Made by a program: the position numbers and the translations under genes. A DNA stretch of 64,000 nucleotides, taken from contig OY727095.1 in assembly GCA_963402885.1 (NCBI GenBank), forward strand, positions 31,625,001 to 31,689,000. The letters run 5' to 3'. Under the pieces are notes generated by a model. It did not search any database, was not told the DNA's origin, and saw only the letters and a list, made by a program, of their open reading frames with translations. Below are positions 1 through 64,000 of the stretch, one piece after another. How positions within the stretch are numbered: position 1 is the first letter of the stretch; every line of letters starts with the position of its first letter. Source of the stretch: Antedon bifida. Lineage: Eukaryota; Echinodermata; Crinoidea; Comatulida; Antedonidae.

Positions 1-594
1 AACTTTGATTAAAATAATTGTTGGAATTAAATCAAAGTGGCTGTCTCTAGTGAATACGAGAAGATAATAGAGTCAAGTGGTCAATGGTAGAGAGATGATT
101 TAAAGTATACTGTAGACAGAGGTCATGATGTTTGTAAATAATTCATAATGGTAAATGAATAAGTAAATAATTCATGGGGACACCACCAAACTAAGTGCCT
201 CCTTAATATGAGTGTCCCTTCGCAGGAAAGCGTCTACTTTTTAGCAATGTCCCAAAGGAGGGATTCAGCTGTATATTTTTGTAAAATGTTTATTTGTATT
301 ATTATATTTCTTCTTGTTTGTTGTTTTATGTACTGTTTAGGCGTTCTGAATTATTGTAAACTTTTCCTTAGTATTTTATACCAGTCAAATAAAATGAAAA
401 ATAATAATTCTGGAATAAGATATACTAATTAGATATCTATATCCTGCCTTCTAAAGCTCTATCTACACTATCTATTAGATATAGCCAAATATGGTAGTGT
501 TATGACATCATCATGCCGATATATGGGCATATCACATTTTTTTGTCACATAAAGTTTGATAGTGTAGACGAGGCTTAAATAATCAGATACTTAC
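1..594. other. Intron 5 (partial) of the uncharacterised secreted protein gene
   Basis: I see no further exon here. The only structured element is the MITE copy at 453-577; the rest is AT-rich sequence with random short open frames. Confidence 0.5.
453..577. mobile_element. MITE family M1, copy 1
   Basis: Left end AAAGCTCTATCTACACTATC, right end GATAGTGTAGACGAGGCTTA. Central CATATGGGCATATCACA-type motifs. Confidence 0.85.
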
Positions 595-674
595 GATACA
601 TTCAGGACACGTGTGCACAAGAAGTAGGAAGCCAAATTTAGCAGGAATCAACCCTGAATGAGAATCTTGTAAAA
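595..674 (-). CDS. Exon 5 of the uncharacterised secreted protein gene
   Basis: An 80-nt exon with a TTTCAG acceptor and a GTAAGTATC donor, encoding VLQDSHSGLIPAKFG through HTCPEC. It accepts phase 1 from exon 4 and ends in phase 0. A MITE copy (453-577) sits about 17 bp beyond its donor. Further exons must lie left of the window. Confidence 0.65.
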
Positions 675-3600
675 CTGAAAGATACAAACGTTGTAAGTTC
701 AAATATTTTCATATAAAAACACACAAACAACTTTAAAGATGTCTATGAATTCTGTTTTGTTGAAGGGTAAATTCAAATCAATTTCTTTATTCGTCTCATC
801 AAAACAATCACATAACAAAAAGGAGTAAAACAAGTTTAAAGAAGATGAAAAGAACCTCCAAGAAACCCCAACTAGTTACATAGGATAATAAATAAATTTT
901 AAAAAGCAGGAATAGACCATCATTTTAAAATGTTAATACAAAGTAAGCCAACCTACATACATACTACACAGAAAAGCAATTACACAAACACCTTAATTAT
1001 ATCTGCTGTTTCCTAAAGCCTAACATCTATCAAATTCAGTTTCACATGTCGTGAAAATAAATGTCGAAAATATATCAAGGTTAGAAGTATACGTAACAAG
1101 CTTTTTAAAAAATTATTTCGTGGAAATTATTCTTTATAGTGTTTTTGTATCTATTCGATAAAACAAATGAAAAAGGTAAATATCAAAGTTAGAAGCATAC
1201 ATGTTATTAAATAATTATAAATTTTTATATCTGTTTTTATTGTATCTATAAAAAAAACACACAAAAATTGAAATTTAAACTCATTCATAAATGTTTCGAG
1301 TTATAACCCAATTTAAAATTCAACGTTTCAAATAAAGTATAATTAAATTTCAATTGCACAAAAATGAATCTTACATGTCTATCTAAATGAAATACAGTAC
1401 TAGAAAAATAACAAGATAAAATAACAATCAGATGAACGTCGCCAGACGCAACAGACATTCTGTTTTTTTAACTGTATTATTTTGCTGATTTATAGCGCAC
1501 ATACATCACGCATACTTCTAAACGTCTAAAAAACGATTTGGATAATAAAATGACATTTTTAAAGAAGGGTTAAAACAGCAACGCGACTAGATATAAATGA
1601 CAAAATATCATTCTCGTCTCGGCAATTACAATCAATCAATTAAAATCAGGAAATGATAACAATAACATGAATGAAGCTAATCAATATGTATCCAGAGGCA
1701 ATTCTTCTAATTGTAAGCTTTACATGACAAAGTTTTGATATGTTGCAAAATTGAATGGTTATTTTCATGCTTAGTTCCCACTTGAGACGCAAAGCAAGGA
1801 CGTAAACTGAACCTACTGTAACCCTGTAAATAATCTGTTCTACTCAACAAAAATGGTGCAGACAATTTTCTTGAATTATTTCATTTTTCCCCTTAAGCTT
1901 GGTTCAGACTAGAGACGCAACGCAAGGACGTAAGTGATGAAACGCAAGTGATTTGACCAATTACAGGTGATGGATTATTCTAATTGTCGCTCGTCATTAC
2001 TTGCTTTGCGATTACGCCCTTGCATAGGGTCTCTAGTTGGAACCAAGCTTAAGGGGAAAAATGAAATAATGCAAAAAGGGATCCATAGGGTACGGCTGCC
2101 AACACAATTTGCCGCACCATTTTAGGGTTAAATTAGGTTCAGTTTATTTGGTTGGGTTGATTATTATAGGGTTAAGGTTACTGTAGGTTTATCTAGGGGT
2201 TAGGTAGGTATTTGGTATTTAAATTCACACAAGCTTTAAAGTCGATGAAATGATGTACTATCATTCCTACAAAATATGATTATAGTACACTCAATTTTTT
2301 TGTATTAAACATTATACTATCCAAATTTTAATATTAACATTATAAAGATATTTAAACATGACCTAGATGTAACCTTAACACCATACATAGCTTAGAGTAT
2401 ATCTATTTTTTCCTGAGGGAGTAACAAAGTAATTTATTCTCACATCAGTGACAAGATTCTTAAATGTTTTTCTCACTTTTTATGCTATTTTAATTTATTT
2501 TTATTGAACTAGTGACTTTGTGAGCAGAAAAATCTTGACCCAGAATGATGTTGAATGTCTTGCTTATATTAAATGACGATTTATTTCGTACCGACAAATT
2601 TAATTTAAAAGATGCTTTAGTGTAATATAATCCAATCTACAAACTGTATTTTTTTGTATTGATGACTGTAATGTGCATTATCAAATGCAAAATTGGTTTT
2701 CAATTATCGTTAGTAATTAAATTAAAGGTAGTACAACAATAAAGGACAACTTGACCGAGTACCATATTTTAACAACGTATTAGGGATGTACATATGATTT
2801 CAGAACCATCGCGAGATTAAGGATATCGCCGCACGCGCTCGCCGTACAGTCGTCGTCGTAAATTGCTGTGACGTCACAGGTGCATCGCAAAATCTACTTA
2901 ATGTATCCAAATAAGCAAAAGAAACAATAACAAATATCAACATTTATATTTTTATGATTTATTTACAAAGTGTGTTTACTAGAAATGTTCGCGGTTTGCC
3001 AGACTTTGCCAGACAACTCATGACGTAAATTTTGCGATGCACCTGTGACGTCACAGCAATTTATGGCGACAAGCGCGTGCGACGATATCCTTAATTTCGA
3101 AATGGTTCTGAAAGCATATGTACATCCCTAATACGTTGTTAAAATATAGTCCTCGGTCGAGTTGTCCTTTACAACATATATTATGGAATGAAATGTAAAC
3201 AAGTACTTAGCAGCTATTTTAAATAAAAATACTAATTTTCATGTAAAATTGATGGTTCTTCTGATTTTACATAATCGTTTATTTGAAAGTGAATTTCGTA
3301 TCTTTGAAAAGTAGATCTTGCCGCATCACTTTGATGATTTCATGAGAATAAATGTGATGATTATGATGATGATTTAATGAGAATAAATGTGATAATTATG
3401 ACATGATGATTTAATGAGAATAAATGTGATGATTATGACATGATGATTTCATGAGAATAAATGTGATGATTATGATGATGATTTAATGAGAATAAATGTG
3501 ATAATTATGACATGATGATTTAATGAGAATAAATGTGATGATTATAACATGATGATTTCATGAGAATAAATGTGATGATTATTACATGATAATTTCATGA

Positions 3601-6600
3601 GAATGATGCTGATGATGCGTGTAAATGGTCGTATTAAACGACATTCGCCTAACCTACTAAAGTAATAATAAGACATCAAATTCACCATACTGATAAATCT
3701 ATGTAAACAGTCACAAATAAATGAAATAATGTGTAATTAAATGTTTTGACCAGTTTGCCGACAACATTATTAGTCAATGGGGACATGTGAATATGCCGCC
3801 TTGTAACAGATAAATAGTAATAATCAAATTGATGTATAACTTTCGACGTATAACATCATATGTTATTCTTAAGTATTCAACCAATTTATACCTAATTATA
3901 TCTCATAATAAATCATGATTTTGTAAGAATTCATGAATACTTATATAGAATAGCATATAATGTAAGGATATTTCATGAACATGCATAGCATTGGGTATTG
4001 GAGATCAGATGGTTAACATTATTACAAATAATGAATGTTTATATTCGTGGAATGGTACAAACAATGCCATGAGTTGAATGATGAGGAAAAGCCGAGTTGA
4101 AATACAACCTTTCATCATTCACCGAATGACATTATTTGCACCATTCCACAACTATAAACATTAATTATTATAATTTCAAGTACTATTTTAACAATCGTTA
4201 AATAGTACAACTATTGCATGCCGTGTGACCCACAATTTATTAATTGGTATATAGTTCCTGTTAATACCACTAAAAACAATGTGTAAGTTCAAGTTTAGGA
4301 AGAGCCATTGTACACATGTCCATCTGCATCACTCTACAGTAATTGAGCTGTATGATTTAGAAGTATGATTTATAACAATACTATTTATGGCAATCCCAAG
4401 GGACCAAAATGGAACAGTTTGCACCCCAGCACTCCTGTAACAATGAGGGGATGAATTGAACCAGAATACCTGGATAAACTCACTATTCCTCATGAAAGAT
4501 GCGATGTGCCTAGGAGTCATAATGGACTAGTTTGACCACAAGACATAATGGATGAGTAGGGCCCCAAGCCTGTGCCAATTCTATTAGATTACAATGCCCT
4601 GCTTTAATCACTTGGATACTCAACTTGTATTATAGGATAATAACATTGACTGACAATGTTAATTCATATAAAAAAATCTATATCGTCAAATATCATCCCA
4701 CAGTGACGGCATTGTCATTTTCTTTCACAATGTTTTCCTTTGATGTTGGATAATAAATATAAAAATATTATTTGTGCAAAATCCCAAAAGACCTGGCCTT
4801 TAGCATTAATTGCAAAAACTAGATCATCTGTATACTGATATATCCACGCAAATATCAAAGTACTCTCAGTTATAAAAATAATAATATTTAACAATGATGT
4901 AAAAATGGTTTATGGAAGGCTTACTAAAATATGGAAACCATATTTGTTAAAATCCATTTAAATGTCAAAATAATTTTTGAATTATTTACCCCTTTTTTGT
5001 GATTAACGAGTAACAATTCTATTTAATAAATTTAGAAATTCAGCTTTTCTGCAATGTAAACTAATCATTTTGTTCTTAATACTACAGTACCTCGCAGACT
5101 CAATAAGAATGGAACCTTATGGGTATAGAAGTATTAATTAAAGTAGTTAGGTCCCATAAATGAATGATAAATTAATTTTGTCATGTAATGAACAATACAA
5201 ATAAAAAACATTAGGTTTAAAAGCTAAGCACATTTTGCAATTCTTGGGTCCTATTCCAAAATCCAAAGAGCCTTTAGTGTGTATTACCAGGGAATAATTT
5301 CGCTAGTGTAGCATAGCAAAAAGCTATACAAAACAAGCTTATTGCTACACATTTCTAAAATTGTGTAGCAAAAAATACAATACAAAACTATGTTTCTCAA
5401 CTAAAAAATCAGTTTGATTAGAATAGCAATATTGCTAAACAAAATTTTAAAATGAAATTTTTCCCTGCTATAGTATAAAATGTAATTAATACTATATTAT
5501 CATAATTGTATCAGTTATGTACTAGAGCCATTATTATCATCTTAACAACATCCATTAATACGATCTTAAAATCATCCATAATTTGCGCTTGAGACTGAAC
5601 TCATTAAGATTACATTACTAAACATGATAAACAACACACCAGCATTCATCGTCAACGATATCATTATTACCCCTAATGGGAAATAAATTAGTTTGTCTAA
5701 TTGATCATCATTTCATGTCATCGTCTATTTGATATCTAAAAACCAACATCCTTTAAAAATATTATAAGAAGATTCTCATTGACTTCCTTATCATCTTCCT
5801 CCTCCTAGCATTCATGAATCATCATTATTTTGACTTCTATCATCTTTATCTTTTACATCATCCTTCATTTCATATTGATGCATGCATTGATGATAAAATT
5901 ACTTTGATTTCAGTAGATAAGAAAATATGTCAACGGAAAATCACTCTGTAGTTCAGTGAAACCAATCATGCATGCAGATGAGTCCAGGTAGTATATCAAT
6001 TTACAGTTAAAATATAATTATAGAGAATAAATAATCAAGACACACTCTATGGAAAATATAATCTGAAACGGCATACATGATTCTATTGTTACTTCATAAT
6101 ATAGCCTGTATAAATTTAATGATTTTTAGCTATTTTTATGTTGAATATTTCAAAATAAATTTAATTTTAAATTCATATTTTGTTTCATGACAAGTCAGTG
6201 ACAAGAGATAATTTAAATAGCCTCACACAAACAATTGAGACCAGACTTAAAATAGCCTCACAGACAAGAGATCAGACTTAAAATAGCCTCACAGAAAAGA
6301 GATCAGACTTAAAATAGCCTCACAGACAAGAGATCAGACATAAAAAAGCCTCACAGACAAGAGATCAGACTTAAAATAGCCTCACAGAAAAGAGATCAGA
6401 CATAATATAGCCTCACAGACAGAGATCAGGCATAAAATAGCCTCACAGACAGAGATCAGACTTAAAATAGCCCCGCAGACAGAGATCAGACTTAAAATAG
6501 CCTCACAGACAGAGATCAGACATAAAAAGGCCTCACACTCACACACAGACAGAGATCAGACATAAAATAGCCTCACAGACAGAGATCAGGCATAAAATAG

Positions 6601-9600
6601 CCTCACAGACAGAGATCAGACTTAAAATAGCCCCGCAGACAGAGATCAGACTTAAAATAGCCTCACAGACAGAGATCAGACATAAAAAAGCCTCACACTC
6701 ACACACAGACAGAGATCAGACATAAAATAGCCTCACAGACAAGAGATCAGACTTAAAATAGCCTCACAGACAGAGATCAGACATAAAAAAAGCCTCACAC
6801 TCACAGACAGAGATCAGATATAAAATAGCCTCACAGACAGAGATCAGACATAAAATAGCCTCACAATCACAGACAGAGATCAGACATAAAATAGTCTCAC
6901 AGACAAGAGATCAGACATAAAAAGCCTCACACACAACAGATCAGACTTAAAATAGCGTCTCAGACAAAGATCATATTTCAAATAGTCTCTACTGGTTACA
7001 TAAAACTCAATGACTGGTGATAAAAGATGAATTCACAGAATATCAATAATAAATATTGGTCAGTCAATATTATTTTTTCCCAAATAGTCTATAAACATTG
7101 CCCTCTATAATCCGAGTGACAAACTATGATGCTCTTCCTGTATTTTATTAGTCACCAAAGATTACTTAACGTACAATGCTTCTAGCCAACATTTGATAGG
7201 ACGTCACATGATGATGAATGCCAAGTACTAATGACAAGTGTATTTAAAAAAATACAAATATATTATTTATAATTATGAAGAGTTAGTGTTGATGAAGGGC
7301 TAGTGTTGCCGGAAAGCTCTGCTAATTCTTCTGGCTATTTTACTTAGCTTTTTGCTTATTTTGTATCTCCATTGAGGTCCAGCCACAATACCCACAGCAT
7401 TGTCATTTTTTTCAGTAATTTTCCTTTGGATTTATAATTATTAAATATAAACACAACAGGCATATTAATTCTAAACCGCCCAGTGAACTGAAATTTAATT
7501 AATTAATTTTAAATGATAAAGGAAATCTGTGAGAATGAGTCGCCCCAAACGAGATTCAAACCCGGAACCTTTTGCTTGATATGCAGATGTCCTAAACCAT
7601 ATAGATGCATTATTACTGACTCCGGTACAGTTACAAACTGTTTATATGGCGAGTATAAATAAATAAAAAAAATTTACTGGGTTAGTATGAATTCATGAAA
7701 ATAATGCATGGAAGTAGGGTTAATAACTCAAGATTGGGTTATACATTTTTAATAGACTCATGACATTATTGTGGAACACATACAGAGAGTTGTACATGAT
7801 AAAAATTATATTCAAGTAATAGTACAGAAAGACAAAAAAGAAATTGGATCAGTATAATCATATTTTATGACCTTACGGTCAGAAGACCAAATAAACAACC
7901 TGCTGGGCCCACTACCATAAAACCTCCCATAGGCTAAATTCCTATATTTTTTTTTATCAATACCACATCTTTTTTAAGTTAATTCATGGAAATTTATGTT
8001 GTATATACTATCATTTGATAAGGGTGCTCAACAGTACTATTTGGAGAGATAGAGCAAGTGCCGGTTTAAGCACCTTTACTTCTGCTGCCTCTCGCATATG
8101 GAATGACCTACCCGCCTCTATTAGATCATGTTCTTCTACTATCGCCTTTAAATCTGCCTTGAAAACTCATCTTTTTCTTTCAAATTGAGCTCTCTCATAC
8201 TCCGCCCCTTTGACCACTTACTGCTGGAATTGGCGCATTACAAATTCGTCTTGTTATTATTATCTAGGTAAGCTAGGCAAGAAATAGACTAGTGAACCAT
8301 AAATCGTTATAGTAGATTGTCAATGATGTAGGCCTATGCCAAGATGTTGATGTCCAAACATATCTAAGATCATTCAAAATTCTCATTGCATAATCTTTCT
8401 TAAATGCAATGACCAGATGATGTAAAAACAGCTGACCTTGCACGACCCAACTCCCTAATGTACGATTAATAATTGTACAATTATCATTGTAGATGAGACA
8501 CACACTAATAGACTAACTATTAATACCGTGAACCTCAAAATATAATTGGCATACAACACACAGTTAATATCAAAACATCTTAGTGCAAGCCTAAGGTAGA
8601 GATTTGTACAAATGAGAAAGCAAAGATGCACAAAGTTATAAAACGATGGATGAAGATGATAGATGGATTCTGCATTATAAAATATATTCTAACCATTCTC
8701 CATTTAACGTAAATGGATTCTTAGAAGACTATATTGATTGAAATGTATGCGACATGATTCGACGTTTGCACACATGGAAATAGAAATGATATTGCAGTCA
8801 ATAATGCACAGCACATAGACGCTTTCAATTCAAATAACTGATATATAAATTCTGTCTTATATTAGCTTTTACAACATATGTTTCATTTTATCTTTTAAAA
8901 GTATTATTGTGCAAGAATAATCCAACTCTGTTGACATAAATTTATCCTAGTTACTATTTTTGAACATCAAACAAAATACACGATATAGGATTCTTTTCAC
9001 GGACAGAAAACATCAATATCTCAGTACAAAATACAGTACAATACTCTTTGAAAATCTCAGACACTGTAGAATTTATTGCCGGTTATTATTTTGATTTATA
9101 TAGCAAAGTTATTATTAGAAGGTTAAAAGGTTTTAATATAAAATTTGAAAACAAATGTCAATTTTAAAATAAGTCATTAGGCATAGTAAAAATTGTTTTA
9201 CTTAGTGCAATATTTTTTGTATTTGGATGGTTTTTTTTTTAGGGGCAACGGACTCTTTGAGTTATAGTAATATTTTGCTTTAGTTGCCCCTGACCATTGT
9301 GCTTTGTTTCTGTTCAGTATTGGTCGAATAAATAAATGAAATGAAGTGAAATGAAAAAGATATATAGTGTGGTGGGGACAGGTCGGGAGGCAAGTACACA
9401 AATTTCTTGGGATTGTTACAGTAGTTATTTCTAACTATAAAGCTATCATTTATCTTAGCAGCATTTATTTATTTATAAATATTGATATATACAATATTAG
9501 TAGTAATGATATTTGAACTTTGTATGACCCACTCCTCAATTAGTCAAATCCAAGTTGGTTAAAATCTATACACTGACGTAAATAGATTTTTCTTATATGG

Positions 9601-12600
9601 AAAAATCTTCACTTGGGAGAACCTTAATACAAATAGTGCGAGGGTTTGTGAATAATACTTCCCACATTTTCACGTCAAAATTATAAAGTAAAAACAAAAT
9701 GGAAACCTAGAACTACTATACATTTTGCTTATAATATTTACTGTTATTGCATTGATTTATTTTTGAAAAACTTTTTATATAGTAAACCACCTTTTTTGCA
9801 TTCATTATTAACAGTATTAGACAAGCCTGTGGACAGGATTTTCACTGTGTTTCGTTTTCCACAAAATCATCAGGAGCTACTCTAGTGTGAAGATGGAAAA
9901 ATCATGATGAGTGAACCCAGAATCCTAAAATTAGAAGCCTGTTACTATGCTGCACTACCACTACTATTTGTTAATATATTTCACTTTTTTGATAAACAAT
10001 ATCAATTATCAATATCATTTATAAATCTACTGTATGATAGTTTCTTTTCTAACTTTGTTTTAAGATGTATTTATAACACAGAAGAAATCCCTCTGAACTG
10101 TAAAATGAAACTTTGATTACAAACAAATGGAACAGCACTTTAAAATGAAAGAAATTAATGTTATAATGAAAGATGCAATAGGTTTAAATGATATACGTTT
10201 TTTTAGGTTGATTAAAACAATGTTCTAAGCTGTATAATCCCATGAATTTATTTCTGAAGCTCATGAGAGAAACACTTAAAACTCCCATCCAATCCACCAT
10301 TGTATGGTTATAGCAGTCAAACTATACTGTAACATTCAGAGCCTAGACAGGAAACTAAGCTTTCCTGTCAGTGAAGAAAAAATAACTCTCGTGAGAGAAC
10401 GCTCTTCTAGCCGAATGCTGCGGTTCGGTGCTTTATATACACTGCCTCAATTCTGACTCAAAATCGATTAATTTAGATAATCATATTATCTGTCATAGAT
10501 TTGCACTAAAGCAAACATTAATCAGTAGCTTACATATAGGTCGATATGAATAAAATATTTCACCTTTAAAAAAAAATTATATCAATGATTGATTTGCTTC
10601 AGAGTCGGTGAGGTGGATAATTAGATGGCAAGTTATTATGCTATTAATTATATTTTTTCGTCTGTCATAGTTTTGCTTAAAGATTTAACAGTTAGCATAG
10701 CCTCCTGTTTAGGTAGTGTCGTCAGAAGGGGTTTTTCCTATTTTTATAAAACAATAACATGTGATTAAGATATTATATACCGGTGCCAATCATGATGAGA
10801 TGGGGTCAGACTATTGAAAAAATTAAAGAAAAGATTCTTGACCCACCAAACCATAAACAATTTATTTCTTTATTTTTGCATGCTTAAAATTATCCAATTT
10901 GATTGCATATTTTTTGGCAATGTATTTTTGTTTTTCGATACACATGATTTGACGACAGTTATTATTAAAGATTAGGAGGTCATCCTCCGGTTAGTAAGTT
11001 TAAAGGCAGCAAACAAATGGGACTTTAATTAAGAGAGAAAGAAAATGAAAAATTAATTGAAATTCTAGGAAGGAACCTAAAAAAATGATAAATGTTATTA
11101 ACACCCACAATGTTTGTCAAGAGTCTATTAATGTAAAAAAAATGCAGTTTACGATAATAATTTATAATACAAATGAAAGAAAAGCAGCCTAGAGAAACTA
11201 CCTATACTTTTTGACAAGGGTCTACTACTGTAAATAAATAGTTCCGATGTTCAATATTTTAATTGATTCCAAATTTCAAAATTCCAAGGAAGGCAACCTA
11301 GAGAAATTGATACATGAAATACTAATTTTTGTCAAGGGCCTACTAAATTGTAAGAAATGCATGTTCTGATGTTTACTAATACAGAAATACAAATTTGTAT
11401 TGATGTAAGTTGTAATGAATAGAAAACAGTTTTTGCAGTTCTGACAGGGCATCATAGGAGAACATGAACAATAAACAATATACAATTTGAACAATAAACA
11501 TTGTTTCAAAGTAGTAGTAGTAGTGAAAAATGAATCTGCTATAATAAGAATTTTAACTCTGGAGATCAAAGGGTTTAACTGCGTCACGACCAGTTCTACG
11601 CCCCTTAACAGAGACCGCGCCGCAGTACATAATACTGTTGGTATTTACCGCAGCCAGACATAAGATCAAAGGACTGATTAGATCAAGTTCTTATCTTGGC
11701 AAGCTCAGTGTCCTGTGTTGTTAGATTGCCTTGGTTTAACATAAACCTACCAGCTTACTATATAAACAAGTGATATTAATTATGGATCAATAAACTGTAG
11801 ATTTTGATAGAAAATAGAGAGGCAATGGAGTTCTAACAGGGACAAATAAATAAACTTATACCACTAGGATATTGGCAAAACTCAAAGCGAAGAAGTTTTG
11901 AAAAATACTATTACAAGATCAAACAATAACATTTATCAATCACATTCTAAACACCAGCATATATTTCATGATGGCTTCATGTGTAATGGCCTGGTTTACT
12001 AACGACATGCGGTTTACATTATAAAGTGAAGCTGATCTTAGAGTGTGCTTGATTTGTTATGCTACTTAGAGCTAATCACCCTGTAATGAACCATCCAAAG
12101 CATTTATTTGCTTTCAGAGACCTTAACATCATCACGACTGTCACTCGTAAACGATATCAACCGAAAAAAAATAACGGTGTCTCTAAATACTACAGTTGTA
12201 CTGAAACTGTACAGTAGCTTGGTGGTTACTGTATATGATTACATACCAATTTCATCAATGCCAAAGTCTTTTGTTCAATCCATAGAGTAAGTTTTGTTTG
12301 ATAGACAATACTGTAGGTTGTATTCTATGCTATTTTTTGGGTATTAAGTCATATTTGTCTGGGTGCTTATATAAAATTAATAACCATTTCTATTTATAAA
12401 CATCATTTGATCTTAATTATAAACACGTAATATTATCATTTTAGGCCATAAGGCAGTAAATTAATTACAAGTTTCCTATAAGATATGCTAATACATTAAA
12501 TGAGTGCATCATCATATGACCTTTGAATGAACAGAGAAAGTAACTGGATAGAAGACTAGGTTATTTTGGTCTGGATTTTATAAGTTATAATAAGAAAATA

Positions 12601-15600
12601 TGCTAAAAGGAAAATCACAAAAATATTTAGACTAATAAAAGGAAGATTTGAAAGGTTGTCATCATTTGTTATAAACACACAAATTACACAAACCAGTAGT
12701 GGTGTTAGTAGTCTATGAGTGCTAGCTTACCTGTATAAACCGACAATAGCCCGTGCTCTCCAGAGGGAGGGCTTAGATACGAAAGTGAAAAGTTCTTAGA
12801 ACACCCCTGTATTATAATGGACCAGTCCGCAACCACGCCCTCATGTGGGAGCGTACCAACGTACCACCGTCATCATTTTCTTTCGTAACGTGAGAGCATT
12901 ACGTCGTATGATACCAAGTGTTAGGATTGTACACTGTGCATACTATACAAAGAGTTCTATTACACTGATTACTAGTTGACTTGGCCAGGATATTAAGTGT
13001 ATTCCCACGGCCTGTTGCAGTACCAGCAGTTGATATATTGTTCATATATCGTTGATCCGTTTTAAATCGGGGTCTTCCTTAGATATAAGGAAGATTAAAA
13101 AGGAGAAAACAACACCCAGTTCATTGGATTTTAGGCCGCTGAACGGCCACGCTACCGGAAGACAAAGGAAAAGCAATTTGCATTGCCACCTGGACTGCCT
13201 CAGCTGAGGCGTGGACGCACTGTTGTGTGAAACAACAACAAAGCCGTCGTCAGGTTGTATTGTTCCTTATCTTGCTAGATTGCGTACTGTGTCCGCCGAT
13301 ATGCCTAAGTCTGAGTGTTTGCAATGCAGGGGCCAGCGTGCGACAGTCAAGTGGGACCGCCACTTGCTGTGCATTCACTGCCGCACCTGTAGTCAGGAGT
13401 CGCCGTGCGACATTTGTGTTCATTGGACGGCTTCGCGGTTTCGGACGTTGCCTCGTCCGTCGGGCCGTGCGCGGGTGGTAGACCCCGCACCCGCGGAGGT
13501 TCAGGTGGAGCCCCCGGCCCCGCTAGTAGAAGAGACCGAAGCGCCGGAAGTTTTGCCGGACGCGCCTGCAACGGCCGCTGCGCCTCCACCGCAGAGTAGT
13601 ACGCAGGACGAAGGTTTGTGCCCAGCCGTACTGGAGGCAATCGCAGCAGCGGTGCGAGCTCTACCGAGGGAGGCTGTGCCCTCGGCATCCTCGCTTAATT
13701 ATCCCCCTGTGCCAGTACTGCCTCCGCAGTACTTTCAAGGTCGAGGAAGGACGGACCCATCGCCGGATGCCGGTGGGTACGACAGTGACATGACCATGAC
13801 TTCACTGCCTAGTGAAGACCGCTCCGAGGCTGCACAGGGCGGAGACGGACTGCAGGCTCTAGTAAATCGTGTGGTTCCTGCTGTACTTTCGTACATTGGT
13901 GTAGAGTACGCTTATGACGCTCCGACGCCCGCGCCGGCTTCGAAGAGATACTCTACCTTTGGAGTGCGTGCTCCATTGAAGCGATCACGACTTGTCCAGT
14001 TGCGCCGCTGGATCCCGAACTTGTCGCTAGGGTAGAGGCTATAGCGAAGGAGCCTAAGACTCACAGCAGCCTTCTCGCTTCCGCAGGACCAATTTCTACG
14101 CTACGTATCGGCACCACCGATCCCAGATGCAGCGAAAGAACGTGCGCGCGAGGATCAAGGTCTCGACGCCAACGGCAGATTTCTGTCTCCTTCGGCCGCA
14201 ATAATCTCATCAGCGCATAATAGGGCCTCAGGAAAGTAAAATTGGTATGTTCCTTATGGAGGTATACCTCCATGGTTCATTGAAGATAATATGAATTACC
14301 TTTCTTGAATTCTGTAAGATCTGGCCTAGTACCCATCTCAGGAAGAGCTTTGTAACTGAACTGAATTTGACCTGGTGACAAACGACGTCCATCCTAAAAA
14401 GAGAAGAACAAGTTTCAACTGATGACAATCAAATAAGATGGTGAGATTGTGTTAAAGATTTAAACCAAAAATCCCCATTATGGTTGATCATTTTAAGCCC
14501 TGTCTACACTATCAAACTTTATGTGACAAAAATATGTGCCCATATACTGTATAGACATGATGATGTCATATCACTACCATATTTGGGCATATCAATACCA
14601 TATTTGGGCATATCACTACCATATTTGGGCATATCACTACCATATTTGACCATATCACTACCATATTTGGGCACATCACAGAACTAAGTTTCATAGTGTA
14701 GACAGAGCTTTAGCTCATTGAATGCAAGTTAAAATAATTATATTATATGATGATCTAATCAGTAAATCCTGTAAGCCGTTTGTATCCTTTTGCAATCTGT
14801 TTTATATTCTGGCGATCAATTTATTATTGATTTTAACAGGATTTGGACAGGAAGGGTGCAAGTGCATCCTGTCACTCCCATCTTAATGACACCAACCATG
14901 GAGGACAAATAATCCTCCATGGACCAACCATGGACCAAAACATTTAGAGGTCCATGGACCAACCAACAAAAGCTACGACATCCTATATGTTCATTTTAAA
15001 ACTTCGCTAGGTCTGTTTTTGTTTTTATATATTTAGGAAAATTGCCAAGGATGACCATAAGCAAATTCATTCACTATCCTTCTTAAAGGTGGCAATCCTG
15101 TTTACAAGACAAACATATACAAAAGATGCTACATAAACAAAGTCTTATTTTACAAGTCTTTGGGAGTGAAGTTGTATTTTGTCATTAGAAAAAAAAAATC
15201 CTGACATATGACAGGACTTGAACCCAGGAGCCTTAGATTGGTAGCCAAGCATCATAACCACCAAGCTACAACTCCACTAATTGTAATTTCAATATCTGTA
15301 CTGATCTGGATAATTACATGAAATGATCCGTATTGATATCATCAACCTATTATATTCAGTACATCAGGTATTTGAAGCTAACCAATGGAAGTTGTGTTTG
15401 ACTTTATGGACCATGGCAAACATTCTACTGCAGTTACTGCAGAATGTGTTATGTAATAACTACAACTAGTTTTGTGCAATCACTTTTTAGGGACTACATA
15501 TAGGGCCTATGTCAAATATTATACTGTAGCTACCGAATATGTTATGTAATAACTAGTTTGTTCAATCACTTTTTAGGGACTGTAAATCAATTTTTGTATA

Positions 15601-18600
15601 ATCCTGGTTATTGCAGTGAATGCTTCATAAATCTCTACATTGAAAAAAAAGATACAGTGCATCATCACAGCAAAAAAGTGTAGCTACTGTTTAAAATGCA
15701 TATTATACCGTTTGATTAGTAACTGATATAAAGCTCTGTCTACACTATCAAACTACTGTACTGTGCTCAAATATGGTAATGATATGCTTAAATATGGTAA
15801 TTATATGACATCATCATTTCCATATATGGGCACATCAATTTGTTGTCACATAAAGTATGATAGTGTAGACAGAGCTTAACTAATATTACTGTATGTACTC
15901 CCAGCTGCCTTGATGGTGGAGTAAATAAATCGGCCAATTAATTCATGATCCAAATTGTGGAGAAATAAAGACATACATACACTGGAAGGAAGGTGAATCA
16001 AATCTAACCACTACTCACTAATCAAATTAAGTATCATAAACTACTGAAGCATGACATTAAATTAATACACCATGACAAATCTTCAATGATACTTGAATCA
16101 TATTCAATACTTCTGTTTAATAATATAAAATTAAGTTTCATTTTTTTTAAATTTAAGCAAATCAATACATTTTTGAGAATTTTTTCGGGTATTTATAAGT
16201 TAAATTCAATCTTGTTTTATCGTTTATTTAGGTTTTTACTTATTTTATTTGTATCTTCATTTAGATCAAGGCACTGATAGTGATACCCACAGCATTGTCA
16301 TTTACTAATTTAATTGCCTTATAATTTATTTATATTATATAATACAATTATACAGATAATTTTTAAACCATAGTATACAAGGATACAAGGAAACTTTATT
16401 CATCCCAACTTGGGAAATTGTGTTGCTGTCTTATTACAATGCCGTAAAGAAAAGAGAAATGATAGGCCTAATACATAAGTGTGATAATAATAATAATAAC
16501 ACAAAAATAGTGAATTCGTAATAAATTCCCCTATCTTTGAAATCTTTCATTATAGTCTCGTAAACTAAATTAATTGAGGTCTTACTATTTAGGCTCATTT
16601 TAGGTCATCTGTAAGGTTGTTTGGTTTACATCCAAGATTCAGTTATAACTTTAAGACTTTAAAGATTCAACATTAAGACTTTACAGGTGTACTATACTTA
16701 CTAGTGATTTCTTGGTAAAAGCCGGTGGTATGCAACCACCGGTGCCATTCATGTGGAACGCACAGTAGGCATCTTTCAATTCTGCTCTGCATTCGGGTTG
16801 ACTAACTCTGTAAGAAGAAATTAGAAAAGAAAACAATTTTCATAAACTGTCAACTAATGATTTAGTTTTTGTTGTGAAGCAGAATGAAATTCTCTGTTTA
16901 TTATACAGAAGGATGCTTTATGTATTTCTATACATATTTATGATGCATGAAATGTTATTCACAGAAACTGATAGAGGGTGGATATTGACGAAAATCTCAC
17001 AAGTTTTGTGTTTCTAAAAAGACGAGCTACGTGGACAAATTAAAAACACCTCAAGTTGTTATGTTCATCATTAAAAAATAACCATTTCATATCAAAGATC
17101 CTCAATATGTATGAAAACTTTAGCTTCCAGATATATTTGTAAACCACTCCACTCCTACTCTCACTAAATTTTTATTTACAGTACAACATCAAAGTTTATT
17201 ACAATGTCTCAAAAGAACACAAAGTGATATTTAGTAGGAAAACGCAAACATTTTCCATTATTGGGCTCACATATTCATGAAATATTGAAAAAGAAATGTT
17301 ATATTAAATTATAGTTAAATGAAATTGATATTTGACTATAATTCAATGATAAATGTACTGTATGTTTGAAAAAAAAAATCAATATATGTATATGGAAAAG
17401 ATATCAAGAAAGCAGGCTTCAAAACATATTTAAACATCACGATTGCACTCAAGAATGTAATCAAATTGCTTGTATGTACACACCATTACTGCAAGGCTAG
17501 GCAATGTTGATGCTTCTCTATGATTCACCGCGCAATCGAAAATTGATTGCATTAAGAGGACAGTCCACTTTAATAAAGATACCGTACGTGATCACGGCGC
17601 ATTTTGGCTCTTGTCGGAAAATGTGCCTAATTTCAAAGCAACGTACGTTGGTAAATAACGAGTCAATTTAGTAATTTTTTTTTAACAGTTTGCTGACGAA
17701 AGTGAATAAGAAACAGAGAATTGAAAGTTTTGTGCTGTATTAATGTTTTTATACAGCTTTGCAGTGTCTAACCACCAGCTCAAATAGGCATTGAAGGACT
17801 CATCATAATTAGCAAAATTATATTAGTTTACAGATTAAAATCCAAGGAAATGCAAGAATACAGTGAATACTAAAAGATTACTGTACACTACAGTGCAGGA
17901 TTTCCTCTGAAGCGAACGGAAAAATACATGGAAAGTGTTGAGTGGTACGAGTGTGTTCAGTCCTTCAAAACGTACGCAGGTTGAGCTTAGCATTACAGCA
18001 TATTACTCTTGTACACTACTCAGTTTATTTTTAATTTCAGTATCTAATAAAGGACATTGTGATTTATTAACGGAAGTATCATTGCACATTGCCTATGTAC
18101 GACTGGAGATGAGTTATTAATACTGAATAAAAAAAAGCTATTTTTAAATGCAAGCATTGCTAACAAAGTGATTCAACATGGAATACTTTCAACATTGTCA
18201 TGACACAATACAAATCTGCATTCCCAATGCTCTGACATGACCCTTACACAAACATACTTGTGCATTAATGATTGTAAAACAGTGTTGATTTCTTTTGGGA
18301 GATAAATAAAGTAGATCGTTGGTAATGACACAGTATGCACGAATTAAAGATGTACCTGTACACGGTGAAGTATACACCAAACTACTACACCTATGGACCT
18401 ATGGACAATAATAATATAGGTTACACAAAAAGAAAGTTTGTTAAATATCCATTATAATCAATAATGGAGTGTACATTAACAAGGCACGATATAACCAATC
18501 TTTTGTGTTCCATTAATATCTTAACTTAATAACTTTCCAAGAACCTAAAACAGACTTACAGAATTCTACAGTTACTGCAGTGATTACAGTATGAAGAACA

Positions 18601-21600
18601 ATGGTTTTATTCTAAAAACACTGTTGATTTCTTAATATTTATTCATAGCAACTGCCCATTATACAGTATTGTTTAAAGGTTTGTATGGCGAATAAACACT
18701 AGTAAAGTTAGGTTTGCACTACACCATGTGATTCCAAAAGGAAATACTATAGTAGGTTGAGAATGGCTTGATGTTCTGGTTGTTGTGTTGCTATTGTGTT
18801 GCTGAACAAGTTATAGGAAAAACAAACTTGTTTTTAAGATTTCAACCTTACAAGTCTGCAGGATATCAGTAGCTATATGAGGGATTACTTTTGATACATT
18901 ATACTAACTTCTCCCGGAAGCATTCAATGTTAACATGACCAGAAACCACATCAATCATCAGCTGGATGGTAAGCCTAGCTATTTATAATCAAATTAAGTT
19001 TAAATAACATTACACTGTAGTGTTTAATGTAGAAATGGAATACAAATTAAAGACCCAGAAACAGAAATCAGATGAAGAAACAAAAAAAAATACACAAACC
19101 AATAATGGTGTTGGTAGTCTATGAGTGATAGTTTACCTGGATGAACCGACATAGGCCTTTTCCCCTTCAAGGGGAGAACACAACCGAAAAGTAAAAATTT
19201 ATCTCTCCTCAAAGACAGTGGTATCGCTCATGAGCCACGCCCTCAGGTGGGCGGCAACGCCAATGCATACCTCACTATTGACTTGGAGGGGAGTTCAGGA
19301 ATAAATTTTTACTTTTCAGTTATGTTCTCCCCTTGAAGGGGAAGAGGCCTATGTCGGTTCATCCAGGTAAGCTCGTCATGTAATAGACTAAACATTTTTA
19401 CTGTATTATATCCAAATCTTGCTCTCTTGCATGCAAATCTCACTCTAGAATCAATCTTGTACCTTCTTTACATGCTCATCTTAATCTCGTATGAACCAAG
19501 CACACTTCAAACGGCACAGGTACAGTATTAAGTAGGTCTCTCAATCTACTGTCTTAAGCTCTGTCTACACTATCAAACTACTGAAGTGATACTGATAGTG
19601 TAGACAGAGCTTTACACAAAAATCTCATTCTAGTATTAAATTATATCAATTTGAGATTGATTGGTCTATGAATGCTTGCACCTTGCTAGAACAACCAACT
19701 AAATTACACGAAAAAAAAACCAGAATTTAATAAACTCACCGTCCAATAATGTCCCATACATCATTTGCCATTGTCAGCTGACTTGGGGCACTTGCCTTGC
19801 ACCAACCAGAATATCTAGAAAAGGAGAAAATGTATGAAAACAAATTATTAAAAAAAGAGCAACAATAAATTTAAATCTTCCTTTTATTCCACACATCTTT
19901 AAAAGTAACAAATCCATATTTGGCAGAAATACTATGATTTAGTAAAAATCATAAAAATCTAACAATAAAATGTCATTGGATATTGACATCATTTTAACCC
20001 ACATACAATTTACATACTGCATCATAGTTATCCCAGGAGTATAATTAGGTACCAATCAGTAAATTTAAATAATAATTGACATTTACATTGATTAAATTTC
20101 AAACATGATGAAATATTTCTAATAAAGCAGATTGTGTAATAGTATAGTACTGTTATGTATGTATTATCAAATCAAAACATTCTTTAACACCCATCAATAA
20201 ATCATACTATACTTATCAACAACTGTATATAAAATTATAATTTCCATATTTATAATACTAATATACTGTAGTGTTAAATTGACCCGATTTCATTCTAAAA
20301 ATATGATGTATTCAAACCTTAAGATTTATGACAAAATAGATAATTGTATATTGGAATAGCTTGAAGCCTGTGACTAGGGTACCTACAGTAATTAGGACAA
20401 CATAATTGGATGAATTGTATTAAAACTGAATAAATTGTGCGTATAGTTGTTCGAAATTTGATTGTACTGTATAATGGTATAGAATACAAAAATTATACAT
20501 TTATCGGCAGGGATAATGTACTTGGATCTCTGCCTTATTTGGGATAAATTATCTATCTACTGTAAAACACACAGTATATTTAGAGTTAAAATAAAAGCAT
20601 TTGAAGTGTTTGAATTAGTTAAAGCTCTGTCTACACTATCAAACTTTATGTGACAAAAAATGTGATGTGCCCATATATGGACATGATGATGTCATATCAC
20701 TACCATACTTGGGCATATTACTAACATATTTGGGCACATCACACTTTTTTTGTCAAACTAGTTTGATAGTGTAGACAGTACTTAAAACTTGTAGATTATA
20801 TCATAGCAACAAAGTGCAAAAGTTCACATTGTAGTCAACTATAAAGGTCGTATTAAAATTCTATCTGTTTTAAATTTAGTTCATTTCTGCTTTTATTAAT
20901 GGCTGTGTGTTTTGGTCAGACAAGCAATTTTTCTAGTGTCAAAACTTGAGAAAATAAACAATATTCTCTGCTATATATATACCTTTAGTTTCATTAAAGG
21001 TGATTATCCAGAAATGTTTTTTTTTAAACTGAAGATATCAATTTATCGGGGGTTGACGTCTACTGACTGAAATAGGTACAATATTTAAATTTTTAAAAAA
21101 ACAACCGATATGTCATGACTTAATTAAAGATATTAAAACATTCTTCAATCTGTTTTAATTTTGTTGAGAAAAACATGTTACTGTACGCTTATGGTTTTAA
21201 TGAAATGATCATTATTCATATAAATTTATAAATTATCCTTATAATTCAGCTATTTATAGCAATTTAAAGTAGAATTCATATATTGTTCAAATATCTCATG
21301 CAGCGTCTGAGTATTATAATACATATTAGACATAATGAAAATGGCATTGTAACAAACAAAATCATAAAAACCCCAATTAGTGAACATATTGTACTACTGT
21401 ATATTTTAGCAAATGATATTACATTGAAAAATAACGATAAAATTTCATTAGAAGGAAAACACAATATCCCTAGTGAATTTTGCATTTAAAAAAGTTTAAA
21501 ATCGATATACCTAAATAATAGACATCAAAATTTATAATAATAATAACAAAAAGGATGCTAACACTATTAGTATCTAAATATTTTGAAATTTACAGTGAAA

Positions 21601-24600
21601 GAAATAGGACATTAGGTTCAGTTCTGCGCTACCATTTTTAGGCCCTGGGCACCCATATTCAAAATCATCCTAGATACATCACCGTTATTAATGAATTTCA
21701 ATTGACGGCGGTCCTATATTTAAAGCTTTACTTTTGCGAGTTTTTTACCTAAAAGGTGACAACTTCCTCTTATTTCCTTTTCCTGATTCAATCTTTAGTG
21801 AACATTTTCCACAGAATATGTTTTCTTTAAAAAGGTGCTTATATCAGATACTGTATAATTAACAATACAGTAGTCCTCCTCAAAATTTGGATTACTTTTC
21901 TAATAAAATTATTTAGGCTAAAAAACCTAAATGTTAAGCTAGTATGCTATGCCCCAAACTTTATCCAATTCCACGTTCAAATGAAGGGGTGGGTAAAGTA
22001 GATGTGTATCATATTACTTTGTAGGCCTACATACTGTATAGTATAGTAATGCTGAATTTAACCTACAGTACCTATTTTCAAGATTGAAGAGTTAACACTT
22101 TGATTTTTATGTAGTTAAAGTTCTTCTGGGGCCTCAGACATTTCATGTTACGGTGACTCTGTTGCTTTTGAGGTCCCAGGACATGATGTCGATTAAATAA
22201 AAAAATCAAACACCAAGTCAGTCTGTAAATCATGTGTTTACTGTAATGTTCCTATCTATTCCCAAAGGAGGTGGAACACTAGCTGGTTTGTATTAATGTA
22301 ATATGTTTAACTTACGTTACCTAATCGCCAATAAGCCTTGCGATGTAAGTTCAAAAGTGACATTTTACATTTACTTGTTAACCTTGAAAATATTACATTA
22401 ACATTGTAATATACAACACAATACCCTGATATTTTTAACACCACTTTAAATTTAAAGAGCCTGCACAATGTGTTTCTATTCTACTCTTAACAATACATAA
22501 AATTGTTGTTACTGCTGGTAAAACAAACACGTAACATATTATCTTCTGTTTTGTACAGTAGATCAAGAATTTCAAACACAAAGGCCAGGGATATAAATTA
22601 ATAAAATGTTATTGTAAAAATTAAAAATTGACTTTCTATTTGCAAAATTGTCTTCTTATTAACACAACAATTAGTGCAATTTTATTTATAATACTTCTTA
22701 AAATAAAGCATTATTACAATATTAAATGTTGTGTCCATTTTTCTTTTCTGTAAGTTCTTATTTGTGATGTATTGAAAAAGATCAGATCACAATTCAGAAG
22801 AAATGAAATGGTAATAGTATTAATTATATAACTCTACCATAAATCTTGTACAAAAACATAAATGTTATTTCAACTTTAGAAACAATATTATCATTGTCGA
22901 GGCAGATAGACTGGATCATTCCATTCTACTTTAGACATTGTAATATACTTTGTTATGAAATGAGGAGACTAATATTGAGATTGAGGGCTTTAAACGATCA
23001 AGAAATTTTCCAAGCTACCCCTGGATTCAGCCCTGTTTTTTGGTCAGTACTAGATACTGTATGTTTTAAAGATATTCCTACTTACCTACTGTGGATTTAT
23101 ATTGCATACTGTACTCTGTTGTTTTACTAAAATATACTTTATGTGATAGTATTTTTGAATTAATACAAAATTAGAAAACAGTATACTGTAAACCGAGGGA
23201 TACTTCAGGCAAAATTCAGAGAGCAACAGAGGGAACACTATTTATTGTACAAAAAAAAAACAATTATCCCTTAAATTAGTTTGTTTATCATGGACATTTA
23301 AATTCTGCCACATGTGTGAACCCGGATAAGGAATACAATGTTAATCAACAACTTCCTGCAGGAAATGCAAAAGATCTCACCTTTACTTTTATTCAAAATT
23401 GTTAAATAAATACTGGTCATCATTTAAAAATTATGTTACCATTAAAGTATGTCATTTATTAGAAGTATATTATTAACATTAACAAATAATTATACATTTG
23501 TACAGTGTTACCAAAATATTTTTCCTTAAAATTTCAAACATAAATATTCTATTCAATCACAGCAAAAAATCCAAAGAGAATTAATTGATCACAACACCTA
23601 ATTTAATTTTTTTCCCCAAATATTATAGTATTTATAAATGCATTTTTAAATTCTTAGATTGTGCAGTAACTTACGAAATATATTTGTAATGAATTCATTT
23701 GAGATGAGAACGAATGAGATTGGACAGGTATGTAATTGCGCCTTGATACTATAGGTAATCATTCTTACATGCGATCAATACGTGGGTAAAGAAATGTGCT
23801 ATCGTGACCTTGCGACGATGATGTATCACATGACGTATATGGCCGACTTTGTTAGATGTCATTTACCAACAAGAAAATACAATTTTAAAAATGCTGTCAT
23901 ACTATCATCACATGGTTCATTATATTCTCACATTATGTTATTACATGACATTAAAGATGGCCGATGGTTGTTAAGAGGCATTATCAACAAAACTTAATGC
24001 TATTATCATTCATAATTTTTTTTTATTAAGGCAAATTAGTTATGAAATATAAAATGAAACAGATTAGAAAGAAAAAAAATACTAGCTGTGAGAAAAGTTT
24101 AATAGCAGCATACAGTAAGACACTCTGTAACCAAATAGGTATGTTCCTCTAAAGCTCTGTCTACACTATCAAACTTTATGTGACAAAAAAATGTGATGTG
24201 CCCATATTTGGACATGATGATCATATTTAGGCATATCACCAGTAAAACTAGTTTGATAGTGTAGAGCTTAACTAATGACTACAAATACACACACAGAAAC
24301 AAAGCTAGGCACAAAGTAGACTAAGTAATAAAACTGAAATTTGCGATTAACATTGATGTATATTACGGTTCATCATCATCAGGGTTCACATTTTATTGTG
24401 TAATAATAAATCTTAATAAAACCAAATTGCAAGAAACAAACTTTATACCACCCAGCAGCAATAATGCTCAATGAAATCAATATCAGATAAGAAAATTTGC
24501 ATATTGTGTGACAAGCAAGAGGATATTGCGATTAAAATCCTTAACAAATTCCAAGTAGGAGAAACGCAACACACATCCTAATGTGTTTGTACCACACAGA

Positions 24601-27600
24601 TATCCAGGTATAGCTAGGCTAAAAATAGATCACATTTTGTGTGAAAACTCCTATTCAGGGGCCAACACCTTTTCAGAGGAAACCCCTATTAAATGGTAAT
24701 TTTGAGGTCCCAAAGGTGTCCCCTTAGAAGGGGTTCTACTGTATGATATTCTATGATACAAGATACTAAAATTGACTGACATTTTTTTGGCTAATTTGAG
24801 ACATTTTCAGTATAGTAATTAAAGAAAAAAAATCTGGTTATAGTAAAATCAAAAGTAAAACAATTGCAATTTCCATTTAAAAAAAAAGTTTTCTATTTTT
24901 AGATGGCATAAAGAAAACAATGGATCACATCAAAATTATTCTGCTGTCAATAACTACAGTACATTTTATTTAGTTTCAAAGTAATTTTATGAGACACTGC
25001 AATTAAAAAAGTGTGTACTATTTGATTATCTAAAAATCCCCATAAATTAATGATACTGATACTGATAGTGCCATAATAACTTTCACCTTCTGTTTTGCAA
25101 GGGTGTGTACAGTATTGTACATCCTGATGCAATACTTTTGACCTGTCATCATACAGTAAATATCTCTACACACAATACAGGAATTCATAAGTACTACCAA
25201 TTTAATTTGTAATAATTCACAATTAAAGTGTTTGTAAAATCACTTTACTTTGACATGGTATTAGTGTGAAGTACATTGTTATAATCTTTTTAGTGTATCA
25301 CACATATTTCATTGTAACTGTTGTTATACTGTATATGGTTTGAATAAACACAATTAATTAATTTTCAGTAAAAATAATATTTCAATGTTTGAATTTTAAC
25401 AGTAGACATTAGTTAATTTATTTTTTTATTAATAATATGAAAGTAAATTAGTCAAATTATTTAAAATTGTTTACATTTTTGATTTAAAAAAAAATAACAA
25501 TCCGTATCTGTTACTAATAACAATATGTTGTGAAACAAGTGAAATCACAAATATCAGAATTGCAAAGCTAGACAAAAATCAATGATTTATTCATGCTTTC
25601 AAACTAGGTACTCATTAGGTATAATGCATTCATGTGCAAATACATCACATACCTTCTTAATTATAGATTAGTATAACATTTGTATCATTGTTTTAGAATT
25701 GACCTGCATCACTATATTGTTAAAAAAATAAGCAATTAAATAAATCATACCCATATCTTTCCTCCATTAAAGCTCTGTCTATACTATCAGCGATATGTCC
25801 AAATATGACATCATCATGTCCATATATAATCACATTTTTTTGTCACATAAAGTTTGATAGTGAAGACAGAGCTTTAAACTCTGCTTTTTAAAACAAATAT
25901 TTTTGCATTATGAGTGTCACTGTGAATTTTGCTTTTTGTCTTTAATAATATTACAATATAATTAATTGGCTGTCATCCTTTTTAAAAACCCATCACACAG
26001 TACTGTATAATCATTAAAAAATCATTACTACCTCATCCAAGATCATATCCCTATAAATACACATAAATTCTCTAACTATTAAAAATCTATAAATAACTGT
26101 ACTTTTAAAACGCGAAATTCTAGGAAAAATAAGACTAAAACTGAAGGAAAGACGATAGCGAATGTCAAGTCTGACTTGATATGAAACATTTCATATTAAT
26201 ATGCATAGTAATACAGTAAGAGTAAGGGTTGTAATGTAGGTAGTTGATGACGACGAATGTTGCTAATTTGTTTTTGCCCTGGGCGAAGGCTACAATACAG
26301 CAGCATGTCTGAAATATGATCACATGAAAGAAGGAATATGAAATAAAATATTTATTACTAAGGACAGCGTTTGTAATGTTTAGTTTATAGCAAATTTCCA
26401 TGACATCTTTTTACGTCATAGCTTGACCTCGATTGAAATTTCATATTCTTAATCCGTTAATAATTTTTTTTTTACATTGACTATTAAAAAAATTATAGCC
26501 TTTTGAAATGCCATTATTGTCCTTCAAGTCAGAACCCTCCAAGTTTTCAAATTAATTATTTGAAGTCTACATTTAATTTCTTAAAACCTTTTTAAAATGT
26601 GAGTATAATCAAATATCATTTGAAAACAATATTGATAATTCAATTGAATATGAAGTTCAATGACAAAATAACATCATCATCATCACATCATAACATCATA
26701 ACATCATCCGGCCTCTAGTATGTTCCAGTTGATGCGCAGCGGTCGGCGATTTCGTTCTATTAAGGCCAATAAGGCACGATTTACAAATAGTTTCTTTCCA
26801 GGATCTATTAGAGCCTTAAACATGATGTAGACACTTGTTTGTAATGTTTCTGTTTTTGAGTTCGTTCCAACAGAGCAAACATAATTTCTATGTTTTTTTT
26901 TCCTAAAACAAATGATAATAAATGAGACTTGACTTGACTTGACTTTATACTATATAATTTTATTTAAATTTAAAGATATATTGTCCTAAAAAATAATTTT
27001 TTTAAATTTTTGTTGTTGAATATGCCATTTTAATGTCACATAATAGTTATTCATTTTGACAAAAAAACTGGATAAAAAAAAAAAATCACTGGAAAAACTG
27101 CAATTTAAAGCAAAAAATAGTCAAATTGGCTGCCAGCCAATGATTTTTTGGTTGCATTTAACCATTTATTTTGTCATTTTATAAGTGAAAATCAGGTTTT
27201 TTTTCAACAGAAGTTATATTAATTTTTAAAAAACTACAAAATGTTTTTGGGGGACAATACATCTTTAACTGAAGAATATATTGCATTTAACTATTATTTA
27301 CAGACACATACGCAAAAATCGGATAATGATTGTTAATTCTCTAATGAATTACTTGCGTCTAGAGTAGGAACACATAGTTCATATAGAAACAGATACACAA
27401 ACCTCTCCTCAATCAAGTTCAGACAAAGCGGATTTGTGTGGGGGTTGTTAATTGAACAACTCAATCAAAAGCAAACCTGTAATACTGAAAAAATTCTAAA
27501 TAATCTTTTCTTTGCAATTTACCAGTTTGGCATTCCATACTTTCCTCATAATAAACTCCATGCTAATTTTTCACTATTGGACAAGGCAGACAAGTTGGGT

Positions 27601-30600
27601 ACCTCAGGAATAGATTGTTTATGAACCATTGTGGTTTTTCTATTTTTTTCATTATCAGTTTTATCTTTGTCTTAAGGCGTAAATTGTTGTTATATTTGAA
27701 GGTACCCCTCAGGATGTAATTTCCATTTTTGGGATTTAAAGGTCTAATAATTGAATTTCTTTGTTTTTTCTTCTGTGTTTGTTTCTTTATGGATGATATC
27801 AAAATAAATCAAATAAAATATGAAGGAGTGCTATATAAGAACAATACCAGTTTATCCAGATGTACTATAAATGTATTTTTACTGTAGATTACAGCATGGA
27901 CCATGATTACAGTAGGCCTACTGTACTGTAGGTACAGTATAAATATCAACAGAACCATGATCAGTATTTAAATTGAATACAATCAATGGTAATTAAAATC
28001 AGTCTGGCTAGAGAATGTGTATTAAAATAAGAATCTATATTATCATAATATTATCATTAATAATTCATCTAATTTTACATTGCATTTTTTTTTTTTTAAA
28101 GCTGTTATTTTATTTATGAATAATAAATGAATACCATTCGCATAAATTGATTGTTTAATTTTGGTAATAAATCTAATAAATTATTTATAAAAACAGATGG
28201 TTAGTATTGAAAACTACAGTATAATATTAATACCGCTAATGCATTCTAACTGAATATAATAACATTAAGAATTCAAACACACGAAACAATTAATAATAAA
28301 TTTTAAAATATAATGCGTTTTATGAACGAAAGCATGAGATTAACAAAGAATGAAAATTAAAAACATAGAACACAAGAAACAACTGAACAATTAATATTAA
28401 AATTAAAAATAGAATGCGTTTTAAGACAACATGAGATGAAGCCAGCAAGATTAACAAAGAATGAAAATTAAAAACAAAGAAGCGAAAACTGGATCACGCA
28501 CAACATTAGAAATGAGGAGAGGAAAGCAAACGAGATATAACAAACACTAAAACAGTATTTGTTTAATGATAATGATACCTATTATGAACGATGCATTATC
28601 TGGAAGCTAAAGCACTTCTTTAAGTAGAAAGCGTCCGAGTTACATTAACATGTTTACATCATAGGGGTGCCTACAGAGAAATTATACTCAAGTCTGATGG
28701 ATAATGACCAATATCGTACTTTAGTAATTTATAATTGATGTGCAAAATAGTGATAGTGATACTATAGATACTACTAAAAAAATCTATCTAAAAACAAATA
28801 AAAAAAACAGGTAGAGTAACGTATTTCAATTGATTAATTATCGTTCTTTCCCAGTACAGTATCCAAAACTTTCAATTTCGTTCAATAATGCAGTTTAGAT
28901 AATCAAAACAGGTACTGTACAGTACTGTAAAAAAACCATCTAAAAACAAATTAAAAAAAACGTAGAATAACGTATTTCAATTGATTCATTATCGTTCTTT
29001 CCTCGTACAGTACAGTAAATATCCAAAACTATCAATTCCATTCAATACTGCAGTTTAGATTATCAAAATAGGCATACTATACTTTACAGTATGTTTTTGT
29101 CATCAATAAATCATTTTTTGTTGACAGTTTTACTTTATGGTAACAATTTCATATTATTTTACATTGCTAAAAAAACCAAAAAAACATGTAGAATAACGTA
29201 TTTCAATTGATTAATTATCGTTCCTTCCTGTACAGTATCCAAAACTTTCAATTTCATTCAATAACGCAGTTTAGAATCAAAATACAGTAGGTATACTGAT
29301 ACTTTACAGTATGTTTTTGTCATCAATAAATCATTTTTTGCTGACAGATTTACTGTAATTGTAACACTTTCTTAGTACTGTACAGTATGTTTTTGTGAAT
29401 CAATCATTTTTGGCTGTTGACAGTTTTACTGTATGGTAACAATTTCATAGTATATTACATTGGTTTGTTATCCGGAAATTGTGCAAATATGAATAATCTA
29501 CAGTACCAGACCATGCCTATTGATTTAGGAAAATTACAATTACAGTACAATACAGTTAAGCTTATTAAAATCTTGAATAATCTTTAATATGTTCTCTGCA
29601 TTTTGCCAAGTATTTCGTTCAGTTTCAGAATGCTTAATTTATTCAAAGTTTTTTATAATGAGCTGTCTTTTCTCAATCATCATTTTGTGGCCTGTGGTCT
29701 TTATTAAATGAAAAAAACATGAACATCACATGGCAGCCCAATTATTAGTACTCATGTATTGACTTAAAACATTATCTAGCGTGTTTTTATTACTTTATTC
29801 AGTATGAGAAAATACTGTACATGCATGGTACACTAGCTATATTCAGTTTAAACTTAAAAAGTACAGAGACAATTAACCTTAAATTATTCTTTATTATTTA
29901 TATTCAAATTCACCTACAATTTCAATCTTCAACCTAGTTAATATGCATAGGCAATATTAAAACCTTTTAAAGTACTGTAGTAGTAGGCATATTAACTACA
30001 GTACTGTATATTAACGATAACTGTACTTGAGTCTCATGCTAATAATGTAATCCATCAAAGTTAATTCCATGATGAAATTATTTTATAATTAATCTTGTGG
30101 TATTTATCACGATATAGTTACTAATATGTGAACACAAATTTTTTATAAAATTTATTATTAATGGAATAATTTCGTTTTAAAATATAGTCATCAGTCATTT
30201 CATACGCACCTAAAATTACAACTTTTCAGTAAGCTACTGTAGCTCAGAACTATTTTGGTTATAATTATTAAATATTTTATTGACTATAGAGTATATTCAA
30301 TAGCTAGCATGTTGATCATTAAACACCAGCTGAGAATAACTACCCACCAACTACGAACTAAACAAATATTGTATTTTTAAACCTATTGTTACATTATTGA
30401 CTATTACCATTTAGAGGTGTGGTGTACATAATACATTATAGAGTACTATAACAATGATAATTGCTCCTCATCAGACAATTTACTGTAACTAATATCTACT
30501 ACTATACAGCAGGGGATTGTAATAATACTAAGGTCCTGTTCATACTGTCTATTGAGACACTACTACTGTATACAGCAGGAGATCATAGTAATACTATAAT

Positions 30601-32805
30601 GTACTATACACTATAAACCACTAAGGTCCTGTTCATACAGTCTATTGAGACACTATTAAACTACTGTATACAGCAGGAGATCATAGTAATACTATAATGT
30701 ACTATACACTATAAAACACTAAGGTCCAGGTTCATACAGTCTATTGAGACACTACTAAACTACTGTATACAGCAAGAGATCATAGTAATACTATAATGTA
30801 CTATACACTATAAAACACTAAGGTCCTGTTCATACAGTCTATTGAGACACTACTACTGTATACAGCAGGAGATCATAGTAATACTATAATGTACTATACA
30901 CTATAAAACACTAAGGTCCTGTTCATACAGTCTATTGAGACACTATTAAACTACTGTGTACAGCAAGAGATCATAATAATACTATAATGTACTATACACT
31001 ATAAACCACTAAGGTCCTGTACATACAGTCTATTGAGACACTACTACTGTATACTACAGCAGGCGATCATAATATTAAATACTATGTACTATACACTATA
31101 AAACGCTAAGGTCCTATTCATACTGTCTATATTGAAAATAAAGTTATTTACTAAATGTACTACTTGTACTATTATGGTGCCTGGTAAACTGTAATGAACA
31201 CTAACAACAAGGGCTTGTTCACACCTATTGTACAGAGTTATGTTTTTTTTTATCTTTTGTACACAGCACACACATGTCTTTTATTTATAGCATCCCACCA
31301 CTTCCCATTGTTGACATGTGATATTCCAATAATATCACTAAACTACTGTAAACAAGACCAACTATAGTATACGCAAATCTTGTGTAGTGAAATACGTACA
31401 CTGGCAAATGGTTATAACAGACAGAAATACATCCTATTCATTCTAAAAATAGATCTGGCTGAACTAACTGATTATCCTGCTACAGTTTTACCAGGGTTAA
31501 AATAGGATGATGATACTGTAGATATACAAACTACTATAATCGTTGATAATAATACTTTTTTAAATGGTAATAACTATCGTTTTAAATACAGTAAAATACA
31601 GTCAAATCTCAAATCCTGAAAAACAATCATGGAAAAAATCCTTCCTTTTGTTTAAATCTGGATTAATCAAGTGAAAGTTTATTTCATTTACTACAGTATA
31701 TACCTTACTACTATACTGTTATTTACCTTGAATTTACCTTGAATCTTCGAGACTTAGAGAACTGTGCTCATTTGTCCCTCAAACTTTTATAGCATCCTCT
31801 TCTAACTTATACGGGCATAACTTTAAATGCATAAACAAATATAAAAAGACCTTTTTCTTACCCAAAATCAATGGCTTCCTTTGGACTTGGGCATTCACTC
31901 TGAAAAATTTCCTCTTCACTTGAAATTATAAATTCTAAAACACTGGTTGTTTCCCATGAGGCGTTTTGGTCGTACACAATGTACATAACCTCGTCTGCCT
32001 TTTTACGTAGAACTTCAAACTCTTTTGTGTCTTTTGCGTAGTTTACAAGAGTACTGTCTTTGGAACATGTGACTTTAATATTTAACGCTTTCCTTTTACC
32101 CGGTGCTGGATCGTTCGCACATATATCTACGGTAAGCTTAAAAAGACAAGTTTGATGTCCAAGACAAAACATTATCGGATCACAACCAGTTCTGGTTAAC
32201 AAACTTTTCTGAAGTCCATCAATGTTTTTTAGCAACTCTGAATTTGAATCTATACTTTTACCAGATGTATGTCGTAGGAATGTTATATATGATTTATCTT
32301 CTTTTAGGCCAAATTGAAGCTTGTCTTTAAGAGTTAATATGTCTGATAAACTTGGCCCAAGCCCTAGTGGCTTAACAGGAGAGCTTCCTGTGCCAAAATT
32401 ATATGAAAGTTTTGATATATAACTTCCTCTAGGACAAGTAAAATGTACTCTATTGTTTTCAGTCCACCTATATGAAACATCAAATTCTTCGCGATACATA
32501 ACTTTCTCATACTGAACTTTGGGTTGTTTCGGAGGTGCATGTCCTTGTGGTTTTTTATGTCCTTTTGCACCAGCGCCCATTTGCTCTCCATTTCCCATTG
32601 GAGGCATCACTTTCCGAACATCTCCTTTTGCATTTGGCATCATTCCCCCAAGATCCCTTCGAGGTTGCATTCTGGCATTTGGGTTTGCCCGTTTATTAAG
32701 AAAACGGTTATAATTTTCATGTGGATATGATCCGACAGCAGAAATGGTTAGAAGTACTACTACCGTCCTTAGGCAAGAAGCCCAGATTTTAAATACATAA
32801 ACCAT
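595..32805 (-). CDS. Uncharacterised secreted cysteine-containing protein, 5' five exons (3' end outside window)
   Basis: Exons, in transcript order: 32805-31862, 19814-19740, 16807-16702, 14393-14300, 674-595. Reading phases match at all four joins, giving 433 codons with no stop, and every border is GT-AG. The protein opens with a signal peptide (hydrophobic run VVVLLTISAVG near residues 15-25). A disordered stretch rich in Met, Gly, Pro and Lys follows (about 35-100). From about residue 105 there is a conserved-looking region with FTCPRG, GCDPIMFCLGHQTC and VTCSKD. Exons 2-5 add SGWCKAS, PECRAELKDAYCAFHMNG with an NGT glycosylation sequon, GGCIPPAF, and HTCPEC at the current end. I do not recognise the family. 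FTCPRG recalls dermatopontin-like folds only faintly. An extracellular or matrix role is inferred from the signal peptide and cysteines. The join across the 13.6-kb intron 4 is the weakest, since a missed symmetric exon could lie there. Confidence 0.72.
1872..2070. mobile_element. Foldback element / MITE
   Basis: Inverted ends ATTATTTCATTTTTCCCCTT, with TTAAGCTTGGTTC and TAGAGAC in both arms. A partial related sequence (ACGCAAAGCAAGGACGTAA) lies at about 1787. Confidence 0.75.
2732..3175. mobile_element. Foldback element with long arms carrying CRE-like sites
   Basis: Arms of about 155 bp (2740-2899 and 3015-3171) are inverted copies separated by about 115 bp. Both end in AAAGGACAACT and share AACGTATTAGGGATGTACAT. 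Each arm carries CTGTGACGTCACAGGTGCAT. Confidence 0.85.
3325..3612 (+). repeat. Tandem repeat, 36-39-bp unit
   Basis: About seven units of GATGATTTMATGAGAATAAA followed by TGTGATGATTATGACAT. Confidence 0.9.
4021..4172. mobile_element. Near-palindromic foldback element
   Basis: Arms of about 65 bp: AATGTTTATATTCGTGGAAT versus the complement of ATTCCACAACTATAAACATT. Almost no loop. Confidence 0.75.
5287..5474. mobile_element. Small element with CAGGGAA inverted ends
   Basis: Ends CAGGGAATAATTTC and GAAATTTTTCCCTG. CAGGG starts are seen in some hAT elements, but no 8-bp target duplication is evident. Confidence 0.45.
6210..6992 (+). repeat. Minisatellite, about 29-bp unit
   Basis: About 25-27 units of AGACAGAGATCAGACATAAA then ATAGCCTCAC. 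A block of five to six units is itself repeated with a 160-bp period (6411 and 6571). Confidence 0.93.
7320..7455 (+). repeat. Interspersed repeat 3' end (TTTTGCTTATTTTGTATCTCC family)
   Basis: GCTTATTTTGTATCTCCATT, then ACCCACAGCATTGTCATTTT, recurs with decay at 16210-16330 and 39580-39660 on the plus strand and at about 60500-60550 on the minus strand. Confidence 0.55.
7535..7625 (-). repeat. tRNA-derived SINE head (type C)
   Basis: On the minus strand GGTTTAGGACATCTGCATAT and GGGTTTGAATCTC resemble tRNA A and B boxes at the right spacing. The body is unlike types A and B. Confidence 0.4.
8044..8265 (+). mobile_element. 5'-truncated LINE, C-terminus of reverse-transcriptase ORF
   Basis: The frame ending at the TGA at 8186-8188 reads STFTSAASRIWNDLPASIRS then FKSALKTHLFLSN, the typical last residues of CR1/L2-like ORF2 proteins. 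A short 3' UTR and a TTAT-rich tail follow. Confidence 0.75.
9230..9356 (+). repeat. Probable LINE 3' tail
   Basis: Ends GAATAAATAAATGAAATGAAGTGAAATGAA, i.e. repeated GAAAT units after a short 3' UTR-like segment. Confidence 0.4.
11567..11733. mobile_element. Inverted-repeat element M3, truncated copy
   Basis: Opposite orientation to the 50983 copy; shares GGAGATCAAAGGGTTT, CCAGACATAAGATCAAA and TTGTTAGATTGCCTTGG. Left terminus missing. Confidence 0.65.
12696..14236 (+). mobile_element. Decayed DIRS-type retroelement fragment (terminal region plus gag-like ORF)
   Basis: A GC-rich island in AT-rich surroundings. Its left part (12696-12780) matches the foldback element at 19092-19391 (TTACCTG, AACCGACA, TCTATGAGTG), as expected for a terminal repeat. 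An open frame at 13211-14035 follows, and coding potential continues to about 14236 in other frames. No reverse transcriptase or recombinase is present, so this is a 3'-truncated copy. It lies antisense in intron 4 of the secreted-protein gene, ending about 60 bp from exon 4. Confidence 0.5.
13211..14236 (+). pseudogene. Gag-like ORF of the retroelement, frameshifted
   Basis: The first frame gives 274 residues with a cysteine/histidine cluster near residues 36-65: CLQC, DRHLLCIHCRTC, PCDIC. A proline/alanine-rich linker follows. Near 13990-14035 the frame is lost, while a second frame reads LDPELVARVEAIAKEP and a third reads DQFLRYVSAPPIPDAAKERA to a stop at 14236, so at least two frame changes are needed. 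The zinc-knuckle-like start and this C-terminal pattern resemble the first ORF of DIRS-like elements, a family-level guess. Overlapping open frames in the same GC-rich stretch are shadows. Confidence 0.5.
14300..14393 (-). CDS. Exon 4 of the uncharacterised secreted protein gene
   Basis: A 94-nt exon, acceptor TAG and donor GTAAT, encoding DGRRLSPGQIQFSYKALPEM and on to LTEFKK. It ends in phase 1. A retroelement fragment of opposite orientation ends about 60 bp further on. Confidence 0.75.
14494..14712. mobile_element. MITE family M1, copy 2, expanded centre
   Basis: Both inverted ends are intact. The centre holds about five successive 21-bp units of the form ACCATATTTGGGCATATCACT, making this the longest copy. 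Confidence 0.9.
15015..15278 (-). repeat. tRNA-derived SINE (type A), reverse copy
   Basis: On the minus strand the tRNA-like head TAGCTTGGTGGTTATGATGC and B box GGGTTCAAGTCC are followed by the same body as the 35168 copy. It lies in intron 3 of the secreted-protein gene. Confidence 0.75.
15436..15592 (+). repeat. Tandem duplication, about 85-bp spacing
   Basis: GTTATGTAATAACTA and CAATCACTTTTTAGGGACT occur twice in the same order. Confidence 0.7.
15730..15878. mobile_element. MITE family M1, copy 3
   Basis: Ends AAGCTCTGTCTACACTATCA and AGTGTAGACAGAGCTTA. Two 21-bp units. Confidence 0.9.
16205..16330 (+). repeat. Interspersed repeat, diverged copy of the same family
   Basis: Shares TTTATTTGTATCTTCATTTAG and ATACCCACAGCATTGTCATT. 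Confidence 0.45.
16702..16807 (-). CDS. Exon 3 of the uncharacterised secreted protein gene
   Basis: A 106-nt exon with a TTACAG acceptor and a GTAAGT donor. It carries three cysteines in PECRAELKDAYC and GGCIPPAF plus the HMNGTGG glycosylation sequon. Confidence 0.78.
19092..19391. mobile_element. Foldback element related to the 12.7-kb retroelement terminus
   Basis: Left arm (about 19120-19198) and right arm (19286-19390) are inverted copies sharing CTTCAAGGGGAGAACA, CCGACATAGGCC and GATGAACC. The middle holds GAGCCACGCCCTCAGGTGGG, echoing CAACCACGCCCTCATGTGGG at 12833. Confidence 0.6.
19554..19613. mobile_element. MITE family M1, copy 4, minimal
   Basis: Only 60 bp: the two 23-bp inverted ends plus about 14 bp. 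The centre is deleted. Confidence 0.9.
19740..19814 (-). CDS. Exon 2 of the uncharacterised secreted protein gene
   Basis: A 75-nt exon with a TCTAG acceptor and a GTGAGT donor. It encodes YSGWCKAS through NDVWDIIG and is in phase with exons 1 and 3. Confidence 0.75.
20620..20785. mobile_element. MITE family M1, copy 5
   Basis: Both ends present, the right one slightly decayed (GACAGTACTT). Confidence 0.88.
24151..24270. mobile_element. MITE family M1, copy 6
   Basis: Left end intact; the right end lacks GACA (GTGTAGAGCTTA). Shortened centre. Confidence 0.87.
25769..25876. mobile_element. MITE family M1, copy 7
   Basis: Ends AAAGCTCTGTCTATACTATC and GATAGTGAAGACAGAGCTTT. Confidence 0.87.
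26690..26945 (+). mobile_element. 5'-truncated LINE, C-terminus of reverse-transcriptase ORF
   Basis: The frame reads RRFRSIKANKARFTNSFFPG then SIRALN, a common LINE ORF2 ending (Arg-rich, NSFFP, IRxLN). The 3' UTR ends in repeats of TGACT. Confidence 0.7.
26969..27268. mobile_element. MITE family M2, copy 1
   Basis: Inverted ends TTAAAGATATATTGTCC and GGGGGACAATACATCTTTAA. About 300 bp, non-coding. Confidence 0.8.
27590..27812 (+). repeat. Probable LINE 3' UTR and tail
   Basis: A non-coding stretch ending AAAATAAATCAAATAAAAT, a (AAATC)-like tail typical of LINE insertions. Confidence 0.4.
28770..29460 (+). repeat. Complex tandem repeat
   Basis: Three decayed copies of a segment containing GTATTTCAATTGATTAATTATCG and CCAAAACTTTCAATTTC at about 28818, 28970 and 29200, followed by three copies of ACAGTATGTTTTTGTCATCA. 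Confidence 0.75.
30505..31130 (+). repeat. Tandem repeat, about 95-98-bp unit
   Basis: Six to seven copies containing AGGTCCTGTTCATACAGTCT and ATAATGTACTATACACTATA. Confidence 0.9.
31862..32805 (-). CDS. Exon 1 of the uncharacterised secreted protein gene
   Basis: A 944-nt coding exon giving 314 codons plus two bases (GG), ending at a strong donor (GG|GTAAGA). Read past the donor, the frame stops at once, as expected for intron. The start is the first Met, and the next 25 residues form a signal peptide. Exon 2 supplies the A that completes the Gly codon. The long open frame in AT-rich surroundings, together with matching downstream phases, makes this exon secure even though its family is unknown. 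Confidence 0.85.
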
Positions 32806-33872
32806 AGTTAAAATAGCACAAAGCAGCCTAAAAAAGAAGCGGATGTATGTGTGTTGATCACCCTGTCACACAAACACACTTGAAGTTCATTTGAAGCAGC
32901 CTACTCGGCTCAGCAGCAGAGTTGATCGAAGCCGCCGCGCTGTTTGTCAACAAACCATACGAAGAGATCGCGGAAATAAATCAGCTGAATAAAGATTAAA
33001 CGTTTAAAAATTATAATACTGTTAGGTGTTACACAACATACAAACCATGGTGGAAGAAAACTCCTCAAAACAATCCAAGATCTACGTCAGCTACAACATT
33101 CCGAACGATAGGTGTCAAACATCCTACTAATAAACTTTACCGTACCATCACTGAGCGAGTAACACACTCGAATGGTTTCGCGATTACTGATTTGATAGAT
33201 ACGCCCTCTTAAGCTTCTAAAAAAAGGTGGATCGACCTGGGAGAAGATCAGAGAAGAATCAATTCAAATTGTAAAGAAATTGTAATCTGTAATGTAATAT
33301 AATTAATAAATTATTTATAAATGTTAAATATCTCCTAAGGCATACTGAAACTTGTGTTGTAATGCTGTTTTTCTTATACTAAACCTACCTAGCATGCCGT
33401 TTTTTTCTCTCTGCTGTAATAGAGGGCGTTTTTAAAACATTGAGGGCGTCAACAAGAAACAAAAAACTCATTCATGTTTTGTTGAAGAAAGTCACTTTTC
33501 AGGTTGAAAAAAATTACTAAAATATAATAAATTACTGTATTGTAATTATAAACTCTCATCTTAGTCCATTTGTTTTAACATTTATGAAATTGATATTATT
33601 TTTTTAGGCCTAGGCTAGGCCTAGGACTACCGTACGCATTGTTAGGATAGGCTGGCTGGGCTTCTCCAAACCCCAGACGAGCCTTTTTTTAACTCCATCC
33701 ATTATTGGCTAGGCTTAGGCCTAATTGTAAGGTTGATCACATGCTTTAGCTTAGGAGGATGGAGGGACCGGCTAAAAAATTGTATTTGTTCATCTAAAAT
33801 TTTATTCATTAAAAAAAAGTATTGATTGGTTGATTAATTAAATTTTTTTTTTTCATCATATTTTATTTTTAG
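32806..33872. promoter_or_regulatory. Divergent promoter region and 5' UTRs
   Basis: The secreted-protein gene is read leftward from 32805 and the acetyltransferase coding exon begins after an acceptor at 33871-33872, so both promoters and at least one 5' UTR exon must lie here. No convincing TATA box was found. An AGGCCTAG-rich patch lies at about 33606-33627, similar to one in the other divergent promoter region. The exact transcription starts are not visible. Confidence 0.5.
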
Positions 33873-33928
33873 GTACGAAACGTTGGTAGGGATAACTTGG
33901 TCAAACCGGAAAAGAATCTGACGACAAA

Positions 33929-34591
33929 ATGTGGTCTTGGTATTTCAAAATGGATGAGAAAGAGTTAGAGATACGAGACATGGAGGAAAACGATTTTGAA
34001 AAAGCCAATATGCTTTTTGTTGAAGGCGACAAATCTGTTTTTGTTTCATTTAGAGGGGTTGTGTATTTATTGAAAACATTAAAATTTCTGATGCCTGCAT
34101 TTGTTTTATGTTGTGCTGTTTTCGCTGCAAGTCGATCAACAATATATACGCTTGGAGCATTTTCTTTTTATTGCTTTATGTTATATTTGGCACTGATTCG
34201 ACTTTCTAATAACTTTCTAAAAGATGAGACAAAAAAGGATAAGCAAGGATTACAAGAACACTTAGAAAATATGAGATGTTGTTATAAATTAGCAGTCTAC
34301 AAAGGAGAAATTATTGGGTCTGTGTGTATAACCGAAATGAAGTCAAAGCCGCTTGTTGCGGAATTGAAACGATTTCATGTGAAGAAGAAAGCTAAAGGTC
34401 TGGGTGTCGGCAAGAAGCTTTTGGAAATTGCACTGGCGTTCAGCAAGAAATACCGATTTAAACACGTTGCGTTAACGACAACTGAATTGAATTACGAAGC
34501 CAGACAATTATACAAGAAGTATGGCTTCAAGGAAGAAGCATTTCATTCAAGTAACATTTTTACAATTTATAGGCTAACTTTGACATTCTAG
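33929..34591 (+). CDS. Membrane-anchored GNAT-family N-acetyltransferase, NAT8-like
   Basis: A 220-residue protein in one exon. The C-terminal half is a GNAT fold: the acetyl-CoA loop KAKGLGVGKKLLEIAL (about 154-169) follows a basic strand, and NYEARQLYKKYGF (188-200) is the usual closing helix. Two adjacent hydrophobic stretches (about 52-68 and 72-90) fit the membrane hairpin of NAT8/NAT8L enzymes, which acetylate cysteine conjugates, lysines or aspartate on the ER membrane; the substrate here cannot be read from sequence. The coding exon follows a good acceptor (tttttAG at 33872), so a 5' UTR exon lies upstream. The second Met, at residue 8, could also be the start. Downstream sequence quickly becomes SINE. 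Confidence 0.82.
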   Translation: MWSWYFKMDEKELEIRDMEENDFEKANMLFVEGDKSVFVSFRGVVYLLKTLKFLMPAFVLCCAVFAASRSTIYTLGAFSFYCFMLYLALIRLSNNFLKDETKKDKQGLQEHLENMRCCYKLAVYKGEIIGSVCITEMKSKPLVAELKRFHVKKKAKGLGVGKKLLEIALAFSKKYRFKHVALTTTELNYEARQLYKKYGFKEEAFHSSNIFTIYRLTLTF

Positions 34592-34617
34592 ATTTTTCTT
34601 ACAACAGAACAAATGAT

Positions 34618-34812
34618 ATTGGAGCTGTAGCTTGGTGGTTAACGTGCTTGCCTTCCAACCCCAAGGTCCAGGGTTCAATCCTGACCTAGCACCAACAACT
34701 CGCAAATCTTTCAACTCCACTCCTTCAAATGAGACGTAGTTTTTAAGCATGATAAATAATAAAATAGTTTATCCATCCTGTAATTGACAAGTTACTCGCT
34801 GTTGGATGTGTA
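34618..34812 (+). repeat. tRNA-derived SINE (type A head)
   Basis: The head TAGCTTGGTGGTTAACGTGC resembles a tRNA A box, and GGGTTCAATCC 35 bp later is a B box. It begins 27 bp after the acetyltransferase stop codon, so it may lie in that gene's 3' UTR. An AATAAA falls inside it at 34758. Confidence 0.65.
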
Positions 34813-35167
34813 TAAAATGAAAAAATATATAACCACAATATTTACCTACCTCTAATTTTGTTTACCTGATATAAAGTGTGCAGTGTTTAAAGGTTTGCAT
34901 GGTGATTAAAATTCTTTAGTAAAATTACGTTTGCAGAGAAGAAAATTGTAGCGAAATGTGGACACATTCTGTCAACCTTAAGTGTTTCCTTTTTTGGAAT
35001 CACATGGTGTACTAGAAAGAATGTATTGTAGAAGCTTGATCATGTGAATACTATTTGATAATAATCATAAAAAAATTATTAAATATTAGACAGTATCTCT
35101 ACCAGTTTCTGTGTATTTCTTTTTGCATATTTATTATCATCCAGCCACCATTACCCACAATACTGCT

Positions 35168-35404
35168 CCAAGTGGAGGTTATGATGCTTGGCTACCACTC
35201 CAAGTTCAAGTCATGTCAGGATTTGTTCTAATGACAAATTACAACTCCACTCCCAAAGACTTGTAATAAGACTTTGTTTATATAGAGCATCTTGTGTATA
35301 TGCTTTTTTTATGTGAACAAGATTGCCACCTTTAAGAAGGATAGTGAATGAATTTGCTTATGGTTATCCTTGGCAATTTGCCTAAATATATAAAAAAAAA
35401 CAAC
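35168..35404 (+). repeat. tRNA-derived SINE (type A), full body
   Basis: The sequence runs from GGTTATGATGCTTGGCTACC through a B-box-like AAGTTCAAGTC, a body shared with the reverse copy at 15015-15278 (CTCCCAAAGACTTGTAATA, AAGAAGGATAGTGAATGAAT), and an A-rich end. Confidence 0.7.
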
Positions 35405-35499
35405 AATTTTACGTTTGTGAAATTTGCCTTTTTATTGTAAACTTCAATATATGTTTACCAGAAGACGACTGCTTACCTCTTATGTTATGTATATGATAT

Positions 35500-35690
35500 T
35501 TTTGGGGTTTTTTTTCTTTTCTTTTTTATCTGTCTGTTTAAATATCAACTTTGTCTTTAGGCATGTCTTCCACAAGCATTATGCTTTTTATTAACATGCC
35601 TTCTTCAACTGTTATCGATTATTTCTTTTCCTACATCTTGTTTAACTGTCTTGTTTGAAGTAAATAAATGTCACTTTGAACTTAACGCTG
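35500..35690 (+). repeat. LINE-like 3' end, family shared with 62600-62800
   Basis: Shares AGGCATGTCT, CACAAGC, AACATGCCTTCTTCAA and GAAGTAAATAAATGTCACTT-type sequence with the second copy. Confidence 0.55.
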
Positions 35691-36632
35691 TGCCACACGT
35701 CCTGCCGGCAGTAATTTACATAGACGAAATTCAAAATACCACGTTACACTGTTGGTATCACAAAGAAAATAATTATGACGGAGTACAAAAGAAACAATAC
35801 ATTAAATTAAATTACGATATATTGGAAAAATACAATAATTAGGCATATACTACATTTTGATTAACTTCAACGCATAATTAACATTCTTTTTTCTTTCAGT
35901 TTTTAATTCCGCACCCAAAACAATCGAGAAGAATGCATTGCGTGCGGAGGATTTTTAAGTAGGATCTTCGTAAACGGATTGATCTAGACATACCGGTACC
36001 ACATTGGTCATTTTAAAATTTAAGATGTGATATTCCTACGCTAACCTCAAACTTTTTTATGAACATAGGTGTCTGTAAAGTGTCCCAATAGGCAATGGTA
36101 CGATTAGTGTGTGATGTTCATACAATTGTATACATCATTAGTTGTGTGTTTACCACATAAAACCTACTGTTAAAAAAACGCAATTATCATAAAACAACGA
36201 AACATGTTAATATATAAAGTGCATTTTGATGTGTACAGAATAAATATACAAATTGAAGACCCATCATAGCCTACTATTTAGCATCATGTTGAGGAATTAC
36301 ATAAACGAGGTTTGACGGTGATGATGGTGCTGTCCTATATAAATGATTACCAATACTGAATGTAAAGATGTTCGCACTCCCGGTGGTATGGCCGGATCAA
36401 AATCGTGAAAATTAATGCAGTGTTCAAGAAAAGATCACATTTCGGATTCCATAACTTTCATGTGAACGCTCGAAAAAACGTAATGTAACCTGGAGTTTTC
36501 GTCGGAGTTCGACTCAGTGTGAATGAGGTTTAGATAGACTGCCAGATGTTCTAAGATATGGATAAAAGAAAAATAAGGGGTAGTAGTATGCCATGTCTTA
36601 ATGATAGTGTCTATTGCTAATAGCTACCGTTG

Positions 36633-36773
36633 TAAAGCTCTGTCTACACTATCAAACTAACGGAATAGTGTCATGTGCCCAAATATGGTACAGTGATATG
36701 ACGTCATCGTGTCAATATATGAGCACATCGCATTTTTTTGTCACATAAAGTTTGGTAGTGTAGACAAGGCTTA
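36633..36773. mobile_element. MITE family M1, copy 8
   Basis: Intergenic copy, about 300 bp upstream of the TATA box of the secreted-peptide gene. Confidence 0.88.
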
Positions 36774-37078
36774 GGTCTATACAAGCATACATCGATGAAT
36801 CAGGAACTGAATGTTAGCATTTGACACAGTAAAGAACTATTATAAATTTCGGGAAAGTGTTTGATTTGACCTACATGATGTTTTACAAAAGTATATCGGG
36901 GCGAAAATAGGCTTAACTTAAATGATCCATGAAATGACAATTTTCTATATAATTACACATGAATATACATACACACCGAAGCAATCATAAACTTTGCATT
37001 AATGACTTGATGATTATGCATGGGTATTAAGTAGTAGTAATAAAAGTAATGGAGCGTCTTGCCACTTTTACACACGCA

Positions 37079-37086
37079 TATAAAAG
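37079..37086 (+). promoter_or_regulatory. TATA box of the small secreted-peptide gene
   Basis: TATAAAAG lies about 30 bp before a short segment that ends in a good donor (TTTG|GTAAGT at 37159/37160). That segment would be a 5' UTR exon of roughly 37110-37159, and the first coding exon follows after a 449-bp intron. Confidence 0.5.
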
Positions 37087-37109
37087 CTGTATTTGAAATG
37101 GACTTTATT

Positions 37110-37159
37110 TTACAATACGACTTTAATTCTGCGGCAGCAACAGTAGTACATCTTATTTG
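37110..37159 (+). other. Probable 5' UTR exon of the small secreted-peptide gene
   Basis: It lies just after the TATA box and ends at a GTAAGT donor. Its start is only estimated from TATA spacing. Confidence 0.4.
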
Positions 37160-37613
37160 GTAAGTTAACGGAACATTGGAAAATACTTTTTATTTTTAGA
37201 GAGTTAGTGACTCATACATCTCTTTATAAAATTCGGACATTAGGCCTTTTTTTTTTAGAGTTGGCGAACTTTGTATTATAAGTTTTACTATCTCACGTGG
37301 AGTAACATGTATCGGTAATTGACGCTTAGCATTCCTTAAGATGGTCCATATCTGGACCCTATAATTTAGGATGATGGTTTTGGCCACGATTGTATGAAAG
37401 CGTATTTTCTTTCATTTTTTACAAACGAAACACAACATTTAATGTGAATCTCAGAGGCCAGTGCACTTGGAAAAGGAAATAATTAGGCATGGCTTATGTG
37501 CGCAATGCATTTATCATTTGCTGTAGTGTAACTATCTATATTGTATTGATGTGTAATTGTAGCCTATTTTGTATACCGTATTGCTTCATATCTTCTTTTT
37601 TTCTTTAGCAATT

Positions 37614-40600
37614 ATGAATAAGGCACTTGCTCTATTGTTTACGATGTGTTTGCTAAATGCATTCATACTAACGAATTCTGCTTCTGAAGGTGAAGGTATG
37701 TATGCCACATAAAGCAACTAAATACTTGTATTTGTAAGTTATTGTATCTTGTACATTAAAATTTCCAATTTGACCCGGTAGTTGTGTACCAAGTAGGCCT
37801 AGACATTACCAAACTTTAGATGTAGTTCTATAAGAGGTACCTGTAAATTTCTGGGTACAAAATTCGGAAATTAGGAGGCGACAAAATGAACAAATAAGCC
37901 TAATATTTTTAAAAATGACATTATTGGTAACTAACGTTTTAAATACAACAATGCTTGATATTTATAATAATGTAGACACTAATTTATTCTTGAGCTATGG
38001 AGAATTAATTTTTTCCGAAATAAAAGATGAATGAATGAATGAATGATACTATATCACACAAAAGCTGTGCGGACAATGTTCATAAAGTTTGAACAAAACT
38101 GATAATCGAATTTAAATTCGGACGAAGAAACATAGTTCTTCTTTACACTAGCGAACAATGTTCGATACAATATACCACAAAAGTTGCGCGCAAACAATTT
38201 TCTCATAAAGCTTGAACAAAACTGATAATCGAATCGAAATTCTGACAAAGAAACAAAGTATCTTTACACACTAGCGAACATTTCGTTCTCATTTTGTTGT
38301 TATCAGCATTGCATCATTAATTCATGTACTTCTATATAATCTTCACACATCAATCACACATCTAGTTAGTTGTACTTTTAATAGTTGTTGTTTGATGTAC
38401 AAAAAGACAATGATGGTTGTAATGACAACGAATCCATTAACTTTGGTAAAAATACTCTTAAGAGAAGATGATGAAACTTTCTCCTCAAACATATGGCGAC
38501 ATAGCTCTCTAAACCGGAGACAACATTTTTTCTTCATGTGTGAACTCGACCTATTATCTGAGGAGTCTGAAAGTAACAGTCACATTGTTCGGCGTAGTTA
38601 AATCTCCCTATTATATGATTTTGCTTGACATTACGAGAAAATTATTTTCCTTTTCTAAAGCTCTGTCTACACTATCAAACTAGTTTGACAAGTGTGTTGT
38701 GCCCAAATATGGTATTGATGTGCCCAAATATGCAGGTATATCATCATCATCATGTCCTATGGGCATATCACATTTTGTTGTCACATAAAGTTTGATAGTG
38801 TAGACAGAGCTTTAGACCTTAAGCTAAAATTATGAGCGTCTTCCTTATTTGCATAGAACATTGCTATTTACGTTTATTTTGTAAATAGATTATGTCTTAA
38901 TATGTAGGCCTAAGTAATTAAATGTGTACATTCAGTGATTTATTCGACAATTTGCCGACAATCTTATAAATCGACGCCAATATATATTTATAGTGAATAA
39001 AGTATTTTAAACTCAATCTAAATCAAACTATAGTATTATTTTTTTCACCATGGTTAATAAAATGTTATTCATTTTGTTGCAACAAGGAAACACGGACGGA
39101 TCATGTAAGTTAAACTTATATTATTGTATTTGTTTTTATATTGTATTGTATTTTTGTTTTATTTAGACAGAATTAGTGATTAAATTGTATAGATACAGTG
39201 TGATAACTAGTACAGAATATCATCAGATTAGATGATTTAATCATTGAAATCCGTTCTGCAGGATAAAATATCGGCCACATAAAACTAAGTCTCACTCGAA
39301 TTCAAAGTGTTCTTAATGTATAAGTCAGAGTGGGGCAAACATCTGACCAATTACTAAAATCCCTGACGCAAAGGAGAACTAATTCTATATTGTTTGATAT
39401 ACCATGGAGGTATTTTTCCATGGATTTACGCATTAGACACTTTCCATTGACTAGTACGACGATATGACACGACAATGATAACGTCACTCTTAATTAATAC
39501 CATCACTTATTCGATTTCTCTAATTAACAAATGTTATGTTTGCATATTTACAATTGAAGTATATTTACTTTATCGTTTTTATTTAGCTTTTTGCTTATTT
39601 TATTTTGTATCTCCATTGAGATTCAGCCAGCATTGTCATTTTCAGTAATTTTACTTTGGAAGATAGGAACAATAATATATTCGATTCATATAGTACATTT
39701 TCAGATATTTTACAAAATGGAAACATATTTATTTATCATTATTGTACCAGAGTTTAGATCGCTTTGTTTTAAGTCAATGGTTTTGCTTAAGTCAAAGTTG
39801 AGTTAATTACGTTTTCAAATTCTATTCAATATAGGATAAAAAAATGGTTTGATAAATCTTTTTTTTATACTTAACTTGACTTAAGCAAAAATATTAAAAA
39901 ATTACAGCACAGGGAAGATGAATGAGAGCACAATATTATCTTTTCTATTTTTTTATAGTAATTACACATTGTTAAAGATGTATTGTCCCTTTGACTAATT
40001 CCAAAAAAATAAAAAATAACAGATTTCGAAAAAAGGTGGGTCATTTTGAAGTATCATAATAGTTATTAACTATCACCAAAAATTTGTCGAAAAAAAAATC
40101 ATTTAACTGAAATACAGACGTTTTTTTTGTTAAAAAAATAACTCTGACTTCCAGTCAAAGTTTTCGATCAAAACATACCCCATAGTGAAACGCGCTTGTT
40201 TGGCTACTCTGTATGCATAATCATAAAACTTCCTCACGATCTGTGTGAAAATACCTTCTCAACCATGACGAGTTGTAAACAATCCTAATTAGCATATGCA
40301 TAATGCGTACTCGTGGTTTGAAATCTTTGTTTACTTTTGCTCGCGACGATTTTCCAGACGAAATGTAATCAAACTAATTTACCTGTTAATTACGTAAACT
40401 TGTTGTTTTTGGCTCGAATTTTCGACTTAAAGTGAATAACTTTAATATTACTTTGATATGGCCAATTTAAATTTAGAAAATTTTGACCTTCATTTTTTTG
40501 TGTTTCAAGGGACAATACATCTTTAATATATTCATATTTTGCACTTTTAAAATGTTAACACTAATTAATTATACCATAATTAAGAAAAAATATAAACAAA

Positions 40601-42083
40601 ATTACAGCACAGGGATGGTGAATGAGAGCACAATATTATCTTATCTATTTTTTTATAGTAATAACACATTGTCAATATATTGATATTTTTCATATTTTTT
40701 ATAACATAAATAGAGATTTATTAATCAATAGATTACTTTCGTCTATTTATCTTTTATATTTTAATAAAAACACCCGATTATAACCTAAAATAGCACCCTA
40801 TGTTCACAAGCATGCTAAGTTAAAAGCACAGGCACATTTTGAAATGTCTTGCTTAAAACAAATAAAAATATTAAAACTTATCTTTGTATATCTCGTTTTA
40901 ATCAGCTGGCCCAGAAGAAGATAGTAAGTATTGTAAAAGTGTGAATATAGAATAATGGGTCTAGCCTAAAAATGTGGAGAGTTTGAAGGGTGGAGGGGGT
41001 ATGTTGGTGATCATCATCGTTTTGGACATTGGGGACTGGTCCTGGTTGCTTTCTGTTGATTTTTCCTGTTCCGTGTCCCGCTTGTCTTTGTCCCTTCGTT
41101 TTGTGTCCCAGGCAGACCCGACTCAAGATCCTGTATCTTTCTGGGATACTGCCTTCTTCCTTTCCCCCAGATTTATTGTTTTTTGTCTATGTTATTTCTT
41201 ATTTATTCAATTATTGTTTAAAAGTGAATTAAATTGAATTGAAAAAGTAGTCTAGTATTATGTGCTGCTATAATCATAATGTATACAATCTAAGAATTTG
41301 TCTGTTAATAGATATTTAGAGATATTAGATATATCTATAATTTAAAATGTTAAACATAATTTCTTAAATACTTGTTTTCAAAAAAGAGGGAGATCATAAA
41401 ATAATTATATTTTAATTCTAAAGCTCTGTTTACACTATTAAACTAGTTTGACAAAAAAAGTGTGATGTTCTCAAATTTGGTAGTGATATTACATCACCAT
41501 GTCTATATATGGGCACATCACATTTTGTTGTCACATAAAATTTGATAGTGTAGTTAGACAGATAAGAAATTACAATTGTTGAATTAGTTTCTGTTCAATT
41601 TAGACATTGGATCGGATTCATGGATGTACTCGTTTGGGTCTGATGGTGATGGAGGTGGACAGTTACTTAAACGAACATGTAAGTAAATGTAGAGCAACAT
41701 GGAGAGGAAAAACAACAGAAAAACAAATGTTATTGTAAACTGAATTTTTTTTTTACGGTGTCGCGGATGCAAACTTTAGACGAACACAAGGTTTTATTGA
41801 TAGACTTGTTACTTAAAAGATGAATTATGACATTCTTAATATTATGTATAAGCCTTGTCTCGGCAAAATGATAATATCACTACTGTAACGAGTGTTACAC
41901 TACTATGCATAATTTACTATGTGGCTATCAGTAATTTGGTATTTTATATATTTGTATAAGTAATTTGACACATTTCAATTAACTTAACTTACTTAAATAC
42001 AATTCTTAATCTTCAATAAGTTAATATTCAACCATAAATCATATTTTGCAGTAGAAGAACTGGATGGTGATGTTGTTATGTAA
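37614..42083 (+). CDS. Predicted 74-residue secreted peptide precursor with two microexons
   Basis: Coding parts: 37614-37695, 39087-39104, 40906-40923, 41604-41678, 42052-42083. All joins are phase 1 and all introns GT-AG, four of the five donors being GTAAGT or GTAAGG. The protein starts with MNKALALLFTMCLLNAFIL, a clear signal peptide probably cut near NSAS/EGEG. The rest is acidic and glycine-rich: two 18-nt exons encode GNTDGS and SGPEED, and the fourth exon encodes NIGSDSWMYSFGSDGDGGGQ ending LLKR. The Lys-Arg pair is a possible convertase site, leaving a tail TLEELDGDVVM. There is no cysteine and no C-terminal Gly for amidation next to the dibasic site. I do not recognise the family; neuropeptide-like precursor or small acidic secreted protein are the options. 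No database search was possible. Confidence 0.62.
38048..38283 (+). repeat. Tandem duplication, about 117-bp unit
   Basis: Two copies sharing GAACAAAACTGATAATCGAAT and CACTAGCGAACA, in the secreted-peptide gene intron before the first microexon. Confidence 0.75.
38656..38814. mobile_element. MITE family M1, copy 9
   Basis: Well-preserved ends, in the secreted-peptide gene intron before the first microexon. Confidence 0.9.
39580..39660 (+). repeat. Interspersed repeat, second copy of the TTTTGCTTATTTTGTATCTCC family
   Basis: TAGCTTTTTGCTTATTTTAT and GCATTGTCATTTTCAGTAAT match the 7320 copy. Confidence 0.55.
39902..39971 (+). repeat. Direct repeat flanking MITE M2 copy 2, left copy
   Basis: TTACAGCACAGGG through TATTATCTTTTCTATTTTT; about 72 bp repeated with few changes at 40603-40675. 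Confidence 0.75.
39972..40526. mobile_element. MITE family M2, copy 2, long version
   Basis: Inverted ends TTAAAGATGTATTGTCCC and GGGACAATACATCTTTAA. About 555 bp, in the secreted-peptide gene intron between the microexons. Confidence 0.82.
40603..40675 (+). repeat. Direct repeat flanking MITE M2 copy 2, right copy
   Basis: TTACAGCACAGGGATGGTGA and onward matches the left copy; the gap to the MITE end is about 75 bp. Confidence 0.75.
40975..41248 (+). repeat. Probable LINE 3' UTR and tail
   Basis: C/T-rich segment with higher GC than its surroundings, ending GAATTAAATTGAATTGAAAA. It lies in intron 4 of the secreted-peptide gene; open frames within it look fortuitous. Confidence 0.45.
41420..41562. 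mobile_element. MITE family M1, copy 10
   Basis: Right end decayed (GTGTAGTTAGACAG). It ends about 40 bp before the acceptor of the exon at 41604. Confidence 0.85.
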
Positions 42084-42297
42084 ACAAAAGGTAAGGAATA
42101 TTTATAAAAACACTTATCCAATACTTTGTCTTTGCCGGTCTCCTCCAAATAAAGTATGATGGCATCCTAACCAAAAAAAGACAAAACAAACATGTTTAGG
42201 AATATTTGTTTTGTGATTTACCGATGTTTAAATTATACAAGTGTTAAAAACATACAAAGTATTATATTGACTTGTTATTAATAATTTATCTCAACAG

Positions 42298-42434
42298 AAT
42301 GGAGACGTCAGCATGGCTATCAACTCCTCCCAGAAGATTTTGTTATGATGTTGTTTGAATGTCATAAGGGAAGAGAATTAAACATAACAATGCAAAACAT
42401 GTATCACTTTAACAATAAAAATAAAAAACTGTAC
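42298..42434 (+). other. 3' UTR exon and poly(A) signal of the small secreted-peptide gene
   Basis: The stop codon at 42081 is followed after 7 nt by a donor (AAAAG|GTAAGG at 42090). An acceptor CAACAG at 42297 opens this exon, and AATAAA at 42414-42419 is the likely poly(A) signal. Confidence 0.5.
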
Positions 42435-43029
42435 AACTAAAAAAGTATTTTACCATGAATAAAAAGTAATTTTGTAGACTGTTGTCAAGTCATAGAGACT
42501 CCTATACCATATGTTACAATGTTTACTCATTTGTAAATTCAACATATTAGATTAATTATGTTTAATGACACTAATTACCTCATAAAGGGTGTGTTCAAAT
42601 AAATGTTACTGATACACATTTTAAAACGTGTCATCTTGTGTTTTAAATGACCTTTCAAGTGGTTTTACTACAGGTGTGAATAATAGCCATATTAGCTGCA
42701 TACTCATCAAATAGAACCTATTATACAACAAACCTTGAGTATCCTTGCATTTGATTGGTTGATTTTGTTTCCATACATTATTTTCCCAGTTTAAGTTTTT
42801 AGGGTGCTAATGCGATACACTAGACTGATTTAAAACCAATTTTTACTATACTGGATGCAGTCTATATCTGCTTACTTCACAGCCAAATCTGATTTAAATT
42901 GGCCTAGTCGACATTTGATTCAAGATGGATGCAGGCGATTAATTGAATGTTTAGTTTAGAAACAGTTGGTGTGTTAAAATTGTTATTTGTTTTTTTTTAT
43001 GTCTTTAGGCACATGTAGCCAAGGATTAC

Positions 43030-43275
43030 CAATAGTAAATTAATCCCCCTGATAAAGGGGCTATTTTGTGAACCAGGGGTTACTCGTCTCAAATGATGAA
43101 CTGGGTTCACAAGTGCAAACTGTGTGCACTAGACCTATGGTTTATAGTCCTTATCTGAGAAGACTTGTTCTACCACTAGAACTAGGAGCGAGGCATCCTC
43201 GAACCCATGCCGATATTGTTGGCTCTTTAGGTACGGTAAACAGCGCCTCTGCCTTAACTGCTCAGCCATATTTTG
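43030..43275 (-). repeat. tRNA-derived SINE (type B), reverse copy
   Basis: On the minus strand it reads GGCTGAGCAGTTAAGGCAG, GGGTTCGAGGATG, then GATAAGGACTATAAACCATA, matching the 60088 copy. It lies immediately downstream of the mannosidase stop codon. Confidence 0.65.
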
Positions 43276-43407
43276 TTTATTGAATTGATTGATTGCTCTA
43301 TTCAGCGAGGCTCTGAGGCTTGGAACAGCCAGGTTTTCAATTCTCCCCCCTCTTCATTATTTGAATACTATAATTATAATGTCTTTAATTTGCTTTTACT
43401 CGCTTGT

Positions 43408-43490
43408 TTATGTGAATTCAACAAAAAATGTTCTGATGTCTTGAGGAGATATTGTGAATTCTGTCCCTCTCAATTCTTCACCTTGGTGAT
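43408..43490 (-). CDS. MAN2B2: MAN2B2 last exon
   Basis: Encodes [20 protein letters not shown] then TFFVEFT and a TAA stop. The split Tyr codon matches the phase 1 end of exon 18, and the ending matches the family's C-terminus. Confidence 0.88.
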
Positions 43491-46400
43491 CTAAATATTG
43501 AATAAAATGTTGTTTATTTGGTTAGGCCTATATACTTTCACAAAATTCAAGCAAATTTACTTAAAATATAAAACAACAATTTTAACGGGAATTTACTTAC
43601 ATAATTCATTGCTTTTGTTATTTTTGGTATTTGTGTTCCATTTCCAACGTTTTAAATCTTTTTTTGACCAAATTCCAGTTAAACTACGCTCATCAATTGA
43701 CGATATATTTCCAAACTTTACCAGCAGTTTCTAAGAACAAAAATATATAATTAATCGAAATATAACAATAACAAATAGATTTTTAAATTTAAAGATGGGC
43801 TTATTATCCAAAGATGGGCTTATGCTTGGTACAGCCCTACTCACCTGTATATCAATGCTAACTGGTTTTGACATTGAAGAATTTTTTCCTTCAGCAAACA
43901 AATGATGAAATCGAATCATTAACCTTTTGAAATTCTCCGTCGTCTGCTCTTTTCTTTTTTCACCTGCAAAAGAAGATCACATAATTGCATACTTCATTTA
44001 AGAATCAATGGGTTTCAGAAATTTTACATATTAAGGTTTTATCATATCCGTAATGCATAACATTGTTCGCACAATTTTGAATATGCAATGCTATCATATT
44101 GTGTTACCTATAGTTAATGTACACCTCAGAAAGTCATTAACTTGTTGCCTGTACTTGGATGGATCAGTAGAAGACTGACTTTAGAAGACTTTATATCTCA
44201 CAAATACCAATTTATTTATTTATTCAACTTCTCACTAAAAATGTACATACCAAAAAAAATAGACAAAACACATATATACCGCTAAAACGGTCCAGTCTCA
44301 ATTGCACAATGAAAACGTATATAAAATTATAATAAATATTAAAGTAGGCCTATATAGCATTCAATACTACTACCTGTCCCTACCTTTTCCAAATTCCACA
44401 TTACTTTTAATATCATTCATATGTTTTGAGTGGTTATTGTCATAATTCCAACCTGGTGTCTTTAATGTTAACAAATGTACGTTAGCTGGGAGCTCAAATG
44501 TAATGCTGGAAAATTTGATATTGAAAAGCTTGCGCCATTTTTCTATGAAAAGAGGTGTTGCATCTACAATTGAAAAGTGTAAAACAATTTCTATATTTTA
44601 TATATTTAAGTGTTTTTATGCATTTGCGAAATTAATGTTGCTCATTCTATAGTAGTTTGTTTACTAGCAGTTTCATACGCAGAAAAAAAAGGTCACAAGT
44701 CATAGTTCATCAATGAAGGACATATATGGACATGATGATGTCATATCACTACCATATTTGAGCACGTCACACTTTTTTGTCACATAAAGTTTGATAGTGT
44801 AGACAGAGCTTAATACACAATCACAAAATATGATTGGGTGTCAATTACGATGCCCTTAACGACTTTAAATGTGTAAATGCACATATTTTAACATACCTTT
44901 CCTAGAATGGAACACACTAGTCAATTGCTCTTCTTGTCTATAGTCAGCAGCCAACACTAGTGGAGGATTCTCTAACTGCAGCCTGGCCTGATGTTGTAAA
45001 AGACTTGAGAGGCTACTATTGGCCAGCAGAAGCCAAAGTGTAGGACGGACAATCACGGTATCATTCAGCGTTAGGTTGAAATTGTGGTCTTCAAATTCAT
45101 TGTTGACAAGTCGACGAAGTAACATCATCTGAAACATTTGTTAATATAATAATTATTGATACAGCTGTGGTTGAATGAACTATTGTTTAAAAAAGCTCTG
45201 TCTACACTATCAAACTAGGCAGAAATGTGTGATGTGCCCAAATATGGTAGTGATGTGCTTAAATATGGTAGTGATATGACATCATCATGACCATATATGG
45301 GCACATCACATTTTTGTGTCACATAAAGTTTGATAGTGTAGACAGAGCTTTATACAGTACACTACCACCACCTACCTCCATCTCACCATCAGAGATGCTA
45401 CCAACACCATGCGTTCTTTCTGCTAGTGCAGTGAAACGAATATCTGATTTGATATCTTCAATAAATGCAGTGGACACCATGGGGTAATAGTTCTGAAACA
45501 AGAGAAAAATACCTATAAATTAAAAAATATAAAGTGATTAGTTTCAGATCATCTGAGCATGTCTAAAAACGATTTAACATTCTGAAGATACATTATTGTC
45601 AGGATTGTTGCAGATGAAATGGGAATAGTCAAAATGTTGGGACCATGCTGTGTACATGAAATTTCCTCATTATTATTTATCTAGAATACCTGAGCCACTG
45701 GTTCCGAGACATTGTCACGAGGGCGTCTTTCCATCATCTGATACGCATTTTCATCTGTATGGATGGTACGATAATTATGTATACTTGTTTTAAATCTAGA
45801 ACAAAATATCATGAAAATTGACATCTAATCTATACAATGTGTGTACAAACAATCTAATATCACAATTTGAATATGGTAACATACATACATGTATTATGTA
45901 GCTCTTTATATGTGCATTATATTTCAATAATTTTCTCTACTATATGTTTCATTCATTCTACCATTACTATTTACTATTCTAACTATTTCAGTGTGAATAT
46001 TTTACTGTAATGACTACAATTTCACACACAATTTTGTTGGTGTATATCCTGTATCATTTAAGTCTAATGAGGCTAATGCATACTAATGTTTTTGTTTTGG
46101 ATAATGCTTATCATGAGTTATGTGCTTAAGATGCCATAGGTTTAAATAAACCTTTGTAAGTAAATCTGAATATGAACCTATCTAATGATATACAGTACTA
46201 GGTTCAAATTATGAATCAATTCTGCTGCAGGTTCAAATAAATGTCTTAAAATGACCATGATCAACTCTGAATGTGAGCATATCTAGATAAAGTTCAGATT
46301 AAATTCTGCTGCAGGTGAAAATAAACATCTTAAGTTAATCATGATCAACTATGAATGTGACCATATCTAGATAAAGTTCAGAATCAATCCTGCTGCAGGT

Positions 46401-49400
46401 TCAAATAAACATCTTAAGTTGATCATGATCAACTCTGAATGTAAACATATCTAGATAAAGTTCAGAATCAAGTCTGCTGCAGGTTCAAATAAACGTCTTA
46501 AGTTGATCATGATCAAGTTTGAATGTAAACATTATCTAGATAAAGTTCAGATCAATTCTGCTGCAGGTTCAAATACATGTTTGGTCATGATCAACTCTGA
46601 ATGTGAACATATCTAGATAAATTTCAAAACCAATTCTGCTGCAAGTTCGAATAAACGTCTTAAGTTGATCATGATCAACTCTGAATGTGAACCTAACTCA
46701 TGATATATTAAATAATACCTGATAATAAGCTCTTTATTGATCCTCAATGGTCCCACCTGCAAATCCACTTCAACGCGGTTACAAATCAGATTGTCATGGT
46801 AACCAGGTATTGTATACAGACGGAAAGTTACAACATATCTTGGTTTGTCCTGAAAAAGGCTAAAAAAAAACACTAATAGAAAAAAATAGTAGAAATTTCA
46901 CTAATTATTTCTAAAATGTAATAAGCTTACTCATAAAAACTTTGCCGTATTTCCTGGACTAGAGGCCCACGAACCACATCCAACTTGACCTTTTGACCTA
47001 CGACCTGAGAATCTGCTTTTGGTCGGAAGATATAGTTGTTTGAAACCTGTCCATTGGCAACATCGGAATGAGCATCATATTCCATAAATAAGTTCTGGAA
47101 TTTTATTTGATTTCCAGATTGTCTGAAAAAAAAAAGTGTAAATATCATCAACATTTTGAATTTGTTTTTTAAAGATGTATTGTCCCCCAAAAACATGAAA
47201 AAATAAAGATTAATAAAATCAGATTTTGAATAGGCAATTTCACAGTTTTAATAAAGTTATTCACTTCTGTAGAAAAAAAATCGTCAAAAAAAATTATTTC
47301 ACTTATAAAAAGACAAAAGAAATGGTTAATTTCAACCAAAACCATTGTCTTCCAGACAATTTAGGTATATTTTGCTTAAATTACATTTTTTTGGTCATAG
47401 TGAATAACTATTATGCGATATTAAAATGGCATATTATAAAAAAATGTAAAAAATTATTTTTTAGGGGGACAATACATCTTTAAGGTTAATATTACATAAG
47501 TATCGATTAATCAACTATTAATTACTGAAATCTGATCCATCAATCAATTAATCAATCAATCAATAAATATATGTCAATAACAAACTCTTACTTTAGTGTA
47601 ATGTATTCCAAATAGTTGGTTGTATTATCAACTGTTATCTCATAACAGTCATTACCAATAGCCACAAAAGTGTTCTCTGTATATTTATTTCCTTTTCTTG
47701 AGTTTGTCATCTGCTTTGAATTCGTCGTCTGCTTTGAATTCGTCGTCTGCTTCAACTTATGATACACTGTGGATGATGTCATCTGTGACCCATGGGTATG
47801 GTTGCTGTCTTGGTAACCACTTTGAATAAAGTATGTATTATAACCCAAAGCTGGTAATTCGGCAAAGAAAAACAACTGGTAAGGGCCGCTCTTGTTTAAA
47901 GGAGGTGAAACCTGTAAAATGAAAATCATATTAATCATGAAAAAGTTGGAACTTTTAGTCAAACACAACAACGTTAAAAAAGTTAATTGTAACTGGTGAC
48001 CTATCTACATGCTTTGCTTTATTGGTGTTAGTATCTACAGTAATATTTACAGTACTTGTAATTCACTTCACTTCACAACTACAGTATCTTGACTAAAATG
48101 ATTGATAAAATGCCAGCCATGTACGGCATTAAAAACCTAAAGAAAACTTCATACCTGAGCAGAAACACTTTTTCCATCTGCATTTTTGACACTGATGCTC
48201 TTACTAGTAACGTTCAGTCTGATGGTCCTGTTCATTGGCCAGCCAAGTGGGTTGTAAACTATGATAGGCATTGGTTTTGTTGAAATCCTCAGGACCCCAT
48301 TAGCAGGATCTGTCAGTTTACTAAAAAATCTTAGTTAAAATGCCAATGATGTTTTTATTTTATAATGTTAATATGAAAAAGAAAATAGTAATAACACTGA
48401 GACAAAGAATATGTTATAAAATTGAAAGAACATATCTTGACTTCTCATACATTTTTATTCCTTTTATACTGTAGGCTATTTACTTTTTCCCCTATATTTG
48501 GCAACTGCTCCCTATATTTGGCAACTGCTCCCTATATTCCACCTTATTCAACATAAGTTGAATTTATAAATGGAGTTTCATCTCAACTATTCAATTATTT
48601 TCAAATATTTGAGTCAAATACCTTTGGTTCTATGCCCAAGAAAATGAAGCTTAACTTTCTTCTTGTCATCTTTAGTAATCAATCCTTTGATCATTTGTTC
48701 AATTGCATCTCGTACACCATTTGACGACGAGGTTAAATGAGATGCATACATATCACGCACAATTGGTGATTCTGTTCCAGTCACCCCATCATGATGTTGA
48801 ACCTCAGCTGAGGACCATCTAAGCTTCTTTAACCTGTTCAGTGCATATGTCACATCAATTGTTTCAGTTGAGTTTGGTAAGTGCGTATATAGTGAAAATA
48901 TACTTTCTCCGGCATATAACAGTGATTGGCTATGTCTAGCCAAGCCCTTGAGAAAACTTCTGGAAGTATAGAAACCTGTCCAAGCTTCATGAGGTGCTGT
49001 GGATTTTAAATTGAGGCGAAAACAAGTTTTTAATGAAACACATAAATCTTAATTTTAATGATATATCCTGATATTTCTGTAGATTATATTTTGAAAGCTC
49101 TGTTTACACTCTCAAACTAGTTTGACAAAAAAAGTGTGATGCACCCAAATATGGTAGTGAAATGATAGCATCGCATTTTTTTGTCATATAAAGTTGTTTG
49201 CAACAAGACTTTCTGAAAAAATAGATGCTCAGTTGCTTTCTATTCAAAAGTGAAAAGAAAATTGTATATTTAAATTTCATGGTTTGGTATGATCTATGGA
49301 AATTCTTAATACTACTACTACTACTAGAATATAACCAACCTGAAGAATAAGGTATAAAGTCACCCTCAGTCTTGATATCCCATGATTCATGGGCGTCATG

Positions 49401-52400
49401 CAGTGCTTTGAAATATTCACCGACTGTAGCATACCTGACAGACACGCCATAGTCTGCAGATGATGCTTGGATGTACTTCATGAGCTTGTCCATGTTCTCA
49501 AACTGTATTGTAGCATTGAAGAACTGCTTATCACAACCCTAGGTTATAAATGTAATAATGATCTATTTGTAGAAAAACTAGTAAATTTAAATATTATGTT
49601 CACCCATTGACAAATTTAAAGCTCTGTCTACACTATCAAACTATTTTGACAAAAAAAGTGTGATGTGCCCAAATATGGTAATTATATGCCTAAATATAGT
49701 AGTAGTGATATGACATCATGTCCATATATGGGCACATCTCATTTTTTTGTCACATAAAGTGTGATAGTGTAGACAGAGCTTAATGCCCATAACAAGATAA
49801 AATTATTTTTTATCCACCATTTTTTAAACAAAGAATCAACAGCTAAATATCACATTCAAAGGGTGAGGACCATACTATTTCTCCAATTATTAAATTCATT
49901 TTTATCAGAAAGATTTAATTCATACCCATGGCCATAGGACATTATTCGTTTTGAACCAGGCTGCACGTTGTTTGATGTTTTCAATCATCACGTCTGCATA
50001 TTCCTTCAGGTTTTCATCAGTCACAGGTAAACTCATATTGGGATAGATGCCATCCTTTGGAGGATCAGGGAACATCGCCACACCATTCCAAAAGAATCCA
50101 GATCTTCGGATTAAACATCAGGTTTATGTTCAAAATGATGGTGTATTTAATATTTTTAGTAGCCTAAAGCCTGTCTACACTATTAAACTAGTTTGACAAA
50201 AAAATGTGATGTGCCCATATATGGGCATTTTTTGTCACTATACTATATACATATGCGAGCGTCTCATCTGCCTCATACTGGCTACGGACCTGTGGTTTGA
50301 TGTAAAGAATTTTATACACATTGTTAAATACAAACCAGATGAATATTTACAATCAAGATATTATTACAGAAAGAAATTGAAAGAGAAAATGAAGATTTAG
50401 CTTTAGTAAGAATAAGCAGTTTAATAATTGCAGTTATTGTATAAACACACTCAGGTGTATACTAAAGCATACAATTTGCATATGTAAAATTATTGATATG
50501 CTGAAAGGAAAATGGAATAATGAATAATATGTATTTAAAAGCAAACATACCACCATTCTTTAGTAAAGCAAAGATACAGTATTACAATGATTAATTGTTA
50601 GCAATAACTTGACAAACTTCTAGAGCAATGTATAATAAAAAGACTTCATATTAATTTTCATTCTGTAAATAAAATGTACAAGTAAAGAAATAATAAACAA
50701 AAGAGAAAAATATGTAGTTAATAGTGTTTTTTATGGTATCAATTATATTACTGTACAATGAAACTAGGTTATTTTTTTTTTGCAATTCAATGAAAGCAGT
50801 TAGATGAAACCCATTAATAAATAAACAGTCAAAGAATAGGAAGATTAATAAATAGGCTAATTTGAATATTTATTAAGAGCTTTTATTTTTTAATAAAAAC
50901 TGCAAAAATAAAATGATTACTAAAATTAAGGGTATGCAAAATAAAATAAAAGATCTTCACAGTAGATATAACTATATTTTACCAAGGCGATCTAACAACA
51001 GGACACTCAATAGGATCGTCTTGCTAAGATAGGAACTCATAACAGTCTTTTGATCTTATGTCTGGCTGTGACAAATACCAACAGTACTGTACTATGTACA
51101 TAATGTTAAGCGGCGTGAAACGTATTGTGTCGCAGCTACAGACAAACCCTTTGATCTCTGGAGCTCAGCATCCTGTTGTTAGATTGCCTTGAATGTACAT
51201 ACAGTAGGTTTGTGAGAAAAGGAGCTGTGTAGTCTTTTACAAACCTGTTTGAAAATGGGAGTTCTGATGGAACACAGTAACTGTAATTGTCCATCACATG
51301 TGTGAAGATTTCATTTGATCCAAAGGAACTTGCAGTACTCTTCCAAACAAATTGAAGACCCTATAGAAAAAAAACATTTACAGTTACACAAATCCCAATT
51401 CCATAATCTAGGAGCCCATGGAGATTTGTTTAGCATTGCGAGTACCAGGCATAGAGTATGTCAATTAGGGTCTTAAGCTCTGTCTACACTATTAAACTAG
51501 TTTGAAAAAAAAAGTTTAGTTTCAAAATAATTCACAAAAAAAGTTTAAAATTCTTACTTTGTTTTTCATCATTTCCTCCTTTTTATCATAGTCTATTCGA
51601 GATGTGAGATGCGCATTAAAACCAGCCAATGAAAACAGAGTTGCCATAGCAGCAGTTGCTCCAAAGGGGTCAACGTGCCAAGAAAACTGAGGCCGAACTC
51701 CAAATGTTTCATAGATAAAAGCATGTCCTTCTACAAAAGAAAACATATTTGTATTTAAAGGAAAAATCCACACAAACAAATAATTCTATTACAGAGTATG
51801 CTATTAAAAACTGATTAAATCAGTTTGTATATTTTCAACTACATGCATCAATTCTTGACCAACCCATGGCCATCTGCTCCCTACCCGACGGGTGGCCCTT
51901 TTTATAGTGAAACTTTATAAAAAATTTAATTATATAGAAGAATGTTTTGTTTTTCAACATCTGCAGACAATCTTCAGACAAGACAATTTTCTGTAGAAAA
52001 ATCTTTTTTTGAGACAACAAATGGCAGATTAAATTATCATGTTTTCATACCTGTTAGTTGCTGGATGTTCGCGCTGTATTCTGTAACGGCTTCATCATTC
52101 ATTACTTGACCACCAATAATAAACTCCATCTGACCGTTGTCAACAAGTTTATAAACATTGCTCTATTAATAAAAAGATTTTGTATAAGGTCTTACTAAAA
52201 AGTGTGATGTGCCCAAATATGGTAGTGATATATTCCCAAATATGGTAGTGATATACCCAAATACGGTAGTGATATGACATCATCGTGTCCATATTATGGG
52301 CACATCAGATTTTGTTGTCACATAAAGTTTGATAGTGTAGACAGAGCTTTAGTAGGGATCAGAATTTAGCAAATTTCACAGTAGATACTATAATAAGTAT

Positions 52401-53191
52401 TACCATTATAATTTAATGTAATTAAAGATGAATAAAATGTTTTATTAAATTCAAATGAGTAGGAGAATTATTATATCAAAAATTGTTTTCTGATCGCATC
52501 TTGTTTACCTTTTGTGTGCTGTTGGCAACATTGTTCCACCAAAGCCTGAAGAATTCTTGTTCTACGGCAATGAAGCGTTTCTCGGGCTGGTTTATCAGAT
52601 TTTCAGCCACGGTTGTGTACACATTTGCTGCATATGCCGTCATACTAGCCTTTAAAAAAAAAAAAAATTATTTTCAATAAATTGCATTTCATTAAAATTA
52701 TATACTTTTCGGTGATACGGGTAGGCCCATAGCCCTCTATGGGTTTATTTGTCAAGAAAGTATGTAGCCAACAATTGTACAATACTCTTATATCACTGAG
52801 TAACTTTTTTGTGGTTGCATATTTGTATTATTATATAGTTAGGTAAAAACTATATTTGTTAATCGGATTAAAACATATTAACGCAAACAATTGTAAAGGT
52901 TCGGAGGTCTATTGGACATTTAGCACAATCAATGAGTTGATGATGCATGTATATTCTGAGCTGTATCTGAAAAATAAAAATGTCTATTAAAAGTTGAAAT
53001 CTTATTTTTTCATAATAATAATAGACATTATCGCTCACCTCCACTGTATAAACCCAGCCAACGTCCATGTGGCTATGTGGAATTACAAATGCCTGTATGT
53101 TTTTGTCATTGTCAAGTTTTTGACCAGTATTACCAAAACTACATACAATTACTATAACAAGAAACAAACTGAATTTAAAACATTGTGACAT
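43408..53191 (-). CDS. MAN2B2: Epididymis-specific-type lysosomal alpha-mannosidase (MAN2B2 orthologue), complete
   Basis: Exons: 53191-53039, 52649-52509, 52162-52051, 51730-51558, 51360-51245, 50103-49926, 49538-49340, 48996-48622, 48309-48155, 47911-47592, 47122-46931, 46859-46719, 45795-45690, 45492-45376, 45128-44897, 44563-44384, 43963-43845, 43730-43601, 43490-43408. All phases agree, giving 1073 residues; vertebrate MAN2B2 is about 1000. This glycoside hydrolase family 38 enzyme trims alpha-mannose, notably the core alpha-1,6 residue, during lysosomal N-glycan breakdown. Visible marks: signal peptide; [11 protein letters not shown] with zinc ligands near His41 and Asp43; FSWHVDPFG with the nucleophile Asp near 156; [14 protein letters not shown] near 422-435. 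HSHMDVGW rather than HTHDDVGW, and the C-terminal DIRTFFVEF, point to MAN2B2 rather than MAN2B1. The start is the Met preceding the best signal peptide; upstream Mets at 53230 and 53224 are in frame. The exon 9 acceptor (48310) was chosen for phase over one 10 nt upstream. Confidence 0.94.
44720..44813. mobile_element. MITE family M1, copy 11, left-truncated
   Basis: Right half only, in MAN2B2 intron 15. Confidence 0.8.
45192..45352. mobile_element. MITE family M1, copy 12
   Basis: Intact copy in MAN2B2 intron 14, ending about 23 bp from the exon 14 donor. Confidence 0.9.
46165..46690 (+). repeat. Tandem repeat, about 84-bp unit, in MAN2B2 intron 12
   Basis: Six copies containing TCTGCTGCAGGTTCAAATAA and the palindrome TTGATCATGATCAA. 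Confidence 0.9.
47169..47483. mobile_element. MITE family M2, copy 3
   Basis: Inverted ends TTAAAGATGTATTGTCCCCC and GGGGGACAATACATCTTTAA; MAN2B2 intron 10. Confidence 0.85.
47592..47911 (-). CDS. MAN2B2: MAN2B2 exon 10 with hexapeptide tandem repeat
   Basis: A 320-nt exon in the beta-sandwich part of the enzyme, identified by [17 protein letters not shown] and [11 protein letters not shown]. Its middle carries three nearly identical 18-bp units encoding [12 protein letters not shown] and KQMTNS, which lengthens a surface loop. Confidence 0.9.
48622..48996 (-). CDS. MAN2B2: MAN2B2 exon 8, zinc-ligand histidine and helical domain
   Basis: The largest mannosidase exon, 375 nt. It contains [11 protein letters not shown] and [20 protein letters not shown], the latter with the zinc-binding histidine of the family. 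It ends AAAG|GTATTT in phase 1. Confidence 0.93.
49094..49196. mobile_element. MITE family M1, copy 13, right-truncated
   Basis: Left end AAAGCTCTGTTTACACTCTC; the right terminal 20 bp are missing. MAN2B2 intron 7. Confidence 0.82.
49617..49782. mobile_element. MITE family M1, copy 14
   Basis: Intact ends, two central units; MAN2B2 intron 6. Confidence 0.9.
50164..50239. mobile_element. MITE family M1, copy 15, right-truncated
   Basis: Left end and part of the centre only; MAN2B2 intron 5. Confidence 0.8.
50983..51191. mobile_element. Inverted-repeat element M3, complete copy
   Basis: Ends CCAAGGCGATCTAACAACAG and TGTTGTTAGATTGCCTTG; GC-richer centre. MAN2B2 intron 5, about 55 bp from exon 5. 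Confidence 0.7.
51472..51514. mobile_element. MITE family M1, copy 16, remnant
   Basis: Only the left about 43 bp remain, 44 bp from the exon 4 donor of MAN2B2. Confidence 0.75.
51558..51730 (-). CDS. MAN2B2: MAN2B2 exon 4, catalytic nucleophile
   Basis: It encodes [20 protein letters not shown] then PFG, including the family 38 nucleophile and zinc-ligand aspartate, followed by [15 protein letters not shown]. It is the most strongly conserved segment of the gene. Confidence 0.95.
52196..52351. mobile_element. MITE family M1, copy 17, left-truncated
   Basis: Lacks the left inverted end; has three CCAAATATGGTAGTGATAT-type units and an intact right end. MAN2B2 intron 2. Confidence 0.85.
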
Positions 53192-54059
53192 TTTTAAAAA
53201 CAGGGAGCTGCAAACATTACTCATCAACATGTGACTTTGTTTTTTGTTTTGTTTTTTTTGTTTACATTATTAAACAGCACGCCCTCTATATCCTGTTTAT
53301 TTAAAAACAATGTGCTCTTACATTTAATAACGCCTATCCCCCATTGGTATATAATTATACTTGTTTAGGATTCGTAAATACAAAGATAAAATATGAGATT
53401 TATTTTTTAATAATATCTGATGAATTTTGTGATTTGTAGACTTCTTCAATATATATATTAGTTAATATTAACTCACATTTAAAATATAAGCAAAGTCTAA
53501 ACAGGGGGAGGGATGTGATTAGTTTTAATTACCAAACGCTTACCAATCCAATCGGAATTTTGAGGTGAATGTTAAACAACCGGAAGTAAATGTGAAGAAG
53601 AAACTCCCTATTTTCAAGAAGCAAAACGTTATAATCTTGTGAGTTTTTAAAATATTTTAAAGTAGAAAATTCGTATTTATTAAGAGTAATAATATAATTG
53701 TATAATTTTGTCATTTAGGTGTTATATCATATAAGGCAAGAGGGTAAAATGTATGTGTTGTCGACGACTGGCCTAGCCTGGCTGGCTGGACCGTGTTTGA
53801 TTCCGCCGCACCTGGTCGGCCGGAGAGGGCCTTTAGCCTAGACTATTTAGGTCGCCCACCTTTCAAATTAAATATAGACTAGGCCTAGCCTAGTTTACAT
53901 TTTTTTATATATTGATCTTTTTATATGCAATTAAAGCCATTTGTTGAGATTGGTGGTACTTTATTTTATATTGTTGATTGCAATAATAATTACGGTAATA
54001 TTTTAAAATTAATATTATATTATACAGGCTATTAATATTATTTGTACATTTGTAGGAAA
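53192..54059. promoter_or_regulatory. Head-to-head promoter region of MAN2B2 and alpha-catenin
   Basis: The two start codons are 868 bp apart and diverge. The alpha-catenin ATG is 5 nt after an acceptor (TGTAG at 54055), so its first non-coding exon lies in this gap. AGGCCTAGCCTAG-type motifs cluster at about 53760-53895. No TATA box stands out. Confidence 0.55.
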
Positions 54060-57000
54060 ATGACTGGGGTATTGGGGACTTTAGCTGTTAAATGGGATCC
54101 TAAAAACTTGGAAATACGTACCTACTCAGTGGAAAAGACATTGGAGCCACTGGTGATTCAAGTAAGTATATAAAAAAAATACCAATTTATGAGAAAATGC
54201 TGAAACCATTTCTACAAAATAAACATATTTGAATAGTAATTACACGCCATACATTGAATTAACATCAGTATCTAAACAACAAAATGATGAAGGCATGTAT
54301 TGAGAAGAGGCAACCCTTACAGGTTTTTACTCACTGCCTCTTTAACATCACTAAATGTAAAGCATTTATTATAATTATATTATACTTTTTACTGAGTGCT
54401 ATTATTTTATTTTTGTAGGTAACAACTTTGGTGAATACAAAGCCATCAAACAAGAAAAAAGGACGATCAAAGAAAGCACGAGTGCTGGTAGCAGCTGTCA
54501 ATCATGCTACTGAGGCTTTCATTGTAAAAGGGGAGGAGATAGCCAATGAAAACCCAGAAGTTATGGAAGAGATGCTTAGTGCAGTAGATGAAGTCCGAAA
54601 AGCAGGTGATTAATGGTTTTAAATTTGTATAGCGCAAAATACAAATAGTCTCTATGTACTGTTGAACACAAGTGTAAAAGGAGAGAAAGTGTTATTATTA
54701 AATAGACCAGGAAAAAAGCCTAATATACCAAACAAATTGACCAAGGCAACAAAAAAAAGTCTGAAAATGAAACTTTTCTTTCTTTGAATGTTTCATTGAA
54801 CTTACTTATTTTCTATAGGTGATGCTATGCGTCCTGCTGCATCTGATTTCGCCGAGGATCCATGCTCATCTGTCAAACGTAGCGTGATGGTACGTGCTGC
54901 CCGCACGCTGTTGTCTGCTGTGACGCGTCTTCTGATCCTCGCTGACATGGTCGATGTTCACCTGCTACTAAAAGTTCTCAGGAATGTAAGTTATAGTATG
55001 GACATCTGACATAAAAGGATTTGAAATTTAACATTGTTTTTCTTTCATTAAATGTTTCTGAAATAGATACTTATATTTTCTGTTATTTTGTTTCAGGTTG
55101 AAGATGATCTAATGAGATTGAAACAATCAAATAACATGGAAGACTTATTCAATAATTACCAGAAACTGGGCCGAGATCTTGTACACGCTAACAACATGAT
55201 AGCAAGACGTCAAAATGTGAGTAAACAAGACAACAACATCTACATTCAGTAAAGGCAAACTTCATCTATTTTTATGGAAAAATTGAAGGTATATAAGTAC
55301 ACAGAAAATAAGTTATGAATCACATCTTTACCTTTGTAGGACTTGAAAGATCCACGTAGACGTGATGAGATGGCTGCTGCCCGAGCTGACCTTAAACGAG
55401 GTGGGCCTATGCTCTTGACTGCATCACAGGTATGGTCACACAAAGATTGTAATAAAAAGAATTATGACTTGTTCTGACACTGACAGTTTAATCACTACCA
55501 AGATTGTTACAGTCTATGAATTATAATTGTGTTATGTTTTCTTTTCTTCCTAGGCCTGGTTACAACACCCAGACTTAGCTGCTGCCAAAGATAACCGTGA
55601 TTACATCATCAAACAAATGGAAGAGGCTATGAACACCATTTCAAACGTGAGCCAAGCTCAAGGCGAGTCCGCACCAAATCCAAATCTAGAAGGAGCTGGG
55701 GAGCTTATTTCTGCTATTGATGAACTGGATGTAAGTCTTTGTACTGACTTAAGCTCTTTCTACACTATCAAACTTTATGTGACAAAAAAAATATGATGGG
55801 CCCATATATGGACATGATGATGCCATATAACTACCATATATGGGTATATCACTACTATATTTGGGCACATCACAGTTTTTTGTCAAACTAGTTTGATAGT
55901 GTAGGCAGAGCTTTTTAGCTTGAATTATACCTGGAACTGTAGGCATATACATAAATGATCATTGTAAGAAATAACTTTAAAAATATAACTTATTCATTTA
56001 TTATTCATATTCATTTATTATCCAGAAAAATAAAATAAAAAAAATAATACAAAAAGCATAAATTACATAAACAAAAACAAGCATGAAAAACGCAGGACAC
56101 TATCCTGGCGGATATATTGAATTTATAAAAGGCAAATGATTAAATAGTTGAAATAATTGTTCATTTACAGCGAAGAATCATGATGAACCCAGGAGAATAC
56201 AACGAAATACGCACACGTCCATCGCTAGAGGAGCGTCTGGAGAGTATCATCAGTGGTGCTGCCCTCATGGCTGATTCTTCCTGTACTCGTGATGATCGTA
56301 AAGATCGTATCGTTCAAGAATGTAACGCCGTCAGACAGGCTCTCCAAGATCTGTTGTCTGAGTATATGAATGCGGTAATCTATTATTTGTTAACTGTTAC
56401 AATTTTAGAATTTTCTTTTTTTAGTTATACATGAGCATATTTAATTAAATCAAATCAGATGGAAGAAGTATTTAACTTTAATTTTTTCTTGGCAGGCCAA
56501 GAGTGGTAAAGATGGACGATCTGAATCATTAGATGCCGCAATTGATCACATGACATCCAAGACAAAGGATTTGCGAAGACAGGTAAGAAATATCCACATC
56601 TTGGCATTATACAGTCAACTCTTCCAATACCAGACTCTCTGAAAACCAGAAACTCTCCCAATACCAGACTTTTCTTGACGTCCAAACAATCCCAAATTCA
56701 TTTTTACCATTTAAAACACATTCCAAATACCAGACTTTCCAGAAAACTATCCAGCCCAAAGTGTCCAGAATTGGGAGAGTTGACTGTATATAATTTCTTA
56801 TATGCGTGATATTAAGATACTATTATAGAGGCAAGAAATTGTATATTTTAAATGATTTTGTTTTACAGTTGCGTAAGGCTGTGTCTGACCATGTTTCTGA
56901 CTCCTTCTTGGAGACTAGCATTCCTCTTTTGATCTTGATTGAGGCAGCTAAGAGCGGCAACGAAGCTGAAGTCGAGGAATACGCAGGCGTGTTTGCCGAA

Positions 57001-60000
57001 CATGCTGGCAAACTTGTGGAGGTAAATGAATACAATTTTAATTGTTATAAATAGTGTAGATAGCTTAAGAAGTGTAAAATAAAATGGATGGTAGGTGATG
57101 CATTACTGTAATGGGCATGTTGCTTTAGGCCTGTTTGACACAGATTATTTTAGCAAAAACTATAAAATACACATGAGACCATGTAACTGGAGTTATTTAA
57201 TTTTTATATAGGTTGCTAATCTTGCCTGTTCTATGTCAAATGATGAAGAAGGTGTAAAGATGGTCCGACTTGCAGCTTACCAAATTGAAACACTTTGTGC
57301 ACAGGTATGTTGAAAGAAAAATATTTTTATGTCAACATTTTTAGTTTGGACTTTCCATTCACTAGATATTGGACGTTCTGGAAGAGGTCATTTATAATTC
57401 GATGGTTTTGATTTTGTTAGGTCATAAATGCGGCCCGTACCCTTGCGGCACGCCCTCGTAGTAAGGCTGCTCTCAGCAACATGGACGCTTTCAAACAGCA
57501 GTGGGAATCTCAAGTTAAGGTGTTAACAGAAGCAGTTGATGACATCACAACTATTGATGATTTCCTGGCTGTATCAGGTAACAATTATACCATCTCTCCA
57601 CTTTTTCTACGTATGATGCTTGTTAGGTGATCATTTAGAATAAAATGATCACCTATTGTTATTGTATCAAATCTTTATTGTTATTATTGTTTCTGGGCAC
57701 TATTTTGTGTAACAAATATCTAAAAAAGTTTAATGTCAATGATTACCAAAATTTCACAATGTCTTTCAAATACTTTAACTTAGTCCTAATAAGCTTTTCA
57801 GCGTGATCACTCATCCGTGACGTCATTTATACGCCATTTTGTGAAATCACATTATCAATCATATCTCCATAATTCATTATCACATATTAATGAAATTTAT
57901 TACACGTAAACTTCAGGTCAAGGGTAAAAATATTAGCAAGTAAAAACGCACGCGCACGTAGGGTCATGCGCGTAAAATCGCGCGTTCAAAATTTAAAAAG
58001 CTCAAAATTAAGTTTTAATCAATTTAGAGCATGAATTAGGCCATTTGCGTGTTTCAAAAAATTACTGCGCAAAAATGCGTTTTTGAGCGCGCGATTCTTA
58101 AAAAGCGTAAAAATACGATTTTTTTGTAGAAATCGCATTCTACTCACCATCCTTAGTACATTCACCGAATTTGAGTTCGTTCTGACTTAAAATAACGCTA
58201 TACGAGCATGTTAAAAATGACAAAATGCGCACATTAATTTCACAAAAGTTCTGAAAATGGTGAAAAATATGTCTTTTTTTAAATGAAAATAACTCTTCAG
58301 AATGGACGATGACCCCTAAATTTTTTAACTTATTCGGGAAGCCATTGAGTTGTAGATATAAATGTATATACACATTAGACGTACAAAATGGTATTACGTC
58401 ATCACATGGCCACTTGAATTAAAAAATTAGGTTTTTTTCTCTTTTGTCATAGATTATCACATTCAACTGAGCGCATCTCGGTTATTTTGCGCCCGATTTT
58501 CGCTCAATTTTTTGTATATGATTGCTCATTTAAAGTATCTTTCTCATGAGTTGTCAACATTTTTATTTCGATGACGTCATCACGCGTAAAAATTTGAATA
58601 ACCTAGGTCGTGTAATTTTAGCTACACCATACATTTGAATATCTAATAGCTCTTCAGAATTAAAGTTGACCTTGAAGATTATAACTTATTATGAAAGCTG
58701 TTGAAATGTAGATATGAATTCATATAAAAATTAAGCCTATCGGATGTTGTGATGTTATCATATGGCCAGTTGAAGTTAAAACGTAGTTTTTATATTTCTT
58801 TAGTCGAAGTTATACAAATTTCAATGAGCGCGCATTGCGCTTCTACGTATCAAATTCTCTTCCAATCCTTATAGTTATTTGCTCAATTCATTATCTTTCG
58901 AAATTGTCATCTTCGAGTTTATTTTGATAATTCCATCATACCAACAAATTTGAACATGATGTGGGTCCAGTAATTTCACCTATGCTACACTGTATATAGA
59001 TATACAGTATATACTGTACATAATAGGTACAACTCAGCACTATAAGTGTATATGCATCATGTCATAGGATGGCGTACATCAGCTTTTTACGATCGTATGT
59101 TAACGTACGTGCATGTTTAAAAAATGTTAATTTCATTAAAATGATAAAAATGATCACCTATAATTCGTCAAAGTGACGAATTAAATTCTAGTTTATTATT
59201 GGTTTTATTTAGCGTTATTTTTACTATTCATTAACCTAATGCTTTAAATTTTGTTTCTCAGAGGGACATATTTTAGAAGATGTTAACAAGTGTGTTCTTG
59301 CGCTTCAAGAAGGTGACGTCGGAACACTAGATCGTGTCGCTGGTGCCATCAGAGGGCGCTGCGCACGTGTGTGTAATGTTGTTGAGATCGAGATGGGCAT
59401 GTATGAAGCTGGCTTGTACACAGAGAAAGTTAAAGAAGCTATCAACATTATGAGAGAAGATGGTAAGTTAATGAATATATTGTGTTTTAGTGCATTATAT
59501 CAGCATGGGTTGAGCTGAAGACTGTTGTTTTGATGGGAGACACAAGCTTAATGTACAACTTGTTAAAGATCTTTAAAAAACAAGTTTCATCTTCCCTTTC
59601 TAAAGCTCTGTCTACACTATCAAACTAGTTTGACGAAAAAGTGTGATGTGTCCAAATATGGTAGTGATATGCTTAAATATGGTAGTGATATAACATCATC
59701 ATGTCCATGGGCACATAACATTTTTTTGTTACATAAAGTCTGATAGTGTAGACAGAGTTTAACATGCTGCTTTTAATTGAGAGAAGGTATTACAAAACAG
59801 TTTACTCAGAAGAAATAGAGGCCATAACCTATCCCTTCACATAATAATTTGGTAATTTTTTTTTTTGCAACAGTAATCCCAGTGTATGCACAATGCGTTG
59901 AGGTAGCAGTAGATGCATTGAGCGCAGATCCTCAGAAAGATCCTGATGAGAATGAATTCATTGATGCGTCACGAATGGTTTATGATGGCATCCGTGATAT

Positions 60001-63000
60001 TCGCAGAGCAGTGCTCATGAACAGAGTAAGTTTAGTCATGATCAACTTCTGTTTATTTAGTTTCTAACTAAATTTTCTGGATATATCATTAGAGCAAGTG
60101 GTTGGCTGAGCGGTTAAGACAGGGGGACCGTAATTATGTAGCCATAACATCGGCGAGGGTTTGAGGCTCACTCGCTACATGGTTCTTTTCGGATAAGGAC
60201 TATAAACTGTAGGTCCAGTGTACACATCTAGCTCATGTGCTCTTTAAAGAACCTAGTAGTAAATTAATGAAAGTGGAAATCATTATTTGGATATAAACTC
60301 AAAGATTTAGTGCATTAAATGTTTATTGGTAGTTTATAATTCAATTGAAGTATTTTTGATGGAATTTAATTTGTTTTATAGAACCCAGAAGACATATTTG
60401 ATGAGTCAGAAATTGAAGAGGAGGAGGATTATGACACCAAGAGTAAATGTAAGTATTAAATGATAACATTATTAATTATAAATCCATAATTATAAACCTA
60501 ATACTGTGGGTGGATCTCAATGGAGATACAAAATAAATGATAAAGTAAAACAGCTAGACAAAATATGCAGAACATTATTGATTGTATAAATATACTATAC
60601 AAATAAAATTTATGTTTAATAATATATATAATTATACTTTTTAATCATTCCAGCAAGCTACCAAACAAATGATGAGGAGTTAGAAGAGGGCCATATTGGT
60701 AGAGTAAGTTAATATTAATTAATTTTGTGGACATATGTTAATTTTTTGGTAGAAGTGCTTTTGAGAATATATTCAGTAAAAAGAAACAACAAAGATGACA
60801 ATTACAACTTTATTTTTGTAAAAACCAGGCTAAACCTCTATCTTTGATAATAAATAAACTACCATATAAATATCTATCTACACTATCAAACTTTATGTGA
60901 CAACAAAAATGTAATGTGCCCATATATGGACACGATGATGTCATATCATGTCATACCATATTTAAGCATATCTCTACCATATTTGGGCACATCACACTTT
61001 TTTTGTCAAACTAGTTTGATAGTGCAGACAGAGCTTTAGTTGCATTTTTTCAAACCAATAAGCTACTTCTACATTTTTATACAGTTTTCTGTCTGATTTT
61101 TATCTTTAGAACCAAATGAGACAGCTGCCACAAGAAGAGAGAGAAAAGATCGAAGAACAAGTAGAAGAGTTCAAAGTTGAAAAGGCAAAGTTGGATCAAG
61201 AAATGGCAAAATGGGACGACAGCGGCAATGACATCATCATTCTGGCCAAGAAAATGTGTATGATTATGATGGAAATGACAGACTTTACACGGTATGTTAG
61301 AATAATGGCGTATCAATGTTATACATATTGCGCATATGCAAGACCTTTTCCACTATATCACATTAAGGTGTTGATGATTTAATATTTAGACTATTCAGAA
61401 CACCATTGTTGCGGTCGAATTAAGAAAATGCTGGGAATATAATTCAACACAGCCCTGGGGTTTCCCCTTTATAACGCACACGAGACATGTCAGAATTTTA
61501 CATTACATTGCGGAGATCAAAACTTTAGCTGCACATATACAAGAGTCCGCCACCTCATCTCATCCACTACTTCATCCCATCCACCACCTCACCCCATCCA
61601 CCATGGTTGGAGATGAGGTATAAGAACATTTTAGGAATATGGACCTGTAGGTCCCTGTAAATTGCATTGTATTTTTTAACAAACCGAACAAATCAAACAT
61701 TTTCAGCGACATCAAACCATGTTATAATAAAGGCGCTTACGACGATAAATCATCATTTTTTTTTTTTCCACAATTTTTTAAGCCATCCAGCGGCCCTTCA
61801 CAAATGTTCGCCCATAGTTTGCGGAACGTCGCCATAAATAATATCATAAATTTACTTATTCAACAGTGGCCATGGACCTTTGAAGAACACCATGGACGTG
61901 ATCAAAGCCGCCAAAAAGATCGCAGATTTTGGTAACAAGCTAGACAACCTAGCAAGAGCCATCGCTGATCAGTGCCCAGATTCATCATCAAAGACTGACC
62001 TTGTCTCGTATCTTCAGAAGATCACTCTCTACTGCCATCAGCTAAACATCACCAGTAAGGTGAAAGCAGAGGTACAAAATGTCAGTGGTGAACTGGTGCT
62101 CTCAGGAGTAAGTCTTTTTTTTTTTCAATTTCTTCAAAAAATTTCAATTTCAGAAAAAGCAAGAAGAATATTCGCAAACTCTAAGCTTAAATATATAGGA
62201 TACTTCTTCATGTACAATAAATTTTTGAGTTATGGGGCATATGTTTGAAAACAGAGGCAACAAGAATATTGCAACTATTCAACATATGTTGCATTTTTGT
62301 TTACACATTATTTACCAGATGAAGTGACATAGTAGCTTGGTGGTTAACATGTTACCAATCCCAGAGTTATATATTCAAATATCAGCAATATAATGGCATT
62401 TTAAACATCTAAAGCTCTGTCTACACTATCAAACTTCATGTGACAAATGTGATGTGGTCATATATATACCATATTTGGGCACGTCACACTTTTTTTGTCG
62501 AACTAGTTTGATAGTGTAGACAGAGATTTCAACTAGGGCGGTATGGGTGTAATTAGTCTAAGTATCAAGACCCACTACAAAACAACGATCCCAAGACAAT
62601 GTTATGTAAATTTTTATTTTGTTATTTCTTTATTTTTTATTTTCTTTTTCTGTGTTGTTTAAATCTCATCTTTGTTTAGGCATGTCTGTCACAAGCTTTT
62701 TGCTTTTTTTGAACATGCCTTCTTCAATTTAATTACCTTTCTTTACACCATTTTGTATACTGTTTTAACTTGAAGAAAATAAATGTTACTTTGAATTGAG
62801 CTTTAGAGCTCACCTCATTTTAAGCATAAAATGATGTTAAACATTTCCTTTTTCTACCACGACATGACTTACTACGACTTTTAGATTATAGAAGCCCTTG
62901 AAAGAAAACTATATGCATTTTCTACACAAAAGTCAACCTTTTTGTTGTACATTTATTATTCTCAGATTTTTTTTTCAATGGAGAAGGGAAGTAGAATAAT

Positions 63001-63803
63001 TGATTTATTTTGTTTGATTATGTTTTTAGTTGGACAGTGCTTCGTCTTTAATCACGGCAGCTAAGAATTTGATGACTGCTGTAGTACAGACAGTGAAGGC
63101 GTCGTATGTGGCATCAACGAAATACAACCGTCTAAAGGGAAAAGGTTCAATCAATGTGAGTACTTGCCTTCCCCCAATTAAAGATAATTAATGAAAACTT
63201 GAGAAACTTAGTGGTTTTCGGCATTTGTGGTCTTCAATCACTCAACTCAACTAACATATGTTAATGGGGGAATATCCTGTGACTTGCAGCCTACTGGGCT
63301 GAATTGCGCACAGGTGTGGACGACATATACCACAGCTTTGTACTCCCCTAAGGGTTCCTTCGTGTTGAGTGCTGCCACCAAACGGCTCCCATTCGTCTGT
63401 CGACAACGACAGAGGCTAACGACAGAGGCTGAATATACTCTCTCAATACTGGTCGCCTTTGGGCTGGCCTAATATGTCTGGTTTTCTGGAGAGTATGGTA
63501 TTTGGAATGTGTATCTAATGTTAAAAATGAATTTAGGACCTTTTGGACCTCAAAAGAAAAGTCTGGTTTTGTGAGAGTTTCAGGTTTTCAGAGAGTCGAC
63601 TGTAGTAATAATTGGTTTATAATTTATTTGATTTTATTTAGTCGCCAATTGTGAGCTGGAAGATCCGACCTCCAGAGAAGAAACCCCTCGTCCAGAAGAA
63701 AAATCTGGAGAACTCGCAATCAAACGTCCGTCGTGGAAACAAGAAGGCAAAAATCAACCCAGTCCAAGCACTCAGCGAATTCAAGGGCAAAGACCTTTTC
63801 TAA
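54060..63803 (+). CDS. CTNNA: Alpha-catenin, complete
   Basis: Exons: 54060-54161, 54419-54605, 54819-54985, 55097-55216, 55340-55429, 55554-55730, 56171-56374, 56496-56582, 56869-57021, 57212-57304, 57421-57577, 59262-59462, 59874-60025, 60382-60448, 60654-60703, 61110-61291, 61867-62107, 63030-63155, 63642-63803. The total is 2718 nt, or 905 residues, matching the roughly 906 of vertebrate alpha-E-catenin. The protein links cadherin-bound beta-catenin to F-actin at adherens junctions. Marks: KWDPKNLEIRTYSVEKTLEP at the start; RSVMVRAARTLLSAVTRLLI in the beta-catenin/dimerisation domain; RPSLEERLESIISGAALMAD and RQLRKAVSDHVSDSFLET in the vinculin-binding/M region; WDDSGNDIIILAKKMCMIMM, VKAEVQN and NAVVQTVKASYVASTKY-like residues in the actin-binding domain; VQALSEFKGKDLF at the end. 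One gene stands for the vertebrate alpha-E/N/T set, so no paralogue letter is assigned. Confidence 0.97.
55749..55914. mobile_element. MITE family M1, copy 18
   Basis: In alpha-catenin intron 6, starting 18 bp after the exon 6 donor. Confidence 0.88.
56609..56790. mobile_element. Inverted-repeat element M4
   Basis: Ends TATACAGTCAACTCTTCCAA and TTGGGAGAGTTGACTGTATA, with repeated AATACCAGACT inside; alpha-catenin intron 8. Confidence 0.75.
57593..59191 (+). mobile_element. Candidate non-autonomous Helitron in alpha-catenin intron 11
   Basis: The right end has a 10-bp perfect hairpin (TAATTCGTCA, loop AAG, TGACGAATTA; 59161-59183), then AATT and CTAG at 59188-59191 followed by T, the form of a Helitron 3' terminus. 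A plausible 5' terminus TCTCTCC, preceded by A, begins at 57593, 15 bp inside the intron. Insertion between A and T fits. Internal sequence is non-coding with many GCG-rich words, and AATGATCACCTA occurs in both orientations near the two ends. The left end is the less certain one. Confidence 0.5.
59600..59762. mobile_element. MITE family M1, copy 19
   Basis: In alpha-catenin intron 12; ends well preserved. Confidence 0.9.
60088..60250 (+). repeat. tRNA-derived SINE (type B)
   Basis: The head GGTTGGCTGAGCGGTTAAG resembles a class II tRNA (Ser/Leu) A box, with GGGTTTGAGGCTC as B box. The body GATAAGGACTATAAAC is shared with the reverse copy at 43030-43275. It is a SINE rather than a tRNA gene because no acceptor or anticodon stems close. 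Confidence 0.65.
60869..61038. mobile_element. MITE family M1, copy 20
   Basis: In alpha-catenin intron 15; left end partly decayed (TATCTATCTACACTATC). Confidence 0.87.
62325..62402 (+). repeat. Degraded SINE type A head
   Basis: TAGTAGCTTGGTGGTTAACA matches the A-box region of the other copies; the B box is decayed. It lies in alpha-catenin intron 17 just before a MITE copy. Confidence 0.45.
62410..62529. mobile_element. MITE family M1, copy 21
   Basis: In alpha-catenin intron 17; shortened centre. Confidence 0.88.
62600..62800 (+). repeat. LINE-like 3' end, family shared with 35500-35690
   Basis: Shares GGCATGTCT, CACAAGC, AACATGCCTTCTTCAA and AAATAAATGTTACTTTGAA with the other copy. 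It lies in alpha-catenin intron 17. Confidence 0.55.
63466..63606. mobile_element. Degraded M4-related element
   Basis: Contains AGTCTGGTTTTGTGAGAGTT and AGAGTCGACTGTA, related to the right half of the 56609 element; alpha-catenin intron 18. Confidence 0.45.
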
Positions 63804-64000
63804 ATGTAAGAAAATATAGGGCCAGTGGAGTAAAACAGTGAGTGTTTTCACACACTGTACATCTGTGTTCCTATGTCTGTTCTAAGTTTACTTAATCCAT
63901 TATATAATAGATGTGAGAAAAGGACTGTGTCCCAAATATCAAAGCTTCCTCTATAATACTGTAAAATGTTAATTGTTTTAACCCATGTAAAATGCTTTCA
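63804..64000 (+). other. CTNNA: Start of alpha-catenin 3' UTR
   Basis: Sequence after the TAA stop runs to the window edge. No AATAAA is seen, so the poly(A) site is outside. Confidence 0.6.

Follow-up and report, generated by a model that had tools for sequence, protein, structure and literature searches.

Neuropeptide precursors are recognized by an N-terminal signal peptide and by one or more peptides bounded by dibasic sites, with an amidation glycine that is frequent but optional, and further by neuronal or endocrine expression and detection of the peptide, as set out in the available text of PMC9793003. Schistosome micro-exon genes (MEGs), as described in the available parts of PMC10526429, have 10–20 very short exons, none longer than 81 nt, that make up most of the coding region; they encode a signal peptide and family motifs, and have short introns at both ends and the longest ones in the middle of the gene; a MEG motif located directly past the signal peptide contains hydrophobic and aromatic residues with a basic residue at the end. 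According to the accessible portion of PMC4350168, MEGs are apparently confined to platyhelminths. Exons that depend on eMIC are characterized by weak 3' splice sites with a UGC nearby and, in flies, by weak 5' splice sites as well (PMC8797185, in the part available).

We analyzed a 64,000-nt stretch of Antedon bifida DNA (contig OY727095.1, positions 31,625,001 to 31,689,000; hereafter the window) and found a locus that is probably a real Antedon gene, predicted to encode a 74-residue secreted propeptide that would be variable through frame-safe internal exons and for which a neuropeptide-like role is the first guess. The best reading of the sequence is a lineage-restricted secreted propeptide, maybe neuropeptide-like, and the locus appears to be a credible, previously unlisted crinoid gene that is ordinary in kind, with a mildly unusual layout. 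We re-read the DNA between positions 36500 and 43000 and rebuilt the transcript, in which all six introns are GT-AG (Table 1). The exon borders, the phase 1 joins, the Lys-Arg site, the stop, and the 3' UTR exon agree with those described in an earlier annotation made from the letters alone (hereafter the sequence-only reading). The TATA box reported there is present as the TATA-like element TATAAAAG, whose density across the 264-kb neighborhood is 0.07 per kb of strand, against 1.1 for the looser TATAWAWR. However, position 37079, from which that reading let the gene begin, belongs to the element itself, so that the transcript, as judged from the sequence, probably starts ~30 nt downstream. 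An ATG at 37098 (+), just past the element, would open an upstream frame that runs to 37621 and overlaps the main ATG if transcribed; a TATA-set start near 37109 would exclude this frame.

Table 1. Predicted features of the Antedon bifida gene, with positions in the window. Acceptor and donor columns give how many of the 82 training sites of that type the site at least equals.
Feature	Position	Strand	Acceptor	Donor	Remarks
TATA-like element	37079..37086	+			TATAAAAG
5' UTR exon	37109..37159	+		43	start probably ~30 nt past the TATA-like element; donor GTAAGT, score 5.81
First coding exon	37609..37695	+	69	70	ATG at 37614; signal-like peptide MNKALALLFTMCLLNAFILTNSASEGEG, last codon split; chosen unguided by the gene finder
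Microexon 1 (18 nt, phase 1-1)	39087..39104	+	2	69	encodes (G)NTDGS(S)
Microexon 2 (18 nt, phase 1-1)	40906..40923	+	7	17	encodes (S)GPEED(N)
75-nt exon (phase 1-1)	41604..41678	+	7	69	encodes IGSDSWMYSFGSDGDGGGQLLKRT; content 7.16 nats; picked unguided by the gene finder
Last coding exon	42052..42090	+	17	70	rest of the TLEELDGDVVM tail; TAA 42081-42083; picked unguided up to the stop
3' UTR exon	42298..42434	+	18		acceptor score 5.43; AATAAA at 42414; 3' end approximate

The coding pieces measure 82 (counted from 37614), 18, 18, 75, and 32 nt, and the coding introns are all in phase 1. Intron lengths are 449, 1391, 1801, 680, 373, and 207 nt, and the GC content of the exons (0.36–0.53) contrasts with that of the coding introns (0.29). 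The TAA stop lies 7 nt before the donor of the last junction (42090) and nonsense-mediated decay usually follows a 50–55 nt rule; the predicted transcript would therefore avoid decay.

The spliced product, MNKALALLFTMCLLNAFILTNSASEGEGNTDGSSGPEEDNIGSDSWMYSFGSDGDGGGQLLKRTLEELDGDVVM, starts with K3 and a hydrophobic stretch and carries a signal-like leader whose hydropathy and −3/−1 residues conform to a crude rule (not SignalP) that was devised after this leader had been seen. Starts that conform to this rule, as that of the first coding exon does, occur in 23 of 2,054 control ATG-ORFs of at least 27 codons, a rarity that is flattering because the rule was written with the leader known. Past the leader, the product is acidic and cysteine-free, as the sequence-only reading had it: the net charge is −11 past residue 22, Asp, Gly, Ser, and Glu abound, and the sole Cys (C12) is located within the leader. 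The single dibasic site, Lys-Arg at residues 62–63, is followed by an 11-residue tail, and a peptide is thus bounded by the end of the signal peptide and Lys62-Arg63. No glycine for amidation precedes the Lys-Arg, the peptide ending GGGQLL-KR, and no repeated unit is present in the 74 residues. The frame of the five-exon chain is undamaged and, because all borders are in phase 1, each of the eight include/skip combinations of the three internal exons remains open to the same stop.

These features suggest a simple scheme, in which the signal peptide would be cut near residues 22–24 and direct the product to the secretory pathway, where an enzyme of the prohormone-convertase type may cleave it at Lys62-Arg63. 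The cleavage products would be an acidic, cysteine-free peptide of ~38 residues, SEGEG...SDSWMYSFGSDGDGGGQLL, and the 11-residue tail TLEELDGDVVM. Alternative splicing of the 18-, 18-, and 75-nt exons could lengthen or shorten the product by six, twelve, or more residues. The function would be that of a peptide signal, with a neuropeptide-like one as the first guess; the neuropeptide reading is weak because the product lacks an amidation glycine and has a single dibasic site. Of the earlier proposal of a neuropeptide-like or small secreted factor, the part that best describes the locus is thus the secreted-peptide gene with microexons, whereas the neuropeptide part is held back by these two features. 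The further suggestion that the segment was tuned by exon gain finds no support, the two microexons being dissimilar by eye.

Whole-genome searches (assembly of 315.6 Mb in 27 contigs) with the 74-residue product listed only its own signal exon and 75-nt exon and no second copy, the shorter exons being too small for detection in such a search. The 5' part of the gene matched only itself in the genome, and the matches of the 3' part elsewhere (45 of the 46 listed) were confined to its first 71 bases, a MITE. The window is rich in a MITE-like repeat that is short and palindromic (for example, 36642-36765, 38665-38805, and 41428-41555); its ends, GTCTACACTATCAAACT, gave 35 matches with at most three mismatches against 0.23 expected. 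One copy precedes the TATA element by 0.3 kb, and two others are located in the introns of the gene. A degenerate DNA pattern for DSWMYSFG recovered the gene itself and two sites with one mismatch, read as DSWMYWLG (G000:C8:5334194 and G000:C13:9549963), which are nearly identical to each other. We further compared the product with protein families: no match over the cut-off was found in Pfam, no match in NCBIfam (bacterial and archaeal library), and no match to the peptide strings within the published paper texts searched. A sub-threshold similarity to the YxzE bacteriocin family (PF25184; 19.5 bits against a cut-off of 40) and weak matches among PDB sequences to NEQ131 (best E 0.022) and TRIM71 were taken as chance. 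The earlier statement that the peptide belongs to no known family thus stands for Pfam, NCBIfam, PDB sequences, and the searched paper texts, in which there is no convincing relative; 'orphan' is used here with the same scope, extended by the species' own genome. WMYSFG is slightly like WMDFG, the end of CCK (sulfakinin/cholecystokinin-type). Unlike CCK, however, it has no amidated end because its glycine is followed by Ser rather than by a basic site.

Exon prediction was performed with a home-made splice-aware gene finder that combines codon usage with donor and acceptor weights, was trained on a fixed set without this gene, makes no use of the signal-peptide property, and allows a stop codon in frame where two exons join. 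Of its three settings, the loosest returned four of the five coding exons with identical borders (37609-37695, 40906-40923, 41604-41678, and 42052 to the stop), omitted 39087-39104, and fused the gene to an upstream acetyltransferase. The two stricter settings, with heavier exon penalties, retained just two exons, the signal exon and the 75-nt one, which was extended to a stop at 41686. The same run over the 264-kb neighborhood predicted a 20-exon alpha-catenin, whose first 700 residues align to residues 5–700 of the solved alpha-1 catenin with few small gaps, and an 18-exon alpha-mannosidase, a piece of which aligns with jack bean alpha-mannosidase with many gaps. Because both genes were recovered, we consider that the finder works on this genome. 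It was retrained once on six high-scoring predicted genes with 82 introns, of which only the catenin and the mannosidase are homology-checked. With the retrained finder, the top score for the region is 12.26, reached by a chain from which 39087-39104 is again missing and which takes in two pieces upstream, with an in-frame junction stop. The five-exon chain scores 8.95, rising to 9.94 without microexon 1 and standing at 9.66 without both microexons, so that microexon 1 lowers the chain score by 0.99 and microexon 2 raises it by 0.28.

Could chance alone produce such a chain? Markov simulations under three models, 400 each, gave maxima of 3.29, 6.42, and 6.57, and none of the 1,200 reached the chain score. 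However, when real sequence was reversed and cut into 93 half-overlapping windows, 4 of these scored higher (13.0, 13.7, 15.1, and 15.1), all of them as two-exon calls; they represent three places, namely, the catenin exons, a GC-rich ORF at 13.1–13.6 kb (two windows), and 68.7–70.9 kb, where the high score is unexplained. Together with the lack of a convincing relative in the searched collections, the reversed windows speak for the view that the locus is not a gene but AT-rich DNA in which splice-like signals line up by chance or a pseudogene has decayed; we regard this as quite improbable, given the outcome of the simulations, the rare signal-like start, the raised GC of the exons, and the intact frame. 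A narrower role for chance, with the signal, 75-nt, and final exons real and one or both microexons coincidental, appears unlikely. It is favored by the chain scores, to which microexon 1 is a cost and microexon 2 only a small gain, and by the acceptor of microexon 1, which is matched in weakness by only 2 of the 82 training acceptors. Rather weak acceptors are also found at 40906 and at 41604, with 7 of the 82 being as low or lower. Against coincidence stand the ranks of the two microexons among all candidates in the 3.9-kb intron that contains them (phase 1, open, a multiple of three, 6–60 nt, acceptor score at least −2, and donor score at least 2), where 40906-40923 comes first (12.27) and 39087-39104 second (11.00), and the third-ranked candidate (10.23) shares its acceptor with the first. 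The expected number of equal candidates per simulated intron is 0.048 at the level of microexon 2 and 0.138 at that of microexon 1, the latter figure being high enough to leave room for coincidence; two or more candidates at the level of microexon 1 occurred in 1% of 500 simulated introns. Stretches presumed to be non-coding (62,700 strand-bases, with 1,600 positions counted twice) contained no candidate at the level of microexon 2 and a single one at the level of microexon 1; neither level was reached on the opposite strand of the 3.9-kb intron. The AG-free zones upstream likewise argue against coincidence, extending over 72 nt for microexon 2, a length reached by 2.8% of all AGs, and over 51 nt for microexon 1 (7.1%). 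Taken together, the evidence favors both microexons being real, microexon 2 more so than microexon 1, and exon 39087-39104 is the weakest piece of the gene model.

In its layout, the gene is reminiscent of the schistosome MEGs. Going by the available parts of the MEG literature, the two have in common a signal peptide (a predicted one in the crinoid), tiny symmetric exons, the longest introns in the middle of the gene, and frame-safe skipping; the internal exons of 18, 18, and 75 nt are all in phase 1-1, that is, symmetric in the MEG manner. By analogy, the crinoid gene may work like a MEG although it is not a member, because it has just two microexons and, past the leader, where the sequence is SEGEGNTDGS, lacks the MEG motif as described in the available parts of PMC10526429. 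A full MEG-like reading would make the product a secreted, disordered peptide of a gland or epithelium, with small symmetric exons that are skipped, no dedicated receptor, and an incidental Lys-Arg. The short exons, the long middle introns, and the signal peptide, as in the accessible text of PMC10526429, and the eight in-frame skip products are consistent with it, but schistosome MEGs have 10–20 short exons with motifs and, in the part of PMC4350168 available, appear restricted to platyhelminths, whereas we found five coding exons, two of them micro, in a deuterostome, no gene family, and no paralog in its own genome; this reading is distinctly unlikely. Another view replaces the signal with an acidic extracellular-matrix or calcium-binding peptide, in which DGDGGGQLL would represent about half of an EF-hand loop. 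The Asp/Gly/Ser/Glu-rich composition, the net charge of −11, and the loop-like D-G-D-G-G-G-Q-L spacing seen by eye point that way. EF-hand loops, however, have Glu at position 12, where the peptide has Thr, repeats are absent, and no EF-hand profile appears among the Pfam matches listed to E = 10 (HMMER filters drop most matches above 0.1), and we consider a matrix or calcium-binding peptide very improbable.

The preferred reading, a secreted propeptide, can be set beside the crinoid precursors PCNP2-PCNP20, which, in the available text of PMC9793003, are likewise small and secreted, carry a basic site for cleavage, and lack identified relatives. They are mostly amidated, however, whereas the Antedon bifida peptide lacks a glycine before Lys-Arg (amidation as stated in the same partial text). 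None of PCNP2-20 fits the product, a comparison based on the text descriptions given in the accessible part of PMC9793003. No paper that joins a microexon with a neuropeptide precursor was found in the literature searched, and a search for echinoderm secreted microexon genes returned nothing related.

The splice sites themselves add a regulatory aspect. Microexon 1 is preceded by a UGC that begins 9 nt before it; microexon 2 has none. Neural microexons of the eMIC type measure at most 27 nt and have a long AG-free zone; for microexon 1, the corresponding values are 18 nt and 51 nt. With its weak acceptor, strong donor, and upstream UGC, microexon 1 looks like a regulated exon, and its weak 3' splice site and the nearby UGC resemble the eMIC/Srrm234 exons described in the available part of PMC8797185. 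By the same partial account, eMIC exons of Drosophila have weak 5' splice sites, in contrast to the strong one of microexon 1, and microexon 2 departs from the pattern in lacking the UGC. The link to eMIC is a hint only because a UGC is found near 12% of all AGs and near 3 of the 82 training acceptors. The genome yielded a marginal SRRM_C match (27.7 bits against a cut-off of 27; E 0.0012; positions 11-58 of 67), and a control bacterium also gave a match, below the cut-off. The translation of the genome match contains SPIRKRRDSPSFLDARRITRYR, which resembles the eMIC core. It would be a long shot, drawn by analogy, to suppose that 18-nt neural microexons of the eMIC type vary a mature peptide signal in what would be an independently evolved crinoid counterpart of the MEG design. 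If the microexons are regulated, a peptide precursor would be edited in six-residue steps through splicing. Small secreted-peptide genes with microexons are easily missed by automatic annotation, and orphan crinoid precursors bear on the evolution of peptide signaling because crinoids are the sister group of the other living echinoderms.

Additionally, two other ORFs in the window are of note, neither of which has a Pfam match. The first, a 335-aa stop-to-stop ORF at 31858-32865 (−), appears by eye to be secreted, its first part being basic and rich in Pro and Gly and its second containing Cys. The other, at 13208-14035 (+), is gag-like by eye and is located in the GC-richest stretch of the window (45% vs about 31%).

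We also searched the genome for four Antedon mediterranea peptides taken from the available text of PMC9793003. For two of these, no match was listed, and the other two, GLFPTGGMDPLGASYFT(G) and GHPKSNFILMP(G), are present exactly, including the amidation glycine, which points to a crinoid very close to that species. The mitochondrial COX1 stretch contains 0 stops under both the invertebrate and the echinoderm/flatworm codes and 4 under the vertebrate code, a pattern consistent with an echinoderm, although no proof of one. A 444-aa stop-to-stop ORF (L011 1333-2664; G000:C7:36554027-36555358) holds 16 amidatable repeats; the AmedPCNP4 peptide, unaltered, forms the first of these, and 9 of the 16 are AFPGSGGMDTLGNGYFTGKR. 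These repeats show features of the pedal peptide/orcokinin type as given in the accessible part of PMC9793003. The same partial text reports that no precursor of this type was found in A. mediterranea and describes PCNP4 with a single peptide. Judging from the repeats, PCNP4 may be a truncated piece of a pedal peptide/orcokinin-type precursor.
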